64,000 nucleotides of DNA from Streptomyces sp. NBC_01351 (GTDB lineage: Bacteria > Actinomycetota > Actinomycetes > Streptomycetales > Streptomycetaceae): NCBI RefSeq assembly GCF_036237315.1, contig NZ_CP108356.1, positions 3,778,501 through 3,842,500 of the forward strand, given 5' to 3'. Positions 1 through 64,000 of this stretch are shown in pieces (positions within the stretch are counted from its first letter, which is position 1; every line of letters starts with the position of its first letter). The notes beneath the pieces were generated by a model. It was not told the DNA's origin. It did not search any database and was given only the letters and a program-made list of their open reading frames with translations. Position numbers and translations under genes: made by a program.

Positions 1-1257
1 CACCTTCGCCGGCTGCCCGCCCGGCTGCACGGTGGTGCCGATCTTCTGCTTGATGTCCTCGCTGACGCCCGCCCAGGACTTCTTGCCGACGGGGTACAGC
101 TTGGCGTTCGGCAGTGCGGTCAGGAAGGTCTTCAGCTGCGCCGCGGAGCCCCCCGTGTCGGCCTCCATGGCCCGGTAGCCGCTCGTGGTGGCCGGCAGCA
201 GGTCGTAGGTGCCGGTGAAGGCCGTCACGTTCTGCGGCTCGTACAGGTAGTCCAGGAACTTCCCGGATTCGTCGCGGTGCCCGTTCTTGAAGGCCATGAC
301 CCAGTCGGCGACGCCCATCGCCGAGGGGGCGGATCCGTCGGCCGTCGGCAGGGCGACCATGCCGAACTTCACGCCCTTGGCGGCGGCCTGCTTCAGCAGC
401 GTCGGGTGACCGTTGAGCATGCCGACCTCGCCGCGCGTGAAGGCCTCGAAGGCGGCCTGCCGGTCGAGCTTGGCCGGTTCGACGGAGCCGGTGAGGCCCT
501 GGCCGACCATCTTGTCGCGGAGGAACTCCAGGGTCTTGACGTTCTTCTCGGAGTCGATGGCGTAGCCCTCTTCGTTGTCGGTGTAGCCGCCACCGCCCGC
601 GAGGGTCCACATCATCGTCTCGGCCTGCGCCTCCTCGCGGCCCAGTGGCACCGCGAAGGGGGTGGGGACGCCCGCGCCCTTGAGCTTCTTGGCCGCGGCC
701 TCCAGGTCGGCCCAGCTCTTCGGCTGCCAGCCGGCCTTGGCGTCCTTCCCGATGACACCGGCGTCCGTCAGCAGCTTCTCGTTGTAGAAGAGCAGCCGGG
801 TGCTGGCGACGAAGGGCAGCCCGTACTGGACGCGCTTGACCTTGCCCGCGTCCGCGAGGGGTTCGAGGAAGTCGGCCTCGGTCCGCACGGAGAGCAGTTC
901 CTCGGCCGAGTACAGCTTTCCGGCGGCCGCGTAGTCGGCGTAGGCGCCGATCTGGGCGATGTCGGGGGCGTTGCCGGCCTTGACCATGGCGGCGACCTTG
1001 GCGTCGACCTCCGACCAGGAGTAGACGCTGACCTCGACGTTCACGCCCGGGTTGGCCTTCTCGAAGCCGTCGGCGAGGCCCTTCCAGTAGGCCGTCGAGG
1101 AGTTCTGCGGATTGTCCCCGTAGTCGGCCGCCACGACTCGGAGGGTCACCTCGTTGTCCTTGGCGAGTCCCTCGACGGCTCCGCAGCCGGTCAGCGTCAC
1201 AGCGGTCAGGCAGAGCGCGGCGCCGGACGCGGCGAGGCTCGGATAGCGGCCCTTCAC
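1..1257 (-). CDS. Sugar ABC transporter substrate-binding lipoprotein (C-terminus outside the window)
   Basis: The reading frame is open from a GTG at 1257 to the left edge of the window, so at least 419 codons are present and the 3-prime end is missing. A GGGTGG ribosome-binding sequence lies just upstream. The N-terminus has a short basic stretch, a hydrophobic segment and a lipobox (LTGC), so the product should be a membrane-anchored lipoprotein. The body reads like a family 1 extracellular sugar-binding protein (VVAADYGDNPQ early, then PDIAQIG and LPFVASTRLLFYNEKL). It is divergent from the N-acetylglucosamine kinase and deacetylase genes and shares their DasR-type operator. Import of an amino sugar or chito-oligosaccharide is therefore likely, but the ligand cannot be read from sequence. 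The permease genes presumably lie beyond the left edge. The ATPase is probably supplied by the unlinked msiK at 23845. Confidence 0.85.
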   Translation of the reverse strand, partial: MKGRYPSLAASGAALCLTAVTLTGCGAVEGLAKDNEVTLRVVAADYGDNPQNSSTAYWKGLADGFEKANPGVNVEVSVYSWSEVDAKVAAMVKAGNAPDIAQIGAYADYAAAGKLYSAEELLSVRTEADFLEPLADAGKVKRVQYGLPFVASTRLLFYNEKLLTDAGVIGKDAKAGWQPKSWADLEAAAKKLKGAGVPTPFAVPLGREEAQAETMMWTLAGGGGYTDNEEGYAIDSEKNVKTLEFLRDKMVGQGLTGSVEPAKLDRQAAFEAFTRGEVGMLNGHPTLLKQAAAKGVKFGMVALPTADGSAPSAMGVADWVMAFKNGHRDESGKFLDYLYEPQNVTAFTGTYDLLPATTSGYRAMEADTGGSAAQLKTFLTALPNAKLYPVGKKSWAGVSEDIKQKIGTTVQPGGQPAKV

Positions 1258-1381
1258 AGTTCTCGATCCACCCCTTGTCGTACGTACGATCCACGTAAGG
1301 TCTACACCACTTCGACGGCTCGTCCGCACCCGGCCCCCGACCTTGGTCCCGAATTTGTATGGCCACTCAACAATCCCCCTC

Positions 1382-1397
1382 ACTGGACTAGACCTTT
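1382..1397. promoter_or_regulatory. DasR-responsive element (dre) candidate in the nagK / sugar-binding protein divergent promoter
   Basis: The 16-mer ACTGGACTAGACCTTT closely matches the DasR operator (near AGTGGTCTAGACCACT), a GntR-family site that controls GlcNAc genes in Streptomyces. It lies 27 bp upstream of the nagK GTG and in the only intergenic region shared with the sugar-binding gene, so one bound repressor could control both. A near-identical site occurs upstream of msiK. Confidence 0.75.
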
Positions 1398-1424
1398 CCC
1401 CGCCGAGCACGCGAGACTGTCCCT

Positions 1425-2366
1425 GTGAAACCCGTGAAACACGTCATCGCCCTCGATGTGGGCGGCACCGGGATGAAGGCCGCCCTGGTAGCCGCCGACG
1501 GCACCCTGCTCCACGAGGCCCGCCGCGCCACCGGCCGCGAGCGGGGTCCCGAAGCCGTCGTCGAGACGATCCAGGACTTCGCCGCCGAGCTCCTCGACAC
1601 CGGCAGGGAGCGCTTCGGCGAGCCCGCCTCGGCCGCCGGCGTCGCCGTGCCCGGCATCGTCGACGCCGAGAACGGGATCGCCGTCTACGCGGCGAACCTC
1701 GGCTGGCGCGACGTCCCCATGCGCGAGCTCCTCGGCAGTCGCCTCGGCGGGATCCCCGTCGCCCTCGGCCACGACGTCCGCACGGGCGGACTCGCCGAGG
1801 GCCGCATCGGCGCAGGCCGGGGCGCCGACCGCTTCCTCTTCGTACCGCTCGGCACCGGCATCGCCGGAGCCATCGGCATCGCCGGCCGCATCGAGGCCGG
1901 CGCCCACGGCTACGCGGGCGAGATCGGCCACATCGTGGTACGCCCCGGCGGCCCCGCCTGCGGCTGCGGCCAGCACGGCTGCCTGGAGACCCTCGCCTCC
2001 GCCTCCGCCGTCAGCCGCGCCTGGTCCGCCGCCTCCGGCGACCCCGAGGCCGACGCCGCCGACTGCGCCAAGGCCGTCGAGTCCGGCGACCCGCGCGCCC
2101 GGGAGGTCTGGCACGCCGCCGTCGGCGCCCTCGCCGACGGACTGGTCACCGCGATCACCCTGCTGGACCCGCGCACGCTGATCATCGGTGGCGGGCTCGC
2201 CGAGGCCGGGGAAACCTTGTTCACACCACTACGGACGGCCGTGGAGGAGCGCGTGACGTTCCAGCGGCTGCCCCACATCGTGCCGGCGGCCCTCGGGGAC
2301 ACCGCCGGATGCCTGGGCGCAGGGCTGCTCGCCTGGGACCTACTCGCCACGGAGGTACCTGCCTGA
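1425..2366 (+). CDS. nagK: ROK-family N-acetylglucosamine kinase
   Basis: A 313-residue ROK kinase. The N-terminal phosphate-binding motif is LDVGGTGMKAAL and the zinc-binding ROK signature is CGCGQHGCLE around residues 179-188. ROK sugar kinases of this kind phosphorylate GlcNAc to GlcNAc-6-phosphate. The next gene encodes GlcNAc-6-P deacetylase, and the stop and start codons share one base (TGATG), so the two are translationally coupled. The GTG at 1425 is used; a GTG at 1434 is an alternative. No clear Shine-Dalgarno is visible and the dre-like operator is only 27 bp away, so the leader must be short. Substrate assignment is by context and by resemblance to the S. coelicolor nagK-nagA pair. 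Glucose or another hexose remains possible. Confidence 0.85.
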   Translation: MKPVKHVIALDVGGTGMKAALVAADGTLLHEARRATGRERGPEAVVETIQDFAAELLDTGRERFGEPASAAGVAVPGIVDAENGIAVYAANLGWRDVPMRELLGSRLGGIPVALGHDVRTGGLAEGRIGAGRGADRFLFVPLGTGIAGAIGIAGRIEAGAHGYAGEIGHIVVRPGGPACGCGQHGCLETLASASAVSRAWSAASGDPEADAADCAKAVESGDPRAREVWHAAVGALADGLVTAITLLDPRTLIIGGGLAEAGETLFTPLRTAVEERVTFQRLPHIVPAALGDTAGCLGAGLLAWDLLATEVPA

Positions 2367-3517
2367 TGTCCGGAAGCGCACACAGCACCGTTCTTTCCGG
2401 CGCCAGGGTGGTGCTGCCCACCGGGATCGTGGCGGGCGGCCGCGTCATCGTCGAGGGCGAGCGGATCGCCGGCAGCGCCCCCGAGGGCGCGCAGGTCGTC
2501 GACCTGTCGGGGCACTGGGTCGTCCCCGGCTTCGTGGACGTGCACAACCACGGCGGCGGCGGCGCCTCCTTCACCTCCGGCACCGCCGAGGAGGTCCTCA
2601 AGGGCGTACGGACCCACCGCGAGCACGGCACCACCACCCTGGTCGCCTCCACCGTCACCGGGGAACTGGACGAGCTGGCCCGGCGCGCGGGGCTGCTGGC
2701 CGAACTCACGCAGCAGGGCGAGATCGCGGGCATCCACTTCGAGGGGCCGTTCATCAACGCCTGCCGCAAGGGCGCGCACAAGGAGGAGCTGCTGCGCGAC
2801 CCCGACCCGGCCGAGGTCCGCAAGCTGGTCGACGCCGCGCACGGCACCGCGCGCATGTTCACCCTCGCCACCGAACTGCCGGGCGGCCTGGACTCCGTAC
2901 GGCTGCTGGCCGAGCACGGGGTCATCGCCGCGATCGGCCACACGGACTCCACGTACGAGCAGACCCGCCAGGCCATCGACGCGGGCGCGACCGTCGCCAC
3001 GCACCTGTACAACGCGATGCCCGGCATGGAGCACCGCGCCCCGGGCCCGATCGCCGCGCTGCTGGAGGACGAGCGGGTCACCATCGAGCTGATCAACGAC
3101 GGCGTGCACCTGCACCCGGCCATGCTGGAGCTGGCCTTCCACCACGCGGGCGCGCACCGGGTGGCGCTGATCACCGACGCGATGGACGCGGCCGGCTTCG
3201 GCGACGGGACCTACCACCTGGGTCCGCTGGAGGTCGAGGTCAAGGAGGGCGTGGCCCGGCTCGTCGAGGGCGGCTCCATCGCCGGCTCGACGCTGACCCT
3301 GGACACCGCGTTCAAGCGCTCGGTCACCCTCGACAAGCTGCCGGTGGAGTCCGTGGTGCAGGCGATCTCCGCCAACCCGGCCAAGCTGATCGGCCTGTAC
3401 GACGAGATCGGCTCGCTGGAGCCCGGCAAGTACGCGGACCTCGTCGTCCTGGACGCCGCCTTCGACGTCAAGGGCGTCATGCGGCGCGGCGAATGGATCG
3501 TCAGCCCCACTGCCTGA
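2366..3517 (+). CDS. nagA: N-acetylglucosamine-6-phosphate deacetylase
   Basis: A 383-residue amidohydrolase that removes acetate from GlcNAc-6-P to give glucosamine-6-P, the molecule that releases DasR from DNA. Visible motifs are the metal-binding DVHNHGGGG, GIHFEGPFIN, AIGHTDSTYEQ, THLYNAMPGMEHR and LITDAMDAAG, and the C-terminal AGSTLTLDTAFK and PAKLIGLYDEIGSLEPGKYAD typical of NagA. The ATG at 2366 overlaps the nagK stop by one base and has a GGAGG about ten bases upstream inside nagK. The open frame continues far upstream, but that part is out of frame with nagK and is not coding. A strong terminator follows the stop. Confidence 0.95.
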   Translation: MSGSAHSTVLSGARVVLPTGIVAGGRVIVEGERIAGSAPEGAQVVDLSGHWVVPGFVDVHNHGGGGASFTSGTAEEVLKGVRTHREHGTTTLVASTVTGELDELARRAGLLAELTQQGEIAGIHFEGPFINACRKGAHKEELLRDPDPAEVRKLVDAAHGTARMFTLATELPGGLDSVRLLAEHGVIAAIGHTDSTYEQTRQAIDAGATVATHLYNAMPGMEHRAPGPIAALLEDERVTIELINDGVHLHPAMLELAFHHAGAHRVALITDAMDAAGFGDGTYHLGPLEVEVKEGVARLVEGGSIAGSTLTLDTAFKRSVTLDKLPVESVVQAISANPAKLIGLYDEIGSLEPGKYADLVVLDAAFDVKGVMRRGEWIVSPTA

Positions 3518-3548
3518 GCGGTGTCCTGACGGCCAAGCGGCTGTACGG

Positions 3549-3593
3549 AGGAAGGCGGTCGGCCCCGAGAGCTGGGCCGACCGCCTTCCTTTT
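3549..3593 (+). terminator. Rho-independent terminator after nagK-nagA
   Basis: A perfect 17-bp inverted repeat (arms 3549-3565 and 3574-3590) with an 8-nt loop is followed by TTT. It separates nagKA from the downstream kinase gene. Confidence 0.9.
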
Positions 3594-3630
3594 GGCATGA
3601 TCCCGGCAGCAACAGACCCGGGGGTGCCCA

Positions 3631-4554
3631 ATGATCCTGACCGTGACGCTCAACACCGCGCTCGATGTCACGTACCGCGTGCCACGGCTGCTCCCGCACG
3701 CCTCGCACCGGGTCACGTCCACCACCGAACGCCCCGGCGGCAAGGGGATCAACGTGGCCAGGGTGCTGGCCGCGCTCGGCCACGAGGTGACGGCCACGGG
3801 CTTCGCGGGCGGCCCGGTGGGCGCCGTCGTACGGGAGCTGCTGGCGGCCGCGGCCCCCGGGGTGACCGACGCCCTCGTACCCTGCGCGCAGACCACCCGG
3901 CGCACCCTGGCCGTGGTCGACGAGGCCTCCGGGGACACGACCCAGTTCAACGAGCCCGGCCCGCTGGTCACCCCGGCGGAGTGGTCGCTGTTCCTGTCCC
4001 GGTACCAGGACCTGCTGGCCGGCGCCGAGGCGGTCGCCCTGTGCGGGAGCCTCCCGCCGGGCGTGCCGGTGGGCGCGTACGCGGTGCTCGTGCGCCAGGC
4101 CCGCGCGGCCGGGGTGCCGGTGCTGCTGGACACCAGCGGGGAGGCCCTGCGCCGCGGGGTCGCCGCCCGCCCGGAGATCATCAAGCCGAACGCCGCCGAG
4201 CTGGCGGAGCTCACCGGCTCCCGCGACCCGCTGCCCGCCACCCACGACGCCCGCCGGCGGGGCGCGCACGCGGTGGTCACCTCGCTGGGCCCGGACGGCC
4301 TGCTGGCGGCGACGGCCGGGGGCAGCTGGCAGGCGTCCCCGCCGCGGCCGCTCTCGGGCAACCCCACCGGAGCGGGCGACTCCGCGGTCGCGGGGCTGCT
4401 GTCCGCCCTGGTGGAGGGCCTGGACTGGCCGGAGCGCCTGACCCGCGCGGTCGCCCTGTCGGCGGCCACGGTCCTCGCGCCGGTGGCGGGAGAGTTCGAC
4501 CCCCGCACCTACGAGGAGGTACGGGGGTCGGTGAAGGTCACACGGGCCGACTAG
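3631..4554 (+). CDS. 1-phosphofructokinase / tagatose-6-phosphate kinase family (PfkB) sugar kinase
   Basis: A 307-residue PfkB-fold kinase. The N-terminus MILTVTLNTALDVTY, the PGGKGINVARVLAALG motif and the C-terminal GNPTGAGDSAVAG with the catalytic aspartate are those of the FruK/LacC/Pfk2 hexose-phosphate kinase subfamily. The ATG at 3631 lies about eight bases after a GGGGG tract. It sits just behind nagA but after a strong terminator, so it is probably transcribed separately. The physiological substrate (fructose-1-P, fructose-6-P or tagatose-6-P) cannot be chosen from sequence. No fruA or fruR homologue is nearby, which argues against a dedicated fructose PTS role. Confidence 0.85.
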   Translation: MILTVTLNTALDVTYRVPRLLPHASHRVTSTTERPGGKGINVARVLAALGHEVTATGFAGGPVGAVVRELLAAAAPGVTDALVPCAQTTRRTLAVVDEASGDTTQFNEPGPLVTPAEWSLFLSRYQDLLAGAEAVALCGSLPPGVPVGAYAVLVRQARAAGVPVLLDTSGEALRRGVAARPEIIKPNAAELAELTGSRDPLPATHDARRRGAHAVVTSLGPDGLLAATAGGSWQASPPRPLSGNPTGAGDSAVAGLLSALVEGLDWPERLTRAVALSAATVLAPVAGEFDPRTYEEVRGSVKVTRAD

Positions 4555-4560
4555 GTCCCG

Positions 4561-5589
4561 TCAGCCGGCGCTCTTCTCCAGCCACAGCTGGTCGAGGACG
4601 ACCTCGCACTGGTTGGTGGCCTCGCACGAGATCTTGACCGTGTTCGAGCCCTGCTTGAGCTTCACGATCGAGTACGTGTGGGTCCAGCCCTTGGCCCAGT
4701 CGCCCTCGGCGGCCTTGGAGAAGTTCTTCATGTTGATCGGCCGTTCCTGCACCTCGCCGTTGACCGTCAGCGTGGTGTTGCCGTCCTTGCCCGGGACGCC
4801 GTAGGTGATCTTCAGCTTGTACGAGCCCGCCTTGGGCACGTCGAGCGTCCACGTCGCCGCGGCGCCGACCGCGTTCAGACCGCCCACGTACTGGCCGCTG
4901 CTGCTCTTCGAACCCGGCACGGAGTTCTCCGGCCTCGCGCCACCGCTCAGCACCATGCCGGCGCCGGCCGCCTCGCCCTTCGGCAGCGGGGCCTCCACCG
5001 GCGGCTCGGAACTCGGGGGCGGGGACGACGGGTTCTGCGAGGCGGTCGGCTGCTGGTTGCCGGTCGCGTTGTCCTTGCCCTTGTCGTCGTCCTTGCCGAA
5101 GACCACGGCCGCGCCGATGCCGATCGCCACCGCGACGACCACCGCGACCGCCGCGATCAGCATGCCCTTGCGGCTGGAGCCGCCACCGTGGCCGCCGTGG
5201 CCGCCGGAGTGCGAGATCGTCTGGGTCTGGTGCTGCGGGGGCTGCTGCTGCGGCGGAACGCCGTAGCCGCCCGCCTGGAGCGCCTCCGGGGCCTGGTACT
5301 GGGCGGTCTGGGCCTGGTAGGGCGGCTGCTGCGTGGGCACCTGTCCGCGCTGGCCACCGCCGTTCCTGCGCTCGCCGACCGTCCGCACCTGGTGGTGGGA
5401 GGTACGGGGAACACCTGGCTGCGCGCCGGAATGACCGCCTGCCGCGGGTCCGGGGTAGCCGTATCCGCCGCCCTGACCGGGCGGGGTGGCACCGGCGGCC
5501 TGGCCGTCCTCGTAGAGGTAGCCGAACGGATCGTCGTCCTCGGGCTTGTTCGCCCCACCGTGCGGTCCGTTGTTCGCGGGCGTCGTCAT
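4561..5589 (-). CDS. Membrane-anchored CBM35-type carbohydrate-binding protein
   Basis: A 342-residue protein in three parts. Residues 1-140 are a Gly/Pro/Gln-rich cytoplasmic tail. One transmembrane helix follows (MLIAAVAVVVAVAIGIGA, about residues 145-165). After a Ser/Pro/Thr-rich linker, the extracellular C-terminus (residues 210-340) resembles a CBM35/CBM6-type beta-sandwich (TWTLDVPKAGSYKLKITYG, TVNGEV, LKQGSNTVKISCEATN, VVLDQLWL). No catalytic domain is seen, so a role in binding surface or extracellular sugar is inferred. The start is supported by AAGGAG nine bases upstream. It converges on the PfkB gene with only six bases between stops. Two cysteines flank the CEATNQCEV loop and could form a disulfide. 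Confidence 0.8.
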   Translation of the reverse strand: MTTPANNGPHGGANKPEDDDPFGYLYEDGQAAGATPPGQGGGYGYPGPAAGGHSGAQPGVPRTSHHQVRTVGERRNGGGQRGQVPTQQPPYQAQTAQYQAPEALQAGGYGVPPQQQPPQHQTQTISHSGGHGGHGGGSSRKGMLIAAVAVVVAVAIGIGAAVVFGKDDDKGKDNATGNQQPTASQNPSSPPPSSEPPVEAPLPKGEAAGAGMVLSGGARPENSVPGSKSSSGQYVGGLNAVGAAATWTLDVPKAGSYKLKITYGVPGKDGNTTLTVNGEVQERPINMKNFSKAAEGDWAKGWTHTYSIVKLKQGSNTVKISCEATNQCEVVLDQLWLEKSAG

Positions 5590-5657
5590 CGCAGGTCACT
5601 CCTTTCGACCCCCGGGAGCCTACCCCGAACAGGTGCGCATACGGGCGACAGATCGCC

Positions 5658-7382
5658 TCAGCCGGCCCTGCGATGCGCCTTGGACCGCGACCTTTTCTCG
5701 ATGTACATCCGCTGGTCGGCGGAGCGCAGCACCTCGTCCGCGGACATGCCGCAGCTGGCCCAGCCGATGCCGAAACTGGCCCCGACACGGACCGCGCGGC
5801 CGTCCACGCGGATCGGCGGGATGATCGCGTTGCGCAGCCGGACCGCGAGGTCGGCGGCGTCCGCCGCGCCCAGTCCGTCCGCGAGGACGACGAATTCGTC
5901 ACCACCCAGCCGAGCGACGGTGTCACCGTCCCTGACGCCCGTCGTGAGCCGCCGCGCCACCTCGATCAGGACCGCGTCGCCCGTGTGGTGCCCGAACCGG
6001 TCGTTGATCGACTTGAAGCCGTCGAGGTCGCAGAAGAGCACCGCGAGCCCCTTGGTCCCGTCGTCGATGTCCGTCGCGGGCGCCACCGTGTGCACGTGGT
6101 GGTCGTACGGGCCGTCCGGCGCGACCAGGGCCCCGGGGAACTCGAAGGGGTCGGCCGCGGCGAGGCCGTCGGATCCGTCGGGCCGGAAGTCCGGCCGGAA
6201 GTCGGGTTGAAAGCCGTGCTCACCCGCACCACCCGCCTCGCCGTGCACCGCGTGCCCCTCGTAGGCGGCGTCCAGGGCCTCGACCGCGGTGGCCCGTACG
6301 GACTGTGGCCGGCGACACAGCCGCGCGCCGAGCCGGGAGCGCAGCTCGGCGCTGTTGGGCAGGCCGGTCAGGGAGTCGTGGCTGGCGCGGTGGGCGAGCT
6401 GGAGCTCGTGCCGCTTGCGCTCCTCGATGTCCTCGACGTGGGTGAGCAGGAAGCGGGGCCCGTCGGCGGCGTCGGCCACGACGGAATTGCGGAGCGAGAC
6501 CCATACGTACGTGCCGTCGCGCCGCCCGAGCCGCAGCTCAGCGCGGCCGCCCTCGGCGGAGGTGCGCAGCAGGGTGCCGATGTCCTCGGGGTGGACCAGG
6601 TCGGAGAAGGAGTACCGGCGCAGTACGGACGCGGGCCGGCCGAGCAGCCGGCACAGTGCGTCGTTGGTGCGCAGCAGCCGGCCGTGCTGGTCGCCGCCCA
6701 TCTCGGCGATGGCCATGCCGCTGGGCGCGTACTCGAAGGCCTGGCGGAACGACTCTTCACTGGCCCGCAGGGCCTGCTGTTCGCGCTCCAGCCGGACCAG
6801 GGCGCGCTGCATGTTCGCGCGGAGCCGGGCGTTGCTGATCGCGATCGCGGCCTGGAAGGCGTACATCTGGAGCGCCTCGCGGCCCCAGGCTCCGGGCCGG
6901 CGGCCGTTGCGGGGCCGGTCCACCGAGATGACACCGAGGAGTTCCCCGCCGGACGCGTGCATCGGCGCGTACAGCCGGTCCTCGGGGTGCCATTCGTCTT
7001 CGAAACGCGGTTCGGGGCCCTCCGTGTGCCACTGGGGGACGTCGTCCTCCATGAGGACCCAGCCCTCGGTGTGCGGGATGAAGCGGAGGCCGTCCCAGTT
7101 CTCGCCCATCGTCAGCCGGCGTTCCCAGGAGGCGCGGGATCCTACGCGGCCGGTGATGAGGGCTTCGGCGGAGGGGTCGCCGGCGAAGGCGGCGACGACG
7201 AGGTCACCGTCAGGACGTACGAGGTTGACACAGGCGAGTTCGTAGCCGAGGCCCACGACGATGCCGTCCACGACGGTCTGCAGAGTGTCCGCCAGGCTCC
7301 TGGCCGTATTGAGCTCGGCCACCACCCGGTGCAGCTGCCGCAGGGTCGCAAGACGGACGTACGGCTCCGACTCGGTCTCCAT
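5658..7382 (-). CDS. cdgB: Diguanylate cyclase with GAF, PAS and GGDEF domains (CdgB-like)
   Basis: A 574-residue protein from the ATG at 7382, preceded by GGGGAGAG; an in-frame ATG at 7427 is possible. Domains in order: GAF (about residues 20-170), a short coiled region, PAS/PAC (about 190-320, AFEYAPSGMAIAEMG and ILTHVEDIEERKRHE) and GGDEF (about 330-574). The active-site motif is an intact GGDEF with an RxxD I-site (RDGD) five residues upstream, so the protein should make c-di-GMP and be product-inhibited. An insertion of roughly 70 residues splits the start of the GGDEF domain and contains a small DFRPDFRPD repeat. Architecture and position match S. coelicolor CdgB, a BldD-regulated developmental cyclase. 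A BldD-like box lies upstream. Confidence 0.88.
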   Translation of the reverse strand: METESEPYVRLATLRQLHRVVAELNTARSLADTLQTVVDGIVVGLGYELACVNLVRPDGDLVVAAFAGDPSAEALITGRVGSRASWERRLTMGENWDGLRFIPHTEGWVLMEDDVPQWHTEGPEPRFEDEWHPEDRLYAPMHASGGELLGVISVDRPRNGRRPGAWGREALQMYAFQAAIAISNARLRANMQRALVRLEREQQALRASEESFRQAFEYAPSGMAIAEMGGDQHGRLLRTNDALCRLLGRPASVLRRYSFSDLVHPEDIGTLLRTSAEGGRAELRLGRRDGTYVWVSLRNSVVADAADGPRFLLTHVEDIEERKRHELQLAHRASHDSLTGLPNSAELRSRLGARLCRRPQSVRATAVEALDAAYEGHAVHGEAGGAGEHGFQPDFRPDFRPDGSDGLAAADPFEFPGALVAPDGPYDHHVHTVAPATDIDDGTKGLAVLFCDLDGFKSINDRFGHHTGDAVLIEVARRLTTGVRDGDTVARLGGDEFVVLADGLGAADAADLAVRLRNAIIPPIRVDGRAVRVGASFGIGWASCGMSADEVLRSADQRMYIEKRSRSKAHRRAG

Positions 7383-7508
7383 TGCTCGCTCTCCCCGAGA
7401 CCTCGACAGCAACTCCAGGTTTGTCATCGGCGTTTCGTTGCGGTGTCCCGTCCACTGAATCACAGTGAGCTGTGCGGCAGGTACACAGGGTCAACAAATC
7501 TTGGCCTC

Positions 7509-7524
7509 TGTGACTCAAGTCACA
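7509..7524. promoter_or_regulatory. BldD-like operator upstream of cdgB
   Basis: A perfect inverted repeat, TGTGACT-CA-AGTCACA, matches the BldD core (AGTGA and TCAC half-sites). It lies about 127 bp upstream of the cdgB start. A second short dyad, TCACAGTGA, is at 7460-7468. cdgB is a known BldD target in S. coelicolor, which supports the call. Confidence 0.65.
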
Positions 7525-7681
7525 TGAGATGACCAATAGGGCGGACGAGGACCCGACCAACCGGGAGCGCTCCCGGCCGTTCCCGGGAGCAAACATACGC
7601 GGCGGCCTAGGTCAAGAGACGGGGGCACGCCTCGGACCGGGGCCGGATGTGGGCACGGGGTGGCGAGATTAGCGTTCGATC

Positions 7682-8251
7682 GTGACCAAGACGACCCCCG
7701 CAACGACCCTTCCCCGAGGCAACCCCCATGCTGAGGGGGTGAGCAACGACGAGTTCCGGGCCGCCATGTCCCGGCTGGCGGCGGGCGTGTGCCTGATCAC
7801 CGCGCACGAGACCCCCTTGACGGCCGACGGCTCGCGCGGAGAGGACGTCGGCATGACGGCGACCGCCTTCATGTCCGTGTCCCTGGACCCGCCCCTGGTG
7901 CTGGTCAGCGTGCGCGAGGGCTCCCGGATGGACGACCTGCTGGCGGAGCAGCCGCTGTGGGCGGTGTCGGTGCTCTCCGACCACCAGCTCCAGGTCGCGG
8001 GCCGGTTCGCGATGAAGGGCCGGATCAGCGACCGGCTGCTCTTCGCGGACGTCCCCTACATCCGGGGCGAGGCCTCGGGCGCACCCCTGCTGACGGGTGC
8101 GCTGGCCACCCTGGAGTGCCGTACGGAGAACCGCGTCGAGGCCGGCGACCACACCCTGGTCATCGGCCGCGTCCTCACGGCCGCCCTCCCGAAACCGGAC
8201 TCGGCCCCCCTCACCCACTTCCGCGGCCGCTACCGGCACCTGGACAAGTAG
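7682..8251 (+). CDS. Flavin reductase-like FMN-binding protein
   Basis: A 189-residue protein of the flavin reductase domain family: FRAAMSRLAAGVCLITA at the N-terminus, MTATAFMSVSLDPPLVLVSV in the FMN-binding core, and a final FRGRYRHL. Such proteins reduce FMN or FAD with NAD(P)H, or bind flavin as partners of monooxygenases. No monooxygenase gene is adjacent. The GTG at 7682 gives the full ORF but lacks an obvious ribosome-binding site; a GTG at 7739, just after GAGGGG, would give a shorter protein starting at VSNDEF. It is divergent from cdgB, and the BldD-like box lies between them. A second family member belongs to the gene cluster at 51805. Confidence 0.82.
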   Translation: MTKTTPATTLPRGNPHAEGVSNDEFRAAMSRLAAGVCLITAHETPLTADGSRGEDVGMTATAFMSVSLDPPLVLVSVREGSRMDDLLAEQPLWAVSVLSDHQLQVAGRFAMKGRISDRLLFADVPYIRGEASGAPLLTGALATLECRTENRVEAGDHTLVIGRVLTAALPKPDSAPLTHFRGRYRHLDK

Positions 8252-8264
8252 GCCAAGTAGGCGA

Positions 8265-8690
8265 CTACCAGCCCTGCCCGGTCCGCCCGCGCTTGGTCTC
8301 GGCCCGCGCCTTCTTCTCCCGCAGCCGCCGCTCGTTGATCCCGCGCGGAATCTTCGTCGCCCGCCGCGCCTTCGGTGGCGGCGCGGTCGCCTCGGCCAGC
8401 AGCGAGGCCAGCCGGACCAGCGCCATCTCCCGGTTGCGGAACTGCGAACGGTGCTCGGAGGCCCGTACGGTCACCACCCCGTCGACCAGCCGCGAGGCGA
8501 GCCGCTCCAGCGCCCGCTCCTTCCACACCTCGGGCAGCGCCTTCGTCGCGGCGAGGTCGAAGAGGAGCTCCACGCGCGAGTCGGAGGTGTTGACGTGCTG
8601 CCCGCCCGGCCCGGAGGAACGCGAGAACCGCCAGGCGAGCTCCCCCTCGGGGAGCGCGACCGAACCGCGGATGACATAAGGACCAGGCAT
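8265..8690 (-). CDS. arfB: Alternative ribosome-rescue factor / peptidyl-tRNA hydrolase ArfB (YaeJ-like)
   Basis: A 141-residue class I release-factor-like protein. The catalytic GGQ loop is in SRSSGPGGQHVNTSDSRVE, and the C-terminal tail is Lys/Arg-rich (RLREKKARAETKRGRTGQ), as expected for the tail that enters the mRNA channel of stalled ribosomes. It lacks the codon-recognition domain of true release factors. The ATG at 8690 has GGGGG four bases upstream and is preferred to the longer frame starting at 8726. It converges on the flavin reductase gene. Confidence 0.9.
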   Translation of the reverse strand: MPGPYVIRGSVALPEGELAWRFSRSSGPGGQHVNTSDSRVELLFDLAATKALPEVWKERALERLASRLVDGVVTVRASEHRSQFRNREMALVRLASLLAEATAPPPKARRATKIPRGINERRLREKKARAETKRGRTGQGW

Positions 8691-8838
8691 GCCCCCTATG
8701 ATCCGTGCCCGCCGCCGCTCCGTCATCCGAATTCATCACGGGAACCCGCCAGCCCCCTCGTGACGTTATAGGGGTCAGCGGTAATTTGGCCGCCTGTACG
8801 TGATGTGCGTGCATGTCGGATGAGGAAAGGGACATTCC

Positions 8839-9414
8839 ATGGCTGTCAGCCTGTCCAAGGGCGGCAACGTCTCGCTCACCAAGGAGGCCCCCGGCCTCAC
8901 TGCCGTCACGGTCGGCCTCGGCTGGGACGTCCGTACGACCACCGGCGTCGACTTCGACCTCGACGCCTCGGCCATCGCGGTCAACCCGACCGGCAAGGTC
9001 GTCTCCGACGGTCACTTCGTCTTCTTCAACAACAAGTCCACCCCGGACCAGACCATCGTCCACACCGGTGACAACCGCACCGGCGAGGGCTCGGGCGACG
9101 ACGAGGCGATCAACGTCAACCTCGCCGGCCTCCCGGCCGACGTGGACAAGATCGTCTTCCCGGTGTCCATCTACGACGCCGAGACCCGCAGCCAGAACTT
9201 CGGCCAGGTCCGCAACGCGTACATCCGCGTCGTGAACCAGGCCGGCGGCGCCGAGATCGCCCGCTACGACCTCTCCGAGGACGCGGCCACCGAGACCGCC
9301 ATGGTCTTCGGCGAGCTCTACCGCAACGGCGCCGAGTGGAAGTTCCGCGCGGTCGGCCAGGGCTACGCCTCCGGCCTCACCGGCATCGCGTCGGACTTCG
9401 GCGTCAACGTCTGA
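8839..9414 (+). CDS. terD: TerD-family stress protein
   Basis: A 191-residue TerD-domain protein ([71 protein letters not shown]). The Asp-rich loops fit the calcium-binding sites known for TerD. Family members are linked to tellurite and oxidative stress and to development in Streptomyces. It stands alone here without other ter genes. A GAGGAAAGGGA ribosome-binding sequence precedes the ATG. Two hairpins follow the stop. Confidence 0.93.
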
Positions 9415-9426
9415 GTCTGATCGCCC

Positions 9427-9461
9427 GGATCCGCTCGGATCCGCTGGATCCGAGCGGATCC
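9427..9461. repeat. Perfect 16-bp inverted repeat containing four GGATCC sites
   Basis: The arms are GGATCCGCTCGGATCC (9427-9442) and its exact reverse complement (9446-9461), separated by GCT. It starts 13 bp after the terD stop, so it probably folds as the first hairpin of a double terminator. Confidence 0.85.
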
Positions 9462-9473
9462 ACACCAGTGGCG

Positions 9474-9508
9474 GAGCCCCCTCCCAGCCGTCCGGGGAGG
9501 GGGCTTCG
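9474..9508 (+). terminator. Terminator after terD
   Basis: GCCCCCTCCC (9476-9485) pairs with GGGAGGGGGC (9495-9504). It lies immediately behind the GGATCC hairpin and before the GNAT gene. Confidence 0.7.
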
Positions 9509-9522
9509 CTACCGTTCGGTAG

Positions 9523-10038
9523 GTGATCCTCCAACCGCTCGTCCCCGTTGACGGCGCACTGCCGGGCCCGGTCCTCACCGAGATCGCCGCCCTCTACTCG
9601 ACGAATCACGCCTTCTTCGAGCTCAGCGGAGACTTCCCCGATCCCGGCCGCATCACGGTCGAGCAGGTCGCGGCCGCCCTCGCGGACGAACTCGCCCACG
9701 ACGGCGCCGAGATCCTCCTCGCCCGTTCCGCCGGCCGCCTCGTCGGACTCGCCGCCACCCTCGCCCGACACCCGGATCCGGCCTCCGAAGACCCGGACCC
9801 GTGGATCGGGCTGCTGCTCATCGACGCCACCGCACACCGCGAGGGCCACGGCCGCGCCGTGGCCACCCTGGTCGAAGACCGCTTCCGAGACGCCGGGCGG
9901 ACGGGCGTGCGGATCGCCGTACTGGCCAACAACCCCAAGGCCGCCGCCTTCTGGGAATCCCAGGGCTACGCGGCCCTGCGCCGCGCAAAGGACCGCGAAC
10001 TGGGCCGCGACTGCACGGTCATGCGCAAAGCCCTCTGA
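9523..10038 (+). CDS. GNAT-family N-acetyltransferase
   Basis: A 171-residue GNAT protein. The central WIGLLLIDATAHREGHGRAVATLVEDRFRDAG stretch (about residues 92-123) is the acetyl-CoA-binding motif A, followed by VLANNPKAAAFWESQGY of motif B. The substrate cannot be predicted. The GTG at 9523 is only about 15 bases after the preceding terminator stem and no strong ribosome-binding site is seen, so the start is uncertain and translation may be nearly leaderless. It converges on the M1 peptidase gene. Confidence 0.85.
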   Translation: MILQPLVPVDGALPGPVLTEIAALYSTNHAFFELSGDFPDPGRITVEQVAAALADELAHDGAEILLARSAGRLVGLAATLARHPDPASEDPDPWIGLLLIDATAHREGHGRAVATLVEDRFRDAGRTGVRIAVLANNPKAAAFWESQGYAALRRAKDRELGRDCTVMRKAL

Positions 10039-10068
10039 GGGACCAGGGACCTCCGAGCGGCCGCCGCG

Positions 10069-11505
10069 TCAGTGGGGACGGGCCTGCCCGTACAGCCAGA
10101 CGTCCCAGACCTCCTCCAGGTCGTGACCCGTCCGCTCCTCCGCGTACGCGGTGAACTCGGACGTACTCGCGTTCCCGTGCCGGTGGTCGGCGGCCCAACC
10201 GCGCACCAGGTCGAAGAACTTCGCGTCACCGACCTCCTGCCGGATCCGGTGCAGGACCATCGCGCCCCGGTAGTACACCGGGTTCCCCGAGATGTGCTCG
10301 GGCCCGGGCGGGGCGGCGGGCGGGAAGGCGTCCCAGTCGGAGTCGGCGCCCGCGTCGACGTCCGTGTCGCCGGCCAGGAAGGCCTCGAAGCGCTTCTGCG
10401 CGCCGATCCCGCCGTGGTCCTCGGCCCACAGCCACTCGGCGTAGGTCGCGAAGCCCTCGTTGAGCCACATGTCCTTCCAGGACTTCGGCGACACCGAGTT
10501 GCCGAACCACTGGTGGGCCAGCTCGTGCAGCACGAGCTCCTCGTCCTGCGTCGCACCGGGGAAGAGGGGCTTGGTCTGGGTCTCCAGCGCGTAGCCCAGG
10601 CTCCCCTTCGGCAGCACGACCGCCCCCGCCGTGGTGAACGGATAGGGCCCGAACCGGCCGCTGCCCCACTCCACCATCTCCGGCAGCCGCGCGAGCACGC
10701 CCGCGCTCCCGGCCTCCTCACCCGGCGCCACCGCGTTGTAGACGGAGACACCTGACGCCGTCTTCCCGGTCGTCACCTTGTACGGGCCCACGACCGCGGT
10801 CGCCAGATAGCTCGCCATCGGCTCCGGGCTGTGCCACGCGAACGCGGTCCGCCCGTCGCCGGTGGCGGTGCGGGAGCGCAACTCCCCGTTCGACACGGCC
10901 TCGTAGCCGTCCGGCACGGTCAACGTGATGTCGTACGTGGCCTTGTCGCTCGGGTGGTGGTTGCCTGGGAACCAGGCCATGGACCCGACCGGCTCACCGA
11001 CGGCGACCGCGCCGCCGTCCGTACCTGCATCCGTACCTGCATCCGTGACGATCCACCCCTCCTCGGAGGAGTCGGAGTCCACGATGGTCTTCGGCTTGCC
11101 GCCGTACTCGACCTCGACGCGGAAGACCTCGCCCTTCTTCAGGTCCTCGACGGGCCGCACGGTCAGCTCGTTGCCGGTGCGGTTGTGGCGGGCCGGCTCG
11201 CCCTGCACGGTCACGCCCTCGACCTTCAGACCGCTGAGGTCGAGGTTGAAGGAGCTGAGCCCCTGATCGGCGCGGGCCGTGATCACGGCCGTGCCGTCCA
11301 GCCGCCCGTCGGCCGGGTCGTAGTCCAGGTCCAGCGCGTAGTGGTCGACCCGGTAACCGCCGTTGCCCGCCTTGGGAAAGTACGGATCGCGCAGCCCCGA
11401 CGCACCGGGCCGCCCCTGGACCGTGCCGCCCGTACACCCCGTGGTGAGGGCGAGCAGGGCGGCTACGGCAGGGGCGGCGAGGCGGGAGAGTGCACGGTGT
11501 TCCAC
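10069..11505 (-). CDS. M1-family metallopeptidase lipoprotein
   Basis: A 478-residue secreted zinc aminopeptidase-like protein. The signal peptide ends in a lipobox (LTTGC, Cys at about residue 24). The M1 N-terminal beta-domain runs to about residue 245, then the catalytic domain carries GYALETQTKP (in place of GAMEN), the zinc motif HELAHQWFGN (HExxH) and WLNEGFATYAEWLW with the third zinc ligand glutamate 18 residues on. It is shorter than PepN because the C-terminal ARM-like domain is missing, as in other small actinobacterial M1 lipoproteins. A 12-bp direct repeat at 11021-11049 encodes tandem DAGT units in a surface loop. The start is GTG. It lies downstream of hbpS on the same strand. 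Confidence 0.92.
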   Translation of the reverse strand: MEHRALSRLAAPAVAALLALTTGCTGGTVQGRPGASGLRDPYFPKAGNGGYRVDHYALDLDYDPADGRLDGTAVITARADQGLSSFNLDLSGLKVEGVTVQGEPARHNRTGNELTVRPVEDLKKGEVFRVEVEYGGKPKTIVDSDSSEEGWIVTDAGTDAGTDGGAVAVGEPVGSMAWFPGNHHPSDKATYDITLTVPDGYEAVSNGELRSRTATGDGRTAFAWHSPEPMASYLATAVVGPYKVTTGKTASGVSVYNAVAPGEEAGSAGVLARLPEMVEWGSGRFGPYPFTTAGAVVLPKGSLGYALETQTKPLFPGATQDEELVLHELAHQWFGNSVSPKSWKDMWLNEGFATYAEWLWAEDHGGIGAQKRFEAFLAGDTDVDAGADSDWDAFPPAAPPGPEHISGNPVYYRGAMVLHRIRQEVGDAKFFDLVRGWAADHRHGNASTSEFTAYAEERTGHDLEEVWDVWLYGQARPH

Positions 11506-11561
11506 GCACTCGATCCTAAGCGGGAGACCTTCGGTACCTGCTTGGCGACTTACTCGGCGGC

Positions 11562-12119
11562 CTACTTGGCGAGGGCGTCGACGCCGGCCTTGGCGAACTT
11601 CTCGTCCAGGTCACCGCTCGGGGCGCCGGCCACGCCGATGCCCGCGACCGGGGCGCCGTTCGCCTGCACCGGGACACCGCCGCCGAGGAAGAGGGTGCCC
11701 GGGATGTCCTTCAGGTTCGGGGCCTGGGCGAGGCGGCCCACGAGCACCGAGGTCGGGGCGTTCCAGGACACGGCCGTGAAGGCCTTGCGCTGGGCCGACT
11801 CGTAGGACTGCGGGCCGGCGCCGTCGCCACGCAGGGTGACGATGGTGTTGCCGTTGCGGTCCACCACCGCGACGGTCACCTTCTGGTTCTCGGCCTGAGC
11901 GGCCTGCAGCGTCGCCTGGGCGGCGCGGGTGGCGGCGTCGATGGTCAGGTGCGTGGTGGTGGTGAAGTTCTTGTCGCTGACCTCGTCCTTCTTCGCGACG
12001 GCGGCGGCCGGAGCGGAGTTGGCGGCGGGGCTGGCGCTGGCGCTGACGGCACCGAAGGCACCGGCGCCCAGGGCGACGGCGAGGGCGGTACCGGTGAGAA
12101 CGCGGGTGCGGGTGTTCAT
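11562..12119 (-). CDS. hbpS: Secreted haem-binding redox sensor protein HbpS (GlcG/DUF336 family)
   Basis: A 185-residue protein with a cleavable signal peptide (MNTRTRVLTGTALAVALGAG, cleavage near SASA-SPAANS) and a GlcG/HbpS domain (LTIDAATRAAQATLQAA, VAVVDRNGNTIVTLRGDGAGP, SYESAQRKAFTA, IPGTLFLGGGVPV, AGIGVAGAPSGDLDEKFA). HbpS binds haem outside the cell and modulates the sensor kinase SenS, which is encoded divergently here. The ATG at 12119 has AGGAG seven bases upstream and is chosen over the longer frame. The intergenic region holds a 9-bp dyad that could be the SenR operator. Gene order matches the HbpS-SenS-SenR system known from S. reticuli and S. coelicolor. Confidence 0.9.
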   Translation of the reverse strand: MNTRTRVLTGTALAVALGAGAFGAVSASASPAANSAPAAAVAKKDEVSDKNFTTTTHLTIDAATRAAQATLQAAQAENQKVTVAVVDRNGNTIVTLRGDGAGPQSYESAQRKAFTAVSWNAPTSVLVGRLAQAPNLKDIPGTLFLGGGVPVQANGAPVAGIGVAGAPSGDLDEKFAKAGVDALAK

Positions 12120-12274
12120 TCTCTGCTCCTGAGTACGGTGACACGGTGACGGCATCGGGGCGGTCGGCGAGCGGGCCTGCGGTGCTCAGCGGCCCGGCTC
12201 CTTCCCTGCTCCAAGCCTGGGCCCGAACCCCCCGCCACCCCGTCCCCGTACCGGCTCCCGCCGCCCACCGCACC

Positions 12275-12294
12275 GGTTGACCCGGGGGTCAACC
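12275..12294. promoter_or_regulatory. Palindromic operator candidate in the hbpS-senS intergenic region
   Basis: GGTTGACCC and GGGTCAACC form a perfect 9-bp dyad separated by GG, directly followed by GATCGGTCGAT. It lies about 155 bp upstream of hbpS and 285 bp upstream of senS. SenR binding is an inference from position. Confidence 0.5.
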
Positions 12295-12361
12295 GATCGG
12301 TCGATGCGGGTCGGCTCCGCCGGGGTATTGGCTGGTCAGACCCTCCGGGCAAATCCAGCCC

Positions 12362-12494
12362 AGCCGCGCTTGAGGCGCGCCTTCAGCCCCGCCGGCGGTT
12401 GAGGCGCGTCTTCAGCCTCGCCGGCGCTTGAGGCGCTGGGGGTCCCCCCAGCGATAGCTGGGGGAGGGTCCGGGGGCAGCGCCCCCGGCAACGG
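12362..12494 (+). repeat. Structured intergenic repeat, copy 1 (deleted form) with a 29-bp tandem
   Basis: The core 12416-12494 matches copies at 15036 and 47021 but lacks about 30 bp in the middle. Its 5-prime part is a tandem array: TTGAGGCGC recurs at 12370, 12399 and 12428, an exact 29-bp period. Internal hairpins include GGGGGTCCCCCC and CCCAGC-GCTGGG. The whole hbpS-senS gap (12120-12579) holds only this repeat, the dyad at 12275 and presumed promoters. Confidence 0.8.
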
Positions 12495-12579
12495 CGCCGC
12501 ACCCGACACACTGCCCGCGCCGCAGGCAACGGCACCCACCGCCGACAATGGACGCACGCCCCCGACCCAGGAGCCCCCG

Positions 12580-13752
12580 GTGAACCACCCCGCCCACAAC
12601 CCGGACACCCGAACCCTGGCAACGGTCGCCCACACCGCGTTCTTCCTCCTCCTCGGCGCCTCCCTGGCCCGCTTCCTCCTCCGCCACCCCGGCGACCCCC
12701 GCACCCCGTGGATCATCGCCCTCAGCATCACCCTGGCCCTGCTCTACGTACTCGGCCCCGCCCTCGGCGCCGCCCCCACCGCCCGGCGCCTCTTCTGGCT
12801 CGGCCTCGTCGTCACCACCTGGGTGGTCCTGGTCGTCCTCGCGCCGAGCTTCGCCTGGTGCGCCGTGCCCCTCTTCTTCACCGCCCTCCGCACCCTGCCC
12901 CCGCGCGCCGCGATCGTCCTGGTCGCCCTCCTCACCGGCCTCGTCGTCGTCGCCCAGCTCAAGCTGGCCAACGCCTTCGACCCCAACCTGCTCCTCGCCC
13001 CGCCCGCCGTCGCCGCGCTCGCCACCGCCGTCTTCGTCCACATGGAACGCCAGGCCGAAGCCCAGCGCGCACTCATCGACGACCTGATCCGCACCCGCCG
13101 GGAGCTGGCCGCCACGGAACGCCGCGAAGGCACCCTCGCCGAACGCCAGCGCCTCTCCATGGAGATCCACGACACCCTCGCCCAGAACCTCTCCAGCCAG
13201 CAGATGCTCCTCCAGGCCGCCGACCGCACCTGGGACACCGACCCGGCCACCGCCCGCGCGCACGTCCGTACCGCCACCGGCATCGCCGCGCACGGCCTCT
13301 CCGAGGCCCGCCGGCTCGTCCACGACCTGGCCCCGCCCGAGCTCGCCGACGGCGCCGGCCTCGCCGACGCCCTGCGTTCCCTGGACGCCGGCCCGGACAT
13401 CGAGGTCCGCTTCCACCTCGAAGGCACCCCGGCCCCCCTCCCCGACCGCGTCCAGTCCGCCCTGCTGCGCATAGCCCAAGGGGCCCTCGCCAACATCCGC
13501 GAGCACTCCGGCGCCCGTACGGCAGCCCTCACCCTGAGCTTCCTCGGCGACCAGGTCGTCCTGGACATCGCCGACGACGGCCACGGCTTCACCGAACCGC
13601 CGCACCTGTCGGCCGCCACCCCGCAACGCGGCCACGGCCTCCCCGCCATGCGGGCCCGCGTCCGCCAGCTCGGCGGCACCCTCACCATCGAATCCACGCC
13701 GGGCGAGGGCACCGTCCTCTCCGCGGCCATCCCCCTGGAGCCCACCGCATGA
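12580..13752 (+). CDS. senS: Two-component sensor histidine kinase SenS
   Basis: A 390-residue NarL/DesK-type kinase. The N-terminal 150 residues contain about five hydrophobic helices, as described for SenS. They are followed by a HisKA_3 dimerisation domain with the phospho-acceptor histidine in RLSMEIHDTLAQNLSSQQ and a HATPase domain (RIAQGALANIREHSGA, DIADDGHGF, GHGLPAMRARVRQLGGTL, TPGEGTVLSAAIP). There is no large sensor loop, consistent with signal input from the secreted partner HbpS. The GTG at 12580 fits the first helix. The stop overlaps the response-regulator start by four bases (ATGA). Confidence 0.9.
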   Translation: MNHPAHNPDTRTLATVAHTAFFLLLGASLARFLLRHPGDPRTPWIIALSITLALLYVLGPALGAAPTARRLFWLGLVVTTWVVLVVLAPSFAWCAVPLFFTALRTLPPRAAIVLVALLTGLVVVAQLKLANAFDPNLLLAPPAVAALATAVFVHMERQAEAQRALIDDLIRTRRELAATERREGTLAERQRLSMEIHDTLAQNLSSQQMLLQAADRTWDTDPATARAHVRTATGIAAHGLSEARRLVHDLAPPELADGAGLADALRSLDAGPDIEVRFHLEGTPAPLPDRVQSALLRIAQGALANIREHSGARTAALTLSFLGDQVVLDIADDGHGFTEPPHLSAATPQRGHGLPAMRARVRQLGGTLTIESTPGEGTVLSAAIPLEPTA

Positions 13753-14372
13753 CGACGATCCTCCTCTGCGACGACCACGTCGTCGTCCGCGCCGGACTCC
13801 TGGCCCTCCTCGGCAGCGAACCCGACATCGAGGTCCTCGGCGAAGCGGGCAGCGGCGAGGAAGCGGTCGCCCTGGCCGCGAAGCTCCGCCCCGACGTGGT
13901 CCTGATGGACCTCCAGCTCGGCGAGGGCATCGACGGCGTGGAAGCCACCCGCCGCATCACCGCCGCCCCCAACCCCCCACACGTCCTCGTCCTCACCACC
14001 TACGACACGGACGCGGACATCACCCGCGCCATCGGCGCGGGCGCCACCGGCTACCTCCTCAAAGCGGAACGCCCCGAGGAACTCTTCGCCGCCATCCACT
14101 CGGCGGCCCAGGGCCGCACCACCCTCTCCGCACCCGTCGCCAGCCGCGTCATGGCCCACATGCGCGGCACCCGCCCCACCCTCACCGACCGCGAGCTCGA
14201 CATCCTCGGCCAGCTCGCCCGCGGCCTCGGCAACCGCGAGATCGCCCGGGCCCTCTTCATCAGCGAAGCCACGGTCAAAACCCACCTGGGCCGCATCTAC
14301 GACAAGCTCGGCGTCGACACCCGCGCCGGAGCCGTATCGGTGGCCAAGGAGCAACGCCTGCTGCCTTCGTGA
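13749..14372 (+). CDS. senR: Two-component response regulator SenR (NarL/LuxR type)
   Basis: A 207-residue regulator. The receiver domain carries the acidic pair in LLCDDHVVVRAG, the phospho-acceptor Asp in PDVVLMDLQLG, a conserved Thr in VLVLTTYDTD and Lys in GYLLKAERPEE. The C-terminal LuxR-type HTH is LTDRELDILGQLARGLGNRE followed by IARALFISEATVKTHLGRIY. It overlaps senS by four bases, so the two are co-translated. In S. reticuli SenR controls hbpS and antioxidant genes, and the same is likely here. Confidence 0.92.
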   Translation: MTTILLCDDHVVVRAGLLALLGSEPDIEVLGEAGSGEEAVALAAKLRPDVVLMDLQLGEGIDGVEATRRITAAPNPPHVLVLTTYDTDADITRAIGAGATGYLLKAERPEELFAAIHSAAQGRTTLSAPVASRVMAHMRGTRPTLTDRELDILGQLARGLGNREIARALFISEATVKTHLGRIYDKLGVDTRAGAVSVAKEQRLLPS

Positions 14373-14506
14373 CGCGCCGGTCGCACTGCTCGGCCCTTCA
14401 TGCCCTGGCGGGCCGCGGGTCCGGTGCGGAGGACCGGAAGCCGACGGACCGGGTTCACCTCCCACCGTGGTGAGCCCCGGCCCGGTCCCGTGACACCATC
14501 GGCTAC

Positions 14507-15010
14507 GTGCTCGACATCGGCTACTCCCTCTCCCGGCGCTTCCCGGACCCCCCGCAGACCGACTACCGCTCGGCGGACGTCCACACCCTGCGCCACGACC
14601 TGTTCTGCGGCGACGTCTACCTCGCGGACACCGTCAAGGACCGGGAGGTGTCCACAGCCTGGGGATGGGTGCCCGTCCTGGACTTCGCCTGGGCCCTGTG
14701 CGACATCGTGGAACAGCTCGACCAGGACCCCCGGGGGAGCCGCTCCGCGAACAGCCAGTACGCCGAACTCGACTTCACCGAGTCCACGGACCGCATGCTC
14801 TTCGAGCGCCGCTTCGGCTGGGTCGACGTCGAGGCCGACTGGATGCCGGCGGAGGAAGCCCCCCTCACCTTCAGCCACCGCCTCCTGCGCCGCGAGGCCC
14901 GCGACTTCCTCCACGACCTGATCGCGGACCTCATCGACATGCACGACGGCCTCGCCGACAACCCCGCCATCTGGACCCTCCAGGCCAAATTCCCCCGAGT
15001 CCCGGCCTAA
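14507..15010 (+). CDS. Hypothetical protein, actinobacterial
   Basis: A 167-residue acidic soluble protein (MLDIGYSLSRRFPDPPQ start, GWVPVLDFAWALCDIVEQLD, MLFERRFGWVDVEADWMP, ARDFLHDLIADLIDMHDGLA). No signal peptide, membrane segment or recognised motif is visible. The aromatic and acidic pattern resembles small Streptomyces proteins of unknown function. Codon bias supports expression. The GTG at 14507 is the only sensible start, and no good ribosome-binding site is seen. Repeat copy 2 lies after the stop, between it and the convergent pentapeptide gene. Confidence 0.7.
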   Translation: MLDIGYSLSRRFPDPPQTDYRSADVHTLRHDLFCGDVYLADTVKDREVSTAWGWVPVLDFAWALCDIVEQLDQDPRGSRSANSQYAELDFTESTDRMLFERRFGWVDVEADWMPAEEAPLTFSHRLLRREARDFLHDLIADLIDMHDGLADNPAIWTLQAKFPRVPA

Positions 15011-15035
15011 CCCCCGCGGGGAGCCCAGCCACACG

Positions 15036-15145
15036 ATCCAGCCCCTCCGGCGTTTGAGGAGTGGGGGTCCCCCCGGACGGAGTCTGGTGGGGGCACCTCC
15101 CAGCGGTAGCTGGGGGAGAGGGTCCGGGGCGGAGCCCCAGCAGCG
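15036..15145 (+). repeat. Structured intergenic repeat, copy 2 (full length)
   Basis: Roughly 100 bp almost identical to the reverse complement of 47021-47125. It starts with CTCCGGCGTTTGAGGAG and contains three hairpins: GGGGGTCCCCCC, CCCAGC-GGTA-GCTGGG and CCGGGGCGGAGCCCC. It sits between convergent genes and could terminate both. Confidence 0.85.
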
Positions 15146-15168
15146 GCGGCCGCACGCACCCGGCCCCG

Positions 15169-15840
15169 TTACGGAACCACCCGCACGCCCAGCTGCGCAG
15201 CCATCGCCGGGGCCAGGTCGAACAGCTGGCCCGGGCTGATCGCCGCTCCGGCCAGCGCGTCCACACCCCGCGCGATCGCCAGCTCGGCCGCCTCCCTCAG
15301 GTCCACGTCCGTCATCCGCGCCCCGCTGAAGTCCACCCCCCGCACCACACAGTCCCGGAACTCCACCCGCTCCAGCACCGCGCCCCCGAAGTCCGGCTCC
15401 ACGAGCACGCACCCCTCGAAGACCACGTCCTTGAGCCGCGCCTGCCTCAGGTTCAGATAGTCGATCTTGCCGCCCCGGACCAGCACCCGCTCCAGCACCG
15501 ACCCGTGCATCTGGACCCCGCCGAGCCGCGCGTCCACCAGCTCCACGTCCCGGAGCGAGGCCCCCGACAGGTCGGTCCCCACCCCCCGGACCCCCTCCAG
15601 CACCGAGTCCAGGAACCGCGCCTTCGCCAGCACCGCCTCGTCCAGCACGCACCGCCGCACCGCGCAGTCCATGAACCGGGCCCCGGCCCCCTCCTGCCCC
15701 GCCAGGTCGAGGTCCGCGAACTCCAGCCCGTCGTAATCCCCGTCCGGCTCCAGCTCACCCCCCTCCCACACCACCGGCTCCGGCAGCCGTACCTCCGGCC
15801 GCCGCGCCGCCTTCACAACCTGCTGTCCTTTTCGCACCAT
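15169..15840 (-). CDS. Pentapeptide-repeat protein
   Basis: A 223-residue protein. From about residue 40 to 180 it is built of pentapeptide repeats of the A(D/N)LxX type with a bulky residue at every fifth position (LEFADLDLAGQEGAGARFMD, CVLDEAVLAKARFLDSVLEG, TDLSGASLRDVELVDARLGG, NLRQARLKDVVFEG). It should fold as a right-handed quadrilateral beta-helix. Some such proteins mimic DNA and protect gyrase, but nothing here shows the function. The ATG at 15840 is preferred to the ORF start at 15906, whose extra residues are unlike protein sequence. It is divergent from the SoxR-type promoter of the next gene. Confidence 0.85.
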   Translation of the reverse strand: MVRKGQQVVKAARRPEVRLPEPVVWEGGELEPDGDYDGLEFADLDLAGQEGAGARFMDCAVRRCVLDEAVLAKARFLDSVLEGVRGVGTDLSGASLRDVELVDARLGGVQMHGSVLERVLVRGGKIDYLNLRQARLKDVVFEGCVLVEPDFGGAVLERVEFRDCVVRGVDFSGARMTDVDLREAAELAIARGVDALAGAAISPGQLFDLAPAMAAQLGVRVVP

Positions 15841-15909
15841 GCGCCCATCGTGGCCCGCCCCACCGACACACCCCACCGACAAACCCCACCGACACACCTC
15901 GCCCACCCC

Positions 15910-15940
15910 TTGACCTCAACCTCACTTGAGGTCACAAGAT
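15910..15940 (+). promoter_or_regulatory. SoxR-type promoter of the quinone oxidoreductase gene
   Basis: TGACCTCAA (15911-15919) and TTGAGGTCA (15926-15934) form a perfect 9-bp dyad around CCTCAC, matching the SoxR box CCTCAA-N6-TTGAGG. It sits between a -35 TTGACC (15910-15915) and a -10 CAAGAT (15935-15940). The 19-bp spacer is the long spacer typical of MerR-family activation. The predicted transcript starts at or within a base of the ATG. Confidence 0.88.
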
Positions 15941-15946
15941 CAAGCC

Positions 15947-16939
15947 ATGCACGCCATCCGACTCCACGCCTTCGGCCCCGCCGAGAACCTCTCCTACGAG
16001 CCCGCCGACACCCCCCTCCCCGCCCCCGGCCAGGTCCGCATCGCCGTAGCCGCCGCCGGGGTGCACCTCCTCGACACCGCCCTCCGCCAAGGCGAACAGG
16101 GCCCCGCCCCCACCCTCCCCGAGCTCCCCACGATCCCCGGCCGGGAAGTCGCCGGCACCGTCGACGCCCTCGGCCCCGGCACCGACCCCGCCTGGCTCGG
16201 CAAGCCCGTCGTCACCCACCTCGGCTTCGCCCCCGGCGGCTACGCCGAGTACGCCGTCGCCGCCGCCGACCGCCTCCACGCGATACCCCCCGGCCTCGAC
16301 CCCGCCGAGGCCGTAGCCATGATCGGCACGGGCCGCACCACCCTCGGCATCCTCCAGTTCACCGACCTCGGCCCGGACTCCGTCGCCCTGATCCCCGCCG
16401 CCGCGGGCGGCATCGGCACCCTGCTCGTCCAGTACGCCAAGAACGCCGGCGCCACCGTCATCGCCCTCGCCGGCGGCCCGGCCAAAACCGCCCTGGCCGC
16501 TGCGAACGGCGCCGACCTCGCCCTCGACTACACCACCCCCGACTGGGCCGGCGCCGTCCGCGCCGCACACCCCGCCGGAGCCACCGTCCTCTTCGACTCC
16601 GTCGGCGGCGAAACCGCCCGCACCGCCCTCGGCCTGCTCGCCCCCGGCGCCCTGCACCTCGTCTTCGGCTGGTCCGGCGGCCCGATCCCGCTCACCGACA
16701 CCGACCGCGCCGACCTCACCGCCCGCGGCATCACCACCCAGGGCGTCCTCGGCCCCGCGATGCTCCAGCGCGTCGGCGCCCCCGACCCCCTGCGCGCACT
16801 GGAAACCCGCGCCCTCGCCGAAGCCGCCGCCGGCCGCCTGCGCCCGGCTCTGACCCGCTACCCCCTCGCCGAGGCGGCAGCCGCCCACCACGCACTCGAA
16901 ACCCGCGCCACCACCGGCAAGGTCGTCCTCGAACCCTAG
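15947..16939 (+). CDS. SoxR-regulated zinc-independent quinone oxidoreductase (MDR family)
   Basis: A 330-residue medium-chain reductase of the QOR type: N-terminal GroES-like domain (LPAPGQVRIAVAAAGVHLLD, IPGREVAGTVDALGPG) and Rossmann domain (ALIPAAAGGIGTLLVQYAKN, VLFDSVGGE). The cysteine and histidine ligands of catalytic zinc are absent, so NAD(P)H-dependent reduction of quinones or enones is expected. The ATG at 15947 is chosen because the SoxR promoter fixes the transcript start there, giving a leaderless mRNA. S. coelicolor SoxR responds to redox-active metabolites and controls an oxidoreductase gene in the equivalent chromosomal region (recalled as SCO4266), which this gene probably matches. 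Confidence 0.9.
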   Translation: MHAIRLHAFGPAENLSYEPADTPLPAPGQVRIAVAAAGVHLLDTALRQGEQGPAPTLPELPTIPGREVAGTVDALGPGTDPAWLGKPVVTHLGFAPGGYAEYAVAAADRLHAIPPGLDPAEAVAMIGTGRTTLGILQFTDLGPDSVALIPAAAGGIGTLLVQYAKNAGATVIALAGGPAKTALAAANGADLALDYTTPDWAGAVRAAHPAGATVLFDSVGGETARTALGLLAPGALHLVFGWSGGPIPLTDTDRADLTARGITTQGVLGPAMLQRVGAPDPLRALETRALAEAAAGRLRPALTRYPLAEAAAAHHALETRATTGKVVLEP

Positions 16940-16948
16940 GGGCGTCCC

Positions 16949-17419
16949 CTACGAACCCAGCTCCGCCAGCGCCCCGTCCGTCAGCCGGTACACCGACCAC
17001 TCCTCCTGCGGCCGCGCACCCAAGGCCTCGTAGAACTCGATCGTCGGCGCGTTCCACTTCAACACCGACCACTCCAGCCGCTCGTACCCGCGCTCCACGC
17101 AGATCCGCGCCAACTCCCGCAGCAACGCCTTCCCGTGACCGCCCCCGCGCACGCCCGGACGTACGTACAGGTCCTCCAGGTAGATGCCGTGCACCCCACG
17201 CCACGTCGAGAACGACAGGAACCACACCGAGAAGCCGACCGCCTCCCCGTCCTCCGACTCCGCGATGTGCGCGAACACCGCGGGCCGCTCCCCGAACAGC
17301 GCCTCCCGCAACTGCTCCTCCGTCGCCCGCGCCTCGTGCGGGACCTTCTCGTACTCCGCGAGCTCGCGGATCATCGAGTGAATGACGGGAACATCGGCAA
17401 CCACAGCGCTACGAATCAT
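16949..17419 (-). CDS. GNAT acetyltransferase, diamine acetyltransferase-like
   Basis: A 156-residue GNAT protein. It reads MIRSAVVADVPVIHSMIREL, then YLEDLYVRPGVRGGGHGKALL for acetyl-CoA motif A, LEWSVLKWNAPTIEFYEALG for motif B, and a final WSVYRLTDGALAELG. This layout is that of the spermidine/spermine acetyltransferase (SSAT, thialysine acetyltransferase) subgroup, so a small amine or amino acid may be the acceptor. Its stop lies ten bases from the convergent oxidoreductase stop. Confidence 0.88.
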   Translation of the reverse strand: MIRSAVVADVPVIHSMIRELAEYEKVPHEARATEEQLREALFGERPAVFAHIAESEDGEAVGFSVWFLSFSTWRGVHGIYLEDLYVRPGVRGGGHGKALLRELARICVERGYERLEWSVLKWNAPTIEFYEALGARPQEEWSVYRLTDGALAELGS

Positions 17420-17451
17420 CCGAGCACCCTAAACCGGCCCCCACCGGCCCC

Positions 17452-18279
17452 TCACCGCCCGAGCAGCACCCGAGCCACCGCCACCTGCCGCTCCTCCAGC
17501 CGCTCCTCCCCCTCCTCCACGTCCCACAGGCAGTTCTGCAGCACCCGCCCCAACGTCCAGCAGCGCGCCCGCTCCCGGTCCGCACCCACCGCCTCCGCCA
17601 GCGCCTCGAACCGCCAACGCACCTCCTCCACCCGGAAGTTGTTGACCATCGCCGGCAGCAGCTCGAACCCCGGATCCCCCGACAGCGGCTTCGGATCGAT
17701 CGCCAGCCACGGCTCCCGCCCGCCCGCCAGCACGTTGTCGTAGTGCAAGTCCCAGTGCAGCAACCGGTCCCCCGGCTCCCCCGCGACCTCCGCCAGCGCC
17801 CCCGCACAGTCCCGCAGCAGCCGCCGCTCCTCCTCGTCCGCCAGCTGCTCCAGCGCCTCCGGTACGGACTCCAGCATCCCGGCGGCGATCCCCCCGAGCC
17901 CCCGCAGCCCGGCCGGCGCGGCCGGCGCCGTCAGCCGCGCCAACAACCCGCCGACCACCGCCACCGCCGCCCGCGCGTCCTCCCGCGCGAGCACCGACAG
18001 GTGCCGCCGCTCGTCCAGCCGCTCCAGCAGTATCGTGCCCGTGGCCGCGTCGTACTCCAGCAGCCGTACGCAGCCCTCCCCACCCCACGCACGCAGCGCG
18101 ACCGGCTCCCCCGCCGTCTCCTCGTCCGGCTCCAGCAGCTTCAGCACGGCCGCACTCCCGTCCGCCCGCTCCACCGGCAGCACCAGGGCCGTCATCCCCC
18201 GCATCCCGGGCCCCGTACGGCGCAACCCCCACCGCTCCAGGAACCCCTCGGCCCGCTCCGCACGCACCCTCTCGATCAT
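17452..18279 (-). CDS. Aminoglycoside / hydroxyurea phosphotransferase-family kinase
   Basis: A 275-residue APH-fold kinase of the streptomycin 6-kinase / hydroxyurea phosphotransferase group. Key motifs are VLKLLEPDEETAGEPVAL in the N-lobe, LLHWDLHYDNVLAG for the catalytic loop (Asp and Asn) and WLAIDPKPLSGDPGFELLP for the metal-binding Asp. The true ATG is at 18279; the long open frame upstream to 18780 overlaps the divergent VOC gene and is not coding. Phosphorylation of an antibiotic or small metabolite is possible. Most chromosomal members in Streptomyces have no proven resistance role. Confidence 0.87.
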   Translation of the reverse strand: MIERVRAERAEGFLERWGLRRTGPGMRGMTALVLPVERADGSAAVLKLLEPDEETAGEPVALRAWGGEGCVRLLEYDAATGTILLERLDERRHLSVLAREDARAAVAVVGGLLARLTAPAAPAGLRGLGGIAAGMLESVPEALEQLADEEERRLLRDCAGALAEVAGEPGDRLLHWDLHYDNVLAGGREPWLAIDPKPLSGDPGFELLPAMVNNFRVEEVRWRFEALAEAVGADRERARCWTLGRVLQNCLWDVEEGEERLEERQVAVARVLLGR

Positions 18280-18357
18280 GCTCCGACGGTACAAGGACCA
18301 CCCCGCGGCGTAGCATCGAAAGAAAAGGAGAGCACCCCCACGAGGAGGTGGGCATCC

Positions 18358-18759
18358 ATGCCTGAGACCCTCGGAATCGGGCACGTCACCCTGACCGTGA
18401 GCGACGTGAAACGCAGCGCCGAGTTCTACAACGGCGTGTTTGACACCCAGACAGTTCTCGACGTGGTGGACCAGTTCGGCCCGTTCATGGCCGTCGCCTC
18501 CACCACCCTCGTCCTCGGCTTCCGCACCCACGAGTCGACCAACCGCGCCGACGCCTTCGACCCGACCCGCGTCGGACTCGACCACTTCGCCTTCCTCGTC
18601 GCCGATCAGGCGGCCATCGAGGCCTGGGAATCCCGGCTCGACGAGCAGGACGTCTCCCACTCCGGCGTCTTCGAGGACCCGAACGGAGCCCGCCACCTCA
18701 ACTTCAGGGACCCGGACGGCATCGCCCTGGAGTTCTACCTCCCGGCCCCCCAGAACTGA
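18358..18759 (+). CDS. VOC-family (glyoxalase/dioxygenase fold) protein
   Basis: A 133-residue single VOC module pair: GIGHVTLTVSDVKRSAEFYN at the start, LDHFAFLVADQAAIEAWESR in the second half, and a closing NFRDPDGIALEFYLP. The metal ligands of the fold (His early, His mid, Glu in LEFY) are in place. The substrate is unknown. GAGGAGGTGGG lies just before the ATG. It is divergent from the kinase gene and its stop is four bases from the convergent DsbA-like gene. Confidence 0.85.
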   Translation: MPETLGIGHVTLTVSDVKRSAEFYNGVFDTQTVLDVVDQFGPFMAVASTTLVLGFRTHESTNRADAFDPTRVGLDHFAFLVADQAAIEAWESRLDEQDVSHSGVFEDPNGARHLNFRDPDGIALEFYLPAPQN

Positions 18760-18763
18760 GCAA

Positions 18764-19483
18764 CTACCCGATCCCCACACCCCTCAACGTCCCCGCGAAC
18801 GCCCCCGCGTCGAACATCGACCTGTCCTGCGCCCCCACCGGCCGCCCGTCCACCAGCACCACCGGCGTCCCCTGCGCACCCGTCGCCTCGAAGCCCTTCT
18901 CGGACTCCGCGACCCACCCCTTGTACGACACGTCCGCCACCGCCCCGTCGAAGGCGGCCCCGCGCAGCCCCGGCACCCGGTCCGCGATCTTCAGCAGCAG
19001 CTCGTCGCTGAACTTCCCCTTCGGCTGACTCGCGAACACCGCCGCCTGGTACTCCGCGAACTTCCCCGCGTCCACCGACGCCCGCAGCGCGTTCACCGCC
19101 TTCACCGAACCGCTCGCACCGCCCTGGTCCAGGAACGAAGCCAGCAGGTACTCCACCTTCACCTTGCCGTCCGCCGCCAGCTTCAGCAGCGCCTCGCCAC
19201 CCGTCGCCTCGAACTTCGCGCACCAGCCGCAGTGCGGATCCACCAACACCTGCGCGGTGCGCGGCGCGTCCGGGCTGCCCACCACGACCTTCGTGCCCTC
19301 CACCTTCGCCGGCAGCTTCGCCAGCACGTCGGCCATCGGGCTCGTCCGCACCACCGCGGAGGTCGCCGAAGACTCCTGCCCACCACCCGCACCACAGCCG
19401 GCGACCGCACCGCCGAGCACCGCCGCCGCCGCTACCGCCGCGACGAAACGCCCCGCGCGCCCAGCCCCGCGTATGCCGATCAT
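18764..19483 (-). CDS. DsbA-like thioredoxin-fold lipoprotein
   Basis: A 239-residue exported protein. The signal peptide ends in a lipobox (GGAVAGC). The thioredoxin fold carries the active-site pair in VDPHCGWCAKFE (CGWC), then an inserted helical region (GSVKAVNALRASVDAGKFAE, SDELLLKIADRVPGLRG) and the cis-proline loop GAQGTPVVLVDGR. It probably forms or shuffles disulfides outside the membrane. The ATG at 19483 is preferred, with GAGAGGG nine bases upstream; the longer ORF to 19588 adds residues that do not belong to a signal peptide. Confidence 0.88.
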   Translation of the reverse strand: MIGIRGAGRAGRFVAAVAAAAVLGGAVAGCGAGGGQESSATSAVVRTSPMADVLAKLPAKVEGTKVVVGSPDAPRTAQVLVDPHCGWCAKFEATGGEALLKLAADGKVKVEYLLASFLDQGGASGSVKAVNALRASVDAGKFAEYQAAVFASQPKGKFSDELLLKIADRVPGLRGAAFDGAVADVSYKGWVAESEKGFEATGAQGTPVVLVDGRPVGAQDRSMFDAGAFAGTLRGVGIG

Positions 19484-19638
19484 CAACCGCACCCTCTCAC
19501 CCAAACCGCAGCAAAACACCCACCACCCTACGGCCCCCGCCACCCCTCCCACATCGACCATTCGGCCACCCCTCACCCCCCAAGGCACGACAACCCGTCC
19601 CTGGACACCCCCGCGAAACGGGGTGTACCAACTCCCCC

Positions 19639-21030
19639 ATGACGATCAACGGCGGCATTTCCTTCTGGTACGCGACCGACCACACCACCCCCACCACCCC
19701 ACCCCGGCCGCCCCTCACCACCAACACCACCGCCGACGTCGTCATCGTCGGAGCCGGCTACACCGGCCTGTGGACCGCCTACTACCTCAAGCAGGCCGCC
19801 CCCGACCTCCGCGTCACCGTCCTGGAGCAGAAGTTCTGCGGCTACGGGGCCTCCGGCCGCAACGGCGGCTGGCTCTACAACGGCATCGCCGGCCGCGACC
19901 GCTACGCCGCCCTGCACGGCCGCCCGGCAGCCCAGCGCCTCCAGCAGGCCATGAACGACACCGTCACCGAAGTCATCGACACCACCACCGCAGAAAACAT
20001 CGACGCCGACATCCACCGCGGCGGCGTCCTAGAAGTCGCCCGCACCCCCGCCCAGCTCGCCCGCCTCAAGGCCTTCCACGCCACCGAGCTCTCCTTCGGC
20101 GAAACCGACCGCGAGCTGTACGACGCCACCGCCACCCACAGCCGCATCAACATCGCCGACGCCGTCGGCTCCAGCTGGAGCCCGCACGGCGCCCGCATCC
20201 ACCCCCTGAAACTGGTCAAGGGCCTGGCCGCGGCCTGCGAACGCCTGGGCGTCGTCATCCACGAGTCGACACCCGTCACGGAAATCTCCCCCCGCAAGGC
20301 CGTCACCCCCTACGGCGCGGTCCGCGCCCCCTACGTCCTGCGGTGCACGGAGGGCTTCACCGCGTCCCTCAAGGGCCAGAAGCGCTCCTGGCTCCCCATG
20401 AACTCCTCGATGATCGTCACCGCACCCCTCCCGCCCTCCGTCTGGTCCCAGCTCAACTGGTCGGACGCCCCGCTCCTCGGCGACATGGCCCACGCCTACA
20501 TGTACGCCCAGCGCACGGCCGACGGCCGCATCGCGATCGGCGGCCGCGGCGTCCCGTACCGCTTCGGATCACGCGCGGCCACCGCCGAGAACACAGGCCG
20601 CACCCAGCCCGCCACCATCGAGGCCCTCACCAACCTCCTCACCACCTTCTTCCCCCAGCTCACGGGCACGGAGATCACCCACGCCTGGTCGGGCGTCCTC
20701 GGCGTCCCCCGCGACTGGTGCGCCACCGTCACCCTGGACGCCACCACCGGCCTCGGCTGGGCGGGCGGCTACGTCGGCTCGGGAGTGGCCACCGCCAACC
20801 TCGCCGCCCGCACCCTCCGCGACCTGGTCCTCGGCGACTCCACCGACCTCACCACCCTCCCCTGGGTCAACCACCGCGTCCGCCGCTGGGAACCGGAACC
20901 CTTCCGCTGGCTCGGCGTCCAGGCCCTCTACGCCGCCTACCGCGAGGCCGACCGCCAGGAAGCAACCACCCACCGCCCGACGACAACCCCCCTGGCCCGC
21001 CTGGCCGACCGCATCTCGGGCCGCCACTGA
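19639..21030 (+). CDS. FAD-dependent oxidoreductase (DadA / PuuB-like)
   Basis: A 463-residue DAO-family flavoenzyme. The FAD-binding Rossmann motif is TADVVIVGAGYTGLWTAYYL (about residues 31-50), followed by VTVLEQKFCGYGASGRNGGW as in gamma-glutamylputrescine and amine oxidases. The C-terminus holds HAWSGVLGVPRDWCATVTLD and GLGWAGGYVGSGVATANLAARTL, the FAD-contacting region. The substrate is probably an amine or N-substituted amino acid, inferred from family. A strong terminator follows. Confidence 0.88.
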   Translation: MTINGGISFWYATDHTTPTTPPRPPLTTNTTADVVIVGAGYTGLWTAYYLKQAAPDLRVTVLEQKFCGYGASGRNGGWLYNGIAGRDRYAALHGRPAAQRLQQAMNDTVTEVIDTTTAENIDADIHRGGVLEVARTPAQLARLKAFHATELSFGETDRELYDATATHSRINIADAVGSSWSPHGARIHPLKLVKGLAAACERLGVVIHESTPVTEISPRKAVTPYGAVRAPYVLRCTEGFTASLKGQKRSWLPMNSSMIVTAPLPPSVWSQLNWSDAPLLGDMAHAYMYAQRTADGRIAIGGRGVPYRFGSRAATAENTGRTQPATIEALTNLLTTFFPQLTGTEITHAWSGVLGVPRDWCATVTLDATTGLGWAGGYVGSGVATANLAARTLRDLVLGDSTDLTTLPWVNHRVRRWEPEPFRWLGVQALYAAYREADRQEATTHRPTTTPLARLADRISGRH

Positions 21031-21041
21031 CACACAACGAC

Positions 21042-21073
21042 GGAAGGCCCCGGGTGATCCCCCGAGGCCTTCC
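21042..21073 (+). terminator. Terminator after the FAD oxidoreductase gene
   Basis: GGAAGGCC (21042-21049) and CGGG pair with CCCG and GGCCTTCC (21066-21073) around GTGATCC. It lies 12 bases after the stop. Confidence 0.8.
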
Positions 21074-21117
21074 ACTTCTGTACGAATTCCCTCAGCCAGC
21101 AAGCCTCTGACCTGGGA

Positions 21118-21193
21118 TGGAGCCGCCTATCGGAATCGAACCGATGACCTGATCATTACAAGTGACCTGCTCTACCAACTGAGCTAAGGCGGC
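21118..21193 (-). tRNA. tRNA-Thr (anticodon TGT)
   Basis: On the minus strand the cloverleaf starts GCCGCCTTAGCTCAGTTGGT. The acceptor stem GCCGCCT pairs with AGGCGGC, the anticodon loop is CTTGTAA (TGT, reads ACA), and the T arm carries GGTTCGATTCC. The discriminator is T, and a genomically encoded CCA lies at 21118-21120. Confidence 0.97.
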
Positions 21194-21360
21194 ACAAATC
21201 CACCCACGAACACGCTGCGAGCGGAGCCGCCATCACTCTACACAGCGGCCGATTCCCCAAGCCATCACGTTTGCGGTCCACCCCGTAACCACCCACTCAC
21301 ACGTTCGTTGACCGGACTGGTGTACCGCTTTAAAGATCAGAGCGGTAGGGGGGAGGAACG

Positions 21361-22743
21361 ATGACGGACCGCATATCGGGCGAGGAAGCCCAACGCATCA
21401 AGCGCGAACACCTCGGCGTGGGCGACCGCACCAAACACCGGACTCGGACAGCCAAGCCCTTGAAGGGCCTGGTCAGAGAGCCCGGCACACAGCAGCGCGT
21501 CTACCGCTTCCGCTTCTATCCGACCCCCGACCAGGCGGCTCAGCTCACGCAGACCTTCGGCGCCTGTCGATGGGTCTACAACGAGGGCCTCGCCCTCCGC
21601 GTGAAGGCCTGGGAGGAGCACAAGGTGTCACTCGGCTTCGCCGAGACCTGCCGGGCCCTGACCGGGTGGAAGCGGGTCCCGGAGACGGCCTGGCTCGGGG
21701 ACACCTCGTCGACCGTGCTCCAGCAGTCGCTGCGCCACCTCGACTCGGCGTTCTCCCGATTCTTCAGAGGGACGGCCAAGTACCCGCAGCGGAAGTCGAA
21801 ACACCGGTCCCGCGACTCGGCGACGTACGTACGCACGGGGTTCCGGTGGGTCGAGAACCCGGATCGGCCGGGCACGGCCTCGGTCTCGCTCGCCAAACAG
21901 TCGGCGCCCCTGGATGTGCGGTGGTCCCGGGCACTCCCGCCGGGGCAGTTACCGGTGAAGCTGACGGTGACGCGGGACCGAGCCGGCCGCTTCTTCCTCG
22001 CCGTGCTGGTGGAAGAGGTGATCGCGCCGCTCCCCGAAGTGTTCCTGCCGGGCGGCCGCGAGCCGAAGGCGGTGGGGCTGGACCTCGGGCTCGCAGCGCT
22101 CGTGACGCTGGACGACGGGGAGCAACTGGCGCACCCCCGACTGCTCAAGAAGTACGAGAAGCAGCTCGCCTCCTTGCAGCGCAGCCTGCACCGGAAGCCG
22201 AAGGGGTCGAAGAACCGGGGGAAGGTGCGGGAGCGGATCGCCCGCCTCTACGCCTCGATCGGTGATGTCCGTCGTGATCTGCTGGACCAGTTCACGACCC
22301 GCCTCGTGCGCGAGAACCAAGTGCTCGTGGTGGAAGACCTGCCGATCGCCAACCTCCTGCGTACAGCAACAGGGAAACACCGGAAGCGCAAGGCGGCGCT
22401 GAACCGGTCGATATTCGACGCCGCTTGGGGCGAGCTGCTGCGCCAGCTCCGCTACAAGTGCGCCTGGTACGGCCGGACGCTGGTCATCGTGGACCGGTTC
22501 TTCCCGTCCACCCGACGCTGCTCTGCGTGCCATACGAAGGGGCCGAAGCTCGACGTCTCGATTCGCGAGTGGACCTGCGCGGAGTGCGGGGCCTCACACA
22601 ATCGGGACACGAACGCGGCGGTGAATCTCCGGGACGAGGGGATGCGGCTCTACTGGACGGTGGCCTCAGCGCTTCCGCCGGGGCGCATGCCGCCGAGTGT
22701 GCTCAAGGCTTCGGAGCTGCTGGATCTCGTACCGGCCGCGTAG
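21361..22743 (+). CDS. tnpB: TnpB-type RNA-guided nuclease of a solo IS1341-group (IS200/IS605) element
   Basis: A 460-residue TnpB. The N-terminal REC/wedge part begins YRFRFYPTPDQAAQLTQTFG and has CRWVYNEGL. The RuvC residues appear intact: Asp241 in AVGLDLGLAAL, Glu325 in VLVVEDLPIANL and Asp416 in HNRDTNAAVNL. The zinc finger is Cys387/Cys390 and Cys406/Cys409 (CSACHTKG, WTCAECG). No tnpA transposase is nearby, so the locus cannot move by itself. TnpB proteins use an RNA from their own 3-prime region to guide DNA cleavage. GGGGGGAGGAACG precedes the ATG. The element lies 167 bp from tRNA-Thr, with an AGCGGT hairpin just upstream. Confidence 0.92.
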   Translation: MTDRISGEEAQRIKREHLGVGDRTKHRTRTAKPLKGLVREPGTQQRVYRFRFYPTPDQAAQLTQTFGACRWVYNEGLALRVKAWEEHKVSLGFAETCRALTGWKRVPETAWLGDTSSTVLQQSLRHLDSAFSRFFRGTAKYPQRKSKHRSRDSATYVRTGFRWVENPDRPGTASVSLAKQSAPLDVRWSRALPPGQLPVKLTVTRDRAGRFFLAVLVEEVIAPLPEVFLPGGREPKAVGLDLGLAALVTLDDGEQLAHPRLLKKYEKQLASLQRSLHRKPKGSKNRGKVRERIARLYASIGDVRRDLLDQFTTRLVRENQVLVVEDLPIANLLRTATGKHRKRKAALNRSIFDAAWGELLRQLRYKCAWYGRTLVIVDRFFPSTRRCSACHTKGPKLDVSIREWTCAECGASHNRDTNAAVNLRDEGMRLYWTVASALPPGRMPPSVLKASELLDLVPAA

Positions 22744-22940
22744 CCGGCAAGTGCAGTACGGACCGACGGGCCGTCGGCCGCAATGCCTGTGGAGTCTACG
22801 TAAGACCGACCCTGTGTGACCTTCGGCGTCACACAGGGTCGGCAGCGGACGTCGAAGCAGGAACCACCGTTTGTGAGAGCGGTGAGGCATCGAGCCGTGG
22901 TCAAAAGTGTGGTGCTCTGGTGCCTCAGGTCAAAAGGCAA
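22744..22940 (+). ncRNA. Candidate omega RNA / right end of the TnpB element
   Basis: The 3-prime flank of tnpB is highly structured. A perfect 15-bp stem (arms 22806-22820 and 22828-22842) has a 7-nt loop CTTCGGC. A second stem pairs GAGGCA and CGAGC (22884-22895) with GCTC and TGCCTC (22914-22926). GGTCAAAAG occurs at 22899 and again at 22928. The last copy probably marks the element end, with guide sequence beyond it. Boundaries are inferred. Confidence 0.5.
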
Positions 22941-22959
22941 GCGCTCTGTCCCCACACGG

Positions 22960-23649
22960 TCAGTCCGCCACCGGATACCCGACCCCCACAACCGCCGCCG
23001 CCACGGCGGCCAAGTCCGCCTGCGGGTTCAGGCCCTTCGCCACCGTCTCCGTCAGCGGCCGCAGGGCGAAGACGTGCCGGACCGCGTCCATGTCCAGCTC
23101 GCGGTCGTAGTAGCGCCCGGCCCACGCCGCGTACACCTCCGGCGTGCCCGCCGCCAGGACGCCGAAGAGGTGGCCCGTGCCGTCGTCACCGTCCGCGGGG
23201 AGTTCCACCGGGCCCGCCCGCCAGGCGGTGTCGGCGGTCTCCCGCCAGAAGATCACGGTGGCCACCCGCACCTCGTCGTCGCAGAAGGCCGGCTCGTCGA
23301 GCAGCGGGCGGAACACCTCCGGGAGGGTGTCCACGAGGCCGGGCCACAGCTCCATGTCCTCGTTCGTGTAAGGACTCATCCAGGACTCGTGGTCGAAGCC
23401 CCGGCCGAAGACTCCGTCGGGCGTGAAGAGGATCGTGTACTCGTCACCCGAGCCGTTGTTCATCAGCGCGGCCTCGACGCCCGGGCCCCATGCCGGGTCG
23501 TAGTCGAAGTAGCGGCCGTACCTGCCGCCCATCACCGCCTCCAGCGCCGCCAGCGCCCGGCAGCGGTCGCGCAGGACCGGGACCTCGGGGAGGACGCGGA
23601 TCAGTTCGTGGACGTTGGAGGGGCTCGGGGCGGCGTTCATGCGCGCCAT
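22960..23649 (-). CDS. Hypothetical protein
   Basis: A 229-residue soluble acidic protein (ALEAVMGGRYGRYFDYDPAW, TILFTPDGVFGRGFDHESWM, MELWPGLVDTLPEVFRPLLD, ATVIFWRETADTAWRAGPVE, ELDMDAVRHVFALRPLTETV). I recognise no domain with confidence. It has the feel of SUKH/immunity-like or uncharacterised Streptomyces proteins, but no signature residue settles that. The ATG at 23649 is preferred over the TTG at 23670. Its 3-prime end lies next to the right end of the TnpB element, whose terminal sequences stop about 20 bases short of its stop codon. Confidence 0.7.
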   Translation of the reverse strand: MARMNAAPSPSNVHELIRVLPEVPVLRDRCRALAALEAVMGGRYGRYFDYDPAWGPGVEAALMNNGSGDEYTILFTPDGVFGRGFDHESWMSPYTNEDMELWPGLVDTLPEVFRPLLDEPAFCDDEVRVATVIFWRETADTAWRAGPVELPADGDDGTGHLFGVLAAGTPEVYAAWAGRYYDRELDMDAVRHVFALRPLTETVAKGLNPQADLAAVAAAVVGVGYPVAD

Positions 23650-23762
23650 CCAAGCAGCCGGGTCCGACAAGGCCCGACAGCCCTCCGGCGGATCGCACAG
23701 AGTCCGAAGTCACGTCCGTCCGGATGCTGACAGGACGCGAATCGGCGGGTAGCGTCGGGCGG

Positions 23763-23787
23763 AGTCCAGTGACTGGACTAGACCCAT
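23763..23787. promoter_or_regulatory. DasR-responsive element (dre) candidate upstream of msiK
   Basis: ACTGGACTAGACCCAT (23772-23787) shares its first 13 bases with the nagK-promoter site. It overlaps a second dyad in which AGTCCAGT (23763-23770) is the exact inverse of ACTGGACT (23772-23779) around one G. It lies about 58 bp upstream of the msiK ATG. Confidence 0.72.
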
Positions 23788-23844
23788 TCTTCCTTCCACT
23801 CGGATCGTCCGGCACGTTCCTGCCGGTAGAAGGGATTCATCACC

Positions 23845-24939
<1,095 letters not shown>

Positions 24940-24956
24940 CCTGCCACCGCACGCGA

Positions 24957-24993
24957 TTGAAGGGGCGCTCCCTCAAGGGGCGTCCCTTTTCGT
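24957..24993 (+). terminator. Terminator after msiK
   Basis: An AAGGGGCGC arm pairs, with G-U wobbles, with GGGGCGTCCCTT and runs into TTTTC. Confidence 0.75.
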
Positions 24994-25103
24994 GGCATTC
25001 GGCCCCGGCCCGTCAACCCTTAATTCGAAAAACCACGTCGAACCATCCCCCGTCAGAGTGACTAAATGTCGCCAAATCTTCACCGAGCGCTACTCTCGCC
25101 CTC

Positions 25104-25517
25104 GTGACCCACACTGCCCGCCGTATCGGCCGTTCCCTCGCCCTGGTCCTGCCCGTCGTCCTGGTCCTCTCCGGGACCCTCGCGGTCACGATGGTCCCCT
25201 GGGCGGACACTTCCTCCTCCCAGATCCTGACCGCATCCGCCGAGGGGGTCTCCGTCCCCGCGAAGCCGCGCGCCGCGCACGAGGTGGTGCGCGACGACCT
25301 CGTCGGCGAGCTGCAGCGGGGCAAGGCGCCGGGTGACGTACTCACCGACCTCCAGCAGGAGGTGAACCGGCGGCCGTCGCTCGCCGAGCACTGCGTGGGG
25401 ATCGCGCGGGCGCTGGGGCGGGCCGCGGTGGAGGCGTACGGCCCGACGAAGGCGCAGTCCTTCGCGCGTCCCGTGTGCGACACCGCGTACGCGACCGGCG
25501 TCGCCTCCATGGGCTGA
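25104..25517 (+). CDS. Small exported or membrane-anchored hypothetical protein
   Basis: A 137-residue protein with an N-terminal hydrophobic helix (SLALVLPVVLVLSGTLAVTM, residues 11-30). It follows a twin-arginine-free basic start, so it is either a signal anchor or a cleaved signal. The remainder is helical (AAHEVVRDDLVGELQRGKAP, DVLTDLQQEVNRRPSLAEHC, GIARALGRAAVEAYGPTKAQ) with two cysteines that might form a disulfide. No family is recognised. The start is a GTG with no strong ribosome-binding site. Confidence 0.7.
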   Translation: MTHTARRIGRSLALVLPVVLVLSGTLAVTMVPWADTSSSQILTASAEGVSVPAKPRAAHEVVRDDLVGELQRGKAPGDVLTDLQQEVNRRPSLAEHCVGIARALGRAAVEAYGPTKAQSFARPVCDTAYATGVASMG

Positions 25518-25545
25518 GGCACGCCGCCTCCCTACGCTGGCCTTC

Positions 25546-26304
25546 ATGAACGAAACCCCCCGATCCGCCCCTCCCGCAGCCGCGTTGCCCACCGCCCCCA
25601 CCCAGGCCGTCGTCCTGGCGGGCGGTCAGGGTTCGCGGCTGCGGCCGTATACGGACGACCGGCCGAAGCCGATGGTGGAGATCCCGGGTACGGGCGTGCC
25701 GATCATCGGGCACCAGCTGGCGTGGCTGGCCTCGGAGGGGGTCACGGACGCCGTGGTGTCCTGCGGGCACCTCGCGGAAGTGCTCCAGGAGTGGCTGGCC
25801 GGGGCGCGGTTGCCGCTGCGGGTGACGACGGTGGTGGAGGAGGAGCCGCTGGGGCGGGGCGGCGGGCTCAAGTACGCGGCGCGGCACCTGCCGCACCCGG
25901 ACCGGGCCTGGTACGCGACGAACGGGGACATCTGGACGCGCTTCTCGCTGCGCGAGATGGCGGCCTTCCACCACGAGCGCGGGGCGACGGCGACGCTGGC
26001 GTTGGCCCGGCCGCGGATTCCGTGGGGGGTGGTGGAGACGAACGAGTTCGGGCAGGTGCTGGACTTCATCGAGGCGCCGCCGTCGCCGTATCCGGTCAAT
26101 GCGGGGGTGTACGTCTTCGGGCCCGAATTCGCGGCGCTGCTCCCGGATTTGGGGGATCACGAGCGGACGACGTTCCCGCGGCTGGCTCGGGAGCGGCGAC
26201 TGGCGGGCTTCCCGCTGCCGCAGGGGGCCTACTGGCGGGCTATCGACACGACGAAGGACCTGACCGAGGCCGCAAGGGAGTTGGCGGCGCAGAGGGGCTC
26301 CTGA
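25546..26304 (+). CDS. Sugar-1-phosphate nucleotidyltransferase-like protein
   Basis: A 252-residue NTP-transferase. The signature LAGGQGSRLRPYTDDRPKPM (about residues 25-44) carries the GGxGxRL and KP residues that bind nucleotide and sugar phosphate. TNGDIW and FIEAPPSPYPVNAGVYVFGP give the metal-binding Asp and the sugar pocket. It resembles glucose-1-P or mannose-1-P (nucleotidyl)transferases but lacks the C-terminal left-handed beta-helix, so the exact sugar is open. The first 20 residues are a Pro/Ala-rich extension. It lies 28 bases after the small exported protein gene. Confidence 0.85.
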   Translation: MNETPRSAPPAAALPTAPTQAVVLAGGQGSRLRPYTDDRPKPMVEIPGTGVPIIGHQLAWLASEGVTDAVVSCGHLAEVLQEWLAGARLPLRVTTVVEEEPLGRGGGLKYAARHLPHPDRAWYATNGDIWTRFSLREMAAFHHERGATATLALARPRIPWGVVETNEFGQVLDFIEAPPSPYPVNAGVYVFGPEFAALLPDLGDHERTTFPRLARERRLAGFPLPQGAYWRAIDTTKDLTEAARELAAQRGS

Positions 26305-26368
26305 GGCCGCTCCCGCGCACACCGAAAGGGGCCCGGAGGCTCCGCACGCGGTGAAGGGGCCCGGAGGC

Positions 26369-26441
26369 CCCGTACGAACCGCAGGGGCCCAGCCACGTAC
26401 GAACCCGCAGGGGCCCGGGCCCGTACGAACCCCCGTACACG
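26369..26441. repeat. Degenerate tandem repeat, CGTACGAACC-GCAGGGGCCC units
   Basis: CGTACGAACC followed by GCAGGGGCCC recurs two to three times with small indels. Related GGGGCCCGGAGG units start upstream at about 26326. The array leads directly into a long GC hairpin in the convergent intergenic region 26305-26500, which otherwise holds no gene. Confidence 0.7.
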
Positions 26442-26482
26442 CCGCAGGGGCCCGGCGCGTCGCACGCGTCGGGCCCCTGCGG
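26442..26482. terminator. Bidirectional terminator between the nucleotidyltransferase and DoxX genes
   Basis: CCGCAGGGGCCC (26442-26453) pairs perfectly with GGGCCCCTGCGG (26471-26482), with an inner GCGCGT/ACGCG pairing. It lies 18 bases from the DoxX stop. Confidence 0.85.
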
Positions 26483-26500
26483 TGTGGGAGGTGGTCGGCG

Positions 26501-28027
26501 TCAGCCGATGAGGCCGCCGATCAGGTTGGCGGGCTGCTTGGTCGGCGTCCCGCCGCCCGTGCTGCTCCCCGAGCTGGTCGGTGCCTTCGGGGAGGTGGAC
26601 TGGCGGGGGGTGCTGCGCGGGGTGGACTTGCCGGTGGTGCCCTTCGTCGCGGTGGGCGACTGGGAGCCCGTGCCGGCGGTTTCCCGTGCGGGGCCGTCGG
26701 TGGCGGCGGCCCCGGACTTCGTGGCGGGCCCGGTGGCGGTGGCCGAGGGGTTCGGCTTGGTGGACCGCTGCTGCGCGGGCTGCTGCGCGGGGGCCTGCGG
26801 GAGCGGCTGGCCGGGGAGGTAGTTGGTCGGGGCCTGGCCGGGGCCGGGGACGGTGACCACGGTGGTGGAGCGGACGGCGCCGCCGAGGAGGGAGCCGACG
26901 AGCAGGGTGAGCCCGCAGATGACGCTGGCCATGACGGCTCCGCGCCGCAGCACCCGGCGCCGCAGCCGCCAGATCTCGGAGCGCGGTCCGAGGGTGCGCC
27001 AGGCTTCTCCGGCGAGTCGTCCGTCGAGGGAGTAGACGGGGGCGCCCGCGATGATCAGCGGGCTCCAGGCGGCGAGGTAGATGATGTCGGGGGCGTCGTA
27101 GGCGGGGACGGTCTTCCAGCTGACGGTCATCAGGAGCGCGGCGGAGAGCAGCGCCCCGAAGGATGCGGCGAACCGCTGCCAGAGGCCGAAGACGGTCAGT
27201 ACGCCGACGATGACCTGGAGGAAGGCCACGCTGAGGCCGGCGCCGACGGGGTGGGCGAGGGCGAAGTCGCGGAGCGGTTCGGCGAGGGCCCACGGGTTCA
27301 GGGTGTGCAGCCAGGTGACCATGGAGCCGCGTTCGCCGCCGTCGAAGTAGACGGGGTCGCACAGCTTGCCCATGCCGGCGTAGATGGAGATGAAGCCGAG
27401 GAAGCAGCGCAGCGGGAGCAGGACGACGCCGAGGTTCATCCGGCGGCCGGGGTAGTACGAGGCCTGGCCGCGGGAGTCGGAGCCGGCGCGGCGGCCGTCC
27501 GCCCCGTGGTCGTGGCCCGCGCCGCCGCCCGCGTACGCGTGCTCGTACGGCAGGTCCCGTACGGCGGCCAGCGGGCGGGTCTCGTCGTGGTCCCCGTAGT
27601 TGCGCTGGCCGATGACGGTCGGGGTGGTGAGGGTGTCGTCGGCGAGGTCGTGGGCGAGGTCGATGCGCGGGATGACCTGGGTGGCTCCGCCGTCGTACTC
27701 GCCGCCGTACTCGTCGCGGCCGCGCCCGGCCTCGCGTACGGCCTGGAGAAGTCCGCCCATGGCGGCGGAGTCGCCGGGGGCCGACTTGCCGCTCCAGACG
27801 ACGGGGGCCCGGCGGCGGGTGGCCCCGGCGGCAGCGACCACGGCGCCGCCGAGGACGGGTGCGCGGCCGGGGGCGTTCGCGGGCTTGGAACGCGCGCTCG
27901 GGCTCGGTGCGAGCCGCACGCGGAAGCTGGCGTGGTTGACGATGACCTGTGCGGGGTCGCACGGCACCTTGACCATGCTCAGCGCGGGCTGGTCGTCGAA
28001 CCCTGACGTTCTGGTGTCCACACTCAT
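26501..28027 (-). CDS. DoxX-family membrane protein with long flanking disordered regions
   Basis: A 508-residue protein. The first 195 residues are polar and low-complexity. Four to five transmembrane helices follow (about residues 200-380; NLGVVLLPLRCFLGFISIYA, VGAGLSVAFLQVIVGVLTVF, FGALLSAALLMTVSW, IYLAAWSPLIIAGAP) and form a DoxX/terminal-quinol-oxidase-like domain. Another helix follows (MASVICGLTLLVGSLLGGAV), then a Ser/Thr/Pro-rich tail of over 100 residues (ending QPANLIGGLIG). The role is unknown; DoxX proteins in actinobacteria are linked to redox and thiol stress. The ATG at 28027 is supported by the surrounding promoter-like gap. It is downstream of rlmB on the same strand, separated by a hairpin. 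Confidence 0.82.
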   Translation of the reverse strand: MSVDTRTSGFDDQPALSMVKVPCDPAQVIVNHASFRVRLAPSPSARSKPANAPGRAPVLGGAVVAAAGATRRRAPVVWSGKSAPGDSAAMGGLLQAVREAGRGRDEYGGEYDGGATQVIPRIDLAHDLADDTLTTPTVIGQRNYGDHDETRPLAAVRDLPYEHAYAGGGAGHDHGADGRRAGSDSRGQASYYPGRRMNLGVVLLPLRCFLGFISIYAGMGKLCDPVYFDGGERGSMVTWLHTLNPWALAEPLRDFALAHPVGAGLSVAFLQVIVGVLTVFGLWQRFAASFGALLSAALLMTVSWKTVPAYDAPDIIYLAAWSPLIIAGAPVYSLDGRLAGEAWRTLGPRSEIWRLRRRVLRRGAVMASVICGLTLLVGSLLGGAVRSTTVVTVPGPGQAPTNYLPGQPLPQAPAQQPAQQRSTKPNPSATATGPATKSGAAATDGPARETAGTGSQSPTATKGTTGKSTPRSTPRQSTSPKAPTSSGSSTGGGTPTKQPANLIGGLIG

Positions 28028-28099
28028 CTAACCGAGTGATCAGTGTTTAGGACACTGCCTTGACCGCAGCGATGTGTCCGAGACCCGTCAAAATCAAGC

Positions 28100-28124
28100 C
28101 ACCCCGCCCTAAACGGGCGGGGTG
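28100..28124 (-). terminator. Hairpin after rlmB
   Basis: CACCCCGCCC (28100-28109) and GGGCGGGGTG (28115-28124) form a perfect 10-bp stem with loop TAAAC. On the minus strand it is followed by a TTTT-containing stretch. An outer 7-bp stem (GACCCGT with ACGGGTC) encloses it. Confidence 0.75.
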
Positions 28125-28193
28125 ACACGCTCACGGGTCACATTCCGTGAGCCAAGTGGATCAAGCGCGGGTCGGGCGCGGCCGGGCGCGGGG

Positions 28194-29165
28194 TCAGGTG
28201 CGCGGGGCTGCCGCGCGGCGGCGGGCCGCTTCGTAGAGCACGACGCCCGCGGCGACACCGGCGTTGAGCGACTCGGCGCCGCCCGGCATCGGGATGCGCA
28301 CGAGGTAGTCGCAGTTCTCGCCGACGAGGCGGCCGAGGCCCTTGCCCTCGGAGCCGACGACGATGACGACGGGGCCGACGAGCGCGTCCAGGTCGTTGAC
28401 CGTGTGCTGGCCCTCGGCGGCGAGGCCGACGATGGCGATGCCGGCCTTCTTGTACTCCTGGAGGGCGCGGGTCAGGTTGGTGACGCGGGAGACCGGGGTA
28501 CGGGCGGCGGTGCCGGCCGAGGACTTCCACGCACCGGCGGTCATGCCGGCGGCGCGGCGCTCGGGGATGACCACGCCGTGGCCGCCGAAGGCGGAGACGG
28601 AGCGGACGATCGCACCGAGGTTGCGCGGGTCGGTGACCCCGTCGAGGGCGACGATCAGCGGGTCCTCGCCGTTGTCGTACGCGGCGGCGGTGAGGTCCTC
28701 CGGGTGCGCGTACTCGTACGGCGGGACCTGGAGGACCAGGCCCTGGTGGTTGAGCCCGTTGGTCATCCGGTCGAGCTCGGGGCGCGGGGCTTCCATCAGG
28801 TTGATGTTGCCGCGCTCGGCGGCGAGCTGGAGGGCCTCGCGGACGCGCTCGTCGTTGTCGATGAACTGCTGGACGTACAGGGTCGTGGCCGGTACACCGT
28901 CGCGCAGCGCCTCGAAGACCGGGTTGCGGCCGACGACCATCTCGCTGGTGCCCTTGGGACCGCCGCGGCGGGGGGCCGGGCGGCGCTTGGCGGCCTGGCG
29001 GGCCATCGCGTTGCTGATGCGGTTGGCCTTGTGCTTCTTGCGGTCCTCGGCCTTGGGCGTGGGGCCCTTGCCTTCCAGGCCCTTGCGCCGCTGGCCACCG
29101 CTGCCGACCGTCGCGCCCTTCTTGTTGGACGTGCGGCGGTTCCTGCGCTGGCTGTTCCCGGCCAT
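28194..29165 (-). CDS. rlmB: 23S rRNA (guanosine-2-prime-O)-methyltransferase RlmB
   Basis: A 323-residue SpoU/TrmH-type methyltransferase. A very basic N-terminal extension of about 70 residues ([22 protein letters not shown]) precedes the substrate-binding domain ([20 protein letters not shown]). The knotted catalytic domain has the three SpoU motifs: [35 protein letters not shown] and [20 protein letters not shown]. The family methylates 23S rRNA near G2251. It follows cysS by about 110 bases on the same strand, a common actinobacterial arrangement. Confidence 0.93.
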
Positions 29166-29278
29166 GACTTCTACCTGTTTTCGTTGATGCTGCGATATGT
29201 ACGTATGAAGAGTGTGCCGCCCGGAGCGCCGGGCAGCACACCAAGCTCAGCTGCCCGGGCTGACCGGGCCGGCCTCGC

Positions 29279-30679
29279 TCAGCGGGGGCCGAGCGTCCAG
29301 CGCGGTCCGGTGGGGCTGTCCTCGATGACCAGGCCCGACTGCTGGAGCTGGTCGCGGATGGCGTCGGCGGTGGCCCAGTCCTTGCGGGCGCGGGCGGACT
29401 CGCGCTGTTCCAGGACGAGGCGGACGAGGGTGTCGACGGCGCCGTGGAGGTCCTCGCCCCGGTCGCCCTCCTCGGCCCAGTGCGGGTCGAGCGGGTCCAG
29501 GCCGAGGACGCCCAGCATGGCCCGTACCTCGGACAGGCGCGCGATGGCCTCGTCCTTGTCGTCGGCGGCCAGCGCGCTGTTGCCCTGGCGGACGGCGGTG
29601 TGGACGATGGCGAGCGCCTGCGGGACGCCGAGGTCGTCGTCCATGACCTCGGCGAAGGCGGGCGGCACCTCGGCGGCGGGCTCGACGACCTGGCCGGCCT
29701 TCTCGATGACGCGCTGGTAGAACCCCTCGATCCGGGCGAAGGCGGACTCCGCCTCGCGCAGGGCCTCCTCGCTGTACTCGATCATCGAGCGGTAGTGCGG
29801 GGTGCCGAGGTAGTAGCGGAGCACGATGGGGCGCCACTGCTTGACCATCTCGGAGACGAGAACCGAGTTCCCGAGGGACTTGGACATCTTCTCGCCGGAC
29901 ATGGTGACCCAGGCGTTGTGCACCCAGTACTTCGCGAACTCGTCGCCGAAGGCCTTGGCCTGGGCGATCTCGTTCTCGTGGTGCGGGAAGATCAGGTCGA
30001 GTCCGCCGCCGTGGATGTCGAAGGCCTCGCCGAGGTACTTGTGCGCCATGGCGGAGCATTCGAGGTGCCAGCCGGGACGGCCGCGGCCCCAGGGGGTCTC
30101 CCAGGAGGGCTCGCCGGGCTTGACGGACTTCCACATGGCGAAGTCGCGGGGGTCCCGCTTGCCGGTCTCGCCGGTGGACTCCGGCTGGCGGATGTTGTCG
30201 AGCTCCTGGCGGGACAGCGAGAGGTAGCCGGGGTACGACTTCACGTCGAAGTAGACGTTGCCCTCGGACTCGTAGGCGTGGCCGCGCTCGATGAGCCCGC
30301 GCATCATCTCGACCATCTCGGTGACGTGGCCGGTGGCGCGGGGCTCGTAGGTGGGCGGGAGGCAGCCGAGGGCGGAGTAGCCGTCGTTGAAGGCGCGCTC
30401 GTTCTCGTAGCCGATGGACCACCAGGGGCGGCGCTGCTCCGCGGACTTCGCGATGATCTTGTCGTCGATGTCCGTGACGTTGCGGATGAAGGTGACCTCG
30501 TAGCCCCGGTACTCGAACCAGCGGCGCATCATGTCGAAGTTGAGGCCCGACCGGATGTGGCCGATGTGCGGGGCCGCCTGGACGGTGGCGCCACAGAGGT
30601 AGATCGAGACGCAGCCCGGAACGAGCGGGGTGAAGTCACGGATCTGCCGGGCGCTGGTGTCGTACAGGCGAATAGTCAC
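29279..30679 (-). CDS. cysS: Cysteinyl-tRNA synthetase
   Basis: A 466-residue class I synthetase. It starts [18 protein letters not shown], with the zinc Cys in [11 protein letters not shown], the HIGH motif in [14 protein letters not shown], zinc ligands in WHLECSAMA and [15 protein letters not shown], and KMSKS in [14 protein letters not shown]. The GTG at 30679 is the start; the frame stays open upstream but that part is not conserved-looking. It lies between ispF and rlmB in the conserved order carD-ispD-ispF-cysS-rlmB. Confidence 0.96.
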
Positions 30680-30706
30680 GGCATCCAGGGTAGTGCGCAC
30701 ATAGCA

Positions 30707-30738
30707 GTGCCCCGCGACCCTTTGGGGACGTGGGGCAC
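30707..30738 (-). terminator. Hairpin between ispF and cysS
   Basis: GTGCCCC (30707-30713) pairs with GGGGCAC (30732-30738), with an inner CCC-TTTG-GGG. It could attenuate read-through from ispDF into cysS. Confidence 0.65.
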
Positions 30739-30783
30739 CTTTGTTGCCCAAGATGTGTCGTCGAGGGCCGTCTCGACGCGCAT

Positions 30784-31344
30784 TCAGGCCCGGTTCGTCC
30801 GGTACACGAGTGCGGTGGCGATGGCGGCGAGGCCTTCGGCGCGGCCGGTGAGGCCCAGTCCGTCGGTGGTGGTGCCGGAGACGGAGACGGGGGCGCCCGC
30901 CGCGGCGCCGAGCGCCTTCTGTGCCTCTTCGCGCCGCTTGCCGATCTTCGGACGTACGCCGATGACCTGAATCGCGATGTTGCCGATCTCGAAGCCCTCG
31001 GCGCGGACGATGCGCGCGGCTTCCGCCAGGAGGGTGACTCCGGCGGCGCCGGACCACTCGGGGCGGGAGGTCCCGAAGTGGGCGCCGAGGTCGCCGACGC
31101 CGGCGGCGGAGAAGAGGGCGTCGCAGGCGGCGTGGGCGGCGACGTCGCCGTCGGAGTGTCCGGCGAGGCCGTCCTCGCCCTCCCACAGCAGTCCGGCGCA
31201 CCACAGCTCGCGGCCGGTCTCGAAGGCGTGCACGTCGGTGCCGATGCCGACGAGCGGGATCAGCGGCGCCTGGGCGGCGGCCGGGGCGGGGGTCGCGGAG
31301 CCGTCCGCGGCCTGATCTGCCGAACCTGCGGAGCTAGTACGCAT
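30784..31344 (-). CDS. ispF: 2-C-methyl-D-erythritol 2,4-cyclodiphosphate synthase
   Basis: A 186-residue IspF of the non-mevalonate isoprenoid pathway. After a 25-residue Ala-rich leader come the metal and substrate motifs [10 protein letters not shown] (DxH), [32 protein letters not shown] and [17 protein letters not shown]. It ends [17 protein letters not shown]. The ATG at 31344 lies inside the end of ispD (11-base overlap) with AGGAGG upstream, so the two are coupled. The open frame that runs further upstream is a shadow of ispD. Confidence 0.95.
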
Positions 31345-32080
31345 CGGTGGCCCTCCTGCGGGCGAGTACGGCCTCGGCGAGGACCAGGTCGAGGGGGCGG
31401 GTGACCTTGAAGGCCTCTTCGTGGCCGGGGACCACGGTGACGGTGACGCCGAGGCGCTCCACCATCCCGGCGTCGTCGGTGGCGCCCTCGCCGTCGACGG
31501 CGATCGCGGCGTGGGCCCGTACGAGGGTGTCCCGGTCGAAGCCCTGCGGGGTCTGTACGGCGCGCAGCCGGGCCCGCTCGGGCGTGGCGACGACGGGCTC
31601 GGGCTCGCCGGGCTTGCCGGGCTCGACTTCCTTGACGGTGTCGGCCAGCGGCAGGCCGGGCACCACGGCCGGGGCTCCGTCGCGGACGGCCTCGATGACG
31701 GCGTCCACGGTGTCGACGGGGACCAGGGGGCGGGCCGCGTCGTGGACGAGTACGGAGGTGACGTCCTGCGGGAGCGCGTCCAGGCCGGCGCGCACGGACT
31801 GCTGGCGGGTCTCCCCGCCGGGGACGACGAGGATCTCGGCCCGCTCGGGCAGTGCGTGCTCGGCGAGCAGGAGGCGGACCTCGTCGGCTCCGTCGGAGGG
31901 TGCGACGACCACCACGAGGGAGATCGCGCGGGAGCGGGCCATCGCACGGACGGCGTGGACGAGCATCGGGGTGCCGCCGAGGGCCCGCAGGGCCTTGGGG
32001 GCGCCGGGGCCGAGGCGTACCCCGCGGCCGGCGGCCGGGATCACCGCGGCGGTGCGGTGGGGGCGCGTTTCGTCAGACAT
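31334..32080 (-). CDS. ispD: 2-C-methyl-D-erythritol 4-phosphate cytidylyltransferase
   Basis: A 248-residue IspD. The CTP-binding loop is [20 protein letters not shown], followed by [28 protein letters not shown] and [16 protein letters not shown], and [11 protein letters not shown] near the C-terminus. It makes CDP-ME from MEP and CTP. The ATG at 32080 is chosen; upstream residues in the open frame do not resemble the family. It is coupled to ispF by an 11-base overlap and lies downstream of carD. Confidence 0.95.
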
Positions 32081-32373
32081 CAGTAGCTCCGAGCCAGGTT
32101 TGTGACTTCGGCCGACATGGGTATGGCCTGAAGCGTGCCGGGTGCGACGCCCTCGCCCCTTCCGTGACGACCGGTCGAGCAGGCTGCCCGGACCCGGCAC
32201 ACCATCGAGGTGGCGGGTGCTGAAAAGGTAGATCAAAAGGCGTGGGTACAGACATGCCGCAGCGCCCGGCAACAGGTCCCTCGTGGAGGAGGGACCGTGT
32301 CATCGGGCACCGCGGCACAACTGTGTACACCCTGTTCTGGTGAACGTGGTGACCTTGAGTACGGGGCCTCGCG

Positions 32374-32856
32374 TCAGGACGCGAGAACCTCGTCGAGGAG
32401 GGCCTCGGCCTTGTCCTCGTTCGTGTTCTCAGCGAGCGCGAGCTCGCTCACCAGGATCTGACGCGCCTTCGCGAGCATGCGCTTCTCGCCCGCGGAAAGC
32501 CCGCGCTCACGCTCACGACGCCACAGGTCACGCACCACTTCGGCGACCTTGATGACATCGCCAGAAGCGAGCTTCTCCAGATTTGCCTTGTAGCGCCGGG
32601 ACCAGTTCGTCGGCTCTTCTGCGTACGGTGCGCGAAGCACCTCGAAGACCCGGTCCAGACCGTCCTGGCCGACTACGTCGCGAACACCGACGAACTCCGC
32701 ATTGTCCGCAGGCACGCGAACCGTCAGGTCACCCTGGGCAACCTTGAGCACCAAGTAGGTCTTGTCCACGCCTTTGATCTGGCGAGTCTCAATGGCCTCG
32801 ATCAGCGCGGCCCCGTGATGGGGATAGACCACGGTGTCGCCAACCTTGAACGTCAT
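32374..32856 (-). CDS. carD: CarD-family RNA polymerase-binding transcription regulator
   Basis: A 160-residue CarD/CdnL protein. The N-terminal RNAP-interaction domain is [20 protein letters not shown] to about residue 60. The C-terminal helical DNA-minor-groove domain has the tryptophan in [20 protein letters not shown] and [20 protein letters not shown]. It stabilises open complexes at many promoters, especially rRNA and housekeeping ones. It heads the ispD-ispF-cysS-rlmB gene order. A run AAGGGG lies about 12 bases before the ATG. Confidence 0.95.
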
Positions 32857-33433
32857 GTGACAGGTACCCCTTCCGTGGCTATCCAGGGTAACACGAGAAC
32901 TGACCGTTATGAATGGCGTTTTCGCAGGTCAGGGCACATCTCGGGGCTTGACAACAGCGACTGGAACGTGCTGCGGAAGCCTCCCGGAAGGGGGTATTCG
33001 CAGGTCGGGGGTGCTGTGCGGACCAGGGGAAAGGGCCACGCTACACCTCCCCGACACCACCGCCAGTGTGACGTACGTCCCGTTTTGCCGGTTTTCGAGC
33101 CGGGAAACCGAACTACTCCGTTCGACTGGCGGGCGCCCGTACGGATCGGTTCCGGACCAATCCCGAATTGATCACGGAGCGCCGTTCGAAGGAATCTCGG
33201 AATTTGATCAACGGGGCTCGCGTCGCGTTATGCGGGCACCACATGATCGACGAGCGGAATGAAAGATCACGGGATGCGGGTGAGGGTGGTCGCCCCGCTG
33301 CGGAGGGTCGGGTGCGGGGGCGGGGTGGCGGCTCGGTAACCTAAGCGCGCTGACACACCCTTAGAGCGGCTTTACCCCGGCCGTTCCGAGCGCCCACCCT
33401 TCCGTTCTGTACGTCCAAGGAGATGCCGCCGCC
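32857..33433. other. 577-bp divergent intergenic region carD / lipoprotein
   Basis: No convincing gene. A TTGACA-like sequence occurs on the plus strand at 32946-32951, and GCAGGTC and GGGAA motifs recur. It must hold the carD promoter and the promoter of the lipoprotein gene at 33434. Base composition is lower in GC than the flanking genes around 33100-33270. Confidence 0.5.
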
Positions 33434-34126
33434 GTGAGCCGCAGCCTTCGACGCGGCGCCCTCGCCGCCACCGCCGTCGTGTTCTCGATCGCCTCGCTGG
33501 CCGCCTGCGGTGCGGGCAATGACGCCCAGTCCCTCCAGATCAGGCCGGACAACGCCGCCGCCACCAAGGGCGAGATCAAGATCCAGAACGCTCTGGTGAT
33601 CACCCAGGGCGAGAAGGGCAAGAAGGGTCCCGCCGCAGTGTCGGCGACGGTCTTCAACGCCGGCGACAAGCCGCAGACCCTCGACGCCATCACCCTCCCG
33701 GGTGCCAAGGGCAAGGTCGTCCTGAAGGCGGCCTCGGGTACCGGCAAGGTCACCGTGCCGGCCGGCGGGTCCGTGATCCTGGGCGGCAAGGGCAACGCCT
33801 CGGCCGTGATCGAGGACGGCGCGGAGGCCGGCAAGGTCGGCGACGCGCAGAAGGTCGTCTTCCAGCTGAGCAGCACGGGCGACGTCCCGCTGGAGGCCTT
33901 CGTGGTCCCCGCCACCGGCATGTACGCGGGCTTCGGCCCGACCGCGGCCCCGGCCGCCCCCGGCTCCACGCCGTCGGGCACGCCCTCGGGCACCCCGTCC
34001 GGCAGCCCCGCCGGGTCCCCCTCGGGCACGCCGTCCGGTTCCACCTCGGGCTCCCCGTCGGGTGCGGTCTCGGGTGCCCCGTCGGGCTCCCCGTCCGGCT
34101 CCGCCTCGCACGGCACCGGCCACTGA
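33434..34126 (+). CDS. Lipoprotein with Ser/Gly/Pro-repeat tail
   Basis: A 230-residue exported lipoprotein. The signal peptide ends in a lipobox (IASLAAC). Residues 30-165 form one beta-rich domain (GEIKIQNALVI, AAVSATVFNAGDKPQTLDAI, GKVTVPAGGSVILGGKGNAS, VFQLSSTGDVPLEAFVVPAT) reminiscent of PCuAC-like copper chaperones. The His and Met metal ligands of that family are not evident. The last 55 residues are SGTP/SGSP repeats, typical of cell-wall-spanning linkers, ending in HGTGH. It starts with GTG, and a 20-bp terminator follows. Confidence 0.8.
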   Translation: MSRSLRRGALAATAVVFSIASLAACGAGNDAQSLQIRPDNAAATKGEIKIQNALVITQGEKGKKGPAAVSATVFNAGDKPQTLDAITLPGAKGKVVLKAASGTGKVTVPAGGSVILGGKGNASAVIEDGAEAGKVGDAQKVVFQLSSTGDVPLEAFVVPATGMYAGFGPTAAPAAPGSTPSGTPSGTPSGSPAGSPSGTPSGSTSGSPSGAVSGAPSGSPSGSASHGTGH

Positions 34127-34176
34127 GGCCCGTGGCCGCGCAGCAGTAGCCGCGCCGGCGCTCGGCGCGTAAGCAA

Positions 34177-34220
34177 ACGGGAAGGGCCCCGGCCGCATCA
34201 GCGGCCGGGGCCCTTCCCGT
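34177..34220. terminator. Very strong hairpin after the lipoprotein gene
   Basis: Twenty-base arms (34177-34196 and 34201-34220) pair perfectly around ATCA. It sits between the lipoprotein gene and the phoP 3-prime repeats and could stop transcription from both sides. Confidence 0.9.
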
Positions 34221-34229
34221 CATTCCGGT

Positions 34230-34589
34230 TTACGGCTCGAACGTGTAGCCGAGGCCGCGGACCGTCACCAGGTAGCGCGGGGCCCCCGGGTCCGGCTCGA
34301 GCCCCATCCCGCGTGCGCCCCTCGCACGGCGCGGCCCCGGGGGCCTCACCGGCTTCGGGACGCTGCGCCGGCCTCCGGCCGGCCTCGGGGCCGCGGCGAC
34401 GCCGTCGGCTTACGGCTCGAACTTGTAGCCGAGACCGCGGACCGTCACCAGGTAGCGCGGGGCCCCCGGGTCCGGCTCGAGCCCCATCCCGCGTGCGCCC
34501 CTCGCACGGCGCGGCCCCGGGGGCCTCACCGGCTTCGGGACGCTGCGCCGGCCTCCGGCCGGCCCCGGGGCCGCGGCGACGCCGTCGGC
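34230..34589 (-). repeat. Two extra copies of the phoP 3-prime end, 180-bp tandem repeat
   Basis: TTACGGCTCGAAC begins at 34230, 34410 and 34590, an exact 180-bp period. Each unit holds about 72 bp identical or nearly identical to the last 24 phoP codons plus about 108 bp of GC-rich filler. The third copy is the real phoP end. Copy 1 differs from copy 2 by point changes (AACGTGTAG against AACTTGTAG, GAGGCC against GAGACC, GGCCTCGGGG against GGCCCCGGGG), so an assembly echo is unlikely. Confidence 0.9.
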
Positions 34590-35270
34590 TTACGGCTCGA
34601 ACTTGTAGCCGAGACCGCGGACCGTCACCAGGTAGCGCGGGGCCCCCGGGTCCGGCTCGATCTTGGCGCGCAGGCGCTTGACGTGGACGTCGAGGGTCTT
34701 GGTGTCGCCGACGTAGTCCGCGCCCCAGACCCGGTCGATCAGCTGCATGCGGGTCAGCACGCGGCCCGCGTTGCGCAGGAGCATCTCCAGCAGGTCGAAC
34801 TCCTTCAGCGGGAGGTCCACCTTGGCGCCGGCGACGGTGACCACGTGGCGGTCGACGTCCATCCGTACGGGGCCCGCCTCCAGCGCTGCCGGGGTGACCT
34901 CCTCCGGCTCGCCGCGGCGGCGCAGGACCGCGCGGATGCGGGCGACCAGCTCGCGCGAGGAGAAGGGCTTGGTGACGTAGTCATCTGCTCCTATCTCCAG
35001 CCCGACGACCTTGTCGATCTCGCTGTCCTTGGCGGTCACCATGATCACGGGGACGTTGGAGCGGCCGCGCAGCTGCCGGCAGACCTCCGTGCCGGGCAGG
35101 CCGGGGAGCATCAGGTCGAGGAGGACGAGGTCGGCGCCGTTGCGCTCGAACTCGTCGAGCCCGTCGGGCCCGGTGGCCGCGATGGCGACCTCGAAGCCCT
35201 CCTTGCGGAGCATGTAGGACAGGGCGTCGCTGAAGGATTCCTCATCCTCGACGACAAGCACTCGGGTCAC
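34590..35270 (-). CDS. phoP: Phosphate response regulator PhoP
   Basis: A 226-residue OmpR-type regulator. The receiver has VLVVEDEESFSDALSYML, the phospho-Asp in DLVLLDLMLPGLPG, and MVTAKDSEIDKVVGLEIGAD with DYVTKPFSSREL. The winged-helix domain (LPLKEFDLLEMLLRNAGRVL, GDTKTLDVHVKRLRAKIE) ends in VTVRGLGYKFEP. It is the master regulator of the phosphate response and of antibiotic repression in Streptomyces. The GTG at 35270 is used. It follows phoR on the same strand. Its last 24 codons are duplicated twice downstream. Confidence 0.97.
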   Translation of the reverse strand: MTRVLVVEDEESFSDALSYMLRKEGFEVAIAATGPDGLDEFERNGADLVLLDLMLPGLPGTEVCRQLRGRSNVPVIMVTAKDSEIDKVVGLEIGADDYVTKPFSSRELVARIRAVLRRRGEPEEVTPAALEAGPVRMDVDRHVVTVAGAKVDLPLKEFDLLEMLLRNAGRVLTRMQLIDRVWGADYVGDTKTLDVHVKRLRAKIEPDPGAPRYLVTVRGLGYKFEP

Positions 35271-35322
35271 GGAAGGACCTCCGGGGCAGGAATGGCTGGA
35301 GCGGTTTCTGGCGGTGACTGGG

Positions 35323-36522
35323 TCAGGCGGGGGTGGGGTGGGTGTGACGGTCCGGCGCCGGGGCCTGCGCCGCCGCTTCGGGGAGTTTGAGGGTGAAGGT
35401 GGATCCCTGGCCCTCCGAGCTCCACACCGACACCTCCCCGCCGTGCGAGGCCGCCACGTGCTTCACGATCGCAAGGCCGAGGCCGGTGCCTCCCGTGGCG
35501 CGGGAGCGGGCCGGGTCCACGCGGTAGAAGCGCTCGAAGATGCGCTCGCGGTCCTTTTCCGGGATGCCGATGCCCTGGTCGGTCACGGCGATCTCGATCA
35601 AGTCTCCCCCGGGTGCCGAAACCCTGCGTCCGGCTATGCCGACGCGGGTACGGGCCGGGCTGTAGTTGACGGCGTTCTCGACCAGATTTCCGAGGGCTGC
35701 CGCGAGCTGTCCGCGGTTGCCCCAGACGCGCAGGTCGGCGGTGCCGCCCGCGGCCATGGTGATCTGCTTGGAGGACGCCGTGTGGCGGCAGCGGTCTATG
35801 GCCTCCGCCACCAGGGTGTCCACCCGGACGGGCTCGGCGTCCTCCAGCGGGTCGTCGTTCTGGACCCGGGAGAGGTCGATGAGCTCCTGGACGAGGTTGA
35901 TCAGCCGGGTGGCCTCTATCTGCATGCGGCCGGCGAAGCGGCTGACCGCCTCGGGGTCGTCCGCGGCGTCCATGACGGCTTCGGAGAGCAGGGAGATCGC
36001 GCCCACCGGCGTCTTCAGCTCGTGCGACACGTTGGCGACGAAATCGCGGCGCACTGCCTCGATGCGGCGGGCTTCGGTGAGGTCCTCGACCAGCAGCAGC
36101 ACCAGGCGCGAGCCCAGCGGCGCCACGCGGGCCGAGACGGCGAGGGCCTCGCCGCGGCCGGTGCCGCGCCGGGGCAGGTCGAGCTCGACCTGGCGTATTT
36201 CCCCGTCGCGGCGGGTGTCGCGGGCCATGTGGAGCATGGGCTCCACGGCGAGCTTGCCGCCGCGCACCAGCCCGAGGGCATACGCGGCGGAGCTCGCCTT
36301 GACCACGGCGTCGCCCTCGTCGAGCACCACGGCGGAGGACCGCAGCACGGAGAGGACGGTGTCCACGCCGGGCGGCAGTACCGCGTTGATGTCGGGGCGC
36401 ATGGAGCTCCGGGTGGGGCGGGCTTGGTCGCGCTCGCTCCAGCGGAACGCCAGCATCGCGATGACGCCGGTGCAAAGACCGGCAATCGCTGCAGCTGCGG
36501 CGACCGCCGCGTTCACGTCCAT
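35323..36522 (-). CDS. phoR: Phosphate sensor histidine kinase PhoR
   Basis: A 399-residue kinase. One N-terminal transmembrane helix (AAAAAIAGLCTGVIAMLAF) leads to a PAS-like region (AVVLDEGDAVVKASSAAYAL). The H-box RRDFVANVSHELKTPVGAIS follows, then the ATPase domain (LVENAVNYSPARTRV, VTDQGIGIPEKDRERIFERF, GGTGLGLAIVKHVAASHGGE). It phosphorylates PhoP when phosphate is low. It is the first gene of phoR-phoP and divergent from phoU, with PHO-box-like repeats between them. Confidence 0.96.
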   Translation of the reverse strand: MDVNAAVAAAAAIAGLCTGVIAMLAFRWSERDQARPTRSSMRPDINAVLPPGVDTVLSVLRSSAVVLDEGDAVVKASSAAYALGLVRGGKLAVEPMLHMARDTRRDGEIRQVELDLPRRGTGRGEALAVSARVAPLGSRLVLLLVEDLTEARRIEAVRRDFVANVSHELKTPVGAISLLSEAVMDAADDPEAVSRFAGRMQIEATRLINLVQELIDLSRVQNDDPLEDAEPVRVDTLVAEAIDRCRHTASSKQITMAAGGTADLRVWGNRGQLAAALGNLVENAVNYSPARTRVGIAGRRVSAPGGDLIEIAVTDQGIGIPEKDRERIFERFYRVDPARSRATGGTGLGLAIVKHVAASHGGEVSVWSSEGQGSTFTLKLPEAAAQAPAPDRHTHPTPA

Positions 36523-36595
36523 GGATCCAGGTTAAGCAGGCTCGGCGACACTTCCACAGCCGTTCGGGTGGCACCTCGAACAGTCGTCGCCCAGA

Positions 36596-36663
36596 GTTCA
36601 CTCTGGCGACGGGGTTGATTCATTTGTGATGCCGGAGTCGGACGCGTTTGCGGTTCATCGTGA
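36596..36663. promoter_or_regulatory. PHO-box-like direct repeats between phoR and phoU
   Basis: GTTCACTCTGG (36596), a degenerate unit, and ATTCATTTGTG (36618) lie on an 11-bp register. A further GTTCATCGTGA begins at 36654. PhoP binds 11-bp direct repeats with core GTTCA in Streptomyces. The 227-bp gap (36523-36749) holds the phoRP and phoU promoters. Confidence 0.6.
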
Positions 36664-36749
36664 AAGCGTGGGGCGCGGACAGGCCCCCCACGGCAGTGAG
36701 AGCAGCCGCAGTAGAGCAGTAGCAGTAGGTCGAGAGAGGGACACGAGAC

Positions 36750-37427
36750 ATGCGCGACGCGTACCACGAGGAACTGGACTCGATCGGAGAAGGCCTGGTC
36801 GAGATGGCCCGGCTCGTCGGTTCCGCGATCGGGCGGGCCACGACGTCCATGCTCGACGCCGATCTGAAGCTCGCCGAGAGCGTCATCGCCGGCGACCAGA
36901 AGGTCGACGACCTGCAGCACGACCTGGAGGCGCGCGCCATCGCCCTGCTGGCCCGCCAGCAGCCGGTCGCCACCGACCTGCGCATCGTCGTGACCTCGCT
37001 GCGCATGAGCGCGGACCTGGAGCGCAGCGGCGACCTGGCCCAGCACGTGGCGAAGCTCGCCCGGCTGCGCTTCCCGGAAACGGCGGTGCCGCGGGACCTG
37101 CATGCCACGATCCTGGAGATGGGGCAGCTGGCGCAGCGCCTGATGGCGAAGGCGGCCGAAGTCATCATCACGAAGGACGTCGACCTGGCGCTCCAGCTGG
37201 AGCAGGACGACGACGAGATGGACCAGCTGCACCGCACGCTGTTCCAGCACCTGATGGACGACCGCTGGAAGCACGGCATCGAGACCGCGGTGGACGTGAC
37301 GCTGCTGGGCCGCTACTACGAGCGCTTCGCGGACCACGCGGTGTCGGTGGCCAAGCGCGTGGTGTACCTGGTGACGGGCGAGCACGCGGACGACCTCCAG
37401 CAGCCGACGGTCGTCGACGGCGCCTGA
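36750..37427 (+). CDS. phoU: Phosphate signalling protein PhoU
   Basis: A 225-residue protein of two three-helix bundles, full length for PhoU. The metal-binding ExxxD motifs are visible in SADLERSGDLAQHVAKLARL and RYYERFADHAVSVAKRVVYL. PhoU damps PhoR signalling and coordinates phosphate uptake. GGTCGAGAGAGGGACACGAG precedes the ATG. It is divergent from phoR-phoP and followed by mtpA on the same strand. Confidence 0.95.
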   Translation: MRDAYHEELDSIGEGLVEMARLVGSAIGRATTSMLDADLKLAESVIAGDQKVDDLQHDLEARAIALLARQQPVATDLRIVVTSLRMSADLERSGDLAQHVAKLARLRFPETAVPRDLHATILEMGQLAQRLMAKAAEVIITKDVDLALQLEQDDDEMDQLHRTLFQHLMDDRWKHGIETAVDVTLLGRYYERFADHAVSVAKRVVYLVTGEHADDLQQPTVVDGA

Positions 37428-37543
37428 TCCTCTCCGGGTCGCTCGGGTCGCTGCGCCAATGCGCCGTTGACGCGCCGGTGTGGGTGGGCATGAATGAGGC
37501 GAAGGCAGCACGACTTCCCGTTCGTCGCCTGCGAGGAGGAACC

Positions 37544-37693
37544 ATGCCCGATTCCCCCGTCCCGATCACCCCGGAGCAGGAGCAGCCGCCGAGGCCGGAG
37601 CCACTGAGGCTCCCGCTGCTGGCGGCCTGCGGCTGCGGCTCGGGCTGCGGCTGCGGCTGCCAGTCCGGCGCCCCCTGCCAGTGCGGCGGCTGA
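37544..37693 (+). CDS. mtpA: Small Cys-rich metallothionein-like protein MtpA
   Basis: A 49-residue protein too short for most gene finders. A Pro/Glu-rich N-terminus is followed by AACGCGSGCGCGCQSGAPCQ and CGG, with six or more cysteines in CxC and CxxxC spacing, suited to bind zinc or copper. GAGGAGGAACC lies just before the ATG. It follows phoU by 116 bases. In S. coelicolor the equivalent gene is, as I recall, called mtpA and is co-regulated by PhoP. A strong terminator follows. Confidence 0.85.
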   Translation: MPDSPVPITPEQEQPPRPEPLRLPLLAACGCGSGCGCGCQSGAPCQCGG

Positions 37694-37710
37694 CCGCCGC
37701 ACGTGCGTGC

Positions 37711-37753
37711 GCACGCGAGGGCCCCGTCCGAGACCGGACGGGGCCCTCGTGCG
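37711..37753 (+). terminator. Terminator after phoU-mtpA
   Basis: GAGGGCCCCGTCCG (37717-37730) pairs with CGGACGGGGCCCTC (37735-37748) around AGAC, flanked by GCACG/GTGC pairing. Confidence 0.85.
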
Positions 37754-37778
37754 TACACGGGTCAGGGGGCAGCCGGTG

Positions 37779-38138
37779 CTACGGCGCGATGTCGACGCGC
37801 GCGGCACCGCCCGGCAGGACGGGGGCGGCCTGCACGGTGCGCTTGGGGGCGGCGGGGGCGACGGCCGGCTTGGCGGGAGCGGCGGGCGCGGCGGCGGGAG
37901 CGGCCGGGGCGGCGACCGGGGCGAGAGGCGCCAGCAGCGGCTCGGCCTGCTGGAGCGTGGTCGAGCCGCCGTTGGTCACGACGACCGCCGGGTTGCTGAG
38001 GACCCTCGAGACGTTGAGGTCCGAGATGTTGAGGTTGTCGATGAGGTCGAGCAGCGGGTCCGCCTGCGCGGGGGCGCCACCGGCCAGCAGGACTACGCCG
38101 GCGAGGGCGCCGACCGCGGAGAATCGATTGATCTTCAT
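37779..38138 (-). CDS. Small secreted protein, function unknown
   Basis: A 119-residue protein with a clear signal peptide (MKINRFSAVGALAGVVLLAG, cleavage after APAQA). The mature part begins DPLLDLIDNLNISDLNVSRV, then LSNPAVVVTNGGSTTLQQAE. About 50 residues of Ala/Pro repeats follow, like a cell-wall linker, ending in PVLPGGAARVDIAP. It resembles small secreted Streptomyces surface proteins in size and composition, but no chaplin, rodlin or other named domain is recognised. Confidence 0.75.
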   Translation of the reverse strand: MKINRFSAVGALAGVVLLAGGAPAQADPLLDLIDNLNISDLNVSRVLSNPAVVVTNGGSTTLQQAEPLLAPLAPVAAPAAPAAAPAAPAKPAVAPAAPKRTVQAAPVLPGGAARVDIAP

Positions 38139-38248
38139 GCCGGGGGAAACGTCCGGACGCCGCCCCCGGTCACCGCTCCCGCACGCCCGTCGCCCGTTCG
38201 GCCCTGCCGATCCCCCCGTCTGGCCCGCGCATCCGGACCGGCGTGCGA

Positions 38249-38290
38249 CGAGCCCCCACCCTGCGGGTGAAACCGCAGGTAGGGGGCTCG
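38249..38290 (-). terminator. Terminator downstream of the 62-residue protein gene
   Basis: CGAGCCCCC and CCTGCGG (38249-38266) pair with CCGCAGG and GGGGGCTCG (38273-38290) around GTGAAA. Confidence 0.8.
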
Positions 38291-38336
38291 TTCGCGCGTG
38301 TGGGCTACTTCCCGGCCCGCTCCTTGACCCGCGGCG

Positions 38337-38525
38337 TCACCTCTTGAGCGCGCGGTACCTCTTGAGGAGCGCGGTGATCTTCGCGTGGTCGGCCCCGCCG
38401 TTCAGCTCGGTCAGCAGGTCGTCCGGACAGAGCTCGTAGTGGTCGCCCCACCAGTGCCGCCCCTTGTTGTCCCAGATCCGGTAGCCCCCGGGCACTCCCC
38501 TGGCCACGTACCGCCTTCTGCTCAC
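38337..38525 (-). CDS. Small hypothetical protein (62 aa)
   Basis: A 62-residue basic protein: SRRRYVARGVPGGYRIWDNK, then GRHWWGDHYELCPDDLLTEL, ending ALLKRYRALKR. The early GYRIWDNKGRHWWGD segment looks like a small beta-sheet domain common in phage- or actinomycete-type short proteins. Function is unknown. The start is GTG. It lies 33 bases downstream of the large secreted repeat protein on the same strand and may be co-transcribed with it. Confidence 0.6.
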   Translation of the reverse strand: MSRRRYVARGVPGGYRIWDNKGRHWWGDHYELCPDDLLTELNGGADHAKITALLKRYRALKR

Positions 38526-38558
38526 GTGCGTCCGCCCTCCGTCCGTCGCCGTGCGGGG

Positions 38559-40331
38559 TCAGTCCTGGAGGAAGTACCCGCTCACGTCGGCGATCACGTC
38601 CACGGAGCCCGCGTGGTTGTAGATGGTCACCGCGTCGGCCCACTTGTTCAGCCCGCAGTAGTTCAGCGCGGGAACCTGGCCGGTCACCGCGTTCGCGATG
38701 GTCTGCCCGGCGGTGAAGTTGAGGTTCGAGTACTGCGGCCACATGCCCTGGTAGCGGTCGCAGCCCGAGCTGGGGTGCGCCGACAGGTGGCTGGCGGCCG
38801 TGCCGCCGGTCGCGGTGACGTTCATGGTCACGCCGGTGACACCGAACGGCGGGATGCCGAACTTCCACGAGTTGGGCTGGATGTCCAGCTCGTCGTGCTC
38901 GCCGAGCGGCGTGCCCGGGGCCTCCCGGGTGTCCAGCACGCGGGTGGGCCCGGTCGGGACGAACTTCGAGCCGGTGGCGGAGTAGTAGCCGCTGATGTCG
39001 GCGACCAGGTCGACCGTCCCGGCGAAGTTGTAGAGGTCGACCGTGCCGTCGGCTCCGACCGGGACCGTGACCTGGTTGGGGACGGTCTGCCCGGCGGTGA
39101 AGTTGAGGTTGGAGGCCGTCGGCCGGGTGGTGCCGTGCGGGTAGGCGGTGACGTAGCTGCCCGCGGTCGGGTTGGTGGCCGTCACGTTCAGGGTCACCGC
39201 CTTGGCCTCGGGGTAGCTCTTGGCGACGTCCAGGTTGATGGTCCCGCCCGCCCCGACCGGTCCGAACGGCCGCGTCGGGGTGGTCGGGTTGAGCCAGGGG
39301 TCGCGGGTGTCCAGCAGCCGCTTCGGGCTGACGCCGGTGAAGCGCTGCCCGCTGTCCCCGGCCAGGTAGTAGCCGCTGATGTCGGCGATCAGGTCGACGG
39401 TCCCGGCGAAGTTGTAGAGGTTGACCGTGCCGTCGGCTCCGACCGGGACGGTGACCTGGTTGGGAGTGGTCTGCCCGGCGGTGAAGTTGATGTTGGAGGC
39501 GGTCGGCCGGAAGGTGCCGTGCGCGTGGGCGGTGACGTAGCTGCCCGCGGTCGCGTTGGTGGCCGTCACGTTCAGGACCACCGCGGTGACGCCCTCGGCG
39601 GGTACGCCGGCCCGGCCCGCGATCCGCACGTTGGCCGTCTCGCCGGCACCGATCTTGGCCGCCGGTGCGCCGGCGCCGCTGCGGGTGTCCAGCAGTCGGG
39701 TGGGCGTCACCGGCACGAAGGTGCCGGGGGTGCCGAAGGTGACCGGCTTGGTGCCCGCGCGGCCGAAGTAGTCGAACGACATCGGCATCGGGGCGGGGTC
39801 GTAGCCGGGACCGGTGGCCTTGATCTCGGCCTTCAGTACGACGTCCCGCTCCCGGGGCGCGCCGGACAACTGGAGGAACACCCCGGAGCAGTTGGTGGTG
39901 CAGGCCGGGATCGTCAGCGTCAGCGCGCCGTCCGGGGTGACCGTCCAGTGGTGCACGGTCCAGTCGTCGCCCCACTCGGTGGCTTCGTAGTTGGTGCGGA
40001 CCTGCAGCATCCGGGCCAGCTGCTGCGGGGAGTACCCCGAAGCCGCCACCGACTCGGCGGCGAGCGTCAGTTGCAGGTCAGTGGCGGTCCAGGTCGTGCC
40101 GCTGTCGGGGATGCTGAAGTTGATCCAGCAGCCGGAGCCGGCGTCCTCGCCGCCCGGCACGGTCACCGGCTTCTCCGCCGGATCGAAGAGGCTGCCGCCC
40201 GAACCGTTCGTACAGAAGTTCCAGAGCTTGGGCAGCTGCTGGGTGTCGGCCAGTGCGCTCTGGAACGGCAGCAGGCCGGAGAGCAGCAGTGCCCCGGCCG
40301 TCGCGGCCAGGGCACGGTTGGTCGTTCGCAT
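38559..40331 (-). CDS. Secreted surface protein with three related beta-domain repeats
   Basis: A 590-residue exported protein. The signal peptide is MRTTNRALAATAGALLLSGL with cleavage near SALADTQQ. After a unique N-terminal domain (to about residue 200) come three repeats of about 120 residues. Each starts near PTRLLDTR, contains VTLNVTATNPTAGSYVTAY and PTASNLNFTAGQTVPNQVTV, and closes with VDLVADISGYY. The first two are very similar also at DNA level; the third is diverged and has extra cysteines. Such repeats occur in actinobacterial cell-surface proteins, and a role in adhesion or matrix is inferred. The ATG at 40331 is preferred over the ORF start at 40379; GGGGGAA lies upstream. Confidence 0.82.
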   Translation of the reverse strand: MRTTNRALAATAGALLLSGLLPFQSALADTQQLPKLWNFCTNGSGGSLFDPAEKPVTVPGGEDAGSGCWINFSIPDSGTTWTATDLQLTLAAESVAASGYSPQQLARMLQVRTNYEATEWGDDWTVHHWTVTPDGALTLTIPACTTNCSGVFLQLSGAPRERDVVLKAEIKATGPGYDPAPMPMSFDYFGRAGTKPVTFGTPGTFVPVTPTRLLDTRSGAGAPAAKIGAGETANVRIAGRAGVPAEGVTAVVLNVTATNATAGSYVTAHAHGTFRPTASNINFTAGQTTPNQVTVPVGADGTVNLYNFAGTVDLIADISGYYLAGDSGQRFTGVSPKRLLDTRDPWLNPTTPTRPFGPVGAGGTINLDVAKSYPEAKAVTLNVTATNPTAGSYVTAYPHGTTRPTASNLNFTAGQTVPNQVTVPVGADGTVDLYNFAGTVDLVADISGYYSATGSKFVPTGPTRVLDTREAPGTPLGEHDELDIQPNSWKFGIPPFGVTGVTMNVTATGGTAASHLSAHPSSGCDRYQGMWPQYSNLNFTAGQTIANAVTGQVPALNYCGLNKWADAVTIYNHAGSVDVIADVSGYFLQD

Positions 40332-40424
40332 GTGGATTCCCCCGAGTCCGAGACCGGCTCCCCCTGAACCGATCTTCACAAAATCCTATGCGATCACCTC
40401 GCCGTGGCCCGGCGCAAACGAAAA

Positions 40425-40457
40425 CCCCTGACCTGCACCATGTGTGCAGGTCAGGGG
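40425..40457 (-). terminator. Terminator of gpmA
   Basis: CCCCTGACCTGCAC (40425-40438) pairs perfectly with GTGCAGGTCAGGGG (40444-40457). On the minus strand the stem runs into TTTTCGTTT. Confidence 0.92.
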
Positions 40458-40471
40458 CATGATCGCTGCTG

Positions 40472-41233
40472 CTACTTCTTCTTGCCCTGGTTCTTGACGG
40501 CCTCGATGGCGGCCGCGGCGGCGTCCGGGTCGAGGTAGGTGCCGCCCGGGTTGAGGGGCTTGAAGGCGGCGTCCAGGTCGTAGACGAGCGGGATGCCGGT
40601 CGGGATGTTCAGGCCCGTGATGTCGGCGTCGGAGATGCCGTCGAGGTGCTTGACCAGGCCGCGCAGGGAGTTGCCGTGCGCGGCGACCAGGACCGTGCGG
40701 CCGGTCAGCAGGTCCGGGACGATGCCGTCGTACCAGTACGGCAGCATGCGCTCGACGACGTCCTTGAGGCACTCGGTGCGCGGACGCAGCTCGTTCGGGA
40801 TCGACGCGTAGCGCGGGTCCTCGGACTGCGAGAACTCCGTACCGTCCTCGAGTACCGGCGGCGGGGTGTCGTACGAGCGGCGCCACAGCATGAACTGCTC
40901 CTCGCCGAACTCGGCGAGGGTCTGCGCCTTGTCCTTGCCCTGGAGCGCACCGTAGTGGCGCTCGTTCAGGCGCCAGGAGCGGTGCACCGGGATCCAGTGG
41001 CGGTCCGCGGACTCCAGGGCGAGCTGCGCGGTGCGGATCGCGCGCTTCTGCAGGGAGGTGTGCAGGACATCGGGCAGCAGGCCGGCGTCCTTCAGCAGCT
41101 CACCGCCGCGGATCGCCTCCTTCTCGCCCTTTTCGGTGAGGTTGACGTCCACCCAGCCGGTGAACAGGTTCTTCGCGTTCCAGTCGCTCTCGCCGTGGCG
41201 GAGGAGGATCAGCTTGTACGGTGCGTCGGCCAT
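40472..41233 (-). CDS. gpmA: 2,3-bisphosphoglycerate-dependent phosphoglycerate mutase
   Basis: A 253-residue dPGM. The phospho-histidine motif is [20 protein letters not shown], followed by [15 protein letters not shown] and the second histidine in [20 protein letters not shown], and [14 protein letters not shown]. It interconverts 3- and 2-phosphoglycerate in glycolysis. It starts with ATG at 41233 and has its own strong terminator. Confidence 0.97.
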
Positions 41234-41289
41234 GCGTACGAGCCTAATGGAAGTGCGAGGGCGCCCGCGCGCGGTCCTCGGTGGCGCCG

Positions 41290-41361
41290 ATTGACGGTCC
41301 GCGTCAATTGGGTAGCGCCCGGAGGCGGCCGCTCGTAATGTGCGTCAAGGTCAAGTGACGC
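41290..41361. promoter_or_regulatory. Two inverted repeats upstream of the MFS gene
   Basis: ATTGACG-GTCCG-CGTCAAT (41290-41308) and GCGTCA-AGGTCAAG-TGACGC (41342-41361) share a CGTCAA core. They sit between gpmA and the MFS gene, the second ending 23 bp before its ATG. They are operator candidates for an unidentified regulator. Confidence 0.45.
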
Positions 41362-41384
41362 TTACACCTCCGGGGGGATTCCTT

Positions 41385-42677
41385 ATGTCCGTTGCGAGCA
41401 TGAGACGGGCCGCCCGGGAGAGCGTGTCGGGGCTGCCGACGGCGTTCTGGTGGCTTTGGGCGAGCACCCTGGTCAACCGGCTCGGGGCCTTCGTCGCCAC
41501 CTTCATGACCTTGTACCTGACCCTGGACAGGGGCTACTCGGCCTCCTTCGCGGGACTTGTGGTCGCCCTCCACGGGCTCGGCGGGGTCATTTCGTCACTG
41601 GTCGCCGGTGTCATGACCGACCGGCTCGGGCGGCGGCCGACGCTGCTCGCGGCGAACGTCGCGACCGCGCTCTCGGTGGCGCTGCTGGGCTTCATGGAGC
41701 ACCCGGCGGCCATCGCCGCGGTGGCTCTGCTGGTCGGCATGGCCTCGAACGCGTCGCGGCCCGCGGTGCAGGCGATGATGGCGGACATCGTGCGTCCCGA
41801 GGACCGGGTGCGGGCCTTCGCGCTGAACTACTGGGCGATCAACCTGGGCTTCGCCGTCTCCGCGACCGTCGCCGGTTTCATCGCCGAGTACAGCTACCTC
41901 GCCGGCTTCCTGGGCGAGGCGGCGCTGACGCTGGTCTGCGCGGTCCTCGTGTTCCTGAAGCTTCCCGAGTCGCGGCCCGAGAAGGGCGCCGCGGGTTCGG
42001 CGGCCGGGGAGCCGGAGATCGGGCTGGGCACGGTGCTGCGCGACGGGCGGTTCATGGGGGTCGTGGGGCTGTCGTTCCTGATCTCGCTGATCTTCATGCA
42101 GGGCTCCTTCGGCCTGCCGCTGGCGATGGGGTCCGCGGGCTTCTCCAGCGCCGACTACGGCCTGGTCGCCGCGGTGAACGGCGTGATGATCGTGGTGCTG
42201 CAGATCCCGGTCACCCGGTTCATCGAGCACCGGGACCCGCAGAAGCTGCTGGTGATCTCGGCGCTGCTGGCCGGGTACGGGTTCGGGCTCACGGCCTTCG
42301 GCGGATCCGTCGGGGCGCTCGCGCTGACGGTGTGCGTGTGGACGCTGGCCGAGATCATCAACTCGCCGACCCAGATGAGCCTGGTCGTGCGGCTGTCCCC
42401 GCTGCACGGGCGGGGCCGCTACCAGGGCATGTACACGATGTCGTGGGCCGTGGCCTCGCTCGTCGCCCCGCTGCTGGCCGGCGCGGTCATCGACCGGCAC
42501 GGGGCGGAGTGGCTGTGGGGGACGACGGCGGTGCTGGGCACGGTCGCGGGGCTCGGGTACTGGATGCTCATGCGCAGTCTCGCCGAGGGTGACCCGGGTA
42601 CGGGTACGGACGCGGCTGCGGCCGCGGGCCCCGCCGCACCGAAGGCCGTACCGCTTCCGACCGCCACCGAGGCGTAG
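41385..42677 (+). CDS. MFS transporter (DHA1-type drug efflux-like)
   Basis: A 430-residue, 12-helix major facilitator protein. The motif between helices 2 and 3 is GVMTDRLGRRPTLLAANVAT. Helix-rich segments include FWWLWASTLVNRLGAFVATF, AALTLVCAVLVFLKLPE and GLGYWMLMRSLAEG. The C-terminus is Ala/Pro-rich. Closest in style to YdeD/YajR-like or multidrug exporters; substrate unknown. The ATG at 41385 follows GGGGGGATTCCTT. Two palindromes upstream suggest repressor control. Confidence 0.85.
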   Translation: MSVASMRRAARESVSGLPTAFWWLWASTLVNRLGAFVATFMTLYLTLDRGYSASFAGLVVALHGLGGVISSLVAGVMTDRLGRRPTLLAANVATALSVALLGFMEHPAAIAAVALLVGMASNASRPAVQAMMADIVRPEDRVRAFALNYWAINLGFAVSATVAGFIAEYSYLAGFLGEAALTLVCAVLVFLKLPESRPEKGAAGSAAGEPEIGLGTVLRDGRFMGVVGLSFLISLIFMQGSFGLPLAMGSAGFSSADYGLVAAVNGVMIVVLQIPVTRFIEHRDPQKLLVISALLAGYGFGLTAFGGSVGALALTVCVWTLAEIINSPTQMSLVVRLSPLHGRGRYQGMYTMSWAVASLVAPLLAGAVIDRHGAEWLWGTTAVLGTVAGLGYWMLMRSLAEGDPGTGTDAAAAAGPAAPKAVPLPTATEA

Positions 42678-42711
42678 CGCGGCTCCGCTGCCGGGACGCC
42701 GCAGCCGCGGG

Positions 42712-43197
42712 TCAGGACGGCTGCGTCAGGTGCTTGAAGGCGTCGAGGTTGTAGGTCGGTTCGCCGCGGGAGACGCGCCACTCGTACTCGCGGCGGATCG
42801 CGCTCGCGAAGCCCAGCTCCAGCAGGGTGTTGAAGGCGCCGTCGGCCCCCTCCAGGACGGTGCCGAGCAGCCGGTCCAGATCCTCCGGGTTCACCACCGA
42901 GAGGGGCAGCCGGCCGGTGAGGTAGACGTCCCCGAGGCGGTCGACGGCGTAGCTCAGGCCGTACAGCTTGAGGTTGCGCTCCAGCAGCCAGCGGTGGACG
43001 CCGGCCTCGTTCTCGTCGGGGTGGCGGATCACGAAGGCGTTCACCGACAGGGAGTGCCGGCCGATCCGCAGCGAGCAGGTGGTGCTCAGCTTGCGGGTGC
43101 CGGGGAGCTGGACGACGTACGAGCCCGGCTCGGGGCTCTCCCACGACAGTCCGGCCTCGGTCAGGGCGCTCTCGATGATCGCGGCGGTGTCAGCCAT
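42712..43197 (-). CDS. YbjN-domain protein
   Basis: A 161-residue YbjN/SRP1-type protein with the type III secretion chaperone-like fold: [80 protein letters not shown]. In actinobacteria such a gene often follows mshA. Here its ATG overlaps the mshA stop by eight bases, so the two are translationally coupled. The molecular role is unknown. Confidence 0.85.
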
Positions 43198-44575
43198 GGT
43201 GGGAGCGTACGCGACGGCGGTGATCGTGCATCGCTGCCGTGTACACGTCGGCCGTGGCGCTCGCGGCGGTGTCCCAGCCGAAGAACTGCGCGTGCCGTGC
43301 GGCCTGCGCGCCCATCCGGTCGGTGAGCTCCGGCTCGTCGATGAAGCGCCGCAGCTCCCGCGCGTAGTCCACCGGGTCGTGTCCGGGTACGAGGATCCCC
43401 GTCGCCCCGTCGTTGACGGCGACGGGCAGTCCGCCGACCTCGGCGGCCAGTACCGGCGTGCCGGTGGCCTGGGCCTCGATGGCGACGAGCCCGAAGGACT
43501 CGCTGTACGAGGGCATGACCAGCACGGACGCGGCCCGGAACCAGTCGGCGAGCCCGTCCTGCGCGACGGGCGGGTGGAAGTGCACGAGGTCGGTGATGCC
43601 GAGCTTCGCGGCGAGCTTCTGCAGCCCCTCCGGCTTGGCCAGTCCGCTTCCGCTGGGGCCGCCGACGACGGGGACGAAGAGCCGGCGGCGAAGCGAGGGG
43701 TCCTGGTCGACGAGGACGGCGACGGCGCGCAGCAGGATGTCGGGGGCCTTCAGGGGCTGGATGCGTCCGGCGAAGAGCGGGATGACGGCGTCCTGCGGCA
43801 GGCCGAGGCGGGCGCGGGCGGCGGCGCGGCCGTCGGCGACGGTGAAGCGGTCGAGGTTCACGCCGGGGTGGACGACGGCCACCTTGGAGGGGTCGGCCTC
43901 GTAGTGCCGTACGAGCTCGTCGGCCTCTTCGGCGGTGTTCGCGATGAGGCGGTCGGCGGCGGCCACGATCTGGGTCTCGCCGATGACGCGGGCGGCGGGC
44001 TCGGGCGTGTCACCCTCGGCGAGCGCGGCGTTCTTGACCTTGGCCATGGTGTGCATGGCGTGTACGAGGGGGACGCCCCAGCGTTCGGCGGCAAGCCAGC
44101 CCACGTGGCCGGAGAGCCAGTAGTGGGAGTGGACGAGGTCGTAGTAGCCGGGGCGGTGGCCGGCCCAGGCCTGCATGACGCCGTGGGTGAAGGCGCACAG
44201 CTGGGCCGGGAGCTCCTCCTTGGCGAGGCCTTCGTACGGTCCCGCGTCCACGTGCCGTACGAGGACCCCGGGCGCGAGCTCGACGACGGGCGGCAGCCCG
44301 CCGGTGGTGGCCCGGGTGAAGATCTCGACCTCGATGTTGATCGCGGCGAGGCGGCGGGCCAGCTCCACGATGTACACGTTCATCCCGCCGGCGTCGCCGG
44401 TGCCGGGCTGGTGGAGCGGCGAGGTGTGCACGCTGAGCATGGCGACGCGGCGCGGCTTGCGGTGACCGCCGACGGCGGCCGGCAGGCGCAGCCTCGGCGG
44501 CTCGTGGCGGGTCGCGCGGGCGGCGGCCAGGCGGCCGCCGATACTGCCGCCGATGCGGGACACGTACTGGCTCAA
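43190..44575 (-). CDS. mshA: D-inositol-3-phosphate glycosyltransferase (mycothiol biosynthesis)
   Basis: A 461-residue GT4 enzyme that makes the first mycothiol intermediate from UDP-GlcNAc and inositol-3-phosphate. It shows [20 protein letters not shown] with [15 protein letters not shown] at the donor/acceptor loop, [44 protein letters not shown] and [20 protein letters not shown] with the E(x7)E pair. The TTG at 44575 (SQYVSRIGG) is chosen because GAGAGGA lies upstream and the N-terminus fits known MshA; a GTG at 44563 is possible. The open frame running to 45844 is a shadow of the divergent methyltransferase gene. Confidence 0.95.
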
Positions 44576-44782
44576 GGGAGCAGTTCCTCTCGCTCGGACG
44601 ACGACGCTCGGACGGACCCGTTCGGGTGGCGGGCATGCGGACGGGGGCGCGCGGGGCGCCCTGCTAAGGAGTGCAACCCGGATGGCGGTCCCCCGCATTC
44701 CGGGATGGTCCGGGATTCCGCAATTTTTCTTGCGGGAGGCACGGTTTTCCTGCGGCGCGGACCCTCCGCTTACCCTCGGCGC

Positions 44783-45625
44783 ATGGTCTCCCGCAACACC
44801 CCGTCCCCTTCCGCCAGCCGGTCTACCGGCCGCCCCGTGGGCTCGGTGACGCGCGGGACGACCAACCCGAACCGGTTGCGCCGCATGGACCGCTGGATCG
44901 CGGCCACCCACGGGGCCGCGCTGCGCCGGGCCGAAGCTCCGGTCGCGGTGGACCTCGGCTACGGGGCCGCGCCCTGGACGGCGGTCGAGCTGCTGGCGCG
45001 ACTGCGGGAGGCGGCGCCCCGGGTGCGGGTGGTCGGCATCGAGATCGAGCCGGCGCGGGTCGCGGGCGCGAAGCCGTACGAGCGGGAGGGGCTGAGCTTC
45101 CGGCACGGCGGCTTCGAGGTGCCGCTGGACGGCACGGCCGGGGATCCGGTGGGCCACGCGGCGCTGATCCGTGCGGCGAACGTGCTGCGCCAGTACGACG
45201 AGGAGCAGGTCGAGCAGGTGTGGGGGCGGCTGTGCGCGCGCCTCGCCCCGGGCGGGCTGCTGGTGGAGGGCACCTGCGACGAGATCGGGCGGCGGCACGT
45301 GTGGGTGGCGCTGGGCCCGGAGGGGCCGCGCACGGTGACGTTCGCGACGCGGCTGGGCTCCCTGGAGCGTCCCTCGGACCTCGCCGAGCGGCTGCCGAAG
45401 GCGCTGATCCACCGGAACGTGCCGGGTGAGCCGGTGCACGCGTTCCTGCGGGACTTCGACCGGGCGTGGGCGGCGGCGGCCCCGTACGCCTCCTACGGGG
45501 CGCGGCAGCGCTGGATCCGGACGGCGCGCGCCCTGGCGGGCGACTGGCCGCTGGCGGACGGTCCGGGGCGGTGGCGGCAGGGGGAACTGACGGTGCGCTG
45601 GGAGGCGCTGCGCCCGGTGGGGTGA
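44783..45625 (+). CDS. Class I SAM-dependent methyltransferase-like protein
   Basis: A 280-residue protein. The SAM-binding motif I is [20 protein letters not shown], followed by [20 protein letters not shown] and an acidic motif [18 protein letters not shown] and [20 protein letters not shown] fit later methyltransferase motifs. The N-terminal [13 protein letters not shown] segment is seen in actinobacterial proteins encoded next to mshA. The acceptor is unknown. The ATG at 44783 is used; residues before it in the frame are a shadow of mshA. Confidence 0.82.
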
Positions 45626-45835
45626 ATACGGCGGGCCGGGGAACCGGTGGCCCGAGTGGCCCGTTGAGTCGTGCGGGGTGGGGCGTTGAAATGGATCCGC
45701 GGGGCGGCCGGCTGACGGTCGTTCGGCCGGACCGGCGGCCATGGCGGCACGGGGCGGCCCAGGCGGCACGGGCAAGATCGGAAGACATCCACAAGGGTGT
45801 TGGATTTCATCTACTCGTGGCACCATCCCGGATGG

Positions 45836-45851
45836 CAGTAACAAGTTACTG
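45836..45851. promoter_or_regulatory. Palindrome upstream of the NlpC/P60 gene
   Basis: CAGTAAC-AA-GTTACTG is a perfect 7-bp dyad located 34 bases before the ATG at 45885. The rest of the 259-bp gap (45626-45884) shows no gene. Confidence 0.5.
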
Positions 45852-45884
45852 ATGGATAGTCAGTTAATGACGCCTGGGGGGACC

Positions 45885-46973
45885 ATGGGGGCCGTGAGGC
45901 AAAGGCGGGGCGCGAGCGCTCTCGTACTGCTCTGCGCGATGGCGATACTGACGGCGCCGGGCCTTGCGACGGGCACCGCCTACGCGGAACCGGCCGCGCC
46001 GGCGGCGCCGGCCGCCCCCGCGGCGCCGGAGCCGGGCGCCAAGTCCCTGGAGCAGGTCCACAAGGAGATAGAGGGCCTGTACCACCAGGCGGGCGCCGCC
46101 ACGGAGGCCTACAACCAGGCCGAGGCCGAGACCAAGGCCCAGTCGGACAAGATCGTCGAGCTGGCCAACCTGATCGTGGCCGGGCAGGCGCGGATCGACA
46201 CCCTCAAGAGCCGCGCCGGCGCCGCCGCCCGCGCCCAGTACCGCTCGGGCGGCCTGTCCCCCGGCGCGCAGCTGGCCTTGAGCGAGGACCCGGGCCAGTT
46301 CCTCGACGGGGCCAAGCGGTTGCGCCAGGGCGAGAAGGCCACCTCGGACATGCTCTCGGAACTGGACCGCACCCAGCACGACTTGCAGCGCTACGCGGCG
46401 GACGCGAGCGCGCGCTGGGCGATCCTGGAGGCCAACCGGGTCAAGCAGGAAGCCGCCAAGAAGGAGATCGAGGCGAAGATCAAGGCGGCGGAGGAACTGG
46501 AGAACAAGCTCCAGGCCGAGGAGAAGGCCCGGCTGATCCAGCTGGAGCAGGAAGCCCAGTACAAGGCGCAGACGGCGTGGCTGTCGACGGGCGCGATGAA
46601 GGACGTCAGCGGCACCGCGACGGACGCCGGACAGCGGGCCGTGCAGTTCGCCACCGCCCAGATCGGCAAGCCGTATGTCTGGGGCGCCGTGGGCCCGGGC
46701 TCGTACGACTGCTCGGGGCTGACCTCGCAGGCCTGGCGGGCGGCGGGCAAGGGCATCCCGCGCACCTCGCAGGAGCAGCTGCGGCTGCTGCCGAAGGTCG
46801 CGGTCAAGGACATGCGCCCGGGCGATCTGATCATCTACTTCGACGACGCGACCCACGTCGGGATGTACATCGGCGACGGCGCGATGGTCCACGCCCCGCG
46901 CCCCGGCCGCAACGTCACGATCGCGGGCGCGGGCTCCATGCCGATCAAGGCCGTGGTCCGGCCGGACGCGTAG
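45885..46973 (+). CDS. Secreted NlpC/P60 peptidoglycan endopeptidase (RipA-like)
   Basis: A 362-residue exported hydrolase. The signal peptide (ALVLLCAMAILTAPGLATG, cleavage near AYAE) is followed by an Ala/Pro linker and a long coiled coil (about residues 50-220; SLEQVHKEIEGLYHQAGAAT, KKEIEAKIKAAEELENKLQA). The C-terminal NlpC/P60 domain has catalytic Cys in GSYDCSGLTSQAW and His in FDDATHVGMYIGDGAMVHAP. It cleaves D-Glu-DAP type bonds by family analogy. The coiled coil probably inhibits or docks the enzyme. GGGGGGACC precedes the ATG; an in-frame ATG at 45867 is an alternative. Confidence 0.92.
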   Translation: MGAVRQRRGASALVLLCAMAILTAPGLATGTAYAEPAAPAAPAAPAAPEPGAKSLEQVHKEIEGLYHQAGAATEAYNQAEAETKAQSDKIVELANLIVAGQARIDTLKSRAGAAARAQYRSGGLSPGAQLALSEDPGQFLDGAKRLRQGEKATSDMLSELDRTQHDLQRYAADASARWAILEANRVKQEAAKKEIEAKIKAAEELENKLQAEEKARLIQLEQEAQYKAQTAWLSTGAMKDVSGTATDAGQRAVQFATAQIGKPYVWGAVGPGSYDCSGLTSQAWRAAGKGIPRTSQEQLRLLPKVAVKDMRPGDLIIYFDDATHVGMYIGDGAMVHAPRPGRNVTIAGAGSMPIKAVVRPDA

Positions 46974-47020
46974 CCCCTGCGGGGTTGCTCGGCGTGTGGG
47001 TCGGGGTCCTGGGTGCGGCG

Positions 47021-47125
47021 CCGCTGCCGGGGCTCCGCCCCGGACCCTCTCCCCCAGCTACCGCTGGGAGGTGCCCCCACCAGACTCCGTCCGGGGGGAC
47101 CCCCACGCCTCAAACGCCGGCGAGG
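47021..47125 (-). repeat. Structured intergenic repeat, copy 3 (full length, inverted)
   Basis: The reverse complement matches 15036-15145 over about 100 bp with only a few differences near the ends. It contains the same three hairpins. It lies between the NlpC/P60 and SpoIIE-type genes, in a 390-bp gap (46974-47363) whose remaining 240 bp (47126-47363) presumably hold the downstream promoter. Confidence 0.85.
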
Positions 47126-47363
47126 CTGGTTCTTCCCCGGGATCTGGCCTGGCAGGCAACCGTTCGGCCGCCCTTTGCGTCTCGCCAGGCGGGACGGAAC
47201 ATGGCCCCGCCGTGACGTTTGTCATCCAGTTGGGCCGAATTTCCCCCGCGATAACGGCATATGCCGGAGGCCCTGATCCACAGCGGCATTCCGCTTGCCC
47301 GGCCCGGCCGCTAGGGTCTGCCGGACGAGCGCACCCTCGGGGGGAGGGAAGGAACCGGAGACG

Positions 47364-48704
47364 ATGCCCGTACCCGTACCGCGGCAGAGGGACACCCCGG
47401 CCACGGAGAGCGGTCAGGCCGTTCTGAACGGCGCGGCGGCACCCGCTGCCGCACCCGCCGCCACCGGCGTCGCACAGGCGACCCCGCACACCACCCCGCA
47501 CACGACTCCGCTGACCCTCCTCGTCATCGAGGACGACCCGGCCGGCGGGCTCACGGTCCCCGAGATCCTCGACGCCGACGGGCACCGCATCCGGCTCCGC
47601 AGCGCCCGCAACCTCGTCGAGGCCGAGCGGCTGCTCACGCCCGACGTGCACTGCATCCTGCTCGACCTGTCCCTCCCGGAGACGGGCACCCGCGCGCCCG
47701 CCGCGAACGGCGCCGCCACCGTGGCCGTCGACCGGCTGACGACCCTCCGCCAGGTGCTCCGCCTCGCCCCCCGGCACGCCGTGCTCGTCCTCACCTCCGA
47801 GGCGGACGCCGAGCGCGCCGCCGAGGCCGTCCGGGTCGGCGCCCAGGACTTCCTCTTCCGCGACGAGCTGGACGGCCGACTGCTGAGCCGCGCCATCCGC
47901 TACGCGGTGGAGAGAAAACGGGCGGACATCGCCCAGTACAAGCTCGCAGAATCGAAACTGCGCGCCCAGGAGAACGCCCGCCTGGAGCGCGGCCTGCTGC
48001 CCACGCCCCTCCTCGAAGGCTCCGACCTCCGCTTCGCCGCCCGCTACCGCCCCGGCCGCAGCCGGGCCCTGCTCGGCGGCGACTTCTACGACACCGTCCG
48101 CACCCCGGACGGCACCGTCCACGCCATGATCGGAGACGTCTGCGGCCACGGCCCCGACGAAGCCGCCCTCGGCGTCGAGCTCCGCATCGCGTGGCGCGCC
48201 CTGACCCTGGCCGGGCTGTGCGGCGACGACCTGCTGGCCACCCTCCAGGAGGTCCTGGAGGTGGAGCGCCCCTGCGAGGAGATCTTCGCGACGCTCTGCA
48301 CCGTCGACATCTCCCCGGACGGCCGCCGCGCGGGCCTCTGCCTGGCCGGCCACCCGGCGCCGCTGATCTCCAGGCCGGGCCGACCCGCGCGCCTGCTCCC
48401 GTACGAGAACAGCGGCCCGGCACTCGGACTGCTGCCGCGCGCCCGCTGGCCCCGCCGGCAGGTCGAGCTCGGCGGCACGTGGAGCCTGATGCTCTACACG
48501 GACGGCCTGATCGAGGGCAAAATCGGCGAGGGCAAGGAGCGCCTCGGCCAGGACGGCATGGTCGAGATGATCAACCGGCACCTGGACCGCGGCCTGAGCG
48601 GCGAGGGCCTGCTGGAGGCCTCCGTCACCGAGGCCCGCCGGCTCAACGGCGGCGAGCTCACCGACGACGTGGCCGTGGTCCTGCTCTCACGCGCCGAGGG
48701 CTGA
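47364..48704 (+). CDS. Response regulator-PP2C (SpoIIE-type) phosphatase
   Basis: A 446-residue two-domain protein. After an Ala/Thr-rich leader of about 50 residues comes a receiver (LTLLVIEDDPAGGLTVPEIL, phospho-Asp in CILLDLSLPETG, VLTSEADAERAAEAVRVGAQ). A coiled linker leads to a PPM/SpoIIE domain (ARLERGLLPTPLL, LLGGDFYDTVRTPDGTVHAM, IGDVCGHGPDEAALGVELR, MLYTDGLIEGK, LTDDVAVVLLSR). The metal-binding Asp residues are present. Such phosphatases act on anti-sigma-factor antagonists. GGAGACG precedes the ATG. No partner kinase is adjacent. Confidence 0.92.
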   Translation: MPVPVPRQRDTPATESGQAVLNGAAAPAAAPAATGVAQATPHTTPHTTPLTLLVIEDDPAGGLTVPEILDADGHRIRLRSARNLVEAERLLTPDVHCILLDLSLPETGTRAPAANGAATVAVDRLTTLRQVLRLAPRHAVLVLTSEADAERAAEAVRVGAQDFLFRDELDGRLLSRAIRYAVERKRADIAQYKLAESKLRAQENARLERGLLPTPLLEGSDLRFAARYRPGRSRALLGGDFYDTVRTPDGTVHAMIGDVCGHGPDEAALGVELRIAWRALTLAGLCGDDLLATLQEVLEVERPCEEIFATLCTVDISPDGRRAGLCLAGHPAPLISRPGRPARLLPYENSGPALGLLPRARWPRRQVELGGTWSLMLYTDGLIEGKIGEGKERLGQDGMVEMINRHLDRGLSGEGLLEASVTEARRLNGGELTDDVAVVLLSRAEG

Positions 48705-48760
48705 CGGGCTGGTGGGCTGACGGGCGCTTGACCGCCCGCGGCGGGCTACCGCGCGGCGGA

Positions 48761-49099
48761 CTACCGCCCGCCGTTGTAGGGCCCGTACGGCCCGTCGCTG
48801 CTGCTGCCACCGCTGCGCCGGCCGCCGCCCGAGACCTGCTTGAGGGCGGGACGGACGTCGACGAAGAACACGATGGTCGCGACCAGGCCCGCGATCTGCA
48901 GGAACAGCATCCCGAGGAAGGCGTCCACGACGACGGTGATGCCGAGGATGACCAGCCAGAAGGTCTTGGTCTGCTTCCCGGCGGCCCGATAGGCGTCCTC
49001 GCGCGCCGTCAGCGCGACCACGAAGGCCACGACGGCGAGTACCAGCATGGCGAACCCGAGCAACGGGAGCACCCCGTTATCGAAGCCGTTCATCAGCAT
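48761..49099 (-). CDS. DUF2516 small membrane protein
   Basis: A 112-residue protein with three hydrophobic segments (LPLLGFAMLVLAVVAFVVAL, FWLVILGITVVVDAFLGML, IAGLVATIVFFVDVRPAL) and a Gly/Ser-rich tail. It matches the DUF2516 pattern. It follows the HBHA-like gene, the same order as Rv0475-Rv0476 in Mycobacterium tuberculosis, so a joint envelope role is plausible. An internal ATG two codons in is an alternative start. Confidence 0.85.
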   Translation of the reverse strand: MLMNGFDNGVLPLLGFAMLVLAVVAFVVALTAREDAYRAAGKQTKTFWLVILGITVVVDAFLGMLFLQIAGLVATIVFFVDVRPALKQVSGGGRRSGGSSSDGPYGPYNGGR

Positions 49100-49224
49100 C
49101 GCGCGACCGCCTTCTCATGCGTCTTCCCTGTGCCTGTGCTTTCCACGCTACCGGCACGGGCGCCCTCGTGAACCACAACGGGCCGGACACCCTCCAGGTG
49201 CCCGGCCCGTCGCACTCATAAGCC

Positions 49225-49788
49225 TCAGCTCTCCTCGGCCGGAGCGGCCGCGGCCTTCTTCGACGCGCTCTTGCGCGCGGTGGTCTTCCTGGGCGCGGCC
49301 TCGGCCACCGGCTCCGACGCCGCTTCCGGCGCCGCCTCGGGCTCGGGCTCGACGGCCACGGCGATGTCGACGATCTCCTCGGAGACCTCGCCGCGCCAGG
49401 CACGCACGGTCTGCTCACCGTGCTCGGCGACCTTGTCGTACGTCTCCTTGGCGCGCACGGCGTACTCCGCGGCGACGCCGACCCCGCGCAGCGCCAGGTC
49501 CTGGGCGGTCTCGCCGAGCTTCTTCGGGTCGATCGCGCCGAGCACCTCGGCGACCTTGGCGGTGACCGCCTCCTGCGCCTCCTTGGCCGCTTCCCTGGCC
49601 TTCTCCTGCACGACCTTCGGGTCGGTGTTCTTCACGGCCTCGATGCGCGCGGGGGCCTCGGCGCGCAGCTGCTCGATGAGCCCCGGCACCTTCCTGGCCT
49701 GCTGCACGGCGAGGTCGGCGGTGCCGGCGGCGAAGTAGAGCGGGGTGGGGTCGGTGAGGGTCTTCTTCAGGTCATCGGCGATGGCCAT
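49225..49788 (-). CDS. HBHA-like helical protein with Lys/Ala-rich tail
   Basis: A 187-residue protein. It starts MAIADDLKKTLTDPTPLYFA and AGTADLAVQQARKVPGLIEQ, then continuous amphipathic helix with heptads (KVVQEKAREAAKEAQEAVTA, AEYAVRAKETYDKVAEHGEQ). An acidic Glu/Pro/Ala linker and a basic Lys/Ala tail (RKTTARKSASKKAAAAP) close it. This is the layout of mycobacterial heparin-binding haemagglutinin. It sits between an XRE regulator and a DUF2516 gene exactly as hbhA does. An adhesin or envelope-lipid role is by analogy only. The ATG at 49788 is used, with GGAGGACC upstream. Confidence 0.82.
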   Translation of the reverse strand: MAIADDLKKTLTDPTPLYFAAGTADLAVQQARKVPGLIEQLRAEAPARIEAVKNTDPKVVQEKAREAAKEAQEAVTAKVAEVLGAIDPKKLGETAQDLALRGVGVAAEYAVRAKETYDKVAEHGEQTVRAWRGEVSEEIVDIAVAVEPEPEAAPEAASEPVAEAAPRKTTARKSASKKAAAAPAEES

Positions 49789-49805
49789 GTGCGGGTCCTC
49801 CCGGA

Positions 49806-50240
49806 TCAAGTTCGGTTCGTCTTCGACGGCGTCTCGCCGGCGGGTCCTTCGGGCGTGTCCGGCGTGTCTGGCGTGCCGGGCACCTCGGGCGCATCGAGCG
49901 CGTTCTCCTTGCGGAACGACTCGTAGACCTGGAGCAGCACCTGCTTCTGCCGCTCGTTGATGAGCGGGTCGGCGAGGATGACGGCCCGCGTCTCCACCTC
50001 GTCGCGGTCCCGCTCGTCCAGGATCCCGGCCTGCACGTACAGCGTCTCCGCGGAGATCCGCAGCGCCTTGGCCAGCTGCTGCAGGATGTCCGCGCTCGGC
50101 TTGCGCAGCCCGCGCTCGATCTGACTCAGGTACGGATTCGACACCCCCGCCGCGTCGGCGAGCTGCCGCAGCGAAAGCTGGGCCTGCCGACGCTGCTCAC
50201 GGAGGTATTCGCCGAGGTTTCCGACGTTGAGCGATGCCAT
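49806..50240 (-). CDS. XRE-family transcriptional regulator
   Basis: A 144-residue protein with an N-terminal HTH (LGEYLREQRRQAQLSLRQLA, DAAGVSNPYLSQIERGLRKP) and a helical C-terminus (RAVILADPLINERQKQVLLQ), ending in a Pro/Thr tail. The ATG at 50240 is chosen; the longer frame covers the operator. A perfect 20-bp palindrome lies 29 bases upstream, probably an autoregulatory site. The HBHA-like gene follows after 17 bases on the same strand, so the regulator likely controls that operon. The M. tuberculosis counterpart in this order is Rv0474. Confidence 0.88.
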   Translation of the reverse strand: MASLNVGNLGEYLREQRRQAQLSLRQLADAAGVSNPYLSQIERGLRKPSADILQQLAKALRISAETLYVQAGILDERDRDEVETRAVILADPLINERQKQVLLQVYESFRKENALDAPEVPGTPDTPDTPEGPAGETPSKTNRT

Positions 50241-50269
50241 GCCCCGATCCTGCCGCACCTTGCTAACTT

Positions 50270-50289
50270 TTGCAAGCAGCTGCTTGCAA
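50270..50289. promoter_or_regulatory. Perfect 20-bp palindromic operator upstream of the XRE regulator
   Basis: TTGCAAGCAGCTGCTTGCAA is self-complementary over all 20 bases. It is preceded by CTTGC at 50259-50263. Position relative to the start at 50240 suits autorepression. Confidence 0.75.
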
Positions 50290-50369
50290 GAGCTCCCACC
50301 TACGACGGGGCCCCCGCAGTCGACGGTGATCGACGGCGGGGGCACGGGGTCTGCGGGGCCTCCGGAGCC

Positions 50370-51665
50370 CTACTTGTAGATGCGCAGCACCCGGCTGACG
50401 TCACGGACGTGGCCCAGCCCGCGCAGCTCCTCGAGCGCGCCGTGCAGGGCGCGCTCGGTCGCCGGGAAGGTGACGAAGACGACCCGCGCGTGCGATTCCG
50501 AGCCGTGCTGGTCGACCTTTCGGATCGAGACGCCGTGCCGCGCGAAAACGCCCGTCACCTGGGACAGGACGCCCGGCGCTTCGTCGACCACGGTGCGGAT
50601 GTAGAAGGAGTGCCGGAGGTCCTGCGTGGGCCGCAGCACCGCGGGGGTGCCGACGGGGACGCGGCGGTGCGTGCCGCGGACCAGGTGGTCGGCCGCGGCG
50701 ACGACGTCACCCAGGATGGACGACGCCGACGGGCGGGGCCCGGCGCCGTGGCCGTAGAACATGAGCTCCCCGGCGGCGGAGGTGGTGACGAACACCGCGT
50801 TGAAGCTGTCGCGGACGCTCGCCAGCGGGTGGTCGCGTTCGATGAGGGCAGGGAACACCTGCGCCCCGATCTCCTCGCTTCCCTCCGGGCCGTCGGCGAA
50901 CCGCTCGGCCACGGCGAGGAGCTTGATGTCGAACCCGAACTGCGCGGCCAGTTCGAAGTCTTCGAGTTCGAGACCGACGATCCCCTCCCGGTCGACGTCG
51001 TCGGCGACGACGGACCGGTTGAAGGCCAGCGACGCGAGGATCGCGAGCTTGGACGCCGCGTCGTGGCCCTCGATGTCGGCGGTCGCGTCGGGCTCGGCCA
51101 GCCCGAGTTCCTGAGCGTTCGCCAGGGCCTCCTCGAAGCTCAGGCCGTCGCCCATCATGCGGGTGAGCATGAAGTTGGTCGTGCCGTTCACGATGCCGGC
51201 GACTCGGGTCACCTCCTCGCCGAGCAGCGACTCCCGGATGGGCCGCAGGATCGGCACCGCGGCCACGGCCGCGGCCTCGAAGAAGAGGTCGACCCCCGCC
51301 CGGTCGGCCACGGCGAACAGCTCGGGGCCGGCGCTGCCGATGAGCTGCTTGTTGGCGGTCACGACCGGCTTGCCGGCCTCCAGCGCCGTCGTGATCAGCT
51401 CGCCGACCGGCGTCGTGCCGCCGATGAGCTCGACGACGATGTCGACGTCCTCCCCCTTGACGACGTCGAGGGGGTCTCCCGTGAACAGATCCGCGTCCAG
51501 TTTCGGCGAGCGCGGTTTATCCGGATTGCGCACCGCGATACGCACCAGATCGAGGGAAATTCCCGTCACGGCCTCGATCGACGCACGCCGTTCGACGAGC
51601 AACTCGGCGAAAGCCTCACCGACGGTTCCGCACCCCAGCAGCCCAATTTTGACATGGTTTACCAT
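50370..51665 (-). CDS. hom: Homoserine dehydrogenase, cluster-associated copy
   Basis: A 431-residue enzyme. The NAD(P) motif is VKIGLLGCGTVGEAFAELL. The catalytic domain has VVTANKQLIGSAGPELFAVA, FEAAAVAAVPILRPIRESLL, GIVNGTTNFMLTRMMGDGLS and EPDATADIEGHDAASKLAIL with the catalytic lysine. A C-terminal ACT domain is present (HSFYIRTVVDEAPGVLSQVT), so threonine feedback is possible. In Streptomyces the housekeeping gene is normally next to thrC and thrB. Here hom stands alone at the end of a biosynthetic cluster, behind a terminator and so probably with its own promoter. It could supply homoserine or act as a drug-resistant target copy. AGGA lies eight bases before the ATG. Confidence 0.9.
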   Translation of the reverse strand: MVNHVKIGLLGCGTVGEAFAELLVERRASIEAVTGISLDLVRIAVRNPDKPRSPKLDADLFTGDPLDVVKGEDVDIVVELIGGTTPVGELITTALEAGKPVVTANKQLIGSAGPELFAVADRAGVDLFFEAAAVAAVPILRPIRESLLGEEVTRVAGIVNGTTNFMLTRMMGDGLSFEEALANAQELGLAEPDATADIEGHDAASKLAILASLAFNRSVVADDVDREGIVGLELEDFELAAQFGFDIKLLAVAERFADGPEGSEEIGAQVFPALIERDHPLASVRDSFNAVFVTTSAAGELMFYGHGAGPRPSASSILGDVVAAADHLVRGTHRRVPVGTPAVLRPTQDLRHSFYIRTVVDEAPGVLSQVTGVFARHGVSIRKVDQHGSESHARVVFVTFPATERALHGALEELRGLGHVRDVSRVLRIYK

Positions 51666-51751
51666 GGGGAAAATCCTACATGCCCGGGCCGTACGCCAGA
51701 TGGAATACCGGCGATTTCTCAGAGTGCGAGACGGCGCCCCGATCGGCAACT

Positions 51752-51799
51752 CGTTCCGCCGAAGACGCCCCCTTTCCCGGGGACGTCTTCGGCGGAACG
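51752..51799 (-). terminator. Terminator between the flavin reductase gene and hom
   Basis: CGTTCCGCCGAAGACG (51752-51767) pairs perfectly with CGTCTTCGGCGGAACG (51784-51799) around a 16-nt loop that can itself pair CCCC with GGGG. It lies in the 139-bp gap and separates hom from the biosynthetic operon. Confidence 0.85.
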
Positions 51800-51804
51800 G
51801 ACCA

Positions 51805-52347
51805 CTACGCGGGCCTTCGGGGAGCCCCCACCAGGAGAGAGGGGTCGCGGTACGGAAGATGGGTTCCGAAACTGCGTCGGTGGTAGACCAGCGGCGCCTT
51901 GTCCCCGGTCGATTCCGCGGCGTCGACGCGGCCGAGGACGATGACGTGGTCGCCACCGTCGACCAGGTCGTCCACGGTCGAGGCGACCCAGGCCGACGCC
52001 TGCGAAATACGCGGGAGACCTGCGTCGATGCTCCAACTCGTCCCGTAGAACTTGTCGATGCCGCCCTTGGCCGCGAACGCCATCGCCAGGTCGTCCTGGT
52101 CGGCGCCGAGCACGTTGAGTCCAAAACGCCCGGACTCGCGAATCATGTCGAGCGTCCGCGACCTCCTGTCGAGGGCGATCAGCACCATCGCGGGATCGAT
52201 CGAAAGCGAGGTGAACGCGCTGACGGTCGCCCCGAAAGGCTGACCGTCGTCGGACATGCCCGTCACGATCGACACGGGTGTGGCGACGCAGGACATGGCC
52301 TCCTTGAACATGCCCTGCAATGTGGACTCGGTTTCAGTGGTTTTCAT
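51805..52347 (-). CDS. Flavin reductase of the gene cluster
   Basis: A 180-residue flavin reductase-domain protein: FKEAMSCVATPVSIVTGMSD, FGATVSAFTSLSIDPAMVLI, SRTLDMIRESGRFGLNVLGA and a final LVYHRRSFGTHLP. This is the HpaC/ActVB-like group that supplies reduced FMN or FAD to a separate monooxygenase. The luciferase-like monooxygenase in the same operon is the obvious partner. The ATG at 52347 lies inside the end of the preceding gene (14-base overlap) with GGAAGGA upstream. Confidence 0.9.
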   Translation of the reverse strand: MKTTETESTLQGMFKEAMSCVATPVSIVTGMSDDGQPFGATVSAFTSLSIDPAMVLIALDRRSRTLDMIRESGRFGLNVLGADQDDLAMAFAAKGGIDKFYGTSWSIDAGLPRISQASAWVASTVDDLVDGGDHVIVLGRVDAAESTGDKAPLVYHRRSFGTHLPYRDPSLLVGAPRRPA

Positions 52348-53158
52348 CGTCGCTTCCTTCCCGACATGCCCGACGGTCCCCCGTATGCACAAATGCCTCG
52401 TCCGTCGGACTCATTTCAAGACCGAAACCCAGACCCGGTATTTCCTCGAAAAACCACGACCTGAGGAGTTCGCGATATTCGATGGAATCGAATACCTCCT
52501 CCAGGGCCTCGTCCACGGCACGGACGAGCTCCTTGTCCTCGTGCCGCATCATGAATCCGTAGAACTCTCCGCCCAGCCGCACGTCGAGCAGCCTGAGGTC
52601 CGCGCGCGCCGCGCCGCCCTGCAGGAGGGTCCTGAGGATCACCTCGTCCGCGACCATGGCGCCGATGTTCCGATCTCCGAGGAACGCTTCCCAGGCGGCG
52701 CCGATGGACGGCACCCCGACGAAGGCGTACTCGAAGCCGACGTCGTCCCTGCCCTCCAGCGCGGCCTGGCTCGTCGAGCCCTGGATGCCGACCACGCGCA
52801 GCGCCCCCGACGGCGACGGGTACGCCTCCGCCTTCACCACGATGCGGTGAGAGGTGCGGAAGATCGGCCGGCTGAAGGCGTGGCGGGCCTGCCGCGCCTC
52901 CGTGATCGTCGTCGATCCGCACTCGATGTCGATGAGGCCGTCGGCGAGCTGCCCCTCCCTCGTGGAGGAGGTCACCTCGACCGCCTCCAGCGGGGGAACC
53001 CGGTCCGCACCGCCGAAGACCCTGGCGAGGACCAGGTGCGCCAGGTCGACGGAATAGCCGACGGGCCGGAAGTCCCCGGTCGGCGCGTACGAGAACGGCG
53101 GGGTGTTCCGTTGAAGACCCACGCGGATACTCGCGCTGTCACGAGCGCTACTGAACAA
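52334..53158 (-). CDS. Family 3 solute-binding-like protein without signal peptide
   Basis: A 274-residue protein with the family 3 amino-acid-binding fold: SIRVGLQRNTPPFSYAPTGD, RPVGYSVDLAHLVLARVFGG, LIDIECGSTTITEARQARHA, VVGIQGSTSQAALE, GAMVADEVILRTLLQGGA. Unlike true ABC receptors it has no signal peptide or lipobox. The likely TTG start at 53158 overlaps the thioesterase stop by 11 bases and no permease or ATPase is nearby. A cytoplasmic enzyme or sensor built on this fold, as in cyclohexadienyl dehydratases, is an alternative to transport. The start is uncertain. Confidence 0.78.
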   Translation of the reverse strand: MFSSARDSASIRVGLQRNTPPFSYAPTGDFRPVGYSVDLAHLVLARVFGGADRVPPLEAVEVTSSTREGQLADGLIDIECGSTTITEARQARHAFSRPIFRTSHRIVVKAEAYPSPSGALRVVGIQGSTSQAALEGRDDVGFEYAFVGVPSIGAAWEAFLGDRNIGAMVADEVILRTLLQGGAARADLRLLDVRLGGEFYGFMMRHEDKELVRAVDEALEEVFDSIEYRELLRSWFFEEIPGLGFGLEMSPTDEAFVHTGDRRACREGSDDENH

Positions 53159-53927
53159 GGGTGGTCACCATTTCCGCGGAGTCCTGGAGCGCGAGCCCCG
53201 TCACGAGGCCGAGCAGGGGCGTGGGGTCCGTCAGCAGGTACATGTGTCCGCCGGGAACGGTGGACAGCGAGAAGTGCCGTGTCGTCAGCGACGCCCAGCC
53301 GGCCATGAATCCGGGGGCCAGCAGGCGGTCCCGCTCCGCCGCCACGCAGTACAGGTCGACGGGCAGTGCGCGCGGGGTCAGCGAGGGGAACTCGCGGGAC
53401 ATCCACGCCAGATCCGCGGCGAGGGTGTCCGCGTAGAACTCGCCGACCGCACGCGCCGCGGAGCCGCCGACCGCGCCGAGGATCTCCTCGGCGTTCTCGC
53501 AGCCGTCCCCCTGCGCGAACAGCCGGCCGGCCGCCTCCAGGCTGTACGGGGGCGGCGCCTGCGCGGACAGCACCACCCGGACGCGGCGGCGGTAGACCGC
53601 CCAGATCGCGTCGGCGACGGCCCACGCGACGGTCGCCCCCATGCTGTGCCCGAGAAGCACGATGTCGTCGTAGGGCAGCGCGCAGATCCCCCGGGCGATC
53701 TCCAGCGCGAGATCGTCCAGGTGGTCCGTGAGCGGTTCCCCGATGCGGTCCTCACGGCCCTTGAGCTGGACCAGGACCACGTCCGTCGTCGGCGCGAGCG
53801 CGTCCGGCCAGCTCCGGAAGGCGGCCGTGCCCCCACCGGCGTGGTGGAAGCAGACGACCACGCGCCGATGCCCGTGGGAGTACCTCCTCAGGAGCGGCGT
53901 GCCGGTTGCCCGGATGTGCCGGGTCAT
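53148..53927 (-). CDS. Type II thioesterase
   Basis: A 259-residue alpha/beta hydrolase of the NRPS/PKS editing class: VVVCFHHAGGGTAAFRSWPD, LVQLKGREDRIGEPL in place of the usual PGR motif, nucleophile Ser in DDIVLLGHSMGATVAWAVAD, and catalytic His in VPGGHMYLLTD. It either hydrolyses mis-primed carriers or, since no type I TE is present in the cluster, may release the product. Its ATG overlaps the stop of the gamma-carbonic-anhydrase-like gene (ATGA). Confidence 0.93.
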   Translation of the reverse strand: MTRHIRATGTPLLRRYSHGHRRVVVCFHHAGGGTAAFRSWPDALAPTTDVVLVQLKGREDRIGEPLTDHLDDLALEIARGICALPYDDIVLLGHSMGATVAWAVADAIWAVYRRRVRVVLSAQAPPPYSLEAAGRLFAQGDGCENAEEILGAVGGSAARAVGEFYADTLAADLAWMSREFPSLTPRALPVDLYCVAAERDRLLAPGFMAGWASLTTRHFSLSTVPGGHMYLLTDPTPLLGLVTGLALQDSAEMVTTLVQ

Positions 53928-54490
53928 CGGCTGCCGGTCCGCGTTTCCGACGACTCGTGGCCCGGTACCTCTACCCGGCGGAGCCCCGTGCGGTACCGCG
54001 CGGCCAGCTCCCGGTATTCGGCGGCCGTCTCGTCCAGCACCGCCACGTCGCTGTCGCTCAGCTTCATCAGGACGGACGCGGGAGTGCCCGCGATCAGGCT
54101 CCGGGGCGGAAGCAGCGGTCCGGCGCTCAGCACCACCCCTGCGGAGACCCGCGAACTCTCCCCGACCGAGACGCCGTTCAGCAGGACCGCGCCAATGCCG
54201 ACGACGGAGCCGTCACCGACCGAGCAGCCGTGCAGCAGGGCGCCGTGGGCGATCGTCACGTCGCGGCCGACGACCAGCGGATGGTCGGGGTCGGAGTGCA
54301 GCATCGAGTGGTCCTGGACGTTCGACCCCCGGCCGATGCGGACGCCGCCCTTGTCCCCGCGGATCGTCACGCCCGGCCAGAGGCTGACGTCCGCCTCGAT
54401 CTCCACGTCTCCGATGACCACCACGTCGTCGAACGCGTAGACGCTCGGGTGGATGCGCGGCTGGACACCCTGGAAGCTGTACGTCTTCAT
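53924..54490 (-). CDS. Gamma-carbonic anhydrase-like left-handed beta-helix protein
   Basis: A 188-residue hexapeptide-repeat protein. The repeats span about residues 12-150 (VYAFDDVVVIGDVEIEADVS, LWPGVTIRGDKGGVRIGRGS). The conserved histidines of the YrdA/CaiE gamma-CA family are present (NVQDHSMLHSD, VTIAHGALLHGCSVGDGSVV), so a bound metal is likely. A C-terminal helix follows. It might hydrate CO2, act as an acyltransferase, or handle a decarboxylation step next to the PKS; none is proven. The 4-base spacing to the monooxygenase gene and ATGA overlap with the thioesterase gene place it firmly in the operon. Confidence 0.88.
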   Translation of the reverse strand: MKTYSFQGVQPRIHPSVYAFDDVVVIGDVEIEADVSLWPGVTIRGDKGGVRIGRGSNVQDHSMLHSDPDHPLVVGRDVTIAHGALLHGCSVGDGSVVGIGAVLLNGVSVGESSRVSAGVVLSAGPLLPPRSLIAGTPASVLMKLSDSDVAVLDETAAEYRELAARYRTGLRRVEVPGHESSETRTGSR

Positions 54491-54493
54491 CTC

Positions 54494-55696
54494 TCAGGCC
54501 TCTTTCCGGATCAGCGACGAGAGCCGGGTGAGGCTCTTCATGACGTCGTCCTTGGACAGTCCGAAATCGACCAGGCAGGCGATCTCGTTCACGCCCATCG
54601 CGGAGAAGTCCTCCAGCGTCGTACGGGCCCGGTCCACATCGCCGATGAGCGAACTCGACGAGACGTACCGCTGGAACACCATCTCCAGGAATTCGTCGCG
54701 GTCGTCGCCGAGGTTCTGCAGGGTCTGGGACTTGTCCTGCGACTCGCTCTGCCCCGAGGTGGCGTGCTGGGAGACGAAGCCGCTGAGGTACTGGACCAGG
54801 GCGGGCCTGACCCGTTCCACCGCTTCCTGCGTGTCGACACCGACGTAGGTGTGCAGCATCAGGGAGACCGTGCCGGAGTCGGGATCGAAGCCGGCGCCGG
54901 CGCGCGCCTCCCGGTAGATCTCGATCCGCTTCGCGAGTTCGGCCGGGCCGAAGTTGATGAGCGCCGACAGGACGTTCAGGCCGTTCTCGCCGGCGAACCG
55001 CCACGCGTCGGGGTTCTTCGACGTGGTCAGCCAGACGGGCAGCTCGGGCTGCACGGGGCGGGGGAAGGTCAGGATGTCGTGGACCTCTCCCAGCGGATCG
55101 GTCCGCCCGACGGCCGTTCCGCGCCACAGGCTCTGCAGCTGCTCCCGCGAGCGGTTGAGCACCTGCGACCTGTCCTCGTACCCGTCCGGGCCGAGGACGA
55201 AGTCCCGCGCGTGCCAGCCGGGCGCCACCGCGAGGTCCACCCGGCCGCCCGACAGGTTGTCGACGAGCGCCCACTCCTCCGCCACGCGCAGGACGTCGTG
55301 GAGGGGGAGGTTGACGCTTCCCGCACGGATGCGGACCTTCTCGGTGATCATCGCCAGTGCCGCGCCCAGTACGGACGGGTTGGGATACGCGCCGCCGACC
55401 TCGGTGAAGTGCCGCTCCGGGGTCCAGATCGCGGTGAAGCCGGCTTCGTCGACGAAGCGCGAGACGTCCAGCAGGAGGTCGTACGGGTCGCCGTCCCCGC
55501 TGAGACCGGAGAAGAAGATGACGCCCAGGTCGGGCAGTCCCGTGGACGGGCGGCGTTCGGCCGGCTCGGCGGGGGTCACGGGCGCGGGCGCGGCGGCCGA
55601 CGTGGGCGTGGCCGCGGGAGTGGGCGCCGAACCGGACTTCAGTTGGGCCTTCAGCCTCGCCAGCCGGCCGGCGTCGAGATAGGTGCTGTCAGACAT
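54494..55696 (-). CDS. Luciferase-like flavin monooxygenase (MupA/Atu3671 natural-product family)
   Basis: A 400-residue protein. After a carrier-linker-like N-terminus (SDSTYLDAGRLARLKAQLKS, then Ala/Pro) comes a bacterial-luciferase-type TIM barrel: DLGVIFFSGLSGDGDPYDLL, FTAIWTPERHFTEVGGAYPN, VRIRAGSVNLPLHDVLRVAE, VDLAVAPGWHARDFVLGPDG, LPVWLTTSKNPDAWRFAGEN. This family usually occurs as a domain inside NRPS/PKS proteins and hydroxylates carrier-bound substrates. Here it is a separate gene whose ATG overlaps the PKS stop by eight bases. Reduced flavin probably comes from the cluster flavin reductase. The site of oxidation is not known. Confidence 0.9.
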   Translation of the reverse strand: MSDSTYLDAGRLARLKAQLKSGSAPTPAATPTSAAAPAPVTPAEPAERRPSTGLPDLGVIFFSGLSGDGDPYDLLLDVSRFVDEAGFTAIWTPERHFTEVGGAYPNPSVLGAALAMITEKVRIRAGSVNLPLHDVLRVAEEWALVDNLSGGRVDLAVAPGWHARDFVLGPDGYEDRSQVLNRSREQLQSLWRGTAVGRTDPLGEVHDILTFPRPVQPELPVWLTTSKNPDAWRFAGENGLNVLSALINFGPAELAKRIEIYREARAGAGFDPDSGTVSLMLHTYVGVDTQEAVERVRPALVQYLSGFVSQHATSGQSESQDKSQTLQNLGDDRDEFLEMVFQRYVSSSSLIGDVDRARTTLEDFSAMGVNEIACLVDFGLSKDDVMKSLTRLSSLIRKEA

Positions 55697-58600
55697 GTGC
55701 GGGCTCCTCAAGCAGCATGGCCGTGATCACGTTCGTGGCCGCCGAGACCGAGCTGTTCTCGTAGAAGTCACGGACGGAGAGGTCGAATTCGAAGGTCTCG
55801 CGCAGCTTGTTGATCAGCTGGATCGCCATGAGCGAGTTGCCGCCGAGTTCGAAGAAGCCGAGGTCGTCGGCCGCGTCCGACGAGCCGAGGAAGCTCTCGA
55901 AGATCTGGCCGACGATCAGCCGGATCTCCTCGGTCGCCGCGTCGACACCGGCGCCTTGCACCTCGGCGGCGGGTGCAGCCGCGGCCGCAGCCGCAGGTGC
56001 CTGCGCCGCTGCCGGTGCGTCCGTGGCCGGGGCACCGGTCGACGGGGCCGGGACCGTGCTCACCACGGCGGATTCCTGCCTGGCCAGGAGGAAACCGAGC
56101 GTCGGCTCCACCCAGTGGGCCTGCTTGTCGAAGGCGTAGGTCGGCAGGGACACCATCCGCCCCGCCGTCGCGTACTCCCCGATGCGCACCTCGGGGTCGG
56201 AGGCCCAGCCGAGGGCCACCGCGTCCGCGAACGACTCGTCCTCGTGGTCCGGCTCGGCCAGCGTCTGGGCGAGTTCCAGGACCGCGCCGGACTCCGATCC
56301 CGCGTTGGCACGGATCAGGTTGCTCATCGACCGGCCGGAGCCGATCTCGACGAACCGTCGCACGCCGTGCTCGCGCAGCGTTCGGACCGACCCCGCGAAG
56401 TCGACGCCCCGGATGAGGTGGTCCGCCCAGTAGTGCGGGTTCCTGGCCTCGTACCCGGTGAGGATCGCGCCGGTGATGTTCGATACCAGGGGGATCCGTG
56501 GCTCCTGGAAGTCGACGGTCTTCAGGAACGCGAGGAACTCCCGCGCGCCGTCCTCCATCAGCGGCGAGTGGAAGGCGTGCGAGGTCGCGAGCCGCTGGTG
56601 GGAGATGCCCGCCTCCACCGCCCGTGCGATCGCCTGCTCGATGCCCTGGTGGGTTCCGGACAGGACGAACTGCTGCGGGGAGTTGGTCGCCGCGATCACC
56701 AGGACGCCGGCGTCGAGCAGCTCGCCGAACGGCTCCAGCCGGCTGACGGCGAGCATCGCTCCGGGGGTGCAGCGCGCCATGGCCCTCGACCGCCGCACCA
56801 CCAGCTCCGCCGCCGTGCGCAGGTCGAAGACCCCGGCCACGGTGGCGGCGACGACCTCGCCGAGGCTGTGCCCGAAGAGGTAGCGGGGCCGCACGCCCGC
56901 GTCGATGAGGGCGGTCGCCAGCGCGTACTCGACGGCGAAGAGGAGCGGCTGCGCCACGGAGGTGTCGGAAGTGTCGGCGCCGGTGGCGTCCGTCTCCCCG
57001 TCGGAGCGCAGGTGGCTCCGCAGGTCGACGTCCGTGTGCGCGTTCACCGCGGCGACCGCTTCGTCGAGCCGGCGGGCGAAGGACGCGTTCTTCGAGGCGA
57101 GTACGGAACCCATGCCCGAGCGCTGGGTTCCCTGGCCCGCGAAGACGAAGCACACCTCGTTCGCGTCCGTCTCGGATCCCACGTGGTACCGCTCGGCCTT
57201 CAGCCGTGAGACCGCCTCCGCACGGTCCACGACGGCCAGCGAGGCACGGTGGGGATGGAGCGTCCTGCCGACGCGCAGCGTGTGCGCGTACTCGGCCGGC
57301 GAGGCGTCGGGGTCCGCCGCGAGGTGCTTCGCCAGTTCGGCCGCCTGCCGGCGCAGCGCCTCTTCGGACCTCGCCGAGAAGGTGAGGATGCTCGGACCGC
57401 CGGCGGGCCCGGAAGGTCCGGCGGGTTCGGCGGGCCCTGCCGGTGTCCTCTCGAAGCTCCGGAGGATGACGTGGCCGTTGGTGCCGCCCATGCCGAAAGC
57501 GCTCACGCCGGCCCAGTGCGTGTCGTCGCCTTCGAGCGGCCGTCCCTCGGTGGTCACGAAGTAGCGCGAGCCGTCCAGTTCGAGCGCCGGGTTGAGTTCG
57601 CGCACGTTCACGGTCGGCGGCACGTACTTGTGCTTCAGCACCAGCGCCGCCTTGATCAGGCCGACGATGCCCGCGGCGATGTTGAGGTGCCCGAAGTTGC
57701 CCTTGAGCGAGCCGATTCCGCACGGATCGCCGTCGGTTCCGTACGCCTGCTTGATCGCCTCGATCTCGATGGGGTCGCCGAGCGCCGTCCCCGTCCCGTG
57801 CGCCTCGATGTACGTGATGTCCGTCTGCTTGGCGCCGGAGATCGCGAGGGCGTCGCTCAGGACGCCGACCTGGCCGGAGACGCTCGGGGCGGTGAAGCTC
57901 GCCTTCTGCGCTCCGTCGTTGTTGACCGCCGACCCGGCGATGACCGCCTGGATGTCGTCGCCGTCGGCGATCGCGTCGCGCAGCCGCTTCAGCAGGACGA
58001 GCCCGAGGCCGTTGGTGAACACGGTCCCGTTGGCCTCGGCGTCGAACGGCCTGCAGGTGCCGTCCGGGGACAGCACGCCGCCGACCTGGTACCGGTAGCC
58101 GGCGTGCTGGGGGACGCGTACGTACACCGCGCCCGCGATCGCCGCGTCGCATTCGTTCAGCAGCAGGCTCTGGACGGCCGAGTGGACGGCGACGAGCCCG
58201 GTCGAGCACGCGGTCTGCACGTTCACACTGGGGCCGCGCAGGTTCAGCTTGTGGGAGATCCGGGTGACCAGGAAGTCCTTGTCGTTGCCGTGGCGCACGA
58301 CCATCTCACCGAACGAGTCGACGAGGTCCGGGCGGCTCAGGACCCCGAAGAGGTACGTGCTCATCCCCGAGCCGGCGAAGACGCCGATCCTCTGCTCGGT
58401 GCGGTGCGGATCGATGTTGGCCCGCTCCAGCAGCGCGACGGACTTCTCCAGCATGAGGCGCTGCTGGACGTCGAGGATGTCCGCCTCGCGCGAGGAGTAG
58501 CCGAAGTAGGGGGCGTCGAAGTCCGCGAGACCGTCCAGGACTCCGGCCCGCTTGACGTAGTCCGGCCGGGAGCTCTGGCCGGCCGGTACCCCGGCCGCCG

Positions 58601-58745
58601 CGACTTCGGCATCGGTCAGATCGGTGATGGCGCTCTCGGCGTCCACCAGCTTCTGCCAGAACTCGTCGACGTCCGCCGCCTGTGGAAGGCGGCATTCCAT
58701 GGCGACGATCGCGATCAGGTCGTCGTCATCGCTGTGCATGTTCAT
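55689..58745 (-). CDS. Type I PKS module KS-AT-ACP (malonyl-type AT)
   Basis: A 1018-residue single module. The KS spans about residues 8-430 with Cys180 (VQTACSTGL), His316 (EAHGTGTALGDP) and His353 (GNFGHLNIAAG). The AT spans about 530-830 with FVFAGQGTQRSGMG, Ser627 in FGHSLGE and HAFH at 723-726, the malonyl-CoA signature. A linker and Ala/Pro hinge lead to an ACP (about 935-1012) with Ser971 in LGGNSLMAIQLI. No KR, DH, ER, MT or TE is present, so the beta-keto group should remain. The ATG at 58745 is chosen, with GGATGGGA upstream. It probably extends an aminoacyl group delivered by the A-T protein encoded 64 bases upstream. Confidence 0.95.
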   Translation of the reverse strand: MNMHSDDDDLIAIVAMECRLPQAADVDEFWQKLVDAESAITDLTDAEVAAAGVPAGQSSRPDYVKRAGVLDGLADFDAPYFGYSSREADILDVQQRLMLEKSVALLERANIDPHRTEQRIGVFAGSGMSTYLFGVLSRPDLVDSFGEMVVRHGNDKDFLVTRISHKLNLRGPSVNVQTACSTGLVAVHSAVQSLLLNECDAAIAGAVYVRVPQHAGYRYQVGGVLSPDGTCRPFDAEANGTVFTNGLGLVLLKRLRDAIADGDDIQAVIAGSAVNNDGAQKASFTAPSVSGQVGVLSDALAISGAKQTDITYIEAHGTGTALGDPIEIEAIKQAYGTDGDPCGIGSLKGNFGHLNIAAGIVGLIKAALVLKHKYVPPTVNVRELNPALELDGSRYFVTTEGRPLEGDDTHWAGVSAFGMGGTNGHVILRSFERTPAGPAEPAGPSGPAGGPSILTFSARSEEALRRQAAELAKHLAADPDASPAEYAHTLRVGRTLHPHRASLAVVDRAEAVSRLKAERYHVGSETDANEVCFVFAGQGTQRSGMGSVLASKNASFARRLDEAVAAVNAHTDVDLRSHLRSDGETDATGADTSDTSVAQPLLFAVEYALATALIDAGVRPRYLFGHSLGEVVAATVAGVFDLRTAAELVVRRSRAMARCTPGAMLAVSRLEPFGELLDAGVLVIAATNSPQQFVLSGTHQGIEQAIARAVEAGISHQRLATSHAFHSPLMEDGAREFLAFLKTVDFQEPRIPLVSNITGAILTGYEARNPHYWADHLIRGVDFAGSVRTLREHGVRRFVEIGSGRSMSNLIRANAGSESGAVLELAQTLAEPDHEDESFADAVALGWASDPEVRIGEYATAGRMVSLPTYAFDKQAHWVEPTLGFLLARQESAVVSTVPAPSTGAPATDAPAAAQAPAAAAAAAPAAEVQGAGVDAATEEIRLIVGQIFESFLGSSDAADDLGFFELGGNSLMAIQLINKLRETFEFDLSVRDFYENSSVSAATNVITAMLLEEPAHV

Positions 58746-58809
58746 CCATGTCCCATCCAGTACAGGGGTGCTTGCCAGGGGTGTCCGGCGGATCAGGGCC
58801 GGGCACCCC

Positions 58810-60687
58810 TCAGAGCTGACGGGAGCGCCTGGCCGACAGCACACGGCGCCGTCCGGCGGCGCCGGGGGCAGCCGCCGCGGTGCTCGGTGCGTTGCCGCCG
58901 GGCTCCTTCGTCATGGCTTCGAGGAATCGACGCTGAGCATTGAAGGAGGCGTGCTCGAAGAGTCGGACGAGCGGGAAGCGGACGCCGAACTCGGCTTGGA
59001 TCTCCGCGTGGAGGACGGCGATCGTCAGGGAGGTTCCGCCCACGCCGAAGAAGGTGGATTCGCGGTCGGCCAGCCGCGCCGCGCCGTTGCCCGTAACGGC
59101 GAGCCAGATGCGTTCGAGCCGGTCGGGCACCGGGCCGGTCTTACGGCCAGGGCCTCCCGTGCCGATGGCGCGTCGGGCCCGGTCCTGGACGTGGGCGCGG
59201 GCGACTTCCGCGAGCGCCTTGCGGTCGACCTTGCCGTTGGGGAGCTTGAGCAGTTCGGGCACGAACAGGAACGCCGACGGGAGCATGACGCTCATCAGAC
59301 GCCCGTTCAGGTAGTCGCGGAGGTCCTGCTCGGCCGTCGCATCGCCTTCCAGGACCGCGACGATGACCTTGGTGAAACGATCCTCCTGAGCGCACACGAA
59401 GACGTCGCGGACACTCGGGTGCGACTGGATCGCGGAGCGCACCTCCTGCAGCTCGATCCGGACACCCGCGATCTTGATCTGCTCGTCCGCCCGGCCGAGG
59501 ATCTCCAGCCCTCCTTGCCCGGTCCGGCGGCCGAGATCGCCCGTCGGATAGGCGACGATGCGCTCTCCGCCCACGTGGATCTCCACGAAGGGGGAAACGA
59601 TCCGGCCGTCGACGAGGTAGCCGTGCGAGGGATGGTCCGCCGCGATGAAGATCTGGCCGACGGCGTCGTCCGCGCAGAGCCGCTTGTCGTCGTCCAGGAC
59701 GTAGCTCGTGGACTGCGGAAGGTTCCGGCCCACCTGCTGGATCCCGGACGTCACGCCCTGCGGCACCCGGTAGAAGTGCTGGGCCAGCGTCGTCTCGGTC
59801 GGACCGTAGAGGTTGACCACCTGGCAGCTCGGGAAGAGCTCCCGCCAGCGGCTCACCAGCGCGCCGTCCAGCGGCTCACCGGCGAAGAAGGCGTGGCGGA
59901 CGGTCGGTACCGGCTCCGTCTCGGCGGCTCCGGCCGTCCACAGCTTGCCGAGCGAGGGAACCAGGTGCAGAGCCGTGATCCGCCGGCTCCGCAGGAAGTC
60001 CAGCACGCCGTCGGCATCGAGGTGCAGTTCGTCCGGAACGCACAGTGCGGCACCGGAGATCAGGGGCGTCAGGGCGTCCCGGAACCAGACGTCGAACGAC
60101 AGGTTGGTGAGGTGCGCGAAGCGGTCGTCCGGCCCGATCGAGAATTCGTCGGACTGCCACCGCAGGAACAGCGACAGGCCCGTGTGGCTGCCGATGATCG
60201 CCTTGGGCTTGCCCGTCGACCCGGAGGTGAAGGCGACGTACGCGTGGTCCGCGTCGTCGAGGACCGCGGGCGCGGAGCCTTCGCCGGCCGGTGCGGGGTC
60301 GGGGTCGGGCCGCAGGGCGATCCGCCGGCCGTCCGCGCACGAGATGGTCGCGCGGACGGGACCGGAGTCCAGCATGGTCTCGCGTCGCACGTCGGGCAGG
60401 GCCTCGTCGACGAGCATGACGATCGAGCCCGCCATCCACACGCCGAAGACGGCCACGACCACGGACGCGCTGCGGCGGCCGAGAACCGCCACGACGTCGC
60501 CCTTGCCGATTCCGCGCGCCTCCAGATCGCCCGCCACTTCGCGGGCGCGCTCCAGAAGTTCGGTGTAGGTGATCGATTCGGAAGAAGAGGTGATCGCGGT
60601 CGCGTCCGCGTATTTCTCGCAGGCCCGCAGCAAAAGGGTGTCGACCGCCTGCACGGCTACTCTCTCCATCTGATGAGGTTTCCTCAC
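58810..60687 (-). CDS. Freestanding NRPS adenylation-thiolation didomain
   Basis: A 625-residue A-T protein without condensation domain, suited to load a starter amino acid. A-domain motifs: AFTSGSTGKPKA (152-163), FDV with Asp199 at the alpha-amino-binding position, NLYGPTETT (292-300), YPTGDLGRR (380-388) and NGKVDRKAL with Lys486. The carrier Ser553 is in FFGVGGTSLTIAVL. The C-terminus is Ala/Arg-rich. Asp199 suggests an alpha-amino acid substrate; the remaining pocket does not match a code I can name. Amino-acid loading onto the adjacent KS-AT-ACP is the simplest reading. The GTG at 60687 has GAGG seven bases upstream. Confidence 0.93.
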   Translation of the reverse strand: MRKPHQMERVAVQAVDTLLLRACEKYADATAITSSSESITYTELLERAREVAGDLEARGIGKGDVVAVLGRRSASVVVAVFGVWMAGSIVMLVDEALPDVRRETMLDSGPVRATISCADGRRIALRPDPDPAPAGEGSAPAVLDDADHAYVAFTSGSTGKPKAIIGSHTGLSLFLRWQSDEFSIGPDDRFAHLTNLSFDVWFRDALTPLISGAALCVPDELHLDADGVLDFLRSRRITALHLVPSLGKLWTAGAAETEPVPTVRHAFFAGEPLDGALVSRWRELFPSCQVVNLYGPTETTLAQHFYRVPQGVTSGIQQVGRNLPQSTSYVLDDDKRLCADDAVGQIFIAADHPSHGYLVDGRIVSPFVEIHVGGERIVAYPTGDLGRRTGQGGLEILGRADEQIKIAGVRIELQEVRSAIQSHPSVRDVFVCAQEDRFTKVIVAVLEGDATAEQDLRDYLNGRLMSVMLPSAFLFVPELLKLPNGKVDRKALAEVARAHVQDRARRAIGTGGPGRKTGPVPDRLERIWLAVTGNGAARLADRESTFFGVGGTSLTIAVLHAEIQAEFGVRFPLVRLFEHASFNAQRRFLEAMTKEPGGNAPSTAAAAPGAAGRRRVLSARRSRQL

Positions 60688-61103
60688 TGATCTGCCTCGA
60701 ACGAGGCTTTCGTTTCCTCAGTGGGTCAGGGCGAGGGCGGCCCTCGCGGTCTCGTCTGTCCGGCGGGAGCACGCGGCGACTTCGGCGCGGCACGGCAACG
60801 GACGACGCGGTCCGGCGTCCGACCAGGGCCTGGGGCCGGGGACACCGAACGGGGGGAGCGACCCAGGCCCGGACCGGGCCGGCTGGGAAAGCGCTCACGT
60901 GGGTCTGACGCCGCGCGGTCCGATCGCCCGGAGGCACTGCGGCGGCGGGTGGGGCTGGTGCTGGGAATTCGACGGATGGTTCGACACGGCCGGTACGTCG
61001 TCACCGAGTCGGCGGGTGGCCCATGCGGCCACTGCCGTGACCGACGCCGGGGACACGGACCGGCCCTCGGAGCGGCCGTTTCCGGCCGATGGTCAGCCGG
61101 TGG
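60688..61103. other. 416-bp intergenic region upstream of the A-T / PKS operon
   Basis: No credible gene; the open frames here are Pro/Arg/Ser-rich shadows. It contains several GC hairpins such as GAGGGCGGCCCTC at about 60732-60744, and should hold the lysE terminator and the promoter of the A-T operon. Confidence 0.5.
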
Positions 61104-61736
61104 TCAGCTGGTGGTCTGCTGGAAGGTCGCCAGCACGATGGCGGCGAGCATGAACAGCGCGCCGAAGATCTTGTTCAGGGTGTTGACCTGGCTCTCGGTC
61201 TTCAGTCGGGTCGCGACCCGGGCCGCGAGTCCGGTGTATCCCGCCATCACCACGAGGTCCGTGAACGCCATGGTCAGGGCAACGGCGATGTACTGGGGAG
61301 CGAGCGGCATTCCCGAGGTGATGAACTGGGGGATCACCGCGAGCATGAAGATGTAGCCCTTGGGGTTGATCAGGTTGAGCGAAATCCCCTTGCCGATGAT
61401 CTCAAAGGAGCCGATACGCGGCTTCTCCTTTTCCCGGAGAGTAATCGGCGAGGCCTTGGAAAGCCACTGGGAAAGGCCAAGGTAGAACAGATAGGCAACG
61501 CCCGCCCACTTGAGCACGTTGAAGGCGATCGGCGACGCCTGGATCACCACGCCGAGCCCGACGACCACGGCGAGGAAGACCGCCCACAGGCCGATGACCA
61601 GGCCGATCGCACCGAGGTAGCCGCGCCGGAAGCCATAGTTCAGGCCGTTCGACATGGAGAATACAGAACCGGAACCCGGCGACAAGGAAAATATCCAAGA
61701 GGCCGCGAAACAGGTTATCCACACACTCATTGGCAT
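61104..61736 (-). CDS. LysE/RhtB-family amino-acid exporter
   Basis: A 210-residue protein with six hydrophobic segments. It starts PMSVWITCFAASWIFSLSPG with the family motif SPGSGSVFSMSNGLNYGFRR (residues 17-36), then IGLVIGLWAVFLAVVVGLGV, GVAYLFYLGLSQWLSKA and SLNLINPKGYIFMLAVIPQF. RhtB/LeuE members export homoserine, threonine and related amino acids. Next to a homoserine dehydrogenase and an amino-acid-loading NRPS it most likely exports the cluster product. The ATG at 61736 has GGGAGGG upstream; a second ATG two codons later is possible. Confidence 0.9.
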   Translation of the reverse strand: MPMSVWITCFAASWIFSLSPGSGSVFSMSNGLNYGFRRGYLGAIGLVIGLWAVFLAVVVGLGVVIQASPIAFNVLKWAGVAYLFYLGLSQWLSKASPITLREKEKPRIGSFEIIGKGISLNLINPKGYIFMLAVIPQFITSGMPLAPQYIAVALTMAFTDLVVMAGYTGLAARVATRLKTESQVNTLNKIFGALFMLAAIVLATFQQTTS

Positions 61737-62262
61737 GACTTTGAGCCCTCCCTCTCATGCATTTATGTGTGACCACCAAACACTTCTTCCCGGTGATCGC
61801 GACGCAGCATATACAGGCCACGCCGAGTGCCAGATGATCGGTCCACCATATGGATCCGGTGCAATCCATTCCACATCTGGTAAGAGATTCAACATAATTG
61901 AGTTCCCCAGTGCAACGTGGCGAGCCCGACCCACTCGGGCCGGCCGACAGCACGACCAGTCGGCCCATCGGGCACGTCAGGGCTGGTGCGCCGCGAATAC
62001 GGCGTAAGGCATTCCGGTTTTTGTGAGATATTCAACTTTATTCTATTTGCTCGAGCAATTGCGGAGTCGGCGGTTCCATGAGATTTGAGGTACCTGTCAA
62101 ACGATCGTCCGCCACTGTGAAATCGCCCCGGAGGCAGCCGCGGCGGGTGGCTCAATGTCGGTGTCGGCGTCGGTGTCGCCGGCCCCGGACATGCCGAAGC
62201 CGAGGGGCCCTCGATCCCGGCCCCTCGGCTTCTCGGCTGCTCGGCTGCTCCCCCGGCGGCTC
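61737..62262. other. 526-bp AT-richer intergenic region between YbaK and lysE genes
   Basis: No convincing gene. The stretch 61737-62090 is markedly less GC-rich than the surroundings (for example TTCAACATAATTGAG and TTCAACTTTATTCTATTTG), suggesting horizontally acquired or promoter DNA. Around 62158-62180 there is a short GTCGGT/GTCGGC hexamer repeat. It must carry the lysE promoter and possibly regulatory sites of the cluster. Confidence 0.5.
62196..62232 (-). terminator. Terminator after the YbaK gene
   Basis: GAAGCCGAGGGGCC (62196-62209) pairs perfectly with GGCCCCTCGGCTTC (62219-62232) around a 9-nt loop. Confidence 0.85.
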
Positions 62263-62739
62263 TCAGCCCGCGGAGATGGGCGCCACCGTCGGCGCGACGA
62301 TCCGTACGTAGTCCTGCGCGCGCATGACGACGGAGCGGTCCAGCCGCCCGGCGTTGAAGGCGATCTCCTCGTAGGACGCGAGGAAGTCCTCGTCCACGAT
62401 CACCGGCAGGCCGGCGGTCAGCCAGAACGGCGGGATGGCGCCGATGACGCAGCCGGTCAGCTCCTCGGCCAGTTCCGCGGGCGCGAAGCCTCCCTTGCGG
62501 CCGCCCGCGGCGGCGACGATCTTCTTGACGTCCGCACGCCGGTCACCCCCCAGTACGGCGAGCACCGCCGGGGAGTCGATCCCCTTCACCCTGCAGACGA
62601 GTGCCTTGGCGCCCTGCGCCACGGAGGTACCGCGCACGGCGGACACCTCCTCCGAGCGTCCCTCGGCGGGGTGCTCGATCGTGCGGTACTCGGCCTTCTC
62701 GCGGTCGAGAAGGCCGATGATCTGCTCAAACGGACTCAA
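62263..62739 (-). CDS. YbaK/ProX-type aminoacyl-tRNA deacylase
   Basis: A 158-residue YbaK/EbsC-domain protein: MSPFEQIIGLLDREKAEYRT, EEVSAVRGTSVAQGAKALVC with Lys45 at the conserved lysine position, AVLAVLGGDRRADVKKIVAA, CVIGAIPPFWLTAGLPVIVD, NAGRLDRSVVMRAQDYVRIV. Members hydrolyse wrongly charged tRNAs in trans. In a cluster for an unusual amino acid it could protect the producer from misincorporation. The TTG at 62739 lies 14 bases inside the preceding gene, so translation is coupled to it. A terminator follows. Confidence 0.85.
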   Translation of the reverse strand: MSPFEQIIGLLDREKAEYRTIEHPAEGRSEEVSAVRGTSVAQGAKALVCRVKGIDSPAVLAVLGGDRRADVKKIVAAAGGRKGGFAPAELAEELTGCVIGAIPPFWLTAGLPVIVDEDFLASYEEIAFNAGRLDRSVVMRAQDYVRIVAPTVAPISAG

Positions 62740-64000
62740 CTACGGGCTCCCTGGTGCTCGGTGTGCGTGTACGGCGGAGCGGGGCGGCGTAGCGCCGCTC
62801 CAACAGGCTGACGAAAGTGTCGACGAAGGGCGGCGGGGCGGCGGTCCAGGAACGCCAGTCGCGGGTCGCCTCGGCGAGGTAGGACATGCGGCGCATGTGC
62901 TTCCACGGCCCCTCACCCGTGGGAGAGGCGGGGTCCACGGGAACGTGGGCGCGCAGCGCTTCGAGGTAGTCGGCGTAGATCCCGCTGCCGAAGTTCACCC
63001 GGGCCACCCCGTGCGACGGGAGGACCGCGAGGTCGACCCTGGAGAGCGAACTGCCGCCGTGCACGACCAGTCCCCGGCCGCTCTCCTTCAACGTACCCAC
63101 GAGCGTCCGGATGAGCCCGTGGTCGATGACGGCGTGCCGGTGCTCGCGCGCGGGTTCCGTGTGGAAGACCTGCTCCCACAGCTGCGCCTTGCGCCGGGCC
63201 TTCGCCAACCTCCGCTCCAGCCATTCCACTTCGAGGTTGTCGAGCAGCGGCCGCTGGAAGACGGGGAGGGCCTCGCGGGCATCGCGGAAGACCGAGTGCA
63301 GCTGCTCCTCCTCGTCGCCCTCCATCGCCCGGCGGGCCACGGCGGCGACCAGCCGGTGCTCGGCCGAGTGAGCGGGGAATCCGACCTCCGTCAAAGACGC
63401 CACGACCCGGGTGCACGATTCCGCGAAGGCGTGCAGGTCGCCCTCCGAGGAGCGGTCGTCCAGCAGCTCGATCTCGGCCAGTGACCTGCGGGTGGAGGCG
63501 AAGCCGTAGTCGAAGCTGTGGAACTGGCCCACGTGACCCCCGATGAAGTCGAGGTCCGTGTCCTCGACGAAACGGGTGAAGTCGTCCTCGCTCGTCTTGG
63601 ACCACTTCCGCAGTCCCGCGCCGTCGATGGCCCCGATCTCGCCCTCGACGAGGACCCCGTACTGCCGCGCCAGCTTGGTTGCCGCGTTGGTGAACAGGAC
63701 GTTCTGGTGCAGCGTCCGGCCGGATCCGTCGGCCATGACCGAGTCGAACCCCGCCTCGCAGGCGGCGCGCACGACCTCGTAGTCGTCCGCGTGGTCCAAG
63801 TGCAGGCGCAGCCGCGAGCCGAGCTCGGTGTTGAGCCGGTCGACGTCCCGTTTCAACGTGCGGAAGACGCCGGTGACGGCCGCGAGCGGCCCCTCGTTCG
63901 CGCTCGGGGCGATGAACAGCAGGGCTTCCTGCGGCGAGATCTCGCAGTAGACCTCCTGCCGCGTGCGGGCGGAGAGCAGGGCGAAGGGCAGCAGCATGGA
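62726..64000 (-). CDS. Class II aldolase-like protein (N-terminus outside the window)
   Basis: The frame is open through the right edge, so the true start is probably beyond 64000; an ATG at 63997 exists but would cut the first strand of the barrel. Visible motifs are RLRLHLDHADDYEVVRAACE (zinc HxDH region), DSVMADGSGRTLHQNV, GVLVEGEIGAIDG, IGGHVGQFHSFDYG and LVVHGGSSLSRVDLAVLPSH, as in class II fructose-bisphosphate/tagatose aldolases. About 110 extra residues lie between the last two motifs, giving at least 424 residues. It may perform an aldol or retro-aldol step for the cluster; a role in primary metabolism cannot be excluded. It overlaps the YbaK gene by 14 bases. Confidence 0.75.
   Translation of the reverse strand, partial: SMLLPFALLSARTRQEVYCEISPQEALLFIAPSANEGPLAAVTGVFRTLKRDVDRLNTELGSRLRLHLDHADDYEVVRAACEAGFDSVMADGSGRTLHQNVLFTNAATKLARQYGVLVEGEIGAIDGAGLRKWSKTSEDDFTRFVEDTDLDFIGGHVGQFHSFDYGFASTRRSLAEIELLDDRSSEGDLHAFAESCTRVVASLTEVGFPAHSAEHRLVAAVARRAMEGDEEEQLHSVFRDAREALPVFQRPLLDNLEVEWLERRLAKARRKAQLWEQVFHTEPAREHRHAVIDHGLIRTLVGTLKESGRGLVVHGGSSLSRVDLAVLPSHGVARVNFGSGIYADYLEALRAHVPVDPASPTGEGPWKHMRRMSYLAEATRDWRSWTAAPPPFVDTFVSLLERRYAAPLRRTRTPSTREPVVESV

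What the first reader, a model, noticed from the sequence alone, without database searches (positions are those of the whole stretch)
50370..64000. Candidate gene cluster for a small toxic amino acid made from one amino acid and one malonyl unit
Seen: A-T didomain, single KS-AT-ACP module without reductive domains and with an HAFH (malonyl) AT, freestanding luciferase-like monooxygenase plus flavin reductase, type II TE, LysE/RhtB exporter, YbaK deacylase, extra homoserine dehydrogenase, mostly overlapping minus-strand genes. Known: 5-hydroxy-4-oxonorvaline (HON) is a Streptomyces antifungal amino acid built from aspartate and one acetate-derived carbon, and it inhibits homoserine dehydrogenase. 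Inference: loading Asp, condensing malonate, hydroxylating the alpha carbon and losing CO2 would give HON or a close relative. The exporter, editing factor and spare target enzyme would be self-protection.
Basis: partly seen in the sequence, partly recalled or inferred. Interest (0 to 1): 0.88.

Follow-up and report, generated by a model that had tools for sequence, protein, structure and literature searches.

The report
Gene cluster for an antifungal amino acid
A Streptomyces gene cluster looks like the so far unassigned machinery for 5-hydroxy-4-oxonorvaline or a close relative, a small antifungal amino acid that poisons homoserine dehydrogenase, and it carries its own spare copy of that target enzyme.

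Summary
A nine-gene minus-strand core (50370-61736) recurs in nine other loci from Streptomyces, Kitasatospora, Rathayibacter and Proteobacteria, six of its genes in 10 of 10 loci, among them an extra homoserine dehydrogenase (HSD). The HSD tree rejects one clade of cluster copies (AU p about 1e-7), best read as at least three separate recruitments beside orthologous biosynthetic genes. That is what protection of a target predicts, and HSD is the known target of 5-hydroxy-4-oxonorvaline (HON, RI-331). The A-domain pocket (DVRHFALLAK in 66 of 67 family members, the last cut short) is not the classical Asp code as I recall it, but Arg239/His278 fits side-chain-carboxyl activation, which HON needs. 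No further PKS/NRPS genes follow within 38 kb. Correction: YbaK belongs to a second, independent cassette with aldolase-like and SHMT-like genes, found without the HON core in six other Streptomyces genomes. Product and mechanism are inferred (0.65 for HON or a near homologue); no known producer genome could be compared, and no HON gene cluster appeared in the open-licence literature searched.

The parts
50370..51665 (-). extra homoserine dehydrogenase (proposed resistant/spare target)
   Evidence: PF00742, PF03447, ACT; second genome copy 47% identical; present in 10 of 10 loci; cluster copies in three places of the tree
51805..52347 (-). flavin reductase (FMNH2 supply for the monooxygenase)
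   Evidence: PF01613 138.6 bits; other reductases in the Rathayibacter and Pseudomonas loci
52334..53158 (-). solute-binding-protein-like protein without signal peptide; nearest solved structures are amino-acid-binding-type proteins, best 2ia4/2vha
   Evidence: PF00497; PDB and NCBIfam matches; in 10 of 10 loci
53148..53927 (-). type II thioesterase
   Evidence: PF00975; in 8 of 10 loci
53924..54490 (-). gamma-carbonic-anhydrase / PaaY / CaiE-like hexapeptide-repeat protein
   Evidence: PF00132; NF050158 and TIGR02287 matched below their cut-offs; in 10 of 10 loci
54494..55696 (-). MupA/Atu3671-family FMN-dependent luciferase-like monooxygenase (proposed alpha-hydroxylase)
   Evidence: TIGR04020 402 bits, cut-off 244
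55689..58739 (-). KS-AT-ACP single PKS module, no reductive domains, HAFH (malonyl-type) AT
   Evidence: PF00109, PF02801, PF00698, PF00550; motifs in the translation
58810..60669 (-). A-T didomain, pocket code DVRHFALLAK
   Evidence: PF00501, PF13193, PF00550; code invariant in the family
61104..61736 (-). LysE/RhtB-type exporter
   Evidence: PF01810; homoserine/homoserine-lactone efflux family 177.7 bits, below its cut-off 209; in 7 of 10 loci
62263..62739 (-). YbaK-type aminoacyl-tRNA deacylase: part of a neighbouring second cassette, not of the core
   Evidence: PF04073; travels with the SHMT-like and aldolase-like genes in 6 other genomes
62726..64000 (-). class II aldolase-like gene of the second cassette (true end 64519, beyond the window), followed upstream by an SHMT-like gene (64516-66129)
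   Evidence: PF01116, PF00464; L001/L009

Best explanation
The core at 50370-61736 makes 5-hydroxy-4-oxo-L-norvaline (HON, RI-331) or a very close homologue. Proposed steps: the A-T didomain activates L-aspartate through its beta-carboxyl group, leaving the alpha-amino-acid head free; the KS-AT-ACP adds one malonyl unit without reduction; the FMN-dependent monooxygenase, fed by the flavin reductase, hydroxylates the alpha carbon of the beta-keto thioester; a thioesterase (or the PaaY-like gamma-carbonic-anhydrase homologue where the locus has no thioesterase gene) releases the acid, which loses CO2, perhaps in the solute-binding-like protein, to give HON. LysE exports it and the extra homoserine dehydrogenase protects the producer. 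Shown here: gene content, domain content, conservation, and that the cluster HSDs are not one clade. Inferred: substrate, order of reactions, product, protection.
For: Domain logic and no further modules. Six core genes in 10 of 10 loci. HSD in 10 of 10 loci, beside another HSD in every genome tested (9 of 9: own; eight others; G396 not tested). HSD tree: starred branches force at least 3 changes of label; AU test against one clade of the nine labelled copies p = 8.9e-8, of the six actinobacterial ones p = 2e-68, although the KS-AT-ACP tree groups Rathayibacter with Streptomycetaceae. [quoted passage not shown] The pocket code is invariant in the family and has Arg239/His278. The solute-binding-like protein is nearest to amino-acid-binding proteins, a glutamate/aspartate family among its NCBIfam matches, far below cut-off.
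Against: No compound, assay or known-producer genome. The pocket code also occurs outside the family (38 of 53 further rows, many of them C-A-T modules), so it does not by itself prove Asp. The beta13-beta14 loop keeps the ordinary length by eye, unlike VinN. Glutamate as starter (6-hydroxy-5-oxonorleucine) is not excluded by sequence. The thioesterase is missing from 2 of 10 loci. The HSD tree has long branches that meet and one row of unlike composition, and its tool notes that three changes may be one gain and two losses. The glycine-loss signature in cluster HSDs is not exclusive (19 of 97 further actinobacterial and 12 of 34 further proteobacterial homologues have it). HSD could in principle serve supply rather than protection.
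Confidence: 0.65

Rival explanations
1. The same assembly line makes a different HSD- or aspartate-pathway antimetabolite: for example the glutamate homologue 6-hydroxy-5-oxonorleucine, or the unhydroxylated or further oxidised Asp product.
For: Pocket code also outside the family; DxRH pockets are recalled for iso-Glu, iso-MeAsp and aminoadipate alike; the monooxygenase reaction is inferred only from its family.
Against: HSD is the recurrent spare enzyme and HON is the known natural HSD inactivator; Asp gives exactly HON after hydroxylation and CO2 loss.
Confidence: 0.2
2. HSD is a supply or tailoring enzyme (homoserine or aspartate semialdehyde as a building block) and not a protected target.
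For: Catalytic motifs are kept in the nine cluster copies aligned, so it is probably active; it sits inside the operon.
Against: HSDs from different lineages, at different operon positions; no enzyme in the core that would evidently use homoserine.
Confidence: 0.12
3. All genes from homoserine dehydrogenase to the SHMT-like gene form one pathway, the product being built from a beta-hydroxy amino acid made by the SHMT/aldolase pair and protected by YbaK.
For: The genes are on one strand and adjacent; an HSD (58% identical) also lies beside the SHMT cassette in G179.
Against: SHMT-like, aldolase and YbaK gave no hit in the nine other HON-type loci as fetched; six other genomes have the cassette and no A-T orthologue; a 526-bp gap separates YbaK from LysE.
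Confidence: 0.08

Closest known systems
5-hydroxy-4-oxonorvaline (HON, HONV, RI-331) of Streptomyces, inactivator of homoserine dehydrogenase
   Same: Predicted product; target enzyme duplicated in the cluster; genus
   Different: No gene cluster for it was found in the open-licence literature searched (listings); chemistry not shown here
VinN/BolO-type adenylation of the beta-carboxyl of (methyl)aspartate for beta-amino acid starters (vicenistatin, bolagladin)
   Same: Proposed activation of the Asp beta-carboxyl, D235 kept
   Different: VinN uses Ser299/Arg331 and a shortened beta13-beta14 loop and loads a separate ACP, followed by PLP decarboxylation of the alpha-carboxyl (PMC7756342 and PMC11253843, passages); here Arg at 239, Ala at 331, fused T domain, no PLP decarboxylase in the core, alpha-amino-acid head kept
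MupA/Atu3671-family luciferase-like monooxygenases of PKS/NRPS clusters (TIGR04020)
   Same: Member by NCBIfam cut-off, next to PKS/NRPS genes
   Different: Freestanding and in a one-extension pathway; reaction not shown
Target-duplication self-protection in antibiotic clusters
   Same: Second copy of the presumed target in the operon
   Different: Here the same biosynthetic core carries target copies from at least three separate places of the HSD tree
Fluorothreonine transaldolase (TIGR04506) and the tRNA-deacylase protection known from S. cattleya (recalled; one search gave listings only)
   Same: The neighbouring cassette combines an SHMT/transaldolase-like enzyme, an aldolase-like enzyme, a YbaK editing protein and usually an EamA exporter
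   Different: Below the equivalog cut-off (168 of 650 bits); product unknown

Membership tests
HON biosynthesis | one amino-acid-activating module plus one malonyl-adding module without reduction and no further modules | tested here: met
HON biosynthesis | A domain activates Asp at the beta-carboxyl | tested here: inconclusive
   code DVRHFALLAK; fits side-chain-carboxyl activation by recalled codes only
HON biosynthesis | production of HON | not testable with these tools
   needs culture and LC-MS
HON biosynthesis | same gene set in known producers (S. akiyoshiensis) | not testable with these tools
   taxon exists; not named among the listed hits, whose lists are capped
Target-duplication self-protection | extra copy of the target in the cluster besides another copy elsewhere | tested here: met
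   10 of 10 loci; second copy in 9 of 9 genomes tested
Target-duplication self-protection | the extra copy is inhibitor-insensitive | not testable with these tools
   loop glycine lost in the cluster copies, but also in some others
VinN-type A domain | Arg331 and shortened beta13-beta14 loop | tested here: not met
   Ala at 331; loop length compared by eye only; criterion from PMC11253843 passages
Classical alpha-Asp A domain | DLTKVGHIG-like code (recalled) | tested here: not met
MupA-family luciferase-like monooxygenase | TIGR04020 cut-off 244.45 bits | tested here: met
   402.3 bits
Fluorothreonine transaldolase (neighbouring gene) | TIGR04506 cut-off 650 bits | tested here: not met
   168.1 bits

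The most novel reading that the evidence does not exclude
A widespread, laterally moving assembly line treats an amino acid's side chain as a polyketide starter: Asp is loaded by its beta-carboxyl, extended once, hydroxylated and decarboxylated, the last step in a cytosolic solute-binding protein turned enzyme (as cyclohexadienyl dehydratase once was), giving a free alpha-amino acid antimetabolite. Each lineage that received it recruited its own spare homoserine dehydrogenase. In the window's strain it sits beside a second cassette for a threonine-like amino acid with its own tRNA editing factor, so that threonine starvation and a threonine mimic could act together.
Probability: 0.25. Interest if true: 0.88.

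Novelty: new variant of a known kind. Interest (0 to 1): 0.72.

Why it matters
HON is an old antifungal lead whose genes, as far as the searched open-licence library shows, had not been assigned. The finding gives a testable gene set, points to further candidate producers (S. atriruber, Kitasatospora phosalacinea, Rathayibacter iranicus and Marinobacterium by locus; Noviherbaspirillum by A-T and HSD hits on contigs of equal length only), offers a route to side-chain-extended amino acids, and shows a target enzyme recruited repeatedly beside one pathway, which is unusually strong genomic evidence of mode of action.

Tried and rejected
YbaK as part of the HON core: rejected. One large pathway including SHMT and aldolase: rejected for the core, kept as a minor rival. 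Co-inheritance of HSD with the biosynthetic genes: rejected by the AU test. A glycine-to-larger substitution as a clean resistance signature: looked striking in 20 sequences, but 19 of 97 further actinobacterial homologues and 12 of 34 further proteobacterial ones share it, so it is only suggestive. Confirming recalled DxRH codes of side-chain-carboxyl-activating domains in print: no usable hit (passages of PMC2174460 and PMC6562525), so they remain recall. Plasmid-borne relatives of the A-T protein: none at E up to 1e-100. Passages of PMC9293202 dealt with HON synthesis by chemists and added nothing on genes. No structure prediction was run.

Rows and limits: of the 79 loci only L033-L040 were analysed as members; L041 (37% A-T) was compared and left out; the other 70 (39% or less) were not examined. 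The synteny scripts report the best query per ORF at E up to 1e-8. Upstream sequence is short in L034 and L035 (about 3 kb before A-T) and limited in L040 (about 7.5 kb), so a missing neighbour there is weak evidence. Duplicate records of one species (G081, L031, L032, L114, G246, L115 = the S. atriruber locus L033) are counted once. The sampled genome sets overlap; searches are taken to be the same 394 genomes. In one search nearly every genome matched at E 1e-40 because A domains are common; orthology was read from identity and score. Shared contig lengths come from lists that I copied out by hand. In the HSD tree the labels 'cluster' and 'housekeeping' were set by me from position; the L147 copy was not in the tree; the partial Rathayibacter copy (L132) and the G179 copy were in the tree but in no group. 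The 'cluster-type' protein sets were cut by identity, not by seen context.
Full report
Place and content. The window is bases 3778501-3842500 of the main contig of an 8.9-Mb genome. Its group is written by the tools only as a code; the named close relatives are Streptomyces. Nine minus-strand genes from 61736 down to 50370 form the core: LysE exporter, A-T didomain, KS-AT-ACP, luciferase-like monooxygenase, gamma-carbonic-anhydrase-like hexapeptide protein, thioesterase, solute-binding-like protein, flavin reductase, homoserine dehydrogenase (HSD). From the A-T gene to the flavin reductase neighbouring genes overlap or lie within about 70 bases. There are 416-434 bases between A-T and LysE (by start choice), 139 between HSD and flavin reductase, and 526 between LysE and YbaK. 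None of the core genes has a TTA codon or an internal stop. The PKS protein has KS, AT and ACP only; TACSTG, GHSLGEV, HAFH and LGGNSL are read directly in the translation, so a malonyl unit added without reduction is the plain reading.

Boundaries. Beyond LysE lie YbaK (62263-62739), a class II aldolase-like gene (62726-64519, crossing the window end) and an SHMT-like gene (64516-66129, window numbering), overlapping one another. No further relative of the A-T, KS-AT-ACP, monooxygenase, HSD, SHMT-like, aldolase, YbaK or LysE proteins was found in the 50.4 kb before or the 37.8 kb after (tblastn, E up to 1e-5).

Distribution. In the genus sample 1 of 245 other genomes has a true A-T orthologue (74% identity; the next best by E-value is 39%), in the family sample 4 of 393 (E up to 1e-120), in the class sample 0 of 295; the samples overlap. 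In the large protein collection a family of freestanding A-T proteins, 42-100% identical over most of their length, covers Streptomyces, Kitasatospora, Streptacidiphilus, Rathayibacter, Burkholderia, Pseudomonas, Noviherbaspirillum and Marinobacterium; the next full-length hits drop to about 37-39%.

Conserved core. Across the 10 loci (window, L033-L040, L147), A-T, KS-AT-ACP, monooxygenase, gamma-carbonic-anhydrase-like, solute-binding-like and HSD genes are present in 10 of 10; the thioesterase in 8 of 10 (absent from the S. atriruber locus and one K. phosalacinea locus); LysE in 7 of 10, with an EamA exporter beside the S. atriruber locus. The flavin reductase varies: a relative of the window's in 6 of 10, another Flavin_Reduct protein upstream in Rathayibacter, an FAD/NAD-domain reductase in Pseudomonas and, by sequence resemblance only, in Marinobacterium; none was recognised in L040. 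A phosphopantetheinyl transferase lies near the Rathayibacter and Marinobacterium loci. The order of the shared genes is the same, except that HSD and reductase lie upstream in Rathayibacter.

The spare target. The window's genome has a second HSD, 47% identical, about 1 Mb away. Eight further genomes each have at least two, Rathayibacter three (nine handles, one species twice). In a tree of 20 HSDs the nine labelled cluster copies fall in three places (Streptomycetaceae, Rathayibacter beside its own HSDs, Proteobacteria); starred branches force at least three changes. Holding all nine together is rejected (p-AU 8.9e-8), and so is holding the six actinobacterial ones together (2.2e-68). Cautions given by the tool: long branches meet, one row (Marinobacterium) has an unlike make-up, and three changes may also be one gain and two losses. 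The KS-AT-ACP tree in contrast puts Rathayibacter beside the Streptomycetaceae. The best reading is that one biosynthetic core has gained an HSD repeatedly. This is expected if the product attacks HSD, and hard to explain otherwise. Along the same line, 14 longest-contig lengths are shared between A-T and cluster-type HSD hits (8 actinobacterial, 6 proteobacterial), which suggests but does not prove linkage.

HSD sequence. The catalytic motifs (recalled) are kept in the nine cluster copies. A loop that in the nine housekeeping copies reads GA or GG before x-P has no glycine there in any cluster copy: AA in Streptomycetaceae, TA in Rathayibacter, VS in Proteobacteria; the G179 copy has AS. The five PDB HSDs shown in alignment have GA, GG, GG, AG and GA. 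In larger sets, cut by identity and not by context, 18 of 18 actinobacterial cluster-type and 85 of 86 proteobacterial cluster-type proteins (the last without a readable motif) lack it, as do 4 of 5 in a 57-58% group; but so do 19 of 97 further actinobacterial and 12 of 34 further proteobacterial homologues, whose genomic context I did not see. It is a lead, not proof of resistance.

The A domain. Aligned by motif to the GrsA positions (numbering recalled), the pocket reads DVRHFALLAK in 27 of 27 aligned members and in 66 of 67 family proteins, the last being cut short. This is not the classical Asp code (DLTKVGHIG, recalled). Arg239 with His/Asn278 is what I recall for domains that activate a side-chain carboxyl (aminoadipate, iso-Glu, iso-methylAsp); I could not confirm this in print. 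The review PMC11253843 (passages) reports that a switch of TycA to a beta-amino acid always selected Val at 236, which is also present here, but VinN's Arg331 and shortened loop are not. The same code occurs in 38 of 53 more distant hits, many of them C-A-T modules, so the code alone does not settle the substrate.

Mechanism. Loading Asp by its beta-carboxyl, one malonyl extension, alpha-hydroxylation by the monooxygenase, release and decarboxylation give exactly this molecule. Beta-carboxyl adenylation is described for VinN (3-methylaspartate) and proposed for BolO with aspartate (PMC7756342, passages). Because two loci lack the thioesterase, release may fall to the PaaY-like gamma-carbonic-anhydrase homologue, or to an enzyme elsewhere. 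The solute-binding-like protein shows no hydrophobic leader in the window or in the ORFs of L036, L037, L039 and L147 whose starts were printed, so it should be cytosolic. Its best solved relative is 2ia4/2vha (recalled as an aspartate/glutamate binder), its NCBIfam matches include the glutamate/aspartate family far below cut-off (60.6 of 375 bits; the best match, a lysine/arginine/ornithine family, is also below), and cyclohexadienyl dehydratase, a decarboxylating enzyme of the same fold (recalled), is among weak PDB matches (E 5e-4). It might bind and decarboxylate the free 2-amino-5-hydroxy-4-oxo-adipate, or sequester HON; both are guesses.

The second cassette. SHMT-like, aldolase-like and YbaK genes lie together in 6 other genomes of the genus (3 of 245 in the genus sample, 4 of 393 in the family sample, one in both), with an EamA exporter recognised in 5 of 6 (by Pfam in L137; by NCBIfam below cut-off in L138; by sequence resemblance in three). 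None of the six has an A-T orthologue, and none of the five A-T-bearing genomes of those samples matches the SHMT-like protein at E up to 1e-100. In G179 the cassette has an HSD 58% identical to the window's. Two toxic-amino-acid systems on one pathway, side by side in this strain, is therefore a fair reading, and their combination a testable idea.

Literature. Searches for HON under several names and for HSD with gene-cluster terms listed no paper that, by title and start of abstract, describes its gene cluster. The library holds open-licence papers only; one search listed 20 of 74 and one search listed 20 of 1,141 papers, mostly unrelated.

Verdict. Observation confirmed; interpretation partly supported and sharpened. 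HON or a near homologue 0.65; a different antimetabolite from the same line 0.2. Novelty: new variant of a known kind.

Noticed in passing
62263-64000 and on to 66129 (L001, L009): A separate SHMT-like / class II aldolase-like / YbaK cassette, also in six other genomes of the genus, usually with an EamA exporter; resembles the logic of fluorothreonine production and editing.
   Followed up: partly
L150:12967-18783; similar-looking genes in L137 and L148: Beside this cassette in some genomes lie a TPP-enzyme N-terminal domain protein (looks like phosphonopyruvate decarboxylase), an HMGL-like protein and a class V aminotransferase: possibly a phosphonate-like pathway.
   Followed up: partly
L138:4411-5802: A homoserine dehydrogenase 58% identical to the window's lies next to the SHMT cassette in G179, which has no HON core.
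   Followed up: partly
L033:19219-19527, L036:20122-20421, L147:3483-3842; protein P0126: A small protein of about 100-120 aa (looks like an antibiotic-biosynthesis-monooxygenase domain) follows the HSD gene in three loci; in P0126 a PF03992 domain is fused to the HSD.
   Followed up: no
protein P0280: Rhodococcoides yunnanense has an HSD of the proteobacterial cluster type (60% identical to the Pseudomonas one), a possible further HON-type locus in an actinobacterium.
   Followed up: no
L041: An Oxalobacteraceae locus with a longer A-T protein (37%) and a KS-AT-ACP (45%) without hits to the rest of the core: a related but different small pathway.
   Followed up: no
proteins P0069-P0121: The exact pocket code DVRHFALLAK is common in C-A-T modules of other bacteria; finding one with a known product would settle the substrate.
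   Followed up: no
L132 (Rathayibacter, contig C1): A third, partial HSD copy very close to the cluster HSD, with the same loop residues, lies elsewhere in the Rathayibacter genome.
   Followed up: no
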